Below, in pieces: positions 1 to 64,000 of a stretch of 64,000 nucleotides of DNA; position 1 is the stretch's first letter, and each line of letters begins with the position of its first letter. Below the pieces are notes generated by a model. The model made no database searches, had not been told where the DNA came from, and was given only the letters and a program-made list of their open reading frames with translations. The position numbers and the translations under genes are program-made. Source of the stretch: Punctularia strigosozonata HHB-11173 SS5 (taxonomy: Eukaryota; Basidiomycota; Agaricomycetes; Corticiales; Punctulariaceae). Location of the stretch: contig NW_006767433.1 of NCBI RefSeq assembly GCF_000264995.1, forward strand, positions 2,619,074 through 2,683,073, read 5' to 3'.

Positions 1-538
1 TACGTAAATATGGAAAGAAACCGTGGCTGAATCCTCCGGGTTTCTTGCCGTTGTCCCAGTCCGACTCGGTTGAACTGTTTCAGTGCTGCATGGCCACCAA
101 CGCTAGCGGTCCGAAACTGCCTTCGGTGCTGGTTGGAACACCTGCCTTGCAAGATAGTGCGTATCTCGATCCAGATAGCCGTCGCGCTACTGCACATGTG
201 AACGTCGTCCATCTCATATCACGCTGCAGTACAGACCACGCAGGAACAACTCAATCCGGGGTTGGCGCGCAACTCGACGCCTGCAGAGTAAGCACGGATC
301 TCTGAGAGACTCGCCGCCGACGACTCAACGCGTGTTTGGGACGACAGCACGCCGATATACATATGCGCACTGGACGGTAAGCACTCGTCGCACAGACTCT
401 AGCGGATGCCAACAGTACGTTGAGGGATGCACAGCCTGTCATCGTCTGTTCCCCTCCCGGGATCGCCTTATGGCCCACCGAAAGCGTGACCACGATTCAG
501 AGGAGACCGGGCATATCATCACCTGGAACGATCAGTAG
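1..538 (+). CDS. C2H2 zinc-finger protein, 3' part only
   Basis: This is the end of a plus-strand gene that begins before the window. An open frame runs from base 3 to about 300, and a last exon in another frame ends with TAG at 536-538. The last exon carries one classical C2H2 finger (CTACHRLFPSRDRLMAHRKRDH split as C-x2-C, then H-x4-H) followed by a short acidic tail ending in TWNDQ. The zinc finger suggests nucleic-acid binding, most likely a transcription factor, but one finger and no 5' end do not allow a family call. The exact splice between the two open stretches is not resolved; candidate donors lie around 290-380. The coding call for the upstream stretch rests only on the long open frame and is less sure than the finger. 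Confidence 0.5.
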
Positions 539-949
539 TAACATTGTAACAAATGCCAGGGCACCGGCAGAGATCTTCGCTTTCCCGCCGCGCCACCGCG
601 ACAATGGCAGGACGGTGCGGGCAACAGCGCCCTGGCTTGATTGATGATCGCTGTGCCCTGGACTGATGCCGGCGTGGGCCACGTAGAACATGTAACAGCG
701 ATCAACCAACTGAAATTGAGCGCGAGTTGCTGGATGTGAGCAGGATGGAGAGCGTGAAGCTGGGTGCGAAGAGCAAACAAAGCCAAAGCTCGAGCCGAGA
801 GCGCCATCAGCGAATTCGCTGTTGGCGACCAAGTCGACTTGCGACCAGGCTGGCCTCCTGCGGGACTCCTCCTCCTTCCACCGCTATTCCCCGTTGACCG
901 TCCGACCATAGCCAGTCTGCCGTCGCTATTTGGTTCCAGGACACGCAGA
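539..949. other. Intergenic spacer with no recognised gene
   Basis: This holds the 3' flank of the zinc-finger gene and the presumed promoter of the kelch gene. Short frames exist on both strands but none resembles a known protein. I see no clear TATA box, tRNA or repeat. Confidence 0.5.
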
Positions 950-3900
950 ATGTCCTTCTTCAGGAAGAAGAACCCACAGCCGCCCCCGCCCCAGCAACAG
1001 GCCCCCCTCGTCGGTCCCAGCGCGAGCGCCGCCCTCGCCCAGATCAGCAAGGACGCCCAGAGCCAGCAGGGCCCCCGCCCGCCCCAGAACGGCGTTCCGC
1101 CCGAACAGTGCGTCCCGCTCTTTCTGCTCCTGCCTTGCCGCAATCCTTGACGACGATGCGCCCCGCATCTGCGCGTTCGTTTCAGACGCGCCGCCGCCTC
1201 CTCCTCCGCAAATGGGCCCCAGTACAACTCCCAACAGCGCTCCGACGCTCGCGCGGGTGGCAGCAGCCCGAGCATGGCCGTCGTCGGCTCCCCTCCCCAG
1301 GGCAGCGCCCTCCAACAGCAGCAGCAGCCGCCCCAGCAGACGAACAACCCCCAGCAGCAGCAGCAGCAGCGGCCGACCTTCCCCTGGTCGACGAAGCGAC
1401 TCACCTTCCCTCCGCCCGTGACGCTCCCCAAGCCAGGCGTAGCGCCGCCCACCTCGCCCTCCCCCTCGCCGTTCCCCCGCTATGGCCACGCCATGCCCAT
1501 GGCCGCGACCGGGAACGGAGAACTGTTCCTTTTCGGAGGCCTCGTCGGCTCGCAAGTGCGAAACGACCTTTACATATTCTCGACTCGCGACCTGTCCGCG
1601 ACGTTGGTTCAGACGGCTGGAGAGACTCCGTCGCCCCGAGTGGGCCACAAAGCTGCCATCGTCAGCAGCGTTTTGATCGTTTGGGGAGGGGAAACCAAGT
1701 CGGAGAGGGGCGTCAAGCCCGAGAAGGAGGACGACGGCCTATATTTGCTCAACCTCGGTACGTCCGGCGCCGTATCCGCAGGCTCGACGCTGACGGGGGG
1801 CACGCGCAGTGTCGAGAGAATGGACGAACGTCAACACTTCGGGTCCGAGTCCGAAGGGACGGTATGGACACGCCGTCACCATGGTCGGCTCCAAGTTTTT
1901 CGTTTACGGAGGCCAAGTCGACGGCGAATTTCTCGGTGACCTCTGGGCTTTCGACCTTAATTCATGTGAGTATAGTCTCCTCCGCAGACAGAGCCTGCTT
2001 TTGATCCCGGCCAAGTGCGTACAAGAGCGGCTTGGGAGCTCTACGAGCCCGCGACGGACGTGCGACCACCGAAAAGGACAGGACACGCCTGCGTCACATA
2101 CGGCGACAAGATTGTAGTGTGAGTCGACCATCCATCCATTCGATACCTCCTGACACGGTCCTCGCAGCTTTGGTGGAACAGATGGCGACAAACATTACAA
2201 GGACACTTGGGTGTTCGACACCAATACTCGTACATGGACGGATCTCAAGTGCTCTGGATACATTCCCAAGGAGCGCGAAGGGCATGCCGCCTGCCTGGTC
2301 GACGACGTCATGTATGTGTTTGGAGGGCGCGGTGTGGATGGGAAGGATCTCGGAGACCTTACCGCGTTGAAACTCACGAGTGAGAGGCGTGTGTGCCACT
2401 CCGCCATCGGTCACTGAACTCGAACACTCCCCACAGCTCAACGATGGTTCACGTTCCAGAACATGGGGCCCGCGCCAAGTCCTCGGTCGGGCCACGCAAT
2501 GGCTTCTCTAGGAACGAGAGTATTCGTCCTGGGTGGCGAAGCGCCGTCGATCGGCTCTGCAGATGATCCTGCCATGATCAATGTGTTGGATACGAGTCAG
2601 TCTGCCAACCGCACTGTTTTCTTCGCGGCACTCGTTGACCTGGGTGTTTGCCTGCACCAGAACATATCAAGTATCCGGAAACTCAGAAAGCTCCGCAAAC
2701 GGGACAGCAGCAGGGGCAGCCTGTCGCCGACCCTCGCAAGTCCACAAACCTTGGTCGCAATCAGTCCGCCCGGGCGCAAGGTTCTCTTACCGATCTTTCT
2801 TCCACAATTCAACCCGGTCAAGGCCCGAACGGCGTCCGCTCGGAATCTCCTAGCGTCGAGCAAGTGGAGCGCTCCATGTCTCCTAATCTGCCCCGGCCGG
2901 GGGTCAAGCCTGCGAACGGCATCGTGCAGCAACCTTTCCCGAACCCGAAGGGCCGAGCGCCTCCGCGCCCGAGAAGATCGGACGATGATATTCGCGGCTA
3001 CGAGTCGGAAGACGCGGTCACCACGGAGTCGGTGGCCCGAGAGCGCGCACTTTCGCCCGACCAACGCGCCAAGAGCCCCTCCGCCTCGGTGACTGGGAGA
3101 TCAATATCCCCCGAAGCGGGATACGTTTCGGAAATGACAGCGCAGCCCATGAACATGGCCGCGATAGCACTGTCGAAGAGTGGCGGACTGAACGGGCGGA
3201 GCCCTTCGCCGAATGTCGATAGGAGCAGACCGCACCCCGATGCGTTTTACCCCGCGGGACAGGTGGAAGGTGCCCCTGTCGTCAACGGAAATGGCCATGG
3301 TCGCACGGCGGGCGGATCGGCGGGTAACATCACTGCGGACCTCATCCGGGACCTAAAGGCAAGGGACGCAGAAGTGGAGGCGATGAAAAAGCGGGAGCAG
3401 TGGTTCAAGAACGCTCTCGCAAAGGCGAGGCAGTCGGGCTTCGTGTACAGCGATCCTGGCATCGCGGAGAACGGCGTCGTCACGCCACCCCTTGGCGACG
3501 CGGGCAAGGAGCAGCGGGCTGCCGAGATCGTTCTCAACTTGCAGCAGCTGAAGGCTCAGATACAGGTGGGCTCCTCGTTGCGACTGGATATCCTTGTTGT
3601 CTGACGACTTTTCTCTCAGACCACGGTAGTCGAGCAGGCTCGCCTCGCGTCGGAACGCGTATCGGAGGCTGAGCGGGCAAGGTCCAGTGCCATACAGGAG
3701 GCCGCGTATTACCGAGCCAAGCTAGCGGCGCTCGAAGCGTCTGCGCCCTCCGACCTTGCTCGCGTCGAGCGTGAACGCGTGGCTCTGTTGGAGCGGCAGA
3801 TATCGGCTATTGTGGCCGAAAAGGCTGCGCGGGACAGTGAGGTTGCCGAGCTGACCAGGGCTTTGGAGTCGAAGGATAGGTTGCACGAGCATGCCGAAGC

Positions 3901-5885
3901 GCGCGCTGCCGATGCCATACACCGTGCGGAGCGCATAGAAGAGTCTTATCAGCGCGTTACTCGCGACCACGACGATCTTCGCAACAAACACGCAACGGTT
4001 GAGTCGGCTCTGCGGGACCATGAAGCCCGAGCGTTAAGTCACCACTCGCTGCTCGAGCAAAAGGAAGCCGAGCGTTCTTCCGCTCAGACCCAACTGGAGG
4101 ATCTCGTGCGCTCGCGTGAGCAACACGTTCGTGCACTGGATCAGGCTCGGACCGCCCTGGACGCGGCCTCTCGCCGGGCCGAGGAGGTGGACACGCAGTT
4201 CCAGCGATCGAGAGAACAGATCATGCAGCTTGAAGCAGACATGGCCGATTTACGTGGAGAACTCGAGACGCGCAATAGCGAGCTGGCTGCCGTCAGGTCG
4301 CGGCTCGTCGAGACGGAAGATTCCTGGGCGAGGTCTCGTGAAGAGGCGGATGCGTTCCGTGCTCTTACCAGCGGTAGCTTGGGCGAATTGCTGGACTCGC
4401 ACAAGGATCTTCAAGCTGACGAAGACCGACTGACACGCGGTCACGCTGAAAAGATTCAGGCCATGGAGGCGGAGGTGGATTCGCTGAGGAAGATGATCCG
4501 GAACATGGAACAGAGACTGGAGACTACCCATGACGAGCTTGCTCAGGAGCGCCGGCGGAATCAAGACGCCGAAGCGGAATGTCTCAGTCTCGGTGCTCAG
4601 CTGGTGGGTATCAGGACACAACTGTCTGCCGCCGTGGCAGACAACGGGCGTCTTCGGAAAGACCTCGCTGCAAAGGACTCGGAGTTCGTGCTGAAATCGA
4701 AGGAAGCCTCCGAAGCGACCATACACCTCGGCATGCTGCGCAACTACCTGGCGGAGAACGGTATCGTGGTCGACGAGAGCGAGATTGGTACTACCTCCAC
4801 CGGTGCACGAGTGATCGAGCTGGAAGATCAGCTAGTGGAGCGCGCTCGCCTCCAGGAGGATACCGAGCGGGAACTGGATCTTGTTGCGCGGCAGAAGCAG
4901 GAGGCGGAAGCACAAGTAGATGCGCTTTCCGCTCAGCTAGACCGTGTCCGCTCCACTCAGAGCCCTGCCATGCGTAGGGGCGGGGATAGCAACGCAGAGC
5001 TCCGCGCCGCGGAAGCCGAACGTCGCCTGGAGGAGACCGAGCAAAGCTACAAGGCTCGCTTACAGCAGCTCGAAGAGGATTACCAGCTCGCAGTGCATTA
5101 CGTCAAGTTCGTTTCGAGCTGCTCTATCACGCGCGCGATTTCTAACATTTGTCAATATCAGGGGCACGGAGAAGATGATGCGACGCATCAAAGACGAATT
5201 GACCAAGCAAAAGACTCTCAATGGGAACCTGCAAGCCGAATTAGACGCTGTTCGTTCCGGCGCTAGTCCAGTTCCTGGTTCATCGCGACTGCGGGGCATC
5301 AACGGTCGGGGAACACCCTCCTCAGATGATAGCCACGAAGTCCTTCGTGGTCACCTGGTCGACGCACAACGACAAACACAGAGGCTCACGAATGACAACC
5401 GTGAGCTACGCAGCCGACTTGACTCCCTGGAGAAGGAATTGGTTGACCTCAGGGAGAGCTTGATAGCCTCTCAGCGGGAATCGGACGACAGGCTTTCCCG
5501 GATCGAGGAGCTTGAGCAGGAAGTGGAGCGCCTTCAGCAGTCCCTCGCTATTGCTCGTGGCGGCCACAACGAGACTCTGGCGGAGCAACTCAGCAGCGAG
5601 AACCTCATTCTCAAGCGAGAGAATGAGCAGCTGTCCCACAAAATCGGTTTACTCCTCGAAGTAGACCAAACCCCGTTCGGTCGAGATCGACCGATGTCCG
5701 ACATATCTCAACGACGCGCAAGCACTTCCAGTTCGGAGAACGCGATCGCCTTTGAGCACCTATCTAATGAACTCGACGACTGGCAGCGACAGTTGGCAAG
5801 CTCGATGAGCAATCGTCGCCCATTGAGCGACCCGGATTCGGACCCCACGTTGTCCAGCCACTCTCGCGCGAGGTCGCGCTCGTAA
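950..5885 (+). CDS. Kelch-repeat and coiled-coil cell-polarity protein, Tea1/Kel1-like
   Basis: The ATG at 950 opens a short exon (MSFFRKKNP...) that splices into a Q/P-rich stretch and then six kelch repeats. Each repeat shows the R-x-GH-A...GG pattern (for example RYGHAM...LFGG, RYGHAV...VYGG, RTGHAC, REGHAA...VFGG, RSGHAM...LGG), at about 1480-2560. A disordered Ser/Pro-rich linker (2650-3300) follows, then several hundred residues of near-continuous heptad coiled coil to the stop at 5883-5885. An N-terminal kelch propeller with a C-terminal coiled coil is the layout of fission-yeast Tea1 and budding-yeast Kel1, which mark cell ends, recruit formins and link to microtubule plus ends or mating fusion. 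About seven introns of 50-60 nt are needed; one joins at 1966/2028 to read NSSAWELYEP. The family call is firm; orthology to Tea1 rather than Kel1 is inference. Confidence 0.88.
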
Positions 5886-6102
5886 TGCTGATGCTCAGGA
5901 GTGTTACTCTCTATTTATCAATGCATATTTTCTATACCCTGATCACATCGCACGCTCTTTCGATCTTTCGGTCTCCGTATCTTAGTATTACCAGTTTTGT
6001 CTCCTTTGCTGTCACGTTTTGGTATATGCAACTACAATTGGATGCCAACCCCATAGACCGACATGACAGAAAACCCAATTCATAGGAGTGGCAGGCACTG
6101 CT

Positions 6103-9100
6103 TCATTCGACACCAGGATTTCCACTCGCTCTCTGCGTCCATTCGATGGCTTTAGCCTTGACAATCTCTGCACCATCTTCATCGCCGATGCTGCGCTCTA
6201 ACTCCAGCCATTTTTTGAAGAAAGATCTAGATAAAATCGGTTAGGAACAGACGATCAAGGGGTTTCAACGGAACTCGCTTCGCTTTGTGACTTGTCATCT
6301 TCTGAGTCAGAACGCGGTCGAAGAGGTTACTATCATATCACAAGTTAGACGCAAGTCGAATATGATGAGCATGTATACGTACCGTAAGCCTTGGATATTG
6401 GACTGTCCAGCTTCCATGTCCATGTATATTGCCCATATATCCCACCGTTTGGAATGCGAGTCTACGATGCCTTCGAAGATGGTCCTGCCTCGCTCTGCAT
6501 CGCCGTATTTATATTCAAGCTGAGCAAACTTGGATATGGTTTTCAGGTCTGGATGTTGCGCTGAGGTTAAGCGTTGTCAGGGTATATAGCAGAGAATACA
6601 CCGACGTTTCCGTTTCTCGAGACTTTGCAGACTACGGGGGAGAAGTTTGCGAGCTTGCTCGTGTTCACCACGTTTCAAATAATGCTCCCCATACAGCGTC
6701 CAAACCTTGGAGCTATGCCCGAACTTCTTCGCTGTCCGCTTGTACTGCTCTTCTGCCATCTATACCGCAGCCGTCAGTCAGACTGTTCAGGGGCAGAGTG
6801 CACGATGATGGCGTACCTCGTGCTTGCCACTTTGGTCGAAAATGGAAGCGAGGCGCAGATGAATGGTCTTCGAGTCGTTGCTGCGAGCGGCTTCCTTGAA
6901 AACACTTTCCAGTGATTCGTCGGTTCCGTAGACATTCTCGAGGTTTAAGAGAGCGATCCACACGTTCAGTTTCTCTTGTTCTTCCCGGAAGTTGATCGTC
7001 CTGAGTGCACGACGCCCTATCTCGCGCGCCCTATCGACCTCCGACATCTGCAGTAGGAACGACATGTACTGTATCCAAAGATAGGACGAGTCTGGTGAAC
7101 TGAGTAAGACTCGCTCGAAGTCAGCGGTAGACTCCGGCATCTTGTTGTGCAGATCGGCAGTCAGATCTTGTTCAATCTGCTTGCGACGTTTTCGTTTCCT
7201 TTGGGTAGCTGATTCATCGTTGTCCTCGTCTGCTGACGACTCCGAGCCCGATTCCTCGTCATGAGTTGCACTATCCTTCGCAGACCATTGAAATCCTCCT
7301 TCGAGCTTGAGAATGAGATCCTTCGGAGCGGATGTAGATTGTTCAGTTGAATAGTCTTGACGTGCATCGTTTGCACCAGTGGTAAGAGCTTCCACATCAA
7401 CTTGCATGGTGTGGTCGGCATCGCTGTCGTTCTCAGCATCGTTATTGAAATGGCTACTCGCGACATCATTCATGTCCTCTTCGGGGGACACGGCCTCTTC
7501 GTCGATGTGACCTTCCGAGAGAATCCCTATGTGACTGCTCGTCTCAGATCCTGATTCATCACCTGACTCGAAATCGGCCTCTGTGAAGTAAGACGGCTTC
7601 AAGCCCAGCGAAATGCGCCGCTTTTCGTGATCGACAGAGAGCACCATAGCTTTCACTTTGTCGCCCTCACGGAAACTACGTAAGGCTAGATTCACGTCCG
7701 CATCCGGGTTATCGGAAATCTGGGAAAGAAGTGACCGACGTTCACAGGACACCGCATAGGACTGCTTACTTGAGTTTTGTGGCACAAGCCGCTCAGTTTG
7801 GATCCTTCTAATTCGATGAAGATGCCGTAGTCTTCGACCTTTTTGACCTTCCCTTCAATTTTTTGACCCTCCGTCAAGTCAGACAGCAAGAGTTTTGTTT
7901 TGGACCCCGAGGATGAACTGACAGAACGGAACGACATTTCCACCTGCTTCTTATCCTGATCGACACTATAGTTCTGTCAGCGACTGTATGACTCGATTCT
8001 TGAGACTGAATCCCACCTAAGTATCCGACCCTTGACGATTTGGTTGGGTGAGAACCGGCTCTTCCAATCCTTGACGTACTGAGAACTAGATTGAGCATCG
8101 CGCGACTCGAATATCGGGATCTGTTCGCATACCTCATCGAACAACTCCCGTATTTGAACACGAGCGTCGATGTTGCGCCCGAGCATGACGTACAAGCCAT
8201 GTTCAGAAACGCTCTTGATAAAACCACGTATCGTTTGTCCGGCTTGCAAATCCGCGATGGCAAGGACCTCGGGGTCTTCTACCGTGTTGTTTGACGTTGG
8301 ATCCATACGAGAGCGCCTCATAGACAATACCAGTTGATTCCGAGACTTATCCACCTCAACTACAACGGCCTTGAGGATGGAATCGACGGCCGGGAACGCG
8401 TTCCCTTCCTCGAAGTTGTCTGTACAATCGGTAGGATGCAGCAAACCGGTGATGCGCGCATTCAGCTTGATCAATGCACCCTTCCTGGTATGTCGAAGAA
8501 CGCGACCACCAACGACCGATCCGACTTCGACGGTATCCATGCTGAGGGCCGAGCCTTGCGTCATGGGGGCCCTAACAACGGGTTTCGTTGCCACGATAAC
8601 AATGCCTTTGTTCGCATTTCGTGACACAACAACCAAGTTGTTCAGCATTTCGCCGGTGACAAGCGAAGCGCGAAGCTGTGAGGCAGAAATGCCTCGGTAA
8701 TTCGCAAGGTTGTTCAGAGATAATAGTCCCTTGGCTTGACTAGGCTTCAAGGACAGGAGCACGTTGTCCTTATGGAGCTCGGCGACAGAGCCAGAGACCA
8801 CATCGCCTACGTTGACATCGGCAACGGGAGATGCAGACTGGGCGTCGACAGCCTGCCGGATGCTGGCAGTGATACGGCCGGTGGCGGGATCCACAGAGAG
8901 GATGCGAACCTTCACAGGCTTGCCGACAGGGATGGTGGCGGATAGATCGACACCCATTATGTCACTGTTCGTGTATCAGAATGATGTATAAGCAGGCCGA
9001 AAGCTACGGACCTTGCTTCTTTGCGGGGTACAAACGCCTTCAGGTTGTTGAAAAACTCAACCTGAAGGCCCTTGTCGGACACACGAAAAATTACAGCGTG

Positions 9101-11271
9101 CGTGACCAATCCAACTATAGCATCTTCCACTTGTTTGACGATTGGAAGCGGAGACTCGACCAGCGTTTTCTTCGCCGTTAACGAGATACGATTCCGTTCA
9201 GGATTGACGGCCAGCACGCGACACTTGATGCTGCCGCCTGGTTTGAACCGCTTTTGAGGATGCTTCAGAGTTATATCTGCATAATGATTTGGCCAAACAA
9301 CGCCATCGACGTTGCCTGAAATCTCCACGAAGAGGGCTGAGTCTGTTAACTTCTTGACGGTTCCCTTGATTACCTCGCCAACCTCCGCATCGCGAACCTG
9401 AATGAACCTCTTCTCGAGAACCGATGGGCGTAAGGATAACTGAAGGAGCCCGTCCAACGCATGGTACCCTGTCACGCGCGCACGGTGAATCGTCGATACC
9501 CGCCAGGGTCCTGATGAACTGGAGAGAGCGGCCACATGATCGTCCGATACTTGGGAGATCTGAGGCATCGTTTCAGACTATACTCTGGGAATTTCTAGGT
9601 GTGACGTACGTGAACATAGCCGTTCGTGTCATCTGAAACCTCGAGCACTAGGCCTCGTTCAGGTTCTACCCGTATCACTTTCGCGGCCTCCAAGGTAGTC
9701 CCGACAGGGAAATCATCCTGCAGAAGTGAAAGCGGTTTTGACGAGCCATCGACCGCAGCAGCTCTGCCTTTCATGCTCAACGTTAAGATGTGTTCGGCTA
9801 ATGATAATGCAAATCGACGGGGACTAGTAGCACTGAGATCGTATAAGATCCTCGCCTTGATTTTGCTACCGTTCTTGTACGTGTCTCCAGGAGTTCCATA
9901 CGGTAAGTGGAAGAGGTCCACGGTCCCCTCAAAGTACCCAAGCACTTGGAGATTCAGGCCGCTCGGCACGACCGCCGTGATCAGGCATTGCACCATGGCA
10001 CCCGGCAGGATAGAGGAAACATTGCTGACCTCCGACAGCTGAACTCCAGGAGTTAGTACATTTGGTGAGAGCAGCAGGCGCGTACTCACCGATACAGAGG
10101 TGAAGACTTCAGGATCTACGGACACCGTGCAAGTTCTACCACTCTTTGCCAAAGAAACGATGTTGACATCGACCACTTGGCCAACACATAAGCCAGCTTC
10201 TGTATTCCAGGGGGCTTGTTTTGCCGCCTCAAAAGAGAGAAACGCGGATATTCCGTCACCCATGCCTAAATCCAAAACGTAGCCGTGATCCTCTACACTT
10301 TTTATTGCCGCAGACAGTGTCTGTATTGCAAAGTCTCAGGCACGAACATGCGGGACTCATTGCATAGAACTCACAAAACCAGGTTTTAAATCAGCCTTGA
10401 CGACGCCAGCATTCACTAGATGCGGGGCTACGCTGAGCTCCACTCTCCGACTGGCCTTCTCGAGGTCTCCTCGGCCTTTCAATCCAAGACCTGTGTTATC
10501 CGTCGTTCCAGGGGTGTGGATTGCTGTGACCACGCAGCGAACGAACTGTCCCACATGAAATATGTCGAATAACTCCGGAATGCGCGGCTTGTGCGGGCGA
10601 GAAGGGCTAGCGCGACTATCGGACTCCATAGCGTCGGATTCTGTCTCATCGCCTTCGTCCATGGCTTCTAAAGCGCTTGTAAGCTGAGAGGATATTTGGG
10701 TGATTGGTATATGTCCCATGAGTTGATTGGGTAGTGAAACTATGAGAGCAAGGGGTTGAACAGCTACTATTTGCCCAAGTATTTTCATCCCCGTAGTGAT
10801 GCGCTGCATTCACGTAAGTTACACGTCAATGAGTCACCGTCAAGCAATGGCTTGCCTTGTAATTGAGATGCTCTACGCGTATTGTATCAGGCTTCGTAGC
10901 TTCCCCGCCTTTCGCCTTGCTTTTGATGGTTGACTTGCGTCCTTTAAGCGACTTTCTCGTGGCTGCCTCCTATAATCACTGATAGATCAGGCAATAGTCC
11001 TAGCCGGCGACGAGCGAAGCATACTGACCTTGAATAGGACTTCGTCTGCCTCCTTCGCTGCTTCGGCGCGGATGGTCTTGACCTCCATCGGAGTCAAGTT
11101 GGTACCACCGCCTCTAGGAAAGTCGACATCTTCTTGGACAAGCAAAGTAGAAGGTTGGTCTGATTTCTCGGTAGCACGTTCAGCCTTCTTATGCGATTCG
11201 TCCAATTTCGCTCGCTTCGGTTTGTTGGACTGGCTGGCTGCGTCCAATTGCCGCTTCTTCGTGTTGGACAT
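6103..11271 (-). CDS. RRP5: rRNA biogenesis protein RRP5 (S1 and HAT repeats)
   Basis: It starts at the ATG at 11269-11271 (MSNTKKRQLDAASQ) with a lysine-rich N-terminus and ends with TGA at 6103-6105. The first two thirds hold a long series of S1 RNA-binding repeats, seen by recurring G-x-V and GL-h-P/LSL patterns (for example VEVGSVVGGRVLRHTRKGA, FVEISGNVDGVVWPNHY). An acidic low-complexity linker lies at about 7150-7560. The C-terminal third carries HAT/TPR-like helices (YLWIQYMSFLLQ, VWTLYGEHYLKRGEHEQAR, SFFKKWLELE). S1 array plus C-terminal HAT repeats is the defining layout of Rrp5/PDCD11, which binds pre-rRNA in the nucleolus and is needed for both 18S and 5.8S/25S processing. Several short introns interrupt it and I see no lesion. 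The start lies 231 bp from the divergent SF3A2 start. Confidence 0.93.
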
Positions 11272-11502
11272 GTCAAATGCAGAAACCAGCGATTATAAGG
11301 TTCGTCGATTGCGCCGGCAGAACCGTACGAAGCTTGGCCTCAGCAAAGGGAGGCGTTCGAAATTTGGAATGAGCTGCAGATCTGAGATTTCTTGTTGCCT
11401 CTGGGACCACGTGCGCCTTCCTCTCCTTCCGCGTACACTCACTTGGGGCTCAAGCTCGAGACTTCCAGCTCGCCTCCAGCACGCTGTGAAACCTTTTCGA
11501 GC

Positions 11503-12371
11503 ATGGGTAAGTAGCGGTTCTTATTGCTCGTGCATTCAATCTCATCATACGCACAGACTACCAGGTAAACCGCACGTAATCATGACCCATGAGCGTGTCG
11601 CTGACTGACGCCTTCTTGTAGAATCGTGTGGGTTCGAAGTTCGGTGGCGGAGGTGTCGCTGGCGCATCCGAGAGCAATGTAGACAGACGGGAGCGCCTGC
11701 GCAAGCTCGCGCTCGAGACTATTGACCTGGCCAAGGTACCGATGCTCTCGGTTTAATGCCACTCTCCGTTAACATGCGGTTACAGGACCCTTACATCCTT
11801 CGCAATCACCTCGGATCGCTAGAATGCCGTCTATGTCTTACCCTGCACACCAACGAGGGCTCATATCTTGCCCATACTCAGGGAAAAAAGCATCAGACAA
11901 ACCTTGCCCGGCGTGCGGCTCGAGACATGAAGGAGACGCAACTGATGGTTCCGCCTACTCAATCGAGTGTACAACGGAAAGTATTCCTGAAGATAGGAAG
12001 ACCAGGATACCGCGTGACCAAGGTGCGCGACCGGGACACGGGAAAAGAGGGCATGATGGTGCAGGTTCATCTTCCACAAATCAAACCCGGGGTCATTCCA
12101 AGGCGGCGCTTCATGAGCGCCTGGGAACAGAAACGCGAGCCTCCCAACAAAAACTATCAGTACCTCATCGTACGTCTCTCTTCGTGTTATTCCTTGATTA
12201 CATTAATCATCGTTTCAGGTTGCGGCGGAGCCTTACGAGACTATTGCTTTCCGCATACCAGCTCGTGAGATAGAGGATGAAACAGACGATGCCGGCTACT
12301 GGAACTGGTCTCACTGGGATCCCGATACCAAGCAGTACAGTTTCCAGTTCATGTTCCGTCTGCATTACTGA
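11503..12371 (+). CDS. SF3A2: Splicing factor 3A subunit 2 (SF3a66 / Prp11)
   Basis: The protein contains the family hallmarks: GGVASESNVDRRERLRKLAL, then ALETIDLAKDPYILRNH, a U1-type zinc finger (CRLCLTLHTNEGSYLAHTQG plus KKH), and the C-terminal domain ending FQFMFRLHY. SF3a2 is part of U2 snRNP and helps it engage the branch site. Reading the conserved N-terminus MDYQNRVGSKFGGGG needs a 4-nt coding exon (ATGG at 11503-11506), an 8-nt micro-exon (11557-11564) and a third exon from 11622. Further introns lie at 11736-11785 and 12170-12218. The stop is TGA at 12369-12371. The length, about 215 residues, fits fungal orthologues, which lack the proline-rich tail of animals. Confidence 0.95.
11557..11564 (+). 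other. 8-nt micro-exon of SF3A2
   Basis: The bases ACTACCAG sit between an upstream ...ACGCACAG acceptor and a downstream GTAAAC donor. Joined to ATGG (11503-11506) and to AATCGTGTGG from 11622 they read M-D-Y-Q-N-R-V-G, matching the conserved SF3A2 N-terminus. The flanking introns are 50 and 57 nt. This is inferred from protein conservation; no transcript data were available. Confidence 0.8.
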
Positions 12372-12539
12372 CCGTCGCTGTTGCTACTGTCACTGTAATA
12401 ATCCTTTGTCAAGTGTTCATTCCGTCACGTCCCTTGCACGAGTATTGAATTTGGTGAGAAGATACACACTCCAACAACTCGCACAAGTACATGGTCAGAG
12501 TGTTGCGATGCATGATAAGGACGGTACAAAGGATTTGTA

Positions 12540-14330
12540 TCATCCCAGAAGAGGCCGTTGCTCTCCTTGCACCAATCTCTGCTGCTGAAACAAGTCAGGA
12601 AGCATCGCCCTTGCCTGCCGTCCAAACCCTATGAAGGGTCGTCCATTCGTCCCGGATTTTTGAACAGCAGCCACCAGCCACCCGACTCCGAACGGTAGGC
12701 AGACGAGAATGAAAGCGAGCCCGCTTCCGCCCCATGCGTAAACCGTCGACTTATGCTCTAAAGGCCATTGAACGCCTATCGTCCTGACCCATGAGCCAGC
12801 TCCGACCTGCGTGAATTCCGTGAATCCGCCACCAGCGATTCCGCTCACGCCGCCCTCACCGCCATCACACCAAAGGACCTGGCTCCCCATCTCCTCCGCA
12901 CGGGCCAGGGCTTGTACCCACATCGCGACACCCACGCCCGTATGCCAAGTGCGAGCTGGTGCAAGGATCAGAGAGGGACGAGAGGGTAGCGTTGTGAAGG
13001 CATCGGGAAATGCGAAGTCCAGGCAGATGCTTGCGGTTACGGGAAGAGGGTGAGCCGATTTCGAACCGTTGGGGAAATACAGTCTCGGTGAAATGATGTG
13101 TACATCCGGCGGGTCAGGGGACGCCGCCATCGAGAACGACTCAGCAACTGGAATAGCCATCTGTCAGGTCGAGATCGAATGGACAGTAAAGATGCGGGAG
13201 CACTGACCCGGTATAAGATGCTGCTTATAATATTCGAAAGCGACGCCGGTCTGATGGATCAGGGCAAATCCATTGCGTTTTTGTACCACCCGGTTTTGCC
13301 CACCTGGAGGTGCAATCACCTCTTCGAAAGATATGCCGATATACTTTGATTGGCTTATACTTGCGACGGCCTCTATCGCGGCCCTTTTCTGCTCGGCGTT
13401 GTCGAAGCTAACAGCTCCCTCCGGCCACAACAGGATTTCAGCACGGTTTACGTACCGCGTCGTTTCCCTGACGAAATCCTGAAGGGTTGGAACACCGCCG
13501 ACGGCGGGTGGATGTGGCAGTATACAACCGACAGACAATGGCACGCTGCCGGAGGTATACTGCGGCAAAGGGAGAGTGTGATGGTAGGATGGCACCATGA
13601 GGAGTAAAAGAAAAGCTGCAAGAGCTTGGACGTGTCGTGAACGTGAGGGTGAAATTGATTCGTTCTGAACGTCGGCACGATCGCTGTCCTGGGGGAACTC
13701 AATGTCAATGAGCCGTTCATGGCCCCTGGTAGGGCCGGTTTCTGTCCCAAGGAACCAAGCCGTGATGAACTCGTAAAGAATCGTGCTCCATGCTGCGGCG
13801 ACAAAGTCCACCCCCATTTGGCCGGAGTAGGACCGTAACCAGGTGTACGGACCAAGACCGGCCATGGGGCTCCAGTTCAAAAGCCCCCCAACGGGTGAGA
13901 GCAACGATATGATACCCCATGTAGTGGCGTAAAGGAAAGGGAACAGTGTGATCTTGAACCATAATGGGCCGAGTCTAGCAGCCACACGATTGTCGACGAC
14001 GACGATCACCACCGCGCAAAGCGATGTCGATAGGGAGATGGCCATTAACACCCCCAGCCCAATTGTAGGAGAGGACAAGGCGTTATGAGAGGGTGCCCAA
14101 TACGATGCTCCGACGGCGGCTGCCATTGCGATCCAAAGCAAGATTGCACGCAGGATTGCAATCGATCGTGGCAGTATCATGGCTATGTATAGTCGCAATG
14201 CGACGAGCAGGAATACGATGGGGAGAAAAGAGGCTACAGGACCCACTGCGATCGATGCGAGGATGATGCTGGCCACCGTGAAGGTAGCCGTAGGATGGTG
14301 GAAGAAGGCCATGTCCACCATGGAGGACAT
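12540..14330 (-). CDS. Membrane carbon-nitrogen hydrolase, apolipoprotein N-acyltransferase (Lnt)-like
   Basis: The ATG is at 14328-14330 and the TGA at 12540-12542. The N-terminal half (to about residue 190) has five to six hydrophobic segments, for example VASFLPIVFLLVALRLYIAM and ITLFPFLYATTWGIISLL. The C-terminal half is a nitrilase-superfamily domain with the Glu-Lys-Cys triad visible: E in LLWPEGA, K in YKQHLIP and C in ASICLDFAFP. A final hydrophobic helix lies near the C-terminus (SGLAFILVCLPFGVGWLVAA). This order matches bacterial Lnt, which N-acylates lipoproteins; the substrate of the fungal proteins is not known to me. One intron (donor GTCAGT, acceptor TTCCAG) joins HLIP to VAESFS; reading from the nearer ATG at 13160 would break the frame. 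Confidence 0.83.
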
Positions 14331-14543
14331 GATGGTGAGAGTGAAGAGCGCAAGCTCAAGACCTGGCCAGCCAAAGACGGTTTATATAGATCCAGAAGAA
14401 GCTGTAGGAGTTACGAGACAGCCTTCAACATCCCGATTTGTCCGTGGACACTGCTTGAGGCTGGCCCACGCCCATATCCATGGCGAGTGCGGTTTACTCG
14501 CCACCGCCATCGAAGCAAGCGCCTCATTGCTTCCTTCTGCACG

Positions 14544-15602
14544 ATGGACGATGAAGAGAACGAGTTGCGAAATCCCTTTCCGTCGCCGCCGTCACACTAC
14601 ACCAATTATACAAGCCACAACCTGAAACTGCTCACTCTCCTTCGCGAACGCGTTGGTGAGGCCGATCTCAACCAGATCAATCAACAGGAGGTTCTCGGCG
14701 ATCAGGACGGCGTGCCAGAATGGCCCCTTGCGCAGCTCGAACCCCCCAGGGTTGACTGGATACTGCAAGAGGGCGTTTACGAGGTTTTCGGAGATACATG
14801 GAAAGTCAATGAGAAGATTCCTTCCTTGGGTGAGCTGGGGGGAAATCAATTGTATCCTGAAGACCCGGCTGCAGGCGAGTTGCGCGGCCATATGCCCAAA
14901 CATCCATTCGTTGACTCCATGCCGTCACAGACCGGAGACCAGCACTGTTATCCATCTTGGAATCCACCCTTGTCACGTACTCTGCGCTCGTCAAGTCACT
15001 GGTCGCGCCTCCTCCACCTCCAGGATCTGACGTTCCACCAGAGTGGCAACGCCATATAGAATGGATCACAGTCCTCGCTCAGAATATGATCGCGGCGACA
15101 AATGACTTGCGACCGGTACAGGTACGCTTGACTCACCCGCCTTTCGGTGATGTCAAGCGCAGGTGTGATTATCGCGTGTCCAGGCCCGAGCCAACCTAGA
15201 GCTCATGATGAGGAGACAACTGGAATTGAGGAAGGAAGAAACCGCCGCCATCCACGCGTACGTCTCTATTGTTGGTGAGGATGCCCACTCATTCAATGCT
15301 AGGAAATGCCAAGAGCTAGAGGCCAAGCTGGCGGCATTTTGCAACATGTCTCCGGATCTTTCAGCGACATCAGCAACTGACGTAAGACATACTGAAGTGG
15401 TGAACGGAATTATGGCTCGGAATGAACCTTGGAGTCAAAATGCGGATGAAGCGGGCATTACAACATCCGACCATAAGGTACATTCCCCGAGCGCCTTATG
15501 TGGGGTACTCTCTGATGTATATCACTCTAGCTCGCGAGTTTGCCTACAGAGGACGTGGTATCATTGGATGACGTACTTCGGTGGGCTGAGGAGATTGGTT
15601 GA
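14544..15602 (+). CDS. MED7: Mediator complex subunit 7
   Basis: The MED7 signature is clear: PPSHYTNYTSHNLKLLTLL near the start, then PPRVDWILQEGVYEVFGDTW, EKIPSLGELGGNQLYPEDP, and a helical C-terminal part (LESTLVTYSALVKSLVAPPP, ANLELMMRRQLELRKEE). MED7 is a middle-module subunit that forms a long coiled coil with MED21 and is a hinge for RNA polymerase II contact. The ATG at 14544 (MDDEENELRNPFP) has the usual proline-rich start close behind. The first intron is best read as GC-AG (14875-14930), giving PEDPAAD-RRPALLSILE. Later introns join PVQ-ARANLE, HA-KCQEL and a short C-terminal exon ending at 15600-15602 (RWAEEIG). It is divergent from the hydrolase gene, with 213 bp between the starts. 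Confidence 0.93.
14875..14930 (+). other. GC-AG intron in MED7
   Basis: The donor is CAG|GCGAGT and the acceptor TCACAG, 56 nt apart. Only this junction gives the MED7-like reading PEDPAAD-RRPALLS. The nearest GT (GA|GTTGCG) gives the wrong phase with that acceptor. Confidence 0.7.
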
Positions 15603-15903
15603 AGGACAGAGTATCATTATTCGGTGGATGTTCCACGGTTCAGCATAGCCGACACCTTCCTATGATGCTTTCTACTTTGCCGTTTTCAGAGTATCAATGT
15701 ACTAGTGCGAGGAGGTCGCGGAGTTATAACGTACTGTACATACTACTTCGAATATGCGATCACATGTTCGAGTTTCAACACATTCTCGTGACTGGCACCG
15801 AAGTACTACTGGCTGTTACACTGATAGTCAGTCTTGAACCGTTTTCTCCGTTAACCGGTTCGCACTCAACGATGACAGGCAGCTAGAAATTCGAACACAG
15901 ACA
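15603..15903. other. Intergenic spacer MED7 - BCL7-like
   Basis: It holds the 3' flank of MED7 and the 5' flank of the BCL7-like gene. No open frame resembles a protein, and I see no RNA gene or repeat. Confidence 0.5.
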
Positions 15904-16683
15904 ATGTCAACAAAGAAGAGGCCGGGCGTGTCGACCGCTACCTCAGAAGCTGCTAGGCGGCAGCTAATGCAGCCGGTGCTTTGCTGGGAGAGACGATGGG
16001 TGAAAGCAGACCAGGCAGCCCCAGGGTCCAATATGAAGGTGTACAAGTGGGTACGGACGGAGAAAACGCAGGTACGTTATCTTTATTCTCTTCAACATTT
16101 TCCTATCACTGAATCCCAAAGGCAGCAATTCAGCGATGACGAAGGAGACGTGGACGAACCCTTAGCGCCTCTTCCGGACGAGCCAGAAACAGTGGAGGTC
16201 GACGAAGAACTCGAGGAAGTTGAAGGCACCGCTCCGCCTCCATCTGCGCTTGCTACGGACACAGCGGCGCCAACGCCCATCACGAAATCTGCCGAGCCCT
16301 CTAAACCACCGTCACCGACGCCTAGACCTTCTGAGATGGACATCGAGATAGCGACGCCCGCCGAGCAACTCGATGTGTCTTTGGACCCTGAAGTCCTGGA
16401 ACAATCTCTGAATCCGCCCGATGCTTTGGATGAAGCGCTCGCCCCACCCGGGGACGAATATGGCGCAACGAGCACGCTCGACGATAGTCTGAGCAGCGTC
16501 GTGGAGGGTTTGAACCCGGATGATCTCAGCAACGTGGACCTTTCGGCTCTTCCACCGGACGGCATGGCCTTCGAAGGCGCCCATGATCTGACGCGCATAG
16601 AGCAAATCGAGCCGACGGACGCCATCCTCGGGGGGTCGATGATGGATCAGTCTGGCGACCCCTTCGCTGAGCCGCGTGCGTGA
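15904..16683 (+). CDS. BCL7 family-like protein
   Basis: The N-terminal 55 residues resemble the BCL7 domain: a short basic start (STKKRPGVSTATSEAARR) then VLCWERRWVKADQ and MKVYKWVRTEKTQ. Animal BCL7 proteins have W-E-K-K-W-V followed by a K-W-V-P strand at the same spacing. BCL7 proteins are small accessory subunits of SWI/SNF (BAF) chromatin remodellers that contact the nucleosome acidic patch. The rest is acidic and disordered, rich in D/E/P with LDP and LNPDDLSNVDLSALPPDG stretches. One intron (16072-16125) joins EKTQ to QFSDDEGD; the acceptor after GGCAG is the only one that avoids an early stop. The domain match is by eye and the link to SWI/SNF in fungi is inference. Confidence 0.72.
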   Translation: MSTKKRPGVSTATSEAARRQLMQPVLCWERRWVKADQAAPGSNMKVYKWVRTEKTQVRYLYSLQHFPITESQRQQFSDDEGDVDEPLAPLPDEPETVEVDEELEEVEGTAPPPSALATDTAAPTPITKSAEPSKPPSPTPRPSEMDIEIATPAEQLDVSLDPEVLEQSLNPPDALDEALAPPGDEYGATSTLDDSLSSVVEGLNPDDLSNVDLSALPPDGMAFEGAHDLTRIEQIEPTDAILGGSMMDQSGDPFAEPRA

Positions 16684-17380
16684 CGACGCTGGTTTGATAC
16701 TCGGTATATCATGCTCGTTGAACCCAGCCTTATGTTTTGTTGACATACTGCTATATAGGCATCTCTATTGAAATTGTACATGAATTATTGCCGTGAGTCG
16801 TGTCTATGTGGACAGAGATAGGTTTACCCATCTATTCACATATGCTGCCCCTTCACAAGTCGTCGTATCTCCTGTTGACACCCGCAGTTGCGCGTATGCT
16901 TTATCGATAAGGTACACATTCATGGAAGGTCCGACCTGTGGGCCGCAGTAGCGCAGTATTCCGAGTGTGCGGCTTCGCGTCTGGTAAGTATGCGGTTATC
17001 CCTCGGAGTTATCCGGTCATACAAGGACTTAGACGGAGCGTACCGATTGCGCGACCGTTATATGCGGGGAAGGGTGAGAAAATGAATGTTGTGGGTGCGG
17101 GGTATCTGTCCGTGTCGCTTTCGCCATTGCTGCCCCTTTGAGTACATTTGCCGATTCCGCGGAGCAAACTCCTACGACGGGTGTGCCGTGTCAAGCGACT
17201 GGATGAGACCGCGATCAGAAGTGGGATCGTGCGTTCTCCGACTCCATCTCTTCCTGAAGACACGGGACACGCGCGTTCTGTTCTCATGATCGTCCTACTT
17301 AAACCCTAAGAGCCGCGCTCGGCTCCTACGCCTCATCTCGCCACACAAACGGCTCTATCTCTCTACTGCGCGTCACAGCC
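16684..17380. other. Intergenic region without recognised gene
   Basis: These 697 bases separate the BCL7-like gene from the acyl-CoA ligase and should contain the ligase promoter. Short frames occur on both strands but none looks like a protein. No repeat was seen. Confidence 0.5.
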
Positions 17381-20016
17381 ATGGACTTTGAAGTGCCCGG
17401 GGCTGAGTTACCCCACGTCCCCGACAACCTGACTATTCCACAGTTTCTGCTAGACTCGCAGCATGCGACGCGACCTCTCAGACCGGTGAACTCTCCGTGG
17501 CTCATTGAGGACGAGACAGGGAGACACATCGGTTTTGAGGAAGTGAGTGTTCATACCCCTGAGACTCAGCAGCCCGCGGTTCCCAAACGATCCCTTGACT
17601 GAACATCCTGAACTGACTACGATGCCACCCTGCCTCCACGTAGTTGCGAAGGAGGACATTCGGGTTGGCAAATGCTCTAAGCGTAAAATATGGTATCGGT
17701 GAGCCAACACCCATCCCTTGATGCAGGCCTCGACTCTGATACGCCTTCTTGACTGCAGGAAATAACGACGTCGGTCAGTAATCCGGTCATGTATGCTAGA
17801 CGATGAACAGCTGTGACACCTTGGATAGTCTGCCTGTTCAGTCCAAACCACGTTGGTATGTTCAGTCCTCGCTTCAATATCGTGTCCGCAGCTCAGAGTA
17901 CGTATTTTAGATTATCCCGTCGTTGTGTGGGCTATCCACCGACTGGGTGCCATCATCTCGTTTGTTTCGTTTACTGCGAGTACTAATAATTGTCTGAAAT
18001 CACGATATACTAGTCCTGCGAATCCTGCTTACACTGTGGAGGAACTCGTGTATCAGTGCCAGGCCAGCAAGTCCTCTATGATCATGGTGCACCCCCTGTT
18101 CCTGTCCACGGCCTTGTCAGCTGCGCGACAAGCCAACATATCCTCGGACCGCATCGTCCTCGTGGACAGCCTTCCCACGTCCACCGGGACTAGCGTGCCT
18201 ATCCACTGCCCTCCGACAGTGAGCGATCTCGTCGCTCATGGTCTCTCGGAGCCGTTGCGCTTCAAGGAGCCGCAGCTGAGCACAGGAGGCGGCAAGACGA
18301 AACTCGCCTTCTTAAGCTTCTCGAGCGGAACTACAGGAAGACCCAAGGCCGTTGCCATCCCTCATTACGCGGTGATTGCGAACGTGATTCAGATGGCGAA
18401 GCATTGGAAGATAAACGAGGATTACACAACTTGGGAAGAGAGACAATGGCGCGCAGGCGATGTTGCCATTGCAGGTCTGTTTGCAGCCGTATTACGATAC
18501 CGACACAGATAGCTGACTTCATCCCTTTAGTTTTGCCATTCTTCCGTGAGCAAATGAGTGATATAGGCTCTCGTATTGTCAACTAAGTATCCCATTCAGA
18601 CATCTACGGGCTGGTTGTCAATGTAGGTCGTCAGTCCTATCAAATACCCGTAACCTTGTTCAACATGATCTACGACAGCTCCATTACTGCCTCTTCGCTG
18701 GTGTAAGCGCACGTTTACACCTATCCGCATGGACTCGGCTACTGATCAGCGCATCACTCACAGCTCTCTATAGTCGTTGTACCAAAATTCAACTTCGAGA
18801 ACTTCCTAGCAAGCATCGCTCGATACCGCGTTACTCACCTTCTGTAAGGATCGCGGGCGATATACATTCTCGGGCACCATACTGATCTGCGTTGCAGTCT
18901 GGTCCCTCCCCAAATGGTGCTGTTTTGCAAGGTGAACGATTCCCATGACTGTCAAGCTGGTTGTAGCTGACTTCAGCTCAGCACCCGGCCACGAAGAAAT
19001 ATGACTTCAGCCATGTTCGACTGTGCATGGCGGGGGCGGCCCCTGTCAGCTCAGAGCTCACCATGCAATTTACGAAGGTGATGAAGAATGCTTACATTGG
19101 GCAAGGTTACGGTGCGCGACGCATTACGCATGATATAAGTGCATTGACCAAGGCACAATCAGGTATGACGGAAACATCGACAACTGTGGCGGTTTTGACC
19201 CCCGACCAGAAATTGTTCACTCTCGGCTCTGCTGGCAAACTGATGCCGGGCGTCACCGCCCGTGTCATCAAGGAAGATGGTTCTCTCGGTGGCGTAAACG
19301 ATGTCGGGGAGCTGGTAGTCGCATCGCCTTCGAATGCCCTTCGTTACGAGAACAACCCTGAAGCGTACGTTGAAATCCAGTGTCTTTCTGAGACGTCCGG
19401 TGACCAGTCTCATAGTACGAAGGAAACGTTCATGGAGGCAGACGGCAAGAGATGGGTGAGGACAGGAGATGAGGTTAGGATTAACGAGAAGTACGAGCTC
19501 TTCATTGTCGACAGAATCAAGGTCGGGGATATGTCTAAGACAGGGGCACATTGCTGACAACTGCTGGAACACAGGAATTGATCAAAGTTCGAGGCTTCCA
19601 AGTTGCGCCGGCTGAGTTGGAAGGGCATCTGCTTGACCACCGTGATGTCTCCGATGCCTGCGTCGTAGGCATACCGCACGAGTATAGCGGCGAGGTGCCC
19701 TTAGCCTTCGTTGTCCTGAGCAGCGATGCTGCGTCCAAGTTGAAGCAGGCCGGTACCGGTGAGGTAGAGCGACTGAAGAAGTCTATCATGAAAGTAAATC
19801 CTTCATTTTTTCGATGTCGATTACTAGTGAGAGTGAGCAACTAATCTCGTCGCTCAGCATGTCGCCGATGCAAAGGTCCACTACAAGCATTTGTACGACG
19901 TCGAAATCGTCTCCGAAATACCCAAGAATCCGTCGGGAAAGTTACTCCGCCGACTGCTTCGCGACAGAGCGAGACAAGCCAGAGCCAAGGTGGAGGTTAC
20001 GAAGGCAAAGTTATGA
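17381..20016 (+). CDS. 4-coumarate-CoA ligase-type acyl-CoA synthetase, probably peroxisomal
   Basis: This is a member of the ANL adenylating superfamily. Motifs in order: the P-loop LSFSSGTTGRPKAV, HIYGLVV, VTHLLLVPPQMV, the A5 motif QGYGMTET, the A7/A8 region GDEVRINEKYELFIVDRIKE followed by LIKVRGFQVAPAELE, and the A10 lysine motif IPKNPSGKLLRR. It activates a carboxylic acid with ATP and loads it on CoA. The C-terminus KAKL ends in AKL, an accepted PTS1 variant, so import into peroxisomes is likely. There are about a dozen introns of 50-60 nt. One uses a GTTTGT donor with a perfect TACTAAT branch site (about 17959-18013); another joins LFAG-LSIVVVPKF. There is no carrier-protein domain after A10, so it is not an NRPS. 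I see no lesion; the acid substrate cannot be read from sequence. Confidence 0.88.
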
Positions 20017-20220
20017 CGCGGTGATGTGCTACGGAGAGCCCGAATGCACGCAATACCATGGAACTAGCACTCCTTCGCAGAGCAGTAGTAGCTCGAATGA
20101 CCGTTGACGAATGCAAGCCCTGCCGTGTGGCTGTGTAATATACGCGCCCTTTGCTGTGCTGTTAGCCCGAGAGCCGTCGCGCCTCCCTGTTTCCACATTG
20201 ACGCCCGTCTCTTCTAAGCC

Positions 20221-21159
20221 ATGGTCAACGTACGGCGCGTAGCGTCGCAGGTGCATAAGCAGGCCGCGCGCTTGATGAAGGCCGACAATTACATGAAAAC
20301 CGAGCCTGCTTGGTATGGTGCTGTACTGGACCACCCTCCACTCCCTTTACCTCCCCGGTCACCCCCTTCTCGTGACCGCTTCGACGCCGGACAACTGTCT
20401 CGGTCATCGAAACAACACGCCCTCGGTACCTCTGAAGTGCGCCCGGTGCCTGTCAAATACCTTGAGGACCAAGTTAGAAGACAGTTTTTCCGCGACCATC
20501 CCTTCGAGGCTTTCCGAGAAACGACTTTGGTGGAAAACGGGGAGCTGGAGCCGGAACACCCTGTATCAGGGAAAGAATGGACAAGGCTACGACAGAGGGG
20601 CCGAAACCCGAAGCCTGAAGAGTATGTCACAGTGTTAACTTGTATCGACCTTGTCTCAACATCGCTTTTGTTTGGTAGTGCTGTCAAATTTGCTGTCAGC
20701 ATACACCAGCACCATAACGTCTCCTTGACCCAAGCATATGCGGCAGCGGTGGCTCAGTTCCGCGCTCTACGCGCTGAGCAGACAATCGCGACCTCAGTCG
20801 CTGCTATGGAAGCGGAGTCGTACGGCGCACGGTTCGGACACACGGAAACGGAACGCGGGTTCTTGCAAGAGGAAGAACACCTGAAATCGTTCGAGAGTCG
20901 GGAGAGCATCGATATGGGCATTGCCATCGCTAGGAAGCGCTGGAAGATGGAGCATGTGCCAGAGGGCGGAGAAGGTCAATGGACCAGGGGTAAGGATTAT
21001 CAGCGACTATGGCAGGAAGGTGTTAGGCCCCGGTACACACCGCTAACGACGCCGATCGACGCCGAAACCGGACAGAGTCCCGATGCCGAAGCTGTCGCCG
21101 CTAGCGCAGACTTCATGGAGCTTCAACGAACGGATCCTATTCTACATCTGTCTCATTAA
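20221..21159 (+). CDS. RSM25: Mitochondrial small-subunit ribosomal protein mS23 (yeast Rsm25)
   Basis: The protein opens with VRRVASQVHKQAARLMKAD and then EPAWYGAVLDHPP, and carries PVKYLEDQVRRQFFRDHPFEAFR and TLVENGELE, a tryptophan-arginine segment, and a helical block (YAAAVAQFRALRAEQTIATS, ESYGARFG, TERGFLQEEE). These match the Rsm25/mS23 order, including the TPAWY, YVEDRLRSLFYKQHPWE and YEFYALRMQEQI motifs of the yeast protein. It acts in the mitochondrial 37S subunit. One 57-nt intron (20622-20678) joins PKPED to AVKFA. It is a multiple of three and has no stop in frame, so an unspliced message would also be open. The gene is convergent with RPN5, 101 bp apart. Confidence 0.85.
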   Translation: MVNVRRVASQVHKQAARLMKADNYMKTEPAWYGAVLDHPPLPLPPRSPPSRDRFDAGQLSRSSKQHALGTSEVRPVPVKYLEDQVRRQFFRDHPFEAFRETTLVENGELEPEHPVSGKEWTRLRQRGRNPKPEEYVTVLTCIDLVSTSLLFGSAVKFAVSIHQHHNVSLTQAYAAAVAQFRALRAEQTIATSVAAMEAESYGARFGHTETERGFLQEEEHLKSFESRESIDMGIAIARKRWKMEHVPEGGEGQWTRGKDYQRLWQEGVRPRYTPLTTPIDAETGQSPDAEAVAASADFMELQRTDPILHLSH

Positions 21160-21260
21160 TTATATTATCGTGCATGGCACAATGCAGATTATGTCTCGTC
21201 ATATATTGTGTGATATGCTCATTAGACGGTGACAAGGTAAAATACAACAAGAGTGACTGG

Positions 21261-23056
21261 CTACACCTTGATCTTTGATTGTGCGGCCTGCGCGGCATTC
21301 ATCTGCATCCATGTCTTCTCGACGGTCCCTAGCAACTTTTGCATGTCGGAACTCCAATCGTTCATGATGTCTTCTGGGCTGCGCTTGGCTCTAAAACTGA
21401 CGATGCCCGCCGGCCGATCTATCCGTGCCCAGACAGAGCCAGATACGACCAAACGGGAAAGCGTTTCCTCGGTTTGCTGCCTTGACAAGTCCAGCAGAGA
21501 TGTCAGCCGCTCGAGCGTGATGCGAGTGTAGTATCTTGCAACGACTCGGATATTCTGTAATTTGTTCAGCTTCGAGATCATGCCAAGAACGCATGGGATA
21601 CTGACATGCTCGATGACACGATCATGCAGTGCCTCCCAGTGCTTTTCCGTTTCGAATACATGCGTCTTCCTGAGGAAGGGTCCGTACAGGGATTCAATAC
21701 CAGGCCACCTCATGAGCTCCTGCGTAGTGAAGCATTTGACGAGGTTGCTGGAGCACGAATCAGATATGTGGATGAACAAGATTGCGACAATACGCACTAC
21801 TGCAACTCCAACTTCGGCTTGGAGAGTGCCGGGTCAGCAAATAGTCGATGCAGCATGTCGGACTGTTCGTTGTCGTGAGGCGCCAAAACCACGTAGTAAA
21901 CAATATGTTCCAGCGCCTGGGCATGTGTCAAACCAATCAACTGGGGACTATAAACAGAAACGCTCACAGATTTGCCCTTGTCATTCTCGTCTTCTTTGAC
22001 GGACGGAGTCTCCCACACTTTGTGGTAGTACTTGGCCGCGTCAAGGTACGAGCTGTGGTGCAGAGCATGCTGGATCATAAGATCGTAGTACTTCAACTTC
22101 AAATCCTGGCGTCATCGTGTCAATTACTTGCAAAGTGCAAATTAGATGATCGGAACGAACCTCGTTCTCCTTCTCCTTGAGAAATTCTTCGTTGATCTTG
22201 CGCCCGCCGACCCGAGCTTTGATCCATTCTGCCTCTCCTCCGCTGCTCGAGCCCTTCTCCTCCTTCTCCTTCTCCGCGTCTTTCACCCTCGCAACTGCGA
22301 TCAATAGACGCATTTGCTCCAGGATAAACTCGGTCTTTTCTCGTCGCTCCATGGACGAATAAGTCTCCACTTGCAGCTCGCTGAGAAGCTCAGACGCAGC
22401 GACAAGTGACTCTTTCGGGGTCGCCTTGGCCGTTGCCGCCTTCGATGGTTCCGCGAGAGATTCATGATGATGCGCGAGGAGAAGGGTAACGCGCGCGCGA
22501 GGAGTCTCGAGAAAGATCTGGGGAGACAGCAATAAGCTACAGTCTCTTATTGACGATGCAGACTTTGCACCTTGCCCTCAGTCACTGCTCGAAGAGTCTC
22601 GATCAGCTCCAGCCACTTCTCGTCACCGTCACGTTGCCGGATCTCCGGCAGCCAGCCCATGGCTTGCTCGACCAGGGCTTGCACGGCACCCTTCAGTTGA
22701 CCGTGCTTCTTACTAAGCGTTGCTATGCTCGAGTTGAGGAGTGTATAATCGCGGGCGTTGTAACATAGCTCCGAGACGGTCTTGACCAGTCTAGTCGTTG
22801 ACTTCAAATCCGAGGCCTGCAGGTGGCGTGAACAGTTGTCCGTGTTCGATGCTAGGCATCACGCACGTTACGAGTTTGCTTCTCTAGTGCAAAGAGCTTA
22901 TCCAAAGATTCTTGGAGTTTCCCTGACTTCAAGCCCGGGATCAGTGTGGTGAATGACCTCCATAGAATGACCACGTACCTCCGCCAAAGATGTCGCTTCC
23001 GGGAGCAACGTATCAACCTCTGGAGTAAAGTCCCTCTCTTGTTTCTTCTCCGACAT
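21261..23056 (-). CDS. RPN5: 26S proteasome regulatory subunit RPN5 (PSMD12)
   Basis: The ATG at 23054-23056 gives MSEKKQERDFTPEVDTLLPEA. The body is alpha-solenoid (for example LIQHALHHSSYLDAAKYYHKVWETP), followed by a PCI domain (LVKCFTTQELMRWPGIESLYGPFL, NIRVVARYYTRITLERLTSLLDLS) and a C-terminal helix ending NAAQAAQSKIKV. Rpn5 is a scaffold subunit of the proteasome lid, and its C-terminal helix enters the lid helical bundle. Several short introns are present, and the stop TAG is at 21261-21263. Nothing looks broken. It is convergent with mS23 and its start lies close to the 3' end of the F-box gene, so its promoter must sit within roughly 280 bp. Confidence 0.92.
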
Positions 23057-23334
23057 GATGTAGTAAGATTCGGTGTGGCTTGCAGCTGCGATGGCAGAGT
23101 TTCGGACGCGACTCGGACGCGCGTACAAGGTCGTGACGAGTTCATGTAGCCAGTCACGTGGCACTTCATTAGCCCGATCAAGGCGCTTTTCCTGCTCTGC
23201 TACGTCTCTCTTAGTCTCCAATCCGTCGAGGGCTTCAACGTGTCGTATCGTTTCATGGCTGTCATACGATGTCATAACCTACACCAGTGGCCAGCACCAG
23301 ATTTACATGAGTTCGTAATACAATCCGGAGGCGA

Positions 23335-26315
23335 TCAGAGACACACAGGCGAGACTGCCTCCGAAGCAGTCACCATCGTAGCGTCCGTCGCCTCCTTGAG
23401 GGGCCCCTCGGCCGCGGGATTTTCACTGTCATGCCCCTCCTTCTCCTCTTCTTCGTCTACGTGCATGACCTCTTGGGTGGTGTAGATGCGAGTCGCGCCA
23501 ATAGTGGCAAGCGATCTGCTCATCAACCATAGGGAGAGCAGTAGCGGGGGCGCGATGAAGAGCTCCCGCATAGCAGCGAATATGTGAAAGATGGACGAGA
23601 CAGGGAAATAAGATGGGTGGTGGCGGACATCCCCGGGGTCCGAGGACATAGATGTGTCGCTGGTGGTCTCCGATTGCGCCTCGCTCAGCTTGTCTGTCGG
23701 CAAGTCGTCGGTCATAGGAAGAACAGGCTTGGGTAAGGTGGGTGATTCCGGGTCAATCGAACGATGAGTGAGCGTAGGCGAGCCTTGGCTCTCTTTATCA
23801 GAGAAAATGAGTGTGGCATCGACGTAAGTGGACTGCAGCGTCGGCTCTGCTTGGACCGAAACGGATTCCAGAGGGGTTTCTGCTTGCACCGCCTCTTCGA
23901 CACAAGCTGGACAGAATTGGACGCCTTCGTTCAAGGTCTCCGGCTCGGCGAACACCTCCTGGTTGACCGTGATGGGCCTCGCATCGACCGCCTTCTCGGC
24001 GAATTCGCGGGCCGGAACGAGCTCGAAGTCCTCCGGCTCGCGTTGCGCGTCCTGCACCGGCAACGAAAGTACTGGAGGTTGCGGTGCTGGCGGATGTACG
24101 GGAAATATATGCTGTTGCACAGTCATCTCTTCCACGACGGCGTCCCGTTCCATGAGGCGGAGTTTCTGAAGGTGGGGCAAAAAGTCCGACGTTTGCTGCC
24201 AGCCTTGAGCGTGCACCTCGATGTAACCTGGCCGGTTCTTTTCGTGGAACCATCTCAGAGATTCGAGGTACGGCGCGATGTGGCTGAGACAAATGGCCGC
24301 TTGCAGAGGATCCGTGATCCAAGAGTGTCCAAAGTGGAGGCGAAGCAGGGATTTCGAGGAGACAAAACGCGAGGCAAGGACGGCATCGCTGGCGCCGGCG
24401 GCATTGATCACGGCATGCAAGGTGTGCAAGTAATAGCAGTGCGTGGTCAGCGCGGCAACACCCTCTAGCGTGAGAGCAGGAGCCTCCCCTGATAGAGGGA
24501 AGCGAGCCGTCGGACAGAGCTTGAGCTGTTCAAGGGCGGGACAGGCGATAGCTAGGCGCTCTACGTCTTCGTCGGTGAATATGATCTAGGAGGAGATATG
24601 GGCAAATTTTTCATTCGGGGATAAAGAAGAAACACATACCGATGTCGGAAGGTCAAATTCGAGGCGTCGGACCTGCGGGAGGGTTGTGAGCCCTTCTAGC
24701 GGAAGCCGCCTCGTCGGTCCCACGACGTCTCCTCGAGACGTGGAACGAACAAGCTCTGGAAACTTTGAAGCTCCCGTGGCGCTAAACTTAAGCGACTGGA
24801 GTGCGTTCCCTACCCTGCCGCAGAGCGAGTTGAGCAGCTGGCGCCACTCGCCCTTTTCTGGCGGGTCCTCGATGACGAGCTCGAGGTTGACGATCTCGCA
24901 CATGGGCAGCTTGCGCAGGAAGACTGCGAGTCCGCCGGCGGAGCCGGTGAGATGGAGCTCGCGGAGCTGGCTGTACGGCCCAATCTTTCTAGCGTAAAGC
25001 GGAGAAGACACGACGCGGAGGGCGGACTTGCGGATATCCTTGAAGTCAACGCTGGCGTCGTCGCCGCTCTCGGCGCCGACGGACTCGGGCGTCGACAGAC
25101 CCGAGCCAACCTGAACGGCATGCATCTCGGAGAAGAACTGCTCGACGGCGCTGTTCGGCCGGCCAGAGAGATCAAGCTGCAGACTCCGGAGGTGCGGGAG
25201 GGATGCGATCCATTTCCCAACAGCGCTGCTCACTGTTCCCGGAACTGAGAGAGTCAGCTTCTGGAGCTTCATCTGCGAGCGCATCATATCGGTGAACCCG
25301 TCCGGCAGGTTGGCGGTGCTGCCGGTTGCGACGAGCGAGAACTCCTTCAGCCGCGTGCGCTCGGTCATCTTGACGATAAAGTCGTCGATCTTTGTAATTC
25401 GGATGCCGATGTCGAGATTGACGGCTTCGATGCGAGGGTGGATGAAGAGTAGCGAGCGATCTAGACCGGCTGGAGTGTCAACCCTCCAGGAGAGGCTCTT
25501 CAAGTTCGGCAGTATGTACTCCCGGGGACGCGTTTCCTCGATCACTGGGAATATAGAGGGAGAGACGTTGTTGAAGCTGGGACGACCTCAGTGCTCGGTT
25601 CGGCCCACGTATGCAGATAATCACCTTTCGACGTAACGAACGCTTTCGACACGTTCTCCGTATTCCAGCACCTTTTTCCAGTCTTCTTCAACAGGTTCCT
25701 TAGCCTGGTATAGGCCTTAGTAATCTTACCGAGTCAAGTATACACTGTACGTACCAGGCCCAAACCCGGGCGTTTGGCTCTTCGCAGGAGCGTCGACGGG
25801 AAGAGCCCGATCAGCGGCACGAGGGAGTCCAGCTCTCTCCAGAGCGCATTGAGTGCGGGCTCGCAGAACGCCTTACACGTCCTCGCGAGGCGCGCCAGAC
25901 CGCGCTTTCCGGCAGCGCCGTCGCCGATATAGTCCATCATCTTCTGCGTCGCATCGGCGTCGCGCAGGATAGCGGGTGCAGCGCTCTGTTTATGCACCGT
26001 GTAGGAGCGATATCCACCACCGGCCGTGGAGGATGTGCGAGACGAGCCGGCGCCGTTGGCCTGAGCCCTCTTGCGGGAGTGTTTCGCCATGGTGGGTTCC
26101 GGAACAGAGGAGAGAGTAGAGTTGCGCTTTATGGAGATGCGGCGGGCGATATTCGCGAATGGGTTGGCGCGAGAGAGCGACGACTTGAGCGAGGACGAGA
26201 CGGAGCGGACCGAGGGCGGTTTAGTGTGGTGGCTGGCGACGGAGGTGCGACTAGCGTCAGATGAGGTGCGGGTGCGGACGCGAGCGACTATGTCAGTGAA
26301 GATGGAGGGAGACAT
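23335..26315 (-). CDS. F-box protein with LRR-like region and long C-terminal tail
   Basis: The ATG is at 26313-26315. A basic Ser-rich N-terminus leads to the usual basidiomycete F-box remnant (LARLARTCKAFCEPALNALWREL, then DSLVPLIGLFP) at residues about 140-180. A second exon reads AKEPVEEDWKKVLEYGERV. Leucine-rich repeats follow (LPNLKSLSWRVDTP, LHLTGSAGGLAVFLRKLP, LPHLRSLQLDLSG, QVRRLEFDLP). Such proteins are normally SCF ubiquitin-ligase substrate receptors. The last 300 residues are an acidic low-complexity tail with one strongly hydrophobic stretch near the end (MRELFIAPPLLLSLWLMS) before a highly acidic C-terminus, which is unusual for the family. The stop is TGA at 23335-23337. The substrate is unknown. 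Confidence 0.75.
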
Positions 26316-27264
26316 TGTGCGCCTCGGAGAGGGGGTTTAAGGGTAGTTAATGGGAGCCTCGTGCGTGCGGAGTGCAGGACGGGGCGTGGTTACGAGACGA
26401 AGCCCATGCTGCGGGTGAAGTGGATGTGCGTAGGTGCCGGAAGGGAGCAGGAAGGAACTCGGGCGGATTCGATAGGCCGGGAAGCGGGAAAGGGAGGGTC
26501 GATATGTCCTCATAGATGAAAGGCATGCGGTCTGCGTGCTTGATCGGTGTCTTCAAGATGCCAATAGAGCAGGGCATCGTCCTTGATGGATACACAGCTT
26601 TCCCCGCTGATGAAGTAACGCCGGATGTGTTGGAATGCATCTGTCAGGTCAGACGGAGCAGGAGTGCGTCCACTTGTTCGATGATGAACGTATCAACGAG
26701 AGGCAGTTAGTATCACTGAGGCCCGAGGGCTAACGTACTCGCGGTGCACGTGAGCGCGCGCCTCATTACCGTCACGCGTCGCGCCTCGCGTCGTCGAAAC
26801 CAATTGGGGGACGGGAGCAATCTCGGTCTAATCTCTGGCGCCGTGCACATCCATCGCACAAGTTTGAGCCTGTATGGCTTTGACGAAGAACGCGCCGCAT
26901 AATCTCGATGATCACTTTGTCCCTCTGTACCCACCGCCGGGATAGTAATGCGTCGTCACGAGAACCTCCGGCGATTAGATGTGCACACCTGAAGGGCGTG
27001 TTCGTAGTATACATTCCTGGCACTCCAGGATGCTGACGTTGTCATGCTCATACACGCGATCCCCACACGGGGTGCTGGATCATTGCATGACACCCCCCCC
27101 ACCGGCGACATCTCATCGGGGCCGAATCCTCGTTCTGGTGATTCACGTACTCGCTTGACAGCCCACGCCCGTCCCGGCCCCACATAACCGCTCATACTCC
27201 CGAGTTGAAATGCGCGCCCAGTCATAGGAACTATAGCGCATCGGATTGCTAGGTAACATCTCCC
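26316..27264. other. Intergenic region, about 950 bp, no gene recognised
   Basis: It lies between the F-box gene start and the SLD2 3' end. Open frames of 64-97 codons exist on both strands (for example plus 26516-26710 and minus 26347-26640) but neither resembles a family I know nor shows a clear splice pattern. It must contain the F-box promoter. No tRNA or repeat was seen. Confidence 0.45.
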
Positions 27265-29147
27265 TTACAGTTCGCCCACTTCCCAAGGAACACCCTCTCC
27301 CTCCCAATCTTCTTCTCCGGCCTCTTCCTCGTCCCCACTCTCTTCGCCGAGCTCCCCCACCCCCCAAATCGGCCCGCCCTTGTGGCCCACTCGCGCGTCC
27401 CCGCTCAAGACGCCGCGGGCGAGCTTCTTCTCCTCCCTCTCCTCCCTCGCCCCTAACCCGATCGACAACACAGATCGCAGATGGTCGGGTAAGTCGATCT
27501 CGAACTTGCCCTCCTCGCCCCCCGCGGTGCCGCCAAAGTCGTACGGCAGCGGGGACGGCAACAGGTCCGGGTCTGCCGCCGGGTCTTTCCGCGGGGTAAA
27601 CTTGCGGGAGAACAGGCCGAGGCTCATCCCGAGAGAGGGATCGTCGAGGTCGAAGCCGTCGCCGAGCGCCTCCTCTTGCGTTTGCGTTTCGGTTTCTGCA
27701 GCCGCAGGCGGGTGCCGGTGCGACCAACTCCAGTCGTACACCTTGACCGCTGCGGGTTCTTCGTTGCTCTCCTCCTCCTCCTCTTCTTCCTCCTGCCCAT
27801 CGTCCATTCTCGACCTCTTGGCATTCGCGCCGTTGTGATACACCGCACGCGCCTTGTACCGCTTTCTCTTTTCCTCCTCGGTCGGCGGCGGAGGCGAAGG
27901 CGGTATTAAACCTATGGGCCCGGTACTCTCGTCCGACTTTGGTCGGGTCGGGGCCTCTGTCCGTGCGACAGGCTTCTCCGTGGCCTTCCGTTTTCCCTTT
28001 CGTTTTGCAAGTTTGGCTGCCTCTTGTTGTTCTCTTCGCCGTTGTTCGGCGAGGACGCGTTCGGGGACGACTTCGGAGAAGATGTTATCCTTTCCTGGCA
28101 GCAAGGCACGGGGCAGCGCGGTGTTCTTAGCCGCATGTTTCGGCTTGAGTGGAGGAGGGTCGTCATCATCGTCATCAAAGACGCTTGTGCCGCGCGAACT
28201 GCTCGTACGCGGCACGTCTGGCACGGAGATGCTTCCCTCGCCCGAGCTTCTCGAATTGGACCGGCTTGTTCTCCTGGACGGTGAGTGAGCTTCTTCGAAG
28301 AGCAGCTTGAACCCTGGTGGCTGCTTCACCGGGGAGTCGTCTATGAACGAAGCTTCGTCCTCCGGCTCGGATTCGCTGGAGGGCAGCATGGTCGCGGCAG
28401 ATCTGCGTGCGTGTGCCGACGGCCAAGCCGGAAGCTGCGTGTGGGATGACGCGAGCCGCCTGCGCTTGTCCTTCACGGGGGAAGGCGAGACCGGCTCGCC
28501 GCGCAGGCGTTTGCGGGCGCGAATGACGGCAGAGGATGGGCCAGCACGCGGCTGATCCTGGGCTATTCTTGTCGCGGGTGCAGGGTCGACCAAGGCAAGC
28601 GCGTCGGGAAGCGCACCGGCGAAGATGGATGCAGGCGGTGGCGTCCGGGCGGCAGGGGTGGATGGGAGGCCGAACGGGTTATCGTCCTGCTGCTGACGGC
28701 GGTTTGGGCGCGGTTTGCCTTTGGCGGGGGTGACGAACGGGTTCGGAAGCAGGGCGGGTGGTGGCGCTTCATCTCCGCCTCCTCGCTTGGCGGGCGAGGG
28801 CGGCTTGGGTTTGGAGGGCGAGAACGGGTTGGCGGACGCGGTCGGCGGGGGGACGTGGACCGCCCTGGTCTTGGTGGGCAGCTGCTGGAGCTTTGGGGGC
28901 GGGCGGGGCGGCGTCGAGGGCGGATCGGACGAGGGTGCGGCGCTGGCGGGCCTGAGCTTGGAGAGCTTCTTGTAGAGCTTGTACTTGTCGGCTGGGAGGA
29001 CATGAACACGCGACGACGGTGCGATGAACGAAGCTCACCGATGTGCGGGAGGCGTCTGATGTCGTCCACGCCGGGCTCGCGTCCATTGGCCTCCCTGAAC
29101 GCGCGCTCCCAGCCCTTGAGCTCTGCGCGGAGGCTGGCGGCGTCCAT
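27265..29147 (-). CDS. SLD2: DNA replication initiation factor SLD2 (Drc1/RECQL4 N-terminus family)
   Basis: The first exon (29147 down to 29039) reads LRAELKGWERAFREANGREP then DDIRRLPHI, and after a 47-nt intron (28992-29038) the second continues ADKYKLYKKLSKL. This LK-x-WE..F....GR.P...DI...P.IA.KYK.Y.KL block is the Sld2 signature. Sld2 is phosphorylated by CDK and binds Dpb11 to start CMG helicase assembly. The rest is disordered and rich in Ser/Thr-Pro sites (VSPSPVKDKRRR, SPFSPSKPK) and acidic runs, with a conserved-looking VKVYDWSWSHR and DLPDHLRSVLSIGL near the C-terminus. The stop is TAG at 27265-27267. The second coding exon has high GC and creates long shadow frames. Confidence 0.85.
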
Positions 29148-29257
29148 GGGCGGATGTCGGAGAGGAGACGCGTGCGTGACGGGTCACCGCGCACGGGCAG
29201 GCGTGACGTTGCGTGTGACGTGGCTCATTAGCAGGCGGTGACCGTGCTGGGCGGCTG

Positions 29258-29272
29258 GGCTTATAAGCAGCG
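29258..29272 (+). promoter_or_regulatory. TATA-like element upstream of the 29294 gene
   Basis: GGCTTATAAGCAG lies about 30 bp before the ATG at 29294, inside the 146-bp gap shared with SLD2. If functional, transcription starts very close to this ATG, which would favour the downstream ATG at 29423 as translation start. This is inference from one motif. Confidence 0.3.
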
Positions 29273-29293
29273 GCGAGCAGCGGCCACGCACAG

Positions 29294-31725
29294 ATGGCCC
29301 TCGACGCCATCGCCGAGCTCGACGAGCGCGTGTCGGTGCTGGTCGTTCAGGCGCCGGGCGACGACGTCGACGCGATCGTGCTCGCCGACGCGGACGCTCC
29401 ACCGCAGGGTCTCCACCACCGCATGAGCTCATCGACGGCCCCGGGCGCTCGAGCTCTCAAGCCGATCCACCGCCCGCAGCGTATAATATCCGCGAGCGAC
29501 GCCTTCCAGCAGCAGCAGCAGCAGCAGCGCCAGCTCGTGTCCCCGCCCGCTCCCACATTCTCCGCCAGAACCCCGCCGTCTTCAGCCACCGCAACTTTTC
29601 GCCTCTCGCCACCGACCATGGTCGTCGCCCAAGGCCGTCCGCCGGCCCCGTCCCACAATCCCTCGCCGTCATACGCCCCGCTCGCCCGCTCTGGCGCCCA
29701 GGAGGCCGCCCCCAACTCCGAGACCGTCGCGAACCCGTACTACACCCCCGCCACCTCGGGCTACTACGACACCCCGCCCCCGATCCCGCCTATCCACATC
29801 GCCCACCCCGACCTAAGACTGGTGGCAGCGTGCGTCTATTTTTGTCCTTGCGCAGCCCACCGACGCTCACGCCTTTGCACAGCTCGCCGCCTGAGCTCAG
29901 CGCCAGCGCCTCCTCTTCCTCCTCCTCCTCTGGCCCGTCTACGCCCCCGTCCTTCGGCGAGCCGTCATCACCCACGATTTCCGCTCACTCACACGAACAC
30001 CGCTCCACCACCTCTCTCAACCACGGACACCTCAAAAATCCGAGCGTGGGATCGCTCTCCTACGCCTCCGTCCCCGACAGCCAACGCTCCCCGCCGCGGG
30101 GCTCACCTCCCGCTCGCACCTCGCGCGCCTCCGAAGCAGCGGGACCGGCACCCTTCCACGCACCGCCGCCCTCGATGCCCGACACCTCTTCACTCGTGTC
30201 CGGCGCCATGCCGGTAGTCACCAGCGGCTATCGCCGCCCGGATGCCCGCGCCGTTCCGGTTTGGAAGCCACGCGATCCAGGACCGTCCCAGAGCTCGCGT
30301 GCAGATCCTTCCGCCTCGCGCACCGCCGAGCCCTTTGCACGCAACCGCCACCTCGACCACGTACGCAGCCAGTACACGCACAGCGTCGCCTCCGGTTCAG
30401 CATCGGGCTTCGAGGTCCTCTCCCGGCCCTCGCGTACCGTGGCGTCCTCCTCCCGGCACCTCGCCCCGCCCAAGACAAACACTGCGCCCTCGATGCTCTC
30501 GAACCACACAGCTAATGCGTCCAATACGGACAAGATTGACCAGCTGGACGATACCGATCCGCTCGGCTACGCCTGGCACCACAGCAGTCCGTACGAGGCC
30601 GTCGGCTTGAATATCGGCAAGGGGCCCGGCTCGCATGCTCGCACGCGGTCGGAGGCCGCATCCGCGCTCAACGCCCCGCCGTCAATCGTGAGTGCCGCCG
30701 ATGCCATCTGGCCCTGCATCACTGACGATGCCACTCAGCCTATCGTTCGCTCGCATCGAGTCTCGCCGTCGACCCACGCGCAGGAGGTTATCACGCCGAT
30801 CGATCCTCGTCCGCCTCCGAGCGCCGCCATGTTCCCCAGCACTTCGAATGTGAATTACATCCATCCCGAAGACGCCCACGCCCACCGCGAGGGCGAATTC
30901 GACGTGTATGACGAGCTCGAACCAGAACCCATGCTCCGTGTCCCGCCTCCTGGCCGTTCCATGGCCAGCTACGAGGAAAGGCATACCGTTCGCGAACACG
31001 ACTTTGCGCCCGGAGCGGGTCAAGCTCCTCAACACGCGCCCATCCTTCCATCCGGACCCATGGGATCCTACAAGCCCTCTGCGCATGCCATGCGTTCCCC
31101 TCCTCCGTCGGCGCCTTCCGTTCGCAGCATCGGCGGGGAATCAGGTTACTCGACGCCCGTGACCTTCCGCGAGGGCGGCGCGTACGCGTCCAGCGTGCGT
31201 TCGCGGGCGACCTCTGCGTCCGGCCGCCCACCACCGAGCCATCGCCCGCGCAAGCTCGTGATGCCGACGCCGCTCCAGGGCCATTTGCAGCCGCTGCAGG
31301 TCATCCCCCCTCCGTCATCCGCGCAGACGCCGCTCGCTCGCTCGAGCGACAGTGTCCGCACGCGCTCATCGGGCGAGACCTCACGGGCGGCATACGTGCC
31401 CATGATGCACGACAGAGGCCACAACCTTCTTCGCAAGCAGCGCGACTCGGACCACGACCACGGCTCGTTCGCCGAGCCCGAGCCGCCGGTCGTCGTGCAA
31501 GACGCGGGCTCGCGCTCGGCCAGCCGCGAGCGTGGCTTTTTGAGGAAGAGCGCCGCATCGAGAGATGCGAGTCCCGCACCGCCCGGCGCGGCAACGACCG
31601 GCTCGTTCACCAGCTGGTTCGTCACGCCCAAGACGAAGGAGGTCGAGCAGATCACAACAACCACGACGACTACCGCCACCAAGGCGGCCGCCGGCGGAAA
31701 GAAGAAACTCAGCAAGCGCCGATAA
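29294..31725 (+). CDS. Disordered Ser/Pro-rich protein, family not recognised
   Basis: The ATG at 29294 (MALDAIAELDERVSVL) or the in-frame ATG at 29423 (MSSSTAPG) starts a two-exon gene. A 53-nt intron at 29830-29882 joins RLVAA to SPPELSAS; the nearer acceptor would leave only 26 nt. The protein of about 790 residues is almost wholly low complexity: a poly-Q run (FQQQQQQQRQ), many SPP/PPP runs, and scattered YASVPDSQRSPP, GSMASYEE and GGESGYSTP stretches. A conserved-looking end reads TGSFTSWFVTPK, then poly-Thr and KKKLSKRR. No domain, signal peptide or membrane segment is visible. Its start is 146 bp from the divergent SLD2 start, with a TATA-like TTATAA at 29263. I do not assign a function. 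Confidence 0.65.
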
Positions 31726-31969
31726 CGCGCCGTGCGTTGCTAGACGTTAAGCCTATCTTACTCTTATATAATCCCTGCTTCATGTCTCCGTTATGTAGTT
31801 TTGTAGCTGCTATCGCTTGGGCCTCTCCCTTCACGCATGCCAGGGCAATTGGTAACGAAATTCTTGTGTATACACGACGTTTGACGATCGGAAGGAGGAA
31901 TTAGTATGTTGTACTTCTACACGGCCAAAAACGTTTATAGATCTAGCAATAACGCCTGCCAAGCAAACA
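31726..31969. other. Convergent 3' spacer
   Basis: This 244-bp AT-richer gap lies between two convergent gene ends and holds presumed polyadenylation signals of both. Nothing else was seen. Confidence 0.4.
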
Positions 31970-34900
31970 TCAGTTCCACATCCTGCCCTTGCAGTTCCTT
32001 GACCCGCATCGGCAGCGGATATAGATGCCATCGGTAGGCTGCTCTTTAACCTCCTCCTCTTCCTGTTTCCGGAGTTTGATTAGCGTTGGGCTACAATCGA
32101 TGTCAACGCAATGATCTCACGTCGTCGTCTCCCGGTACACCGGTATACGAGAAACAGATTTCCTCGTGAGGTTTGATGTTCTTCAGCGCGAAAAAGGTCA
32201 AGAGCGGCTTGTCGATATTGGCCTCGTTGATGTAGCACGGGACAATCACCACGTTCGGGTCGCACGAGTGGTTCTGAAAGGCTGGCGTGAGCATGAACAA
32301 CGAAGAGGTCATGCACGGAGCGTACTATGAACCGAGTAAACTAAGTATATCGTAGAGTGAGTCGATCTCGGCTGGCAAGAAAGCGGACCATGCACGCACG
32401 TTGCCTGCGTGGAAGGCGTCATAGACATATATGGACTCCCACGTCAGCGGGTCCGGACCTTTGAGATACCAAAAGTCGATATCGAACAGGTACGTCCGGC
32501 CAAACTTGTTATAGAGCCTCGAAGGGATGGCAGGGTCGGTCTAGCGTGAGGCGGGGGACGAAGGAGCAAGCTCACCGGCCTCGCTCCTCGCCCTCTTCGT
32601 TGGTGAGCAGTTCGCCGGCGTACGTCCCGATGTACGTCCCGGCGGGGATAGCCTTGGAATCCGCGAAAACGCCCCATCCTTTCCTAGGCGTCTGTCGAAC
32701 AACGAGTCAGCGAAGGCCCGCAACATCCAACAAGGTCGAGCCACCCGCCTTCATGATATTCAGGGCAACCTTTCTGCCATGCTGGACCACCTGAACCAAA
32801 GGATGAGAGGCGGAGCTTACGATGTGTCCCTACGCGTACCCGATTTTTGCACTCGTCGTAGCAGGCGCACCGATAGTTGCACTCGAATATAGGGTACTCG
32901 TGCATGTCCTGCGCATATTGAGCAGAGGTACTTCATGTGTGCGCAGTAAAACTCGCCTTCTTGAGCCTGCCGTTATCCTGATACATGAAGCCCTTGAGCC
33001 CCGAATTCTTCGTCATCTCGTGCTGCCGCTTGAGGCACGAGCATGTTATGGAATTTGGGTCACAGTATGGCTCACAGCTGCACCCCACCAGGCTGTCCGT
33101 GTCAAGAGGCGGAACATCCTTCCCATGCCAGATCCTGTTCGAATAATGGAATTCCGCTCGTGGCACCGGTTGGTTGTCGACGTTGTTCACGACCTGGATG
33201 ACCGGTGCTCTTGGCTCGTCTGTCGTCCCCGTGAGAATGTTTGTAGTGAAAATCGAGCGCAGCACAGACGGTATGCGCATGTATTTGGGCATCTGAGTCA
33301 TATACTTTTCGACTTCCCATTTCAGCTCGTGCGCAAAGTAAGTCTTGGGCCTCAACAGCTCCCTGGCCGCCTTTGAATCGATGACGGCAACAATGTGTGA
33401 AGGCAGCTTTCGACCCTCCCAAAAATCTTTAACCTCGGCGGATTTGACAACAGCAATTTGCGGACGAGAGGGCACACGCTTCGCAGCCCGTTCGTTTGAT
33501 TTTGGCCGAAAGGACTCCGACGAGCGTGCAATCAACTTCTGGGCGTTTCTCTTGGAACGCCTCGGTGGCAAGGGAGCTTCAGAAGGCAAGGAGCGTGACG
33601 AGGTCTCCGAAGTATTCTACACGCGGTTAGACTCCTATCATCCCTAAGATAAAAGAATCTTGCCTCAGGCATGTCTTGCAGTGAGACAGGCTCCGAATCG
33701 ACATCAAGCAGCGAGGTTTCCGTGGAGACCTATACGAGGTCAGACTCTCGGCATGACGCGCAATGGAAATTTGGGGCTCGCCTGAGGTCTGTCTGGCAAT
33801 GAGACAGAGTCCCGATCAATGTCACGCGGGGAGGCTTCCGTAGAGACCTACGCGGGTTGAGATGCAAGCACCGGATAGCGAATTTAAGCTTGCCTGAGGC
33901 TCATCCGGCAACGGAACAAATTGCAGGGGGTGGATGCCTTGTGAAGGCACGTTCGAAGACACCTGTGGGAGGTGATTGATACCTTCAGCAGCTAAAGCAA
34001 AGAATCATAGCTCACGTCAGGCATGTCTGGCAATGGAACGATATCCTCATGAGCGTCATGCAAGTTTTCGAGCGGGTCCTGTAGAATGTGAGTTTCTCTA
34101 GAGACAGCAGAAAATCTGGACTTGCGTCAGGCGTGTCGGGCAAAGGAAGAAATTCCAGATCACCGTCATACAAGATTTTGTCGGACGAGCCCTAGTCGAG
34201 ATAAATATGTCAATAACAGATCGGAGTGAAAACTCACCTTGGGTATATCTGGTGACAGAAACGTTCCCTGTGGCACATCAAAGGAGGCATCCGAGGCGTC
34301 TTGCCCCGCATCTTTCTCGTCCTCAGTCGGCGGATAGTGCAAGATCGCATCTTCTCCTTCCGATGCGGAGGCGACAGGCTCCGACGGGACGGGGAGCATC
34401 CCTCTTCCCTCCGAGGTTGTCAGTGATGAGCCCTCTTGCGCAGAATTGGCAGCGACATCAGTTAGAACGCTGGGCTCCTCAAGAGGACGAGATTCTTGCT
34501 GAATATCACCGCCGCGAACCGGGCTTCGTTCCGTATCGACACGCTCCGAAGTCAACGCCCGATGCACTGCCAAGCTGGACGGAACCTGCGGGGTTTGAAT
34601 CCGCGCACGCGGTGCGCCATCCCTGTCAAACCTCCGGTGACTACTCATGGTCGACAGCATGCTACACAAAGAGCTGAAGATATCATGATCAAATGACAAG
34701 ATCCAGGAACGACGTACCCTTGCAATGCATGCGTACTTTTCCAGGCATCCGTTCCCGGTATGTCTGACAACGAAGACTTCGATTCAGACGATCCGGAATC
34801 CGAATCCGAATCCAAAGTGAGGTCAATCACAAATCCTGGTCTCGCCCCCAGCAACGTGTGCGGGTCTTGCGCAGGAGGTGCAGGGGTAGCGCCAGTTGTG

Positions 34901-36700
34901 GGCAACAGATCTCGTTCGCCGATGGGTAGCACATCTCCCCGTTCAGCCTTCACTTGAATTTGTTCAGCTGTATCAATTGACGATAGAGCATCGGTGTTCT
35001 CTTGCAGGGCGGGACCAGTAGTCGGTTGATGGGTTGTCGGTATATGAATTGGGGCTGGCAGAACATCCTCCTCGTTCTGCTGCGCAAGGTGGAGTGTACC
35101 TAAGGGTTCTGTCGCAGCTGCTAACAAAGGTTGTTTGTTGAGAATATGGTTGAATGGCGAGACATCGGGTTTCCATTCCACTTCACGACGGCGGCGGGAG
35201 GGAATAGCGCTGATGGACCCTTCGGCACGTTTGTCCCTGAAGGGACCCTCTTTGGTATGCAGCCACGTAGACGTCTGGGTGAGAGTGCGCGACGGATTCT
35301 GGGTGGATGCAGGCGCAGGAGGGATGGCAGCATACGAGGGAGCAGCATTGACGGGTCCAATATGCAGTTTGTACAAGTCCTCCGTGGCTTCGGTAAGAGG
35401 GAGCGGATCCGTCGAAACGAATGAAGGATCCACATTCTCTTCGGCATCCGCAGACAAGGCCGGTTCGGGTGACGAGGAAACCCGCCGTGATGAAGGTAAC
35501 GGGAGCTGGCTCTTGATGACTGCAGCATTCTCACTTACTTGAGACGTCAACAGCAATAAAATCCCTTACCTGGGTCCTTATCACGATGAATCATGGTGAC
35601 CTCCGGGGCAGATGCAGGAGGTTCATCATCTGAGTCCGAGATTACGATGACGTCGTCTTTCGAAGAATGAGGAAGCATGCTCTTTTTTACAGGAGTTATC
35701 TCCTCGTCAGAGGATGCCAGGTTGATCATCTCGTGCTTCGTCCAGTCAGACTTGCGGGGCCAACGACCTGTATGATGCTTCACCGACGTTTTCCTACGGC
35801 GTTGTGCATCCAAGTCAGACGCAGAAACCCGACCAGGAGAAGTTGTCGAAGATATCCCTCCTGTGACCACGCGAGATGCGGAAGTCGATCCGTGCAGACG
35901 TTGCTGCTGTGTGCTGTTGGCCGTTGGGAGCGGACGCGTGGATACTTGATCAAAAGAGATGTAATTTTCAGGTTTGACAACTGTCCAGGATATCCACGAT
36001 GAATGATAAATGGTAAACCGAGAAAGCGAAGTTGAGCAATGGAAAATAGAATACCTTTGGACGACGGGCTGCGCATGAACTCATCGAAGTTTCGAACACC
36101 AGGTGACGAGCTGCCTTGCGTCGAAGCGGCGTGCCGACGTGAAGCTTCCCGACAATCAACGCGATGTTTAATACGGGCACCCAAACTGAGCTTACGGGTA
36201 ATTGGCATGCGATGAGTTACTGAGGTCTGGGACATCCTCGAAGGCGAGTGACTAAAGGTGTGTTTAGCTCCGTGCGTGATAACCGGGGATGGTTGGGATA
36301 TTGTAGGTAACGGTTTCGGCCTCTTCGAAGGTCGATCCTTGTCAGGCGATTCGTTTGCAGTCCGTTTCGGTTTCCAGGACCGCATGCTGGCACTCAAAGT
36401 TAACTGCGTGCCCCGTGTGTTTTGGTGGATGGCCAGTTGAGATACCGGTGGTTTGGCACTCCGGGGGACTTGAGCATCTGGCAGAACAATCTCTATCTCT
36501 TCAGCCTCGCTTTCATGCTCATCTTCCGACGTCCCTTTGTCTTTGATACGAGTTGCAAAACAGGGGTTAGAATGAGTTGCACTGAACGGAAAACCTTCGG
36601 CGCATTCATTGATGACTACTCTGCAATGAATACGCCGAACGTATAATCTCCGTTACATACCATGAATTGACGACCGGGTAGGTACCGACGGAGACGTCAT
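31970..36700 (-). CDS. SUV39-type histone lysine methyltransferase with long disordered N-terminus
   Basis: The C-terminal part has pre-SET cysteines (VGCSCEPYCDPN, CSCLK, FECNYRCACYDECKNRV), SET motifs (GWGVFADS, GTYIGTYAGELL, FTRFI-NHSCDPN, EEICFSYTG) and a post-SET motif (CRCGSRNCKGRMW). This set is typical of H3K9 methyltransferases such as Clr4/DIM-5. No chromodomain is visible. The N-terminal 700 or so residues are disordered. They contain two SUMO-interaction-like motifs (VIDLTLDSDSD, DVIVISDSDDE) and an array of five small phase-0 exons ending in LPD-x-P. A methionine-free frame around 33589 shows that the SET part cannot start there and continues upstream. The start is uncertain: ATG at 36698-36700 is used here; ATG at 36970 would overlap the divergent UBE2O gene. 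A 15-nt micro-exon encodes FTRFI. The stop is TGA at 31970-31972. Confidence 0.85.
32326..32340 (-). other. 15-nt micro-exon encoding FTRFI in the SET domain
   Basis: On the minus strand CTTAG|TTTACTCGGTTCATA|GTACGC gives a 15-nt exon. It joins AFHAGN to NHSCDPN, restoring the family motif (F-T-R-F-I-N-H-S-C). All three junctions are phase 0. Skipping it would keep the frame but remove five residues of the cofactor-binding motif. Confidence 0.8.
33664..34191 (-). repeat. Array of five small duplicated exons (LPDxP units) with GC-AG introns
   Basis: The exons are 33664-33729, 33782-33847, 33894-33962, 34016-34078 and 34126-34191 (21-23 codons each), all phase 0. Each ends in an LPD-x-P or LQD-x-P motif (LPDTPD, LPDMPD, LPDEPQ, LPDRPQ, LQDMPE), and three begin VST/VSS from near-identical DNA (GTCTC[CT]ACGGAA). 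Introns are 46-53 nt. Four of the five introns that follow these exons start with GC (GCAAGT, GCAAGC, GCGAGC, GCAAGA); one starts GTGAGC. The exon just upstream ends in the related SPDIPK. Tandem duplication of an exon-plus-intron unit is the simplest origin. Confidence 0.75.
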
Positions 36701-36949
36701 GTGTAGCGGGTAACGTCGAGAGCCTATGCCCTGGCTGAAATCGACCCTCAATGGTTGGCGAGCGCCTTTACGATGAAGACCTTGGGGTTTCGGCTTCTTC
36801 AAGTCCAAGTGCAACACTGGAGCCGAGGACTCGCACCGTAAGCTTTTGGTGTAAGGTGCACGTTGTACTGGAAGAGATGAAAATGCCGGAACCGTGGCTG
36901 ATATATGCTCAGCCACACCCGCCCGCTGCTTGTCCTCCGAACCATCTTC

Positions 36950-39900
36950 ATGACGGCAAAGACCCATCAACCATCGTCTAAGGTATACTCACGAGCGCTG
37001 CCATTGGTATCGCAAACTGAATTGTTCCCCAGTTTTACGTGGAAGATGTCGTCCATCGTAATGGAGCACCGCAGGACTACGGTATAATAACCGTGAGTAT
37101 CCATCCATCGCACGCGAACTCAGCTTTACTCTTTCCGTTATTCACAGAGGTCCTGGAGTAATGAAGAAGAACTCCCTTTGGAGGGAGAGGACTCCGATGA
37201 TCCCTTCCTGCGCCCGCTTCAAAATGGTGAAGTCGGCGTAACGTGGGCGCATCCGTCTGGACGCGACATTGTTCACGAATCGGAACTCGTTCTTGTGGAT
37301 CGAGCTTTCGGACCCGGAGATCTGTGCAAACGCAATATAGACGACATACCCTCAGGGATAATCACGAACGTGGACTGCAGAGTCCTGCTTTGTCACGCCG
37401 TTGATGAGACGCCAATAGAAGGCTGGAAAACTATGGAAGAGCTTGAGGATCCGCAGGATGTTGAACTTGGCGATTTCGTGGTGCATGCCGATTGGATAGG
37501 ACAGGTAAGCCACGAACAACAGCCAACCCCGATGTACCCAATCTGAAGATATTTGCCAATCAGATCGTCGAGGTATGTATCACTAGCACTTCCACGCGTT
37601 CGACTCCTCACCCTCGTTAAAGATGTTCGATGAAGCTATTGTTCAAGTCGAAGGAAGCCGCCGCCTTGTGCGCGTCCCCGAACTCAGTGCACATCTCATG
37701 GTTGGCGACAAGGGAAAGGTGCGTGCGTGGATATTGCTAACGTGGCTCAAGCTGACGTTACATTCATAGGATATTTTGCCGGAGCCCGCGTTCATGTTAC
37801 CTATGTTCGGTCTTCATACACCAATGCCCAGACCGGCAGAAACAGATACAGTTCTGGACGTCAAGCATACTGTCCTAGCAGTCTCGTGGCTTGCTATCAA
37901 TCAATCGGTCCGTTGTCTCTGGTTTCTTCAAAGATTAAGTCCGACGCAGTTTGCAAAAAGTTAGATCCACTCCATGCAGCTCAAAAGCCACGCCCACCTC
38001 GGTTCTGGTACGGGAACACATTGTCGCAGTTGACGTTGGTACGGTTGCGGTCAGATTGCACGCCGAGGCGTGGTGATAGAGTTCATCTGAAAGACAGCTC
38101 CCTCGTCCCTATCACCAAGCACGGAGAAGGAGATCCCAACGGTCCTATTGAGGTCAATACCTTGATGGTGCAAGACATCAGGACAAATGTTGACGTGCTG
38201 TGGCAAGACGGGTCCAGTCAACGAAATGTCCCGTCGACTTCATTGGTGCCATACCTGAACCCAAGCGATACCGACGCGTGGTGAGTGCTGAAAGGATTGT
38301 CCTGTTTCAGATTGCCGATGCTGTTGATGTCAGGCCTGGAGATTACGTCCTATGGAAATGCGAAGGTCACAGTCGACCGGCGGTTGTTCAATCCGTCAAT
38401 GCCGTGGACCGGACTTGCATCGTGCGCTATATGGACGATCATACCCAAGACTTGGCATCGTTGCTTGAGTTAGATGCATACGGCATTGACGACCCTTCTG
38501 GTCCCATGTCTTCCTCGCATGAAGGACTTGGTTTGAGCCGCGGCGATCTTGTCCTCATTCATCGGGAAGGGACGACCAATGGAGCAGGGAGCTTCAGAGT
38601 GCCGAAGATTGGCGAAGTTGAAGATTGGGCTAGGGAGCCTCCGGAACTGGATGAGGACGGACAGCTGGTCGGGTGGCGAGCAGAGATGTATGGCATTGGC
38701 GTCAGCCTCGCGAAGCAAGGCGGAGCGGCAGTTCATCGTGATGGTCAAGTAACATCGAGTAAATGCTACGATGGATCACTCAATTGGCTTGGTGAAGTGA
38801 TGGATGTTCGTGCATAAACACCTGCGTCATAAGCCCTCCCGCTCATGATCTGCCTCGTTTTACAGCTGCGTCTGGATGGTAGCGTTGAAGTTGGATTGCC
38901 TGATCGTACGGCCGCGGTGTTTCCCTTGGAACGTCTTACAAAGCTCTACGACGGCATGGATCAACTGGACGACATGTTCGATGACGGCCTTTCCATCCAT
39001 TCCTCCGAAGACGACGGCAACGACATCCAAGTGATGGATTCCAACGGACAGTGGGCGGACGTGAACGAGGACGAGGACGGCTGGGAGGATGAAATGGACG
39101 TTGACTCCATAGAGGACAAAGAGACGTCCTCGATACCTGAACCTGCTGCGGCACCCACATTTTCAAAGAGGGACAGCGAGCAGGAGCCAATAGAAACGCC
39201 TTCCGACAAGACACGATCAGAGCAGTCTCAACTGACCACACCTGACGATGATATAACCAACTGGACCCGTTTCGCGCTTCTTCCGTCTGCCCCAGCTGAT
39301 CACGCTTTCTATACGACTACTCCGGGACAACCATCTAGGCACTTTCTCTCGAGGCTTGCAAAAGAATATAGAGTGTTATCCAGCAGTTTACCAGGTGCGC
39401 GCGAATTGCCAGTGGCAAGATGTTAGCCTGATCAGATTTTAGACACTATACTCGTCCGAGCGTATGAAGACCGTACTGATCTTCTGCGGACGTTGATCAT
39501 TGGTCCTGAGAATACACCATACGAAGATGCCCCCTTTGTGATCGACTGGATGTTGGAATCAGATTTTCCTCAATCACCGCCGAAAGCGCATTTTCTGAGC
39601 TGGACCCATGGGAACGGAAGAGGTGCGCGCGAACTGGTTTTTCTTGGCTGTGTTACTCTATGTTGATATTTTCTCCCCAGTAAATCCGTGAGTGTCGCCA
39701 CTTCTTTCGTCGATCGTCGTTTCTCATCATGCACCGTCAGCAATCTCTACGAGGAGGGGAAAGTTTGCTTGAGCATCCTTGGGACGTGGTCGGGAGACAA
39801 GACCGAGACCTGGAGCCCCGCCAGGTCATCTTTGCTTCAAGCCCTGGTTTCAATACAGGGCTTAGTGCTGGTTAAAGAGCCGTGAGCACTGACATTGATC

Positions 39901-40341
39901 CCTTTCAGAAGCATGCTGATGGTGTATCCGCTAGCTGGTTCTGCGAGCCTGCGTATGAGAAACTCAGGGGAACCGAAGAAGGTTCGGTTAGCAGGTAACC
40001 AGTTGATAAATAACTTGGATCACTGGAGGCTTATTACCAGTTATAGCCGTCTTTACAGCGAGAAAGCATACGTGCTTTCCCGAGGCTTTGTCCGTCGTGC
40101 TCTCGAGTTGCCACCTACCGGCTTGGAGACCGAAATAAACTGGTTATACCGCAAGAAGGGGAAGCTTGAAAAAGTCATCCAAGATGCTCGAACGCTTGTC
40201 GATAAAAGCAAGTCGTCGATACCACCGACGGAGAAGGAGAATGACCGCGCGGTTGCACGCTTGACAGAAGGAGGGATCATCGCCTTGAACCGCGTTCTGG
40301 TCAAGCTAGTTGCTCAGGCAGACCAACCGAGGTCCATCTGA
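36950..40341 (+). CDS. UBE2O: UBE2O-type E2/E3 hybrid ubiquitin-conjugating enzyme
   Basis: The first exon ([11 protein letters not shown], 36950-36982) splices to [11 protein letters not shown] at 37033. Several SH3-like/CR blocks follow ([71 protein letters not shown]) and an acidic linker with coiled-coil tendency. A C-terminal UBC fold carries [31 protein letters not shown] and the active-site Cys in [24 protein letters not shown]2O is a large E2 that also acts as its own E3 on orphan ribosomal and other proteins. About a dozen short introns are needed; one (donor GTGAGT, acceptor GATGTCAG) joins DTDAW to PGDYV. The stop is TGA at 40339-40341. The active-site region is complete. Confidence 0.88.
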
Positions 40342-40426
40342 TGTGGCCGTACCCAGGCAGTCGGCTGATTTGGTTTGAATTTTACCCTATCCCACGAATT
40401 TGTATGTATGCGCACAGTGAAGAGGA

Positions 40427-41936
40427 TTACATCAATGACTCAAGCTCGAAGAGATCTACCGTGTTGTTCCACGCAGTTTCAACAAAGTTCTCAAATGATT
40501 GCTCCGCGCGTGCTTGACAAATAACCCAAGCGACGGCGCCGATGACGTTCGGCTCGTTGCGTCCTTTCACGGCTTTACCGGGTACGAATCTTTCAGGCTT
40601 GACGGATGGTGACATGTAGAGGTATTGCAGTTCAGCTGGAATACTAGCAAGATATTTCTGACTTGCGTGTGTTGATGTTAAAGAACACCACGGAGCATCT
40701 ACCGCCGCGGTTGCATTTCACGGTGAATATCGCGACGATGAATATGACTCACCGGTCTCAAGTAGGATGCGAGATGTTGGGACGGATTTCACCGTTGCCA
40801 CGTTCTCCTCGGTCTTAAGGCTGCACCCGTTGAAGCTGCAGGAGGTACAGTGTATTGCTCTATGAAGTATAAGATGGCGTACCCTATGTGAAAACCCATG
40901 TCTACCTGTAGAACAGTGCATAAACAGCGGGTGTATATGGATTCGGATCGTTCCCACCAGTTCTGCAGCCTCTGCGGCTGTCCCAGTGAAACTGTGTACG
41001 ACACCCCCTTTCGCACCGACACTCCTCCCACCGTTGATCCCGAAGCCCTCTTCGCGGAGAATTTGGACGAAATCGGCATGCGCAGCGCGAGAATGCAAGA
41101 ACAAAGGTAGACCATGTTTTTTTGCTAGCCAGAGCTGGGAACCTGAAGGCGTGGAGTTGAAGGTTTGATCTAGCCTATAGCAACTCAACGCAGACGGTGT
41201 ACGGCTTACGGAAATGGCGTCGCTGGACTTCCTCGGGTGCAAAATGCAACCGATCGTAATCTATGAAAACGATCAATGGCTATTTTCCGTGGACCAGATC
41301 TGCTCACCTAGACCGCATTCGCCAATCGCAACTACCCGCTTCTTCCCCTTTGTATCCTCCTCTAATATGGCTTCCAGCGCCTGAAGATATGCCGCAGGAC
41401 CGCCACCATACTGATCGAATTCTCGAGATCGAGTAGGGTGGCATCCAACCGTCGCGAATAGCTCTGTCTGATGTGCTCAATGCACTGCACCGAAAGGTTT
41501 AATGCAGATCGACCTTGTTCTTCGGCCAAGGCGAGCGCATGACGAGACTCGTTTAGGCTTCCACCAGTAATGATCATGGACTCGACCCCCGCTTTCCGAG
41601 ACCTCTCAAGGACTGCTTCGAGATCGTCTAACAAGCAGCATGTGCTCTAACGAATATGCTCCCAGTGATGATACATATACCATACCGTCGTGTTTCCTTC
41701 TTCCGTGATATAGCCCGCGAAAGACGGGGTCCGTCAAGTTCACTGTGCATTATGCTATGAGTACGAAGCAACAGTAGTGACATGTCTCATATAGGAGGAT
41801 TTACCACCGATGTCTGGTGATCGGGGGTTGGCTCATGGTTTGAACAAGTCAATAAATGATAGGTTCTTGCGCATGACTTGCCAATAAATCTGTGCTTGAA
41901 GCGACCACTGTCGGCATGAACTGGAGGGGACGACAT
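40427..41936 (-). CDS. TatD-family metal-dependent DNase
   Basis: Visible motifs: [15 protein letters not shown] at the start, [11 protein letters not shown], the metal ligand Glu in [34 protein letters not shown] and ILLETDAPWCS. Histidines and acids are in TatD order. TatD enzymes are 3'-5' exonucleases/deoxyribonucleases that act in DNA repair and apoptosis-like DNA degradation. The start (ATG at 41934-41936, [17 protein letters not shown]) is reached through a GC-AG intron (41814-41881), a 9-nt micro-exon (41805-41813) and a GT-AG intron (41743-41804). The stop is TAA at 40427-40429. It is convergent with UBE2O (85 bp apart). All catalytic motifs are present. Confidence 0.87.
41805..41813 (-). 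other. 9-nt micro-exon of the TatD gene
   Basis: Minus-strand ACATCGGTG sits between ATCACCAG and GTAAAT. Joined to RFIG... on the left and TGAACTTGACG on the right it completes [13 protein letters not shown], the TatD N-terminal motif. The intron before it has a GC donor (ATTG|GCAAGT). No other reading of the region gives both halves in frame with a start codon. Confidence 0.75.
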
Positions 41937-42183
41937 CAGAAATGACTGGCGACCTCTCGGAGTATGGTTGCTTTTTGTCGCTCGTAAGAGGACAGAGGGC
42001 TTTAACATCAACCTTCGGAAGCTTGCCAGTGGGTTGCCGGAGCCCATGGTCACACGGCGAGTTACCCCATACCGGCAATCGTCTGTGCCGGTCCGCGAAG
42101 GGGTTGAGGGACCTGCGGTCAGCCACCCTGTTCTTGCAGTGAACGTCCACCACCACCATCTACCCCCAACAGGAACGTCTGGC

Positions 42184-44120
<1,937 letters not shown>

Positions 44121-44503
44121 AGTTATCATCAACGGATGCCGAGCGCGGTGGTGCTCAGCTGTAGGAAGAGAACGTACACACGTAGCGAGGCCTGTGTTGG
44201 ATTGTGTTGGGATGCGTCCTACTTAGTAGCATTCCAGTGTGATCCAGAAGTGAGAGCAAATGGCCGGAAGGTGTGCTAAAATGGGGGCCGAGACGTTGCC
44301 GTGTCCGAAACAAGGACGGGAGATCAATCTGGGGCTGCAAGTGTTCGGCGTGTCACAGGCGGTCTCAGTCCGCCCACAAGTGCCGCAGCCTCTTCACCTT
44401 CTTCCTCCTCGACCCCCCGACCCTCTCCCCGCTACATATACCGCCCATCTCGGATCTCGACTCTCCTTTCGCTCCTTAACTTCTCACACGGCCACGCAGT
44501 GCC
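44121..44503. other. Intergenic region and promoter of the heparinase-like gene
   Basis: This 383-bp region has a TATA-like ACATATA at about 44434, some 70 bp before the ATG at 44504, followed by a pyrimidine-rich stretch (CTCTCCTTTCGCTCC), a common fungal promoter layout. No RNA gene was seen. Confidence 0.35.
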
Positions 44504-47012
44504 ATGGCTAATTACGACCCCCTCCAAGAGGGGTCCCAGCTCAACCTCCATCACAATTCCCCCTACGGCTCCGGCGATCCCTACTACCACCAGTCGACGG
44601 GCTATATCACCCCGATGCCCGCCAAAAAACGCCTTAGTCCCTGGATCAAATTTGGTGTCCCGGTCGCCATCCTCGTGATCATCGGTGTTGTTGTTGGGGT
44701 CGTCGTCGGCACCCGTCACAACTCCAGCAGCACCAGTTCCGCGTCTTCCTCTGGTGGCAGCAGCCCCGCCGCCGCTAGCTCCGCTGTCAGCGCGAAGAAT
44801 GCGATCGGTATCTTCGCTACGGCGACGGACAGCTACTACGAGATGCCATTATACCCTTCGACGGTGAGACCCCTTTCAACTGCTGTATCATTCGGAAACC
44901 AATGGTGTCTGCCTGCAGACCAATTCTGCTGCGTTTACGAGTCCGACCTTCATCTCCGGCTCGTCCGTCTCGTGGCCGTCCGACCCCTTCCAACCCGCCG
45001 ACCCTCAGCCTACGGTGGTGCGTACGGACCGACCGCGCCTCATTGCTCCGGCGTACAAGTGGCAGGCGTTACCCGATCTCATTGCGAATGACGTTTACAT
45101 GTCGTACTGGAATGAGTCCATCTTCAACAATGCTACACAGTACTACTCGCTTGCGCCCGTCGTCTACCATATGGACGGCGACAGCGGCATCCTCGATAAC
45201 TCGCGCGAGATCAAGATGCGCATCAAGGCCTTTGCGTATGCGTACCGTATGAGCAATGACACGAAGTGGGTGGATAGGGCGTGGTCCGAAATCCAGGTAT
45301 GCCAACTGGCTCCGCCCCGTGGTTGTCAGATTTTGATTCGACCCGGAATAGAACGCAGCAGGCAACGGTACAACGTCCTTCGGTCCAGACGATGACAAAT
45401 GGAACTCGGCACACTTTCTTGACACCGCAGAGATGACTGCCGCATTCGCGATTGCGTACGATTGGTTGTACGACATGTGGACCCCCGATCAGAGGAGCCA
45501 GATCATGTTCACCATGATCAAGTACGGCCTTAGCTTTGGCCAGACCGCGTTCACCGATCTGGCCATCGGCTGGTGGTCGAACAATGTCACCGGAAACTGG
45601 AATTGTGTTTGCAATGACGGCCTCACGTTGGGTGCTTTGGCCATCTTGGGCGACGATACCACGGGTATAGCCGACTCTATCCTTGGCCTCACCGTTCCCA
45701 ATGCCAAGGCAAACTGCGCATTCGGACCTTCGACCGACGGTACCTGGTCGGAAACCGCCAACTACTGGTACTTCGGCACCACCGGACACGCCGAAATGGC
45801 GTCCGCACTCATGACCGCGACCGGTTCCGACCATGGCCTGCTCGACACGAACACCAATTACCACCTGACGGCGCTGTACCACATGTACTCGATGGGCGCC
45901 ACCTCGCTCTTCGACTGGGGAGATCACGGACCGAACAAGTTCTCTTCGACCGCCAACTCTATGATGTTCTACTCGATGGTATACAACACTCCGATGTATG
46001 CGCTCTTCCAGCGTGACCAGCATGATGCCGCGGAGCCTTGGAGCATGTTCTGGTATGACCCGACGGTCTCCGGCGCGTTCTGGGACGGCTTGGCGCTGGA
46101 CCACTTCTTTGACGACGAATTGACACAATGGGGTTCCATGCGCAGCAGTTGGACGGACATCAACGCGCTGTACGTCGGCATGAAAGCTGGGAAGAATCAG
46201 GGACACCAGACGCACAATGATCTCGACGCTGGTGATTTTGTGCTGGACGCGATGGGATACCGGTTTGCGGGAGAATACGGCTCGGCCGATTACCTGTCGC
46301 TCGACTACTTCAGCAACGATACGCAGGACAGTGTCCGCTGGCTGTACTACCGCAAGCGGACCGAAGGCCAGAACGCTATCATAGTGGATGCGCAGAACCA
46401 GAACGTGGCTGCTGCGCCCAGCATAAAGCACGACACTTCCGGAACCCAGCAGGGCTCTAGCACGGTGTTTGATGTACCCGGCGATTCCACTGCGTACTTC
46501 GTCGCGGATCTCACCAGCGCATACTTCAACGTGTACGTTGCCTAGTGATAGGAAAGATTTTTGGAGGCTGATGGGGTCACAGGTCATCGTACCAACGCGG
46601 CATCCGCATGATCAACGGGCGGAAGCAAGTGCTGCTCCAGGACGACATCACCGCGTCTGCGCCGATCATGTGGCGGTTGCAGACAAACGCGACGGTGTCG
46701 GTAGATTCTTCGGGGACGTCGGCGACGCTCACGATCGAGGGCAAGGTGGTGAAGATGGAGATCTTGAACGCACCTTCGGGCGCGACGATCACGACTGGAG
46801 ACGCTGTTCGTCTCGCGAGCGACCCCCCTCTCCCTGCCGGCCAGAGTGATCAGCCGAACCCTGGCGTGACGGTGGTGTCGATCAGCCTGGACGCGGGCAC
46901 GTACAGCCTGCAGGTCCTGTTCAGCCCGCAGTGGGACGGCATGTCGGCGAGCGACTTCAAGACGCCGCCGGCCGTCTCCCTGGACAACTGGTCGCTGACG
47001 AGCCACGACTGA
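44504..47012 (+). CDS. Type II membrane-anchored heparinase II/III-like polysaccharide lyase
   Basis: A cytosolic N-terminus (MANYDPLQEGS..., 45 residues) precedes one membrane helix (FGVPVAILVIIGVVVGVVVG) and a Ser-rich stalk, so the enzyme domain should face the outside or secretory lumen. The domain begins RPRLIAPAYKWQALPDLI. It has an (alpha/alpha) toroid-like part (FAIAYDWLYDMWTPDQRSQI, VCNDGLTLGALAILGDD, WSETANYWYFGTTGHAEM, LFDWGDHGPNKFS), then GHQTHNDLDAGDFVLDAMG, a hallmark of the heparinase II/III C-terminal domain, and a beta-rich end (SSYQRGIRMINGRKQVLLQDD). These enzymes eliminate uronic-acid-containing polysaccharides; the fungal substrate is unknown. Introns lie near 44864, 45297 and 46535. 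The stop is TGA at 47010-47012. Confidence 0.85.
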
Positions 47013-47596
47013 ACGCTTACTACTACTATTACTACTCGTTCTCGTTATCGACTTTCTTCTCGCCGTAGCTGTGCTGCTCATGGACAGATTTCTATACCGC
47101 GTAGTCAGGACGTCTTGTGATGTACACAGGGTCTATATGCTAATCGATGATGTGGATTGACGGGACGTGGTTGGGAGTGATTGGGGGCGTGATGGGGAGG
47201 GGAGACAGGGGCATTGCCATAGGGGTGGAGCCTGTTGACAAGGCTACGGCGTTCGTCGTTCGACCGCTGTTTCTCGCCCCGCCCGCACTCGTTTACGGCG
47301 CCCCCGCACGGATCTCGCTCTTTCTGTACATTCGAACCAACCTGCCGCCAGCCTACGGCGAAGAGCAACCAGTCAAGCCCGCTCATCGTATGTCTCCTCC
47401 CTCCGCCGTGCTCGACCGTCGTTGACCGTCGGCCATCCATCATTTGTTTCCAACCGTCAACTCGGCGCTCTCCGACTCGTCTCGTTTTGCCTTTTGATTT
47501 CCACCCCGTCCGCCATTTCCACCCTTGGCCCTGCCGTGCAGAGTCCACAGCCGGTTGCTCGTCCCTTCGACCCCACGTACACTACATCCACCAAAC
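47013..47596. other. Intergenic region with promoter of the Ser/Thr-rich membrane protein
   Basis: It contains the 3' flank of the lyase gene and a C/T-rich tract (about 47395-47590) before the ATG at 47597, likely the core promoter and 5' UTR. No gene was recognised. Confidence 0.4.
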
Positions 47597-48838
47597 ATGA
47601 TCGCCCTCAAGCCCCGAAAGCTTACCCTCACGCTCGTTACCTATGTCGCGCTCGCTTTGCTCGTGGCCGGCGTTGCCGACGCCCACGCCGCGCAGGACCT
47701 GAACCGTCGCGACCACACCCAACTCAACCGCATGCTGAAGAAGCGCGCCCCCGCCCCCCAGGATGGCGCCGTCATCGGTGCCGGGTCAGACCCTGTTAGC
47801 ATTACCAGCACTGGAACCAGCGCTGCGACCTCTGTCACCTCGGCCGCGACGTCCAACACAGTCGCGATCACCAGCAGTGCAACGACGACCACCAGTTCGG
47901 GCACCTCGACCCTGACTTCGGCTACTGCCACATCCTCTTCTGTGCGTTCAATTCCCCGTGACCTATCGCGATCACCGTCTGACCGGCTTGAGTAGGCGGT
48001 CACCTCTTCCACGCCTACCACTTCCAGCAGCTCCAGCTCCTCGACCTCGTCGAGCAGCTCGTCCACGTCCTCCAGCGTGTCTTCCACCTCGTCTTCGACG
48101 ACCAGCAGCTCGAGCACGACTACCATCACGACCACCCCTGCGTCCCAGACGTCCCAGACGCTCAACCTTCAGGGTATCACCTCTGCCGCTGACAGCGATG
48201 CCACCACCCAGCACTCCGTCGCACATATCACGCTCACCAGCACCAGCACCGCCGCTTCCAACTCGGCCACCTCGAACAACGACAGTTCGGGCGCGACTTC
48301 CACCGGCAAGGTTGCGAAGACCACGATCACTATCCTCATCGCCATCGCGGCCAGCGTCGGTGGTCTCGCCATCATCTGGACCATCATTCGCAAGTGGAAG
48401 TTCAAGCCGTCGTCCTCCTTCGAGGACCGCATGGCGCCCATCGACTGGAACCCGGCGGAGAAGGACACCGGCTTGGATATCCCCGGCACTCACCGCCGGG
48501 CGAACTCGAGCGCTTCTTCGTTCCACTCGGGTTCCGGTCACGAGGAAAACGTCGCCGGCCGTGGCATGGGTGGTGGATACGGCGCTGGCTCGAACGACGG
48601 CCACAACATCGTCCCGGAGCACGACTTCACCGCTGGTCCCGCGCACCTCGCCCCCGTTGGCGGCTACGCGGACCTTGCGCGTGGCCCCAGCCCTCAACCG
48701 TACGACTATGCGCGTGGCCCCAGCCCCCAGCCGCAGATGCAGGAGGCTGGACACAACTACGACTACGGCATGCCCATCCATCACCAGGGTGCTGCGCCCG
48801 CGCAGAACATGTACGACCCGAACGCCATCCGGTATTAA
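47597..48838 (+). CDS. Ser/Thr-rich single-pass plasma-membrane protein, possible wall-stress sensor
   Basis: MIALKPRKLTLTLVTYVALALL is a signal peptide with a likely cut after ADAHA. About 200 residues of nearly pure Ser/Thr follow, as in heavily O-mannosylated rods. A transmembrane helix comes next (TITILIAIAASVGGLAIIWTI), then a basic anchor (RKWKFKPSS) and a cytoplasmic tail of about 150 residues containing EDRMAPIDWNP and a duplicated ARGPSPQP motif. The architecture recalls Mid2/Wtp1-type wall sensors, but there is no WSC or other named domain, so the role is inference. One intron lies just after the rod start (donor GTGCGT near 47941, acceptor GAGTAG at 47996). The stop is TAA at 48836-48838. 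The Ser/Thr codon bias makes a long antisense frame. Confidence 0.75.
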
Positions 48839-49532
48839 TAGGCGGGGCTCACTCTAAACCGTGATCACCTGGCGGAAAGAAGGATGGACTTCGGCTCCGC
48901 TTCATCTATCTTTATGCACTCGGTCCCACTTGAAGTGTGCGCCTTTGGCTCTCGGTTCTTGTCTTCTTTGTTCTTATGGTTTTGTACATGCCGAATATAT
49001 ACGCTGGACGATTCACCATCATACTGTCTGCGCTCTCGACCCCTGTGTCGGCTTGGTTCGCTATTCTCGTTTCGATATACCCCTATTTTTATGTGCCTTA
49101 GCGCGTAATCTCGATGCGTTCACATCTTGATTGTGTCAACGGCCTTCTTCAGCTTCGTATTGCGGTTATCAAGGTCGTTGGCAACGTTCTGCAGGTGAGT
49201 GCAAGCAAGGTCGCAAGTGCACGGCGAGCTTGGGATGCGAACCTCGAAATGGCTGGACAGAGGCAACTTGCGAAACGGTGCGCGATATCCTCCTGCTGAG
49301 ATCACTCGGACGATCCTAGCGTAGCACGACGATTCTATTGCATCCACAATCGCGACATCCTATCGGAGAAGCGGGAATACAAAGCCATGACAAGGTAAAG
49401 ATAAGGCGGCAAGCTGCACAACAACATCATAGAATGGATGCTATGAACAAATAACAGGTAATAAAATAGCAGTCACAGACCGTCCAATACGAACAAATGA
49501 GCGTGATTGATCTTTCGAAGGAGGCACGTTCT
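48839..49532. other. Convergent intergenic region, about 690 bp
   Basis: This lies between the 3' ends of the Ser/Thr-rich gene and KRE6 copy A. Frames up to 89 codons exist but none is recognised. The right half is A-rich. No RNA gene or repeat was seen. Confidence 0.45.
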
Positions 49533-52160
49533 TCAGCACTGATCAATAAGACGGTTCTTGGGGAATGGCTGCCCGAAATCGTCCCTCCAGGTAGTTAAGT
49601 TGGGGTTTGTGTACGCCTCGATGTACCTATCACGAACTTAGCGACCGCAAACCACGAGTCGCTACACAGGACGCACTGTTCGATGTATGCCGCAGTCGGG
49701 AAATCCGGAGGGTCGCAACCAATGTTAGTACTTCCTTGCGGCTGGTACACGCGTATGTAATCAATCTTCATGGTGGTCGGGAACGTCAGGTGAGCCAAGT
49801 CAACGGTGCCGAAGTTAGTCGACATCCCCAAGTTGGCAATGATGTACTACGGGCGGCGTTTAGACTAAAGTAGCTGCGGGCACGGAAAGTTCCTCACCAT
49901 AGGCTCCTGCGGCACAGGTCGCGCACTGATCTCCACTGCGGTATCCGCCGCCATACCACCCTGCATGAGCGTCCAGGACACTTTGTTATCGGCGATCCAG
50001 GAAATGTAAGCGCCGTCAAATCCGGGTTTATACTCGAAGCCATAGACCGAGAAACAGTCCTGTTCCAACTCGTAACAGCCTTGGTCTGGGATGGCAATCA
50101 ACAACACGGGGTGCCACGCTAGCCACTGTGAAACGCACCGGTCGCAGTGACGACGGAAGTGGCCTGTTGAAACACGCCTCCGATGTAGCTGTTCAGCTCG
50201 GAACTCGACGCATTGGGAATAATCAAATTGTCACTTGTGTTGAACCATATGTACCCAGCGTTGAAGGGCTGAAGTCGAGTCGATGAGTGATCTAGTAACG
50301 GCAAGGAGAACACCGTACCGCCCATTGTCCTGACTGCGAGACTTGTCCCGTCCGCGGATCTCCTGTTATCTGGGAGAGAAGTTAGCCGCGCCAGCAATCT
50401 GAGAAAAGACATGTTTACCTGTGCCTCGAAGATATCAATTTCGGGCGCCGATCTACCGACGTATGTGCCATCGGAATGAACAGGACCAGGGTGGGATTCG
50501 CCTTGACAGGTGCACCGAGACAACTTCTGGCCAGGAAGGAAAGACAAGACACCGTTTTCGCTCTTGTCGCCATTCACAGTGGCTGCTAGGGGAAGGCCGT
50601 TCTGAGTTTGGTTGGGAAGGGTGCCGACATCGCAAGCGTCATATGTGTACGGCCACTACGCGTGTGTGGTCAGCGATAAGAATCGCAATACCGGACGGAT
50701 CTCACCATGCCCTCCAAACTAGCCCCGTAGCCCGCGCGACCCAGGTTTCCCATCGCCCAAACTGCCGGCCAAAGACCGACGATATTGTTGGCCCCTGGTA
50801 ACGAAACAGCAGTTTCTATGAGGCCTCCGGTGAAGCAAAATTTGTTCCAGGTGGTCATCATTCCGCCCTGATAATCTAGTCCATGGGTCTCCTTCTGCGA
50901 CAAGCTGACAATCATGCTATGTGAGCCTTTTCCACCAAAGTGACTGAAGGGAGACTAACGTGATGTGCAAATAACCGTCCTTCGTAGTGATGGACGCCGG
51001 ATCATACCACTCCATGTTGTTTGTCTGCGAAGGGGGATATCAGAGACGCAGGCATATTCACCGCATGAAAAGACACGGACCTGCCAGTAATGAAGGTCGA
51101 CCGCCTCCCAGTACGGATCATCGCCTGAATTCATCAGTCGCGTTCTCTTCGAATAACGGAGTGTATGTGCTCACCTGGGTAGAACGTTCGCCCGTCCGTG
51201 TTGAACTCGTCGCTGAAGACGAGCTGAAAAGTAGATTGATCGGTGAAGCCTGGCTTGGTGTATACTTCCTTCGGTGTATCGAGGTCAATGAGACCCCAAT
51301 TCCCGGGCATTGAGGGCACCTGATAGCACAATGAGCACTTGCGTTTACAATAGGGTATGATGGTGAGCACACCTGTCCAGATGCGTTGGTCCCACCGAAG
51401 TTAAATCCACCGAATGTAGAAAGAGGATGTTTCGTGAAGTACGTAATCAAGGGGTATCCAGCACTGCATCGGCGTATGAGAATAGGTACTCGCGCGAGAC
51501 GGAGGGAGGAAAGCGTACAAAAGAGTGACCAAACCAACAATCAGGATGAGCAGGCAGCCCAAGTTCGTGAAGCCTCGGTAAGTGAAGACAGTACCACCCT
51601 GATCGCTCTTGCGGTCCCGACGGGGGTCAGGGTTGTGCAGGTAGTCGTCAGGCTCCGGCTGGCTCATAGAAAGGCTCGCGCCCCACTGCACAGGATCCGC
51701 AGAGAGGGAGAACTGACAATGAGAAGGTTAGTTCTCAACCGGCGTGCACACGCCAAACATGCCGACGAACCTTGTCTGATAAGGAGGGGGCAATAGACGC
51801 GGTCTTGCCTTCCTTGGTGACAGTGTAAGGAGTGTCATTCTGTTTGAGATTGGGGGTCAATGGAGCTCGATTGTGAGATGGAGGACGTACCAGAGAGCTG
51901 TTGCTCTTCATGTTCCGTAACTGCGGGGGTTCACTTGCAAATGTGGCCTGCACGCCTCGCTGTGCGCCAGCCTGGGCACCAGGGGGTAGAAGATTGGTTG
52001 TGGAGGGAGTCTGGCTCGCGTTGCCGTAGGGCCTGGCCCCAAGGGACGCCGTGGAGAAATTGGCGGAGGGGTACTGGTTTGGCTTCTGTACATAGCCAGC
52101 GGGTGTCGGGCCTTGATTGGAAGAGTTGTTGGCGGTGAACGGGTAAGGACTGCGGGACAT
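49533..52160 (-). CDS. KRE6: KRE6/SKN1-type beta-1,6-glucan synthesis-associated protein, copy A
   Basis: The ATG is at 52158-52160 (MSRSPYPFTANNSS). A disordered cytosolic N-terminus includes SIAPSLSDK and PDDYLHNPDPRRDR. One signal-anchor helix (LGCLLILIVGLVTLLYAFL) and a luminal GH16-like domain follow: [72 protein letters not shown], the catalytic-type E-x-D-x-x-E in [11 protein letters not shown], and the C-terminal DFPTAAYIEQYIEAYTN. Kre6/Skn1 are Golgi/ER type II proteins needed for beta-1,6-glucan. About ten short introns. The stop is TGA at 49533-49535. It is intact and very similar in domain order to copy B on the other side of the SNAPC1/IMA1 pair. Confidence 0.9.
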
Positions 52161-52664
52161 AACGCCAGCTGGAGATGCCTGGGGCTCGCCTAGCTCGGGG
52201 TGGTCGTGATGTGTGGGGGGGAAACAAGGAATGAGTGGATCACGTGGAGCTGCATCTCTTCTGTTGTTCCCATCGCAGTCGTTGCGCAGAGAGGGTGCCG
52301 GTGAGTATACGCAGATCCCGACCAGCTGTGGTATGTGCACCACAACGTTCAAGACGATGAGCAGAATGTGCGGGCGGGCAGCGCACTATTCGCGCTCGCT
52401 TAAGTATCCATCCGCTTACGGCACCCGGCCGAGGCGCCATCCATTTAGCCAATGCAGATCGCCCAAGAACGCCTGGCACTGTAACGGTACGCTATATCTG
52501 CACCAACGTTGCCATAATATCACTCCAGTATATATTCTGCGGCACGTTAATATCGAAGGGCAAAATATCATATTTCAACAGCACAATGGCAAAACGTACT
52601 CTACATACCATACACAAGGACGCCGGCCTCGGTACATCACGCAGCTTCCCCTTCCAGAGATGGG

Positions 52665-53935
52665 TCAACTTTCCGCTTCCTCCCCGCCGCCTTCCCAGGA
52701 ATTGGGCTGCTCGTTTTCAACACGTCCAGCACCCTCGAGTAAACTCAGTAGCCCTCCTCTTGCGCTCAACGGGTTCTCGTTGATTTGACCACGTCGTCGG
52801 TACCCTACGACCACTCTTTCGACCCGTGCCAGCCCATCTTGATCTTCGATTTCTGGCCAGTTCTTGTTACCGTCAACCGTATGTTTGATCTTTTGTAAGC
52901 GGCTCAGTATGGCTTCGTTGGCGTTTTCGAGCGCGGCCGACGACCCATGGTCACTGAGCGAGTGCTCTTCCAGTACATCCAGCAGTGTTGACTTTCGTTG
53001 CCTATACAATTCTCGCGTGTTTCTTGGTCCATTACAGATCAAGACATGGGTCGTGCCTTCGTCCCCATGTGGCACTGGGTCGCTCGGTGTCGACGATCGT
53101 CCTTCTTCCAAGCGGTAGTTCAACTCGGTTTTCTCAAGCCATTTCCCAAGCCCGGAGGCCGCTTCTTTAGCCTTTCTGAGTTTCTCCCGTTTTGTCGGAC
53201 GGCCCTTCCGTTTGGCTGTGGCAGAGACATCCGATGTAAACCCCGGCAATTCTGCTCCGAGAGCACTGCCGGGTCCCGAGGCATCGGGGACAAAAACCTC
53301 GCGAGGAAGATCGCGAGGGTTAAGGGCGCACAGATGAGATGCCGGTGTGATATGAAATATCCCAGCCTGCAGTAGTCTGTCGAGAACAAACACCGTATAT
53401 GGGTGCAGGCGGACCAGCGGTTGTCCCTTCAATTGGGTGGGTAGGTCCAAGAGCGAGGCGTACACATCTATGCTTCCCAATTTAACTTTTAACTTAGGGA
53501 TGTGGTACGCGCAGATTGACGACACTCACCCAGAGGTATGTTGATCCGGCTTACGGAATGCGCGGTCGGTGCCGATACAGATGGTTGAGTCCAGAAAAAG
53601 GTGTATATCGCCCAAAGCGCAAGCACTCGGGTCAAAGATGGCTCGGACTCAGAACATCGCTCCGAGAACAGACGAAGGGTAGTGGCCAAGAATGTGTCTC
53701 TGGCACGGTATTCTAGTACCTTCAAGTGCAGCCAACACCAGCCCTCTTCTACCCATAGCTGCTTGAAAAGTGCGAATGGGCCTAGACCAGGAGAGGAAAG
53801 ATACCGCGCAGAGAACAACCGGACGAGGCGTTCGATATCCTCTCGAATGGCGTGGACATACAGTGAGGACGTGAAGTAAGACGGTTGAAGGGCTATCTCT
53901 CCTCTACTTGCAGTCGTTGCCGGGGCCAAAGCCAT
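52665..53935 (-). CDS. SNAPC1 (SNAP43)-like snRNA-activating complex subunit
   Basis: The ATG used is 53933-53935; the longer frame to 53971 begins with GTG, not ATG. The N-terminal 250 residues match the SNAP43 pattern: IREDIERLVRLF, then GPFALFKQLWVEEGWCWLHLKV, LATTLRLFSE, TRVLALWAIYTFFWTQP, a RINIPL strand, DVYASLLDLPTQLKG and TVFVLDRLLQAGIFHITPAS. The C-terminal half is basic and disordered, with KRKGRPTKREKLRKAKEAA. In animals SNAPc binds the PSE of snRNA promoters and serves RNA polymerases II and III. A fungal role is inferred. One intron joins INIPL to the SIDVYASL exon. Its start is 112 bp from the divergent IMA1 start. Confidence 0.72.
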
Positions 53936-54047
53936 TAGCCTCGTTGGCGAGCACGTGAGTGACGCGCGCACCTTGCACTGGCAATGTTGCGGTCAAACTG
54001 ACGACTCACTCTGCCTCATTGCGGTCCTGTGCAACGCCCAACCTCCT

Positions 54048-56008
54048 ATGGCACCGATATTTCAACGCTTTAACCAAGCGATATGCTTCTTCTGCAATGA
54101 AACCCAGACGCCGAGCCCTCGGAACTGTCGCCAATTTCGATGTGCTCAGTGCGGCTGCTGGAATCGATACGACGCGGCAGGTGAAATCATGTCCGACGAG
54201 CCCGCGATGCACGACGCGTCCTTGAATGCCAAATCTTTTGCGAAGAGAGGTCCGATTTATTCTGTGGTTGTCATTGCCACTCAGAACTAAGCAATGCATC
54301 GCAGCGTCGCCTCGAAAGGATCGTCTCCCCACCATGGACGCTCATGCGAGGAAGGCGCAGCTATTCTGCCATACTTGTCAGACAAATCAAATGCTGATCA
54401 TCAACCTGCTCTCCAACTACCTTCCTGAGCCGGCGGTGCGCATCATGGTCTGTAATTACTGTCATCCACCCGCTGACTTCACACGATAGGATCCGAGCTA
54501 CTCGCAGCGTCTATCCATGCTTCCCAAGTACAAGGAGTCCCTCCACACCAGGTATCCTCCTGTTTGTGCGCAATGCGCCCCTTTGGTCGACGACGTGATC
54601 AGTCAAAGAGAACACATGGCGCGAACCAACGCGTTGGGTGGATGGCTGAAGAACACGAAAGGCAAGGAGGCTCAAAGGCGGCAACCCTCGTCTTCTACAC
54701 TGCATGAGGACAGACAACGAAAACCATCGAAGGACCGATTCAAACTTGAGCAGGAGCTATGGATGTGGCGAGCAAGAGGTTGCTTGTGGTGCGCAACGCT
54801 GCTAGGTTCTGTTGCAGGGCATGTTTGGGGTATGTGGTATACGGAATCTCAGTTCCCCAGCTGAATGACGTTGATAGGGACCTTCAGAGAACTGCCACCA
54901 CCGTGGACACGGCCTTTTTGTGCGTTCTTCCCTTTGTATATCGTGGTATCAGTGCTTTGGACATTCTGGGATCCGACGTATTCATCGGTGCAGAAAGCCC
55001 GGTGGCAAGGTCGTCAAGTCTGGGTACGAGGTAGAGCTCGTTATATAGTAAGGGCATCGACTCCCTACACTGGTGAGACGTTGAGACCGTTGGCAGGTGT
55101 ACCAACTTTTAGCATGGCTGTCTCGATTAATGACTGCCGTTCTATTTGCTCTCCCGCTCTATGCCCCGGATCGCGACTACTTAAGACTGCTGTCCGGTGC
55201 CACAGGGGCCCCTGCTGGGCATGCGGGTGCCTCAGATAATTCATGGCCCATCCTCAAGATGTATTCGGCAGGAGCGTTGGCGTTGGAAATTATGGTGAGT
55301 TCATGGCTGAAGCGGCGTATTCCAGCGCTGACACCCGTATCGTCCCAGACTCTGCTTGCGTCGTTCCTGACGCTACGGCTCCACTATCCACCAAAGGTAC
55401 GACTCATCGATACGAACCCGTCCCGCCGATCTGTGGCTCCAGAAACTCGGGTCGACACCCCTTCCCCGCCCGAACCGGGCATTGATCTGCTTGCGCCGTT
55501 GTCCTTCTCCGGAAATCCTGTGTTACAAACCCACGAAGATACCTCAGTGGGACATCCCATCTTCGGCTTGCCTTCCCTAACAATAGAAGCGCATAAAGAT
55601 TCTGATGGACGACAACCAACCAGCAACACGGACCCTAACGCCATGGACATCGATACACCGTCCCCGGTCAAACCGAGGAGCCCCTTCCATCCCGACCAAC
55701 GCGATGATACCGACAATTCCGTCTGGCTGCGTCCCCAGCGTTTCTTTCCGCCGGAGAAACCGACGGGTCTAGAAGGTCTTTTGGAGCGGACACTCTTGAT
55801 TGACCCATCGGTGGGAGAATCAGGAGATTCTGTACGACCAGGGGAAGCTGCCCGGCGGCGGAAAATGTTATACGGGCTAGCTTGGGGTGCTGCCTTACTC
55901 TCTATGGGAGTGGCTACGCATCTATGGCACGTAGGGACCACACGGTCGCGTACCGCCATGGACCTTCAGATTCAAGATATGGAGATAGCGACAAGCGGAG
56001 ATTCATAG
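54048..56008 (+). CDS. IMA1: Inner nuclear membrane protein IMA1 (Samp1/NET5 family)
   Basis: The N-terminal zinc-binding Ima1 domain is clear: AICFFCNETQTP, FRCAQCGCWNRYDAAGEI, PAMHDASLNAKSFAKR, LFCHTCQTNQMLIINLLSNY, YKESLHTRYPPVCAQCAP and MARTNALGGWL. Several membrane helices follow (PLYIVVSVLWTFWDPTY, LSRLMTAVLFALPLY), and the C-terminal part holds PPEKPTGLEGLLERTLLID then a last hydrophobic helix (MLYGLAWGAALLSMGVA). Ima1 sits in the inner nuclear membrane and links chromatin and LINC complexes. Introns fix KR-ASPRKDR (54253-54294), PA-DPSYSQR and EIM-TLLASF. The stop is TAG at 56006-56008. It is intact as read. Confidence 0.88.
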
Positions 56009-56029
56009 CTTAGGGTGATGCCAAGTTGA

Positions 56030-56260
56030 CTAGTTACGACCGTCACAGGGTGTAAACCCACATTTTTTGCACCTTAACATCAGAGAAACATCCTCTAAAA
56101 CCATTCAGAATTTTCAGATCATTCAATCCGAGAAAATTAACATCTCATTCGTGATGTTCACGTCTCAAAACGGGCAGAAATTTTCAAATATCTAAAGGAT
56201 GTTTTTTGAATTCTGGAAAGAGGAAAATTCTAGGATTGTTGTGACTCACATAACGCTACT
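56030..56260. repeat. AT-rich block with imperfect inverted repeat, possible small transposon relic
   Basis: This stretch is much richer in A and T than its flanks. It contains AAACATCCTCTAAAA near 56090 and its near-complement (ATCTAAAGGATGTTT) near 56190, so the two arms could pair. GAATTTTCAGA- and AGAAATTTTCAAA-like words recur. No coding capacity is visible. A MITE-like relic is one explanation; an AT-rich 3' region of IMA1 is another. Ends and target duplication were not found. Confidence 0.35.
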
Positions 56261-56569
56261 GGAAACAATCACGAAGACGTATCCGAAGCAAGTGACTTAC
56301 GTAATATTTCACCCGCGGCGTAACCTAGAATAAGTCTACCTACGAGCACAATCATGCCTTCATGCTGTATTCGCTTGTTATGTCTGTCTTTTTCATACAT
56401 GATCCCATCCAGTTTATGGTACTACGCGTCAGCTTACGCGTAGAACGCGTCGAAGATTCGCGCATGGCTGCGAAGCTCCGCGGATGTTTGGCGAAAGTAT
56501 TGTAGCGCTTCCGCCGCTTCGCGCCGAGGATGTGACGGACTGGAGGATGCCCTACATAATCGGCGACCC

Positions 56570-59408
56570 TTGACACCATTCACCTCAACGCCGTCACGGT
56601 GCGGGATTTCCACTCCTTTCTCTGACCCTTCTGCGTCGTCCAACGCGCATTTTGGCTCTACGCCCAACTCTCTCGGCCAGGCGTCACAACACGTCCTTTA
56701 CTCAACTCCCGACAACTCACCAACATCGGAAACGCCGTCCCTGAAGTCGACGACGCGGTTCATGGCTAGCGAGAACGCGAGGATGTACGGCGTCTCACCA
56801 GATGCAGCGTCCACCACGAACCTACTAAGCCCGTCCTCCGGGGGCCATGTGAGCGAGAAGTCTCCGCGGTTTCCTCAGGGACCTGGTTCATTGCGCAATG
56901 GCTCCAGCACGATGTCGTTGGTGAGTCATCTGGTCTCATGATTGCGTCGAGAATACAAATAATCCACTTTCTATAGGCCGAGCTTAACCCTTCTAATACT
57001 GGCAGATCGTCCACGGCGCCGTCGCTATCTGACAAGGTACGGCATGAAAACAGTGAACCTGTGCTCGTTGATGCATTTTTGCCCTAGTTCTCGCTCTCCC
57101 CCGATCCGCATCAATGGGGCGCCGAGCTGTCTATCAACCACGCAGAGCCTGATGACTTCCTGCACAACCCAGATCCTAAGCGGGACAGGAAGAACGACGA
57201 AGGAGGAACAATCTTCACATACCGCGGTATCACGAACCTCGGCTGCCTGCTCCTGCTCGCACTTTCTCTGGGTACACTCTTGTGAGTGCTTCTGTGTAAT
57301 CCTGCAAGAAGTTTATGAAGTCGTTACCGACAATAGTGCCGGTTATCCTCTAATCACATACTTCACCCGCACTAAGCAATCGAATCAGGGCGGGTTTAAC
57401 CTTGGCGGTACGAATGCTACCGGTCAGGTTAGTTACATCTGGCATTCGGACACAGATCGTCACTCAGAGCATATAGGTTCCTAGTATGCCCGGCAACTGG
57501 GGTCTCATCGATTTGGAGACACCTAAAGACGCCTATTACAAATCCGCCTTCCGTGACGGCTCTGAGATGCAGCTCGTTTTCAGTGATGAATTCAACACCG
57601 ATGGTCGGACCTTCTATCCCGGTATGCTTCAGAGCCGCTCAATAAGATAACCCCCAGCAGACGTTGGTTCTTTACTTGGCAGGTGATGATCCATACTGGG
57701 AAGCTGTCGACTTGCACTATTGGGGTGTATGTGAATGATTGAACGTGTCAGTGCACCAACTCATTAAGTGCTACGCAGACCAACAATATGGAATGGTACG
57801 ATCCAGCAGCCATCACGACGAGAAATGGTTCCCTGGAGGTGACGTGAGTAAACCATGATGAAATCGAAAGCACCGCCTGCAACAATGAACTTATTTGACG
57901 CAGATTGTCCAAGAAACAGACTCACGGCCTAGACTATCAAGGTGGCATGATGTCAACCTGGAACAAATTTTGTTTCACAGGAGGTTTGATCGAAGCCTCT
58001 GTGGTGCTACCCGGCGCAAACAATATCCTAGGTCTATGGCCTGCTATCTGGACCATGGGCAATCTTGGACGCGCTGGGTACGGTGCCACTTTGGATGGCA
58101 TGGTGACCTCGATTTCCGCTGTCTTCTCTAGCGCGCAGTTGACATTTTTGCTTTCTTTTAAGTGGCCCTATACATATGATTCCTGCGATGTCGGCACTGC
58201 TCCCAATCAAACCCACAACGGCTTACCTATTTCTGCGACGAACACGGGGACCGACAAGAACTACAACAATGAATTGTCCTATCTTCAGGGGCAGCGTTTA
58301 TCACGTTGCACTTGCCCGGGAGAATCACATCCTGGGCCGGTTCACGAAGATGGTACATATGTAGGACGTGCCGCGCCAGAAATCGACATCTTCGAAGCTC
58401 AGGTATCTAGACCACCAGTACTCACTCGACATGCATCACTAATCTGCGATTCTCCCTCAGATCAGCGGGGATCCTTTAACGGGACAGGTAAGCTCCGGTG
58501 CCTAAAACCGGAATACACGTGCTTTACTGCGACCGTGAATCTAGGTCTCCCAGTCGGGTCAATGGGCTGTCAGTCCATCCATCGTATTCCACCGCAAGTT
58601 TAACCTAATTCCCTTTTCAGCCGTTCAACGCTTATTACCAATGGTTCAACACCAGTGACAATCTGATCATTCCAGACCCCAGTATCACCGTACTGAACAG
58701 TTACACCGGTAAGTTAAGTTCAATTTCTGCCGGTATCGTCATCCATTCACTGCCAACTCAGGTGGTGTGTACCAGCAAGCGACGTCCGGTGTGACACAGA
58801 CAAATCAAGAATGCTACGAGCTTACTGGAAATTGTTATTCTATCTACGGATTTGAATACAAACCCGGTACGTTTTGTATGCCACTTCTGAAGGAATTTAC
58901 TAATATTTGAACCAGGTTTTGATGGAGCCTACATCTCATGGATAGCGGACAACAAGGTTGCCTGGACGCTGAATCAAGCGGGCATGGCAGCGGATACCCG
59001 GGTAGAGATTGGACCCCGGCCTGTCCCCCAGGAGCCACTCGTACGTCATCATTAGTACAAGTTACAAGCGCACTAACTCACTCGTGCTGGCAGTATATTC
59101 TTGTCAACCTTGGCATGTCAAGCAATTTCGGTTTCGTGGATCTGGATCACTTGACTTTTCCTACTACGATGAAAGTGGACTGGATTCGTGTCTATCAGCG
59201 CACGGATAGCGTCAATGTCGGGTGTGATCCTCCCGAATTCCCAACCGCGGCTTATATCAACCAGTGCGTCTTACGGATCTTACTTGCTGACTATACGTTT
59301 AATCGGATGGCTAGATATATCGACGCTTACACCAACCCCAACTTGACAACCTGGGTAAATGACTACAAACAAACAATACCCAAAAACTCTTTCTTGGGGC
59401 AATGCTAG
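56570..59408 (+). CDS. KRE6: KRE6/SKN1-type beta-1,6-glucan synthesis-associated protein, copy B (5' end unresolved)
   Basis: The domain order matches copy A: a disordered N-terminus with TAPSLSDKFSLSPDPHQW and PDDFLHNPDPKRDR, the signal anchor (LGCLLLLALSLGTLF), then [73 protein letters not shown] and the C-terminal FPTAAYINQYIDAYTNPNL. The stop is TAG at 59406-59408. About eleven introns are present. The first exon's frame is open upstream of 56570 to an in-frame stop near 56440 but contains no ATG before 56762, so either a short upstream exon supplies the start or the ATG at 56762 is used. The coordinate given is the left edge of clearly coding-like sequence, not a proven start. Confidence 0.82.
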
Positions 59409-59777
59409 ATATTCCACGTTCCTTCTTTGTTGATTGTCCCGCATCCGCACTGATATTTCACTGCATTGTTATCATATTATAAAGACGCTCGTTCCGCACC
59501 CGCATTAAATAGAAATTCATAATAGCATAGCATGTCGATACCCCTCCCATGGAGCAATTTAATTGCACTTGATCCCCTTGAACAAGGGATTAGCGAGGCT
59601 TGGCACATGTGCGAACGTGTACCTCCACCTACCCTCTGCCACCGCCATCCATTCTTCGCCGTGTAAAGGGCTGTGATCAATATAAAGCATATGCATACTT
59701 CAAAGCTTCAATCAGTGCGTCATTACAGACCTAAGGCCTAAGGCCTAATCAGTGAACCACACATCGATATCCTCAGG
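59409..59777. other. Spacer between KRE6 copy B and the retroelement
   Basis: This holds the AT-rich 3' flank of KRE6 and then 60 bp of mixed sequence with a small direct duplication (CTAAGGC, at about 59731-59745) just before the retroelement repeat. No gene was seen. Confidence 0.4.
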
Positions 59778-59877
59778 ACAAGCTAGTCCTTGGCTCATCC
59801 AGAGTGGGACCCCGGACGAGTGTGGAGCGTAAGGTAGGTACGCACGAGTAACGGGGTGTGGGCGAGAGTCGCCGCGC
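59778..59877 (-). repeat. 100-bp direct repeat, copy B2 of the retroelement
   Basis: It is identical by eye over all 100 bases to 60110-60209. It starts ACAAGCTAGTCCTTGGCTC and ends GAGTCGCCGCGC. Flanking bases differ at both ends, which fixes the boundaries. Confidence 0.9.
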
Positions 59878-60109
59878 GTGGGCGGGTTCAACAAAACCGT
59901 ACACGCGCAACTGCACTCTGGGCTCCAAGATCCTAAGGACTCTTGGTGCCAATCGAAAGGGTGGGACGGGCGGGAAACGCGACGAGCGAAGCAGGAGGCG
60001 AGGAAAGGTGGAGGCTGTGTAGCCTCGCAAGCCCACCTTCCTCGCCTGCTGGACTGAGCTTGTCCTCTGATAGGCCAACGCTCGTACCTCGCGCATGGCC
60101 TATCGCCCA

Positions 60110-60209
60110 ACAAGCTAGTCCTTGGCTCATCCAGAGTGGGACCCCGGACGAGTGTGGAGCGTAAGGTAGGTACGCACGAGTAACGGGGTGTGGGCGAGAG
60201 TCGCCGCGC
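60110..60209 (-). repeat. 100-bp direct repeat, copy B1 of the retroelement
   Basis: This copy is identical to 59778-59877; the two are 332 bp apart start to start. It lies just after the end of the recombinase reading frame, where the B1 copy of a split direct repeat belongs. Confidence 0.9.
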
Positions 60210-60346
60210 TCCCGCCCGGATTGGTACAGGCGCGCCCGGCTTCCCCACCTGAGCGTAGCTCATACGCCGGGCGCGCTACTCAGAGCAGACGGCAACCCCA
60301 TCAGAGCTGCGCGAAGAATTCTGATATGGTATTGCAAGTAAGTTCG

Positions 60347-61831
60347 TTACTCATCTACATTCAAACGACGGCGTGTCTCAACGCCCAAGTCCTTCGGGAT
60401 GCCGCGGGACACCCGAAATTCGTCGACCTTTTTCCCCAGGCGCGCAGCGTCGGATTTCGACATAGCATCCACCAGGCCCGCCGCGATGATGTCCTCCACC
60501 TTGCGCCAGTACAAAAGGAATGCGAGGGAAGTCCAACCCCCGATCGCGGCAACGATCTCCGTCGGCGCGCCTTGAAGCAGCCAATGGGTGGTTCCGCCGA
60601 TGCGGAAACAGTGCCCGGAAAGCGTGCGTAACCTGGCTTTCGACCAGATTTCGTTGCATCTAGTCAACAGGCGAGTTTTTGTCAAGGGTAGGAAAGTGCC
60701 GTCCGGTGATTTGTATGCGAAGAGGTGCTCGTTGGGGGCGGCCCCGACGTTGACCATCATGTGGGTGCACATCGCTTTGATTGCGCAGAGTTCACTGTCT
60801 TGAGCAACGAGGATGACCGATGCACCTTCCTCCCGGGTCGTTTTCGTCCATGGTACCCTGTAAAACATCGCCTTGTATCCGTCGCCGAGATTTTTCATGT
60901 CCTGCAAAAGTGTGGTGCACATGGGATGGTACATGGGGTCGAGCTCTGGCTGCGAGGTTGGCAAGAGCTCGCCGAGTCTGCGGCAACCCCAAAAAGCGCT
61001 CGTCACCGCTGCCCAGATGGCCGCGTCCAGAGGGTCCGAGAGAGTCAGTGCGGCGTAGAGACATGACAGGTGCGCCAAGGTTGCCGGGGGACGCGGTTGC
61101 CGAGTGTGTATCCGGCCTTCCTTCTTGGCCGCCGTTCGTGACATCCCCACCAGCATGTCGTCGCCGCACCATGGCGCGCCCATGATGCCGTGCCAGGCTC
61201 TAAGTCCCGCCAACCAACCCCTGACGCAGCTACCAGAGACGAGGCCCAGAGAGTGAGAGACGAAGGCTGTGATCAAGATGGGAGGTGCTGGGATGCGAAG
61301 GGCCTCGGAAACCCCACGGGCGTCGCAAAACTGGGCGTAGCGCAGCAGACCGGCTGCATAAGATTCGCGGGTGTCCTTGTCGAGTGCTGCTGTGGCAATG
61401 CGGAACGGGGATTGCGCAACGTCAATCCCAAAGTCCTTCGCCGCCTCCGTCTGGCGCTCTACAGACCATTGCGAAGTCCACGAGGTGAGGCGCTCTGCTG
61501 CTGGGACATGCGGGCGAAATGGGCTGGGTGCGAGGTTGCATCCGGCCTTGGACTTACGAGCAAGCGGTGTTACCGAGGATGAGCCGTCTGCTTGCCGTCC
61601 GAGTTGGGCTGGTGCATGTGCATGCCGGGCCTGAGAGCCTATCTCAACGATGGCTGGGAGCGCCTGTTGGGTCGCAGGTAGTGCCAGTGTCGGTTCGGGA
61701 ATGCGTGCAAAGCTAGGTGCGGTCGATGGTTGCGTTGGCTGGTGTGTGCTGGGAGGGGGACTGGGCATTTTGTTGGTCTGAGCGGCTCCCGCCGTTGGCG
61801 TGAATGGCGGCGGAATGCGGAAGAACGACAT
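60347..61831 (-). mobile_element. Tyrosine recombinase part of the Ngaro-like element
   Basis: This 494-codon open frame has a proline-rich N-terminal third, then an N-terminal SAM-like helical region (TRESYAAGLLRYAQFCDARG) and a catalytic domain. Catalytic-type residues are visible: Arg in FWGCRRLGELLP, then LSGHCFRIGGTTHWLL (H-x-x-R), the Trp in IGGWTSLAF and Tyr in LLYWRKVED. The domain is the phage-integrase-type YR typical of DIRS-order elements. It looks whole in this copy. Confidence 0.85.
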
Positions 61832-61859
61832 TCGTGTACAACAGTATAGAGGTGAACAA

Positions 61860-63973
61860 TTAAGCTCGTACGATGTATGGTTTCAGTTCGGCAGGAAAGG
61901 ACATGGGCGGGAGACGAAGAGCTGCTGGCGGCAACATGCCGCGCGATACTGCGTCTGCTGGGTTCGCCTCCGACGCGATGTACTCTAGGTCTAGCGTAAC
62001 GTTCGTGCTGTCCAAAACTACGCCTGCCCTCCGAATCGCTAGGTTCATCTCGGGATTCGGGGAGCGTCCCTTCTCGAACGCACCAATTGCGGCCTGGCTG
62101 TCGGACCAGAGCCGCATCCAGCAGTCCGTCAAGCCTCCCTCCTCCAACGCGTACACGGCGAGTTCGATGGCCAAGCATTCCAGCCAGGTGTTGTGTCTGA
62201 TACGATCTGGGCTCCAGGAATCTGTGAGTCGCCACGCATCCCATTTGTCGCCCAATACTATCCCTATCCCCCAATCCGTTGAGGCATCTACGTAGAGACC
62301 GACCTCTTGGAGGTCGCGCCGTTGCACCAACGGGCGCGACACGTTCGGCTTCGCAAGCTCGAGGTCCCACCAATGTAGCGCATTCTTGATAGCCCCGGGA
62401 AGCCGGAGCTTGCGCCATTTGTTGTTCTTGAAGAGGGACGAAAAGTTCGAGAGGGCCGGTAGGCGCGTGCGCCCTGCTGGGTAGACGAAAGTGATGTGAC
62501 ATAGGGATCCGTGGATAGCTTGAATGTCATGCAGAGTACAGCCGGCGTTGTCGAAAGATGCGAGGAAGACGCGGACCCTCGAGCGGAATTTCTTGCGTTT
62601 CGTGTCCGTGAGTGATACAGTGCGGTTGGTGTAGTCCCACCAGAAACCTATGTGCTCGAACTCGGAGGCGAACTTCGTGAGTTTGGCCATCTTCCATGGG
62701 ATCTTCAGTGGCGCGACACTGCGGGAGACCGTATCTTCGTCGTAGTAGTAGCTGTGAGTGTCGATGCGAGCTAGGTTGGAAACTATGGGGGACCGGCTGA
62801 CGGAAAAGTCGTCCTCGTACTTGGACACTGGCCCGATGTCGAGTGCTTCCCAGATGTCGGCGATTGCATTTGCGATCATGCCCGCGTTGCTGCTGGAGGC
62901 TGCGCATCCGAATGGGCATGCATGGTCGATGAAAAAGGTGTTGTCTGGTCCTCGGACCACGAACCACGGTTTGTGCGCAGGTGCAATTGGACAGGTGCGG
63001 TGAAAGGCCTCGATGTCTAAAGTCATCGATTGTGACCCAGCTGGCGCCCTCGCAATCTACCATTGCTGCGTCAGCCGTCGCCTATCATCTCACAACTCGT
63101 CTGTGCCCAATCGTCTCGAGTCGACACGTCCAACTGGCGGCCAAACACGGTGCATGCTCCTATGGCAGCGACGGGCATGCTCCTATGGCAGCGACGGGCA
63201 TGCTCCTATGGCAGCGACGGGCATGCTCCTATGGCAGCGACGGGCAGGCTCCTATGGCCGCAACACGATGCGGGCTCCTATGGCCACGACATGCGGTGTG
63301 AAAGCCTGGCGACTGGCTCCTATGGCGCAGTGCCCCTCGCACCCAATATGGGCCGGAACGCGACGTATGTCGCAACAAAATGTGCATGACTTACAATGTC
63401 TGCGAGGTCTCGAGCGGTGCTGAAGTGTGTCGGGAAATCTTCTTTACTGATGTGGTCGTTGACGGACGGGATGCCAAGGTTTGCGTCGCCTTTTGAGAGA
63501 TGGCGACAGACTCGATACTTGATCTTGTCGTCGCTGGTGTAGGATGTTGCAATGAGTAGAGGTGAGGACATGAATGGTCCGCGCAGGATGCGCTCGCAGT
63601 CTACTTGTGTGAATGGTCCTGAGAAACGGCCAGCGGCGCATTCTTCGTGTATGTAGTGCCGGATAACGTCGGGATGGTCATCGCAAGATCTGTGATTGTT
63701 GAGAATCACTGTCGAGGTCAGCAGAGGGAAGTCTCCCATCGGGAAACCCTGCTTCAAGAAACGGATCAAGTACGGATAAGCCTCTGCCAACCGATGGTTG
63801 GCCAGGAAGGAGTCGAAAGCATCAGAGTCGTAGGGTGTGACAATCTTCTCGAAGATAGCGTCGTCAAGAGGGTGGGAGCTCTGCAGGCGTGAGCGGGGTA
63901 TCATCTTCGAGGACAAATCTGGCTGCGGCTTAGCGCGAAGTCCCCGCCTTATCAGGGGGAGCTTGGCAATCAA
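61860..63973 (-). mobile_element. Reverse transcriptase and RNase H part of the Ngaro-like element
   Basis: RT-like segments include HPLDDAIFEKIVTPYD, HLSKGDANLGIPSVND and LDIEAFHRTCPIAP; the polymerase region continues through FGCAASSSNAG and KYEDDFSVS, and an RNase H-like region follows with VGLYVDASTDWGIG, CLAIELAVYAL and RLWSDSQAAIGAF. This RT/RNase H arrangement without integrase is the pattern of DIRS/Ngaro elements. The part appears broken, with about one interruption inside the window, near the minisatellite. The far upstream end is outside the window. Confidence 0.8.
63151..63330. repeat. Minisatellite, 23-bp unit, inside the retroelement
   Basis: Seven copies of the core GCTCCTATGG occur. 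The first four (63151-63241) are near-perfect 22-23 bp units with GCTCCTATGGCAGCGAC; the next three are degenerate and wider spaced (about 63249, 63273, 63315). It lies between RT segments of the element. Confidence 0.88.
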
Positions 63974-64000
63974 AGGAGAGCGCGTGGTGGGCGGGAGATC

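Follow-up and report, generated by a model that had tools for sequence, protein, structure and literature searches.

A tandem array of short phase-0 exons with clustered predicted GC-AG introns in a probable Clr4/SUV39-type methyltransferase gene of Punctularia strigosozonata

Results

The methyltransferase gene

The window analyzed here is a 64,000-nucleotide stretch of Punctularia strigosozonata HHB-11173 SS5 (contig NW_006767433.1, positions 2,619,074 to 2,683,073). On its minus strand lies a predicted methyltransferase gene, whose features outside the exon array include the following:

37056-31970, minus strand: predicted methyltransferase gene (Clr4/DIM-5/SUV39-like), 21 introns, 5′ end uncertain (gene finder, Pfam, Clr4 match)
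33616-32957, minus strand: exon encoding N-SET and most of Pre-SET, starting NTSETSS
32956-32909, minus strand: GC-AG intron in the Pre-SET part, AAG/GCGAGT, 48 nt (finder and Clr4 alignment)
32748-32692, minus strand: GC-AG intron at the start of SET, AAG/GCGGGT, 57 nt (finder and Clr4 alignment)
32340-32326, minus strand: micro-exon FTRFI, 15 nt, in the SET domain just ahead of NHSCDPN (finder and gap-free Clr4 alignment)

Pfam analysis of the spliced protein identified Pre-SET (PF05033, 59.0 bits, cut-off 29.1) and SET (PF00856, 77.9 bits, cut-off 22.4). The closest match is S. pombe Clr4 (1mvh, Cryptic loci regulator 4, E = 1.9e-49; 6z2a, E = 2e-50), and other matches include DIM-5 (1ml9, E = 2.3e-36) and SUV39H2 (E = 3.7e-34). 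The Clr4 alignment covers residues 119-404 of the 406-residue C-terminal part and runs through the post-SET, with both the post-SET motif CRCGSRNCKG and the NHSCDPN motif aligned. The product is a probable Clr4/SUV39-type H3K9 (heterochromatin) methyltransferase, in agreement with a preliminary description of this DNA that had read the gene as a SET methyltransferase. A Pfam search at E up to 1 gave no chromodomain for the predicted protein. The chromodomain is also absent from DIM-5 and the Cryptococcus neoformans homologue (PMC10135481), so it is not required of fungal members. Across the 33.6-Mb genome, this gene gave the only Pre-SET match, in a search that intron-split genes could escape, and 13 SET matches were listed.

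The two GC-AG introns in the catalytic part, which the preliminary description did not mention, have homology support because the spliced protein aligns to Clr4 across both. The alignment is gap-free at the 32748 junction and has a one-residue gap four residues past the 32956 junction. Homology support for GC splicing is limited to these two donors. The FTRFI micro-exon is flanked by introns of 59 and 52 nt.

The start of a predicted plus-strand gene (36905-40341) overlaps the methyltransferase gene at its predicted 5′ end; the two genes are divergent, and both predicted starts are provisional. The methyltransferase gene was missing from the final gene set of the initial finder run, apparently because of a ~150 bp overlap with a higher-scoring plus-strand prediction.

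Layout of the exon array

Five consecutive phase-0 exons of 66, 63, 69, 66, and 66 nt make up an array spanning 34191-33617 on the minus strand. Every exon ends in L[P/Q]DxP plus one residue (5/5). The introns after units 1-5 measure 47, 53, 46, 52, and 47 nt, with a GT donor in one of five and a GC donor in the other four (GCAAGT, GCAAGC, GCGAGC, GCAAGA).

34237-34192, minus strand: intron preceding the array, GT-AG, 46 nt (predicted)
34191-34126, minus strand: unit 1 exon, 66 nt, phase 0, ends LPLPDTPD, GSSDKILYDGDLEFLPLPDTPD
34125-34079, minus strand: intron after unit 1, GC-AG (GAC/GCAAGT), 47 nt (predicted)
34078-34016, minus strand: unit 2 exon, 63 nt, phase 0, ends VPLPDMPD, DPLENLHDAHEDIVPLPDMPD
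34015-33963, minus strand: intron after unit 2, GT-AG, 53 nt (predicted)
33962-33894, minus strand: unit 3 exon, 69 nt, phase 0, ends VPLPDEPQ, VSSNVPSQGIHPLQFVPLPDEPQ
33893-33848, minus strand: intron after unit 3, GC-AG (CAG/GCAAGC), 46 nt (predicted)
33847-33782, minus strand: unit 4 exon, 66 nt, phase 0, ends VSLPDRPQ, VSTEASPRDIDRDSVSLPDRPQ
33781-33730, minus strand: intron after unit 4, GC-AG (CAG/GCGAGC), 52 nt (predicted)
33729-33664, minus strand: unit 5 exon, 66 nt, phase 0, ends VSLQDMPE, VSTETSLLDVDSEPVSLQDMPE
33663-33617, minus strand: intron after unit 5, GC-AG (GAG/GCAAGA), 47 nt (predicted)

This layout confirms the junctions and phases of the five phase-0 mini-exons (21-23 codons, ending LPD/LQD-x-P) given in the preliminary description, which had located the array at 33617-34125 but omitted its first exon and left the strand unstated. 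The exon upstream of the 34237-34192 intron ends FLSPDIPK and, judged by eye, is possibly a degenerate unit. At the other end, the NTSETSS start of the 33616-32957 exon is similar by eye to the starts of units 4 and 5.

Gene-finder test of the junctions

We built a self-trained gene finder for this analysis, combining a coding Markov model with donor, branch, acceptor, and length models. The initial model was seeded from 7 introns at the threshold kept, and re-estimation took four rounds over 232,262 bases outside the window (30 loci, 436 GT introns), beginning from a model that had seen the window and with hand-set intron and gene-start penalties. All scores are in natural-log units; GC donors were given a prior of 1% or 3%, and GA and GG donors served as controls.

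Without hints, the locus scored 56.9 with GT donors only versus 72.1 (1% prior) and 78.7 (3%) with GT and GC, a net gain of +15.2 natural-log units at the 1% prior. Neither control gained anything, GT with GA and GT with GG both scoring 56.9 at either prior. With homology hints on the Clr4-aligned part, the scores were 303.6 for GT only and 322.1 and 328.7 for GT with GC. The corresponding GA scores were 303.6-303.7, and GG reached 305.0 and 306.1 through a gain at 32745, in the SET part and outside the array. Hinted or not, the best parse uses exactly the four array GC donors together with those at 32956 and 32748, and GT-only parsing splits the locus into three predicted genes. The GC donors are the best parse of the array, which bears out the earlier reading that four of the five following introns, 46-53 nt long, begin with GC. 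By sequence and score, the four array introns concerned match the GC-AG type, with a GC donor, an AG acceptor, a U2-type consensus, and a branch site.

A run trained with five loci overlapping the window (L034-L038) favored GC only slightly (124.3 vs 123.2). It took the GC donors at 34125, 33893, and 32748 and left out the last two in the array. The score fell by 0 to 0.67 log units when any one GC donor was dropped, so that single donors were weakly supported. The initial run, with the window in training, called GC in 19/588 introns, GA in 2/571, and GG in 2/572. An extra intron at 33088-33029 in an early model, which would delete conserved Pre-SET cysteines, was absent after re-estimation.

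Frequency and strength of GC donors

GC donors average 1.009% of annotated fungal introns in Table 1 of PMC7072748, in line with the figure of about a percent assumed at the outset; the rates for this genome derive from our ab initio finder. In a comparison run of 150 predicted genes, the methyltransferase gene has 6 GC donors among 21 predicted introns, against 16/561 (2.9%) elsewhere and a maximum of two in any other predicted gene. One gene in the window, predicted at 6102-11271 on the minus strand, has two GC donors in 14 introns, at 6278 and 10855 (both positions from the initial run). Outside the window, GC was called in 12/448 introns at the 1% prior and 18/458 at 3%; GA and GG gave 1/435 and 3/438 at the same 1% prior. 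Among genes scoring >30, the counts were 5/305 for GC, 1/308 for GA, and 2/303 for GG. Since the controls also yield calls, some GC calls are false, and the local GC background is probably ~1-3%.

The binomial probability of at least 6 in 21 at 2.9% is 2e-5, though this treats the introns of the array as independent, which they are not. Outside the array, the same gene has two GC donors in 15 introns (P = 0.07); therefore, the excess rests mainly on the array, and duplication can account for the array's share of it. The cluster of GC donors in a tandem exon array is an uncommon combination of two known phenomena.

At positions other than the GC itself, the array GC donors fall in the 62nd-86th percentile of 545 predicted GT donors. 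They score 5.1-5.9, and the 16 GC donors predicted elsewhere have quartiles of 5.7-6.9, a comparison that is biased because only strong GC donors get called at all. The earlier view of these sites as weak donors is not borne out at the positions other than the GC, where they rank well among GT donors; they are low only among GC donors. Three of the four have no GT within -15 to +20. A search with the Rfam U1 model, bearing on the idea of an altered U1 snRNA, returned no match at E up to 1, with 41 of 534 genome candidates scored.

Duplication history of the units

Short internal exons are themselves common here: 98 of 337 internal exons measure ≤69 nt, and 17 of 337 are additionally phase 0 on both sides. 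The rarity lies in the mutual similarity of the array exons. Among 142 adjacent pairs of short internal exons in 150 predicted genes, the two top alignment scores both come from the array (units 4-5, 47; units 1-2, 44), with 23 as the best score outside it. The scores of units 2-3 (18) and 3-4 (14) are ordinary, and these two pairs are linked by their shared motif and phase. The motif [LIVM][PQ]D.P occurs five times in the methyltransferase and once each in two of 135 other proteins examined. That tandem exon duplication produced the array is well supported by these comparisons.

The introns may have traveled with the exons. Between-unit intron similarity is marginal and close to background: the best of 15 pairs (3 and 5) is equalled by 1% of random intron pairs, and the next two by 2.5% and 4.2%. 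In a tree of the units, unit 1 (GC) clusters with unit 2 (GT) with a support of 97, and the remaining nodes have 34 and 43. Because of this grouping, one GC gain followed by one reversal is as short a history as two gains. Descent of the array GC donors from a single GC-bearing unit is possible. The preliminary description had proposed that one exon-intron unit already carrying a GC donor was copied; tandem duplication stands, with array pairs topping the 142, and the single GC ancestor does not follow, given histories of equal cost.

Between units 4 and 5, the exon sequence is different at 17 of 66 positions. Over the whole exon, pN is lower than pS in nine of ten unit pairs, and over the last nine codons in all ten, with several of the nine-codon differences small (for units 4-5, 0.22 vs 0.23). 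Whole-exon pN/pS ranges from 0.48 to 1.06, and the unit as a whole is accordingly not under strong selection. Since the introns are near background, units 4 and 5 have diverged, and pN is below pS over the last nine codons, the duplications look old and the L[P/Q]DxP motif is probably under selection.

No further unit copies were found in the genome by DNA search, and by protein search all five matches were the array itself. An origin from mobile introns (introners) was considered and set aside, as the array has no second copy at the DNA level, in a search that short diverged introns could escape. A search of one open-licence paper library yielded no precedent for tandem duplicated exons with GC donors or, judging from titles and the opening lines of abstracts, for a fungal exon array. 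Elsewhere in the window, a tandem repeat at 63147-63258 has a 23-bp unit in 4.8 copies with 97% matches.

Discussion

We propose, with a probability of about 0.7 for the account as a whole, that tandem exon duplication built the array, that its GC-AG introns are removed constitutively, and that all units are kept as a docking stretch. The starting point would have been a short exon in phase 0, copied in tandem several times, probably together with the intron, in the long region N-terminal to the catalytic part of this probable Clr4/SUV39-type H3K9 enzyme. Each duplicate would have added one unit of 21-23 residues ending in the hydrophobic-acidic L[P/Q]DxP motif. With exon lengths divisible by three and introns in phase 0, the frame would have stayed intact at each copy. 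The predicted introns are short and U2-like (46-53 nt), four with a GC donor and an otherwise good consensus, and most probably all are spliced out constitutively. The resulting protein, carrying every unit, may act as a multivalent docking stretch. A PDB search at E up to 10 returned nothing for the putative docking stretch, and no Pfam domain falls in the array region. An array of SUMO-interacting motifs was rejected: a strict ad hoc pattern matches only units 2 and 5, the unit 5 match lies away from the L[P/Q]DxP end, and four further matches lie upstream in the protein. In total, the pattern occurs six times in the 1,329 aa methyltransferase versus 101 times in 55,412 aa of other predicted proteins.

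The competing readings concern chiefly how the array is spliced, and we think constitutive splicing is the likeliest, followed by intron retention as a dimmer and then by optional units. Constitutive splicing ranks first because fungal alternative splicing is mostly retention and retention here gives stops before SET. Retention makes up 43% of coding-region events in Schizophyllum (PMC5034255), and retained introns predominate in the fungi surveyed in PMC2397502. Regulatory retention, in which inefficient GC donors would leave introns in place and lower the amount of methyltransferase through nonsense-mediated decay or truncation, is unlikely. Compared with other GC donors, those of the array are rather weak, and each of the 63 retention combinations of the six array-region introns (the five and the preceding one) leads to a stop before SET; short introns of most other genes would presumably also yield stops if retained, so this is not special. 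Optional inclusion, as the preliminary description had suggested, would have the spliceosome skip units, giving transcripts with different numbers of L[P/Q]DxP motifs. All five exons are symmetrical, and skipping any one of them, or all five, leaves the reading frame open; duplication alone explains this symmetry, however. In human and mouse, genes containing GC-AG introns undergo alternative splicing more readily (PMC7242645), yet exon skipping accounts for 1% of coding-region events in S. commune (PMC5034255), and cassette exons make up a fraction of 0.02 in C. neoformans (PMC2397502, Table 3). With exon skipping this rare in these two fungi and the donors not weak outside the GC, optional inclusion is improbable.

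A stronger functional version, in which the mini-exon array is a splicing rheostat and spliceosome efficiency determines how many docking motifs the protein carries or how much full-length enzyme is made, strikes us as a long shot; if true, it would link splicing efficiency to heterochromatin level. It is very improbable that the junctions themselves are wrong and that the region is a 5′ leader or part of another gene upstream, with the SET gene starting at an internal ATG. The three genes of the GT-only finder, one beginning at 33292, would fit such an arrangement. That parse, however, falls short by 15-25 log units across the four settings compared, separates Pre-SET from SET, contrary to the Clr4 alignment, and leaves the repeated open exons unexplained.

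The array has parallels in known systems. As in other tandem exon duplications, adjacent symmetrical exons of common origin lie within one gene, but here the units are five, very short, in a fungus, and four are followed by GC-AG introns. The introns resemble other U2-type GC-AG introns in pairing a GC donor and otherwise good consensus with an AG acceptor; unlike them, four occur in a 575-bp array and six are predicted in one gene. Schistosome micro-exon genes also contain runs of short symmetrical exons; they differ in being known for exon skipping and secreted products. The Pre-SET, SET, and post-SET of Clr4, DIM-5, and SUV39H methyltransferases are all present here, but ~900 residues precede the aligned part, holding the array, and no chromodomain was found. 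A long region ahead of SET is shared with the C. neoformans Clr4 homologue, for which a review gives a SET only, preceded by ~1,400 disordered residues (PMC10135481).

Gene finders limited to GT donors fragment this methyltransferase gene and lose the motif array, and annotated orthologues may therefore be wrong in the same way. The locus would offer a natural test of how GC donors originate and persist in duplicated introns, and also of evolutionary change in the disordered regions of fungal H3K9 methyltransferases, which are poorly understood.
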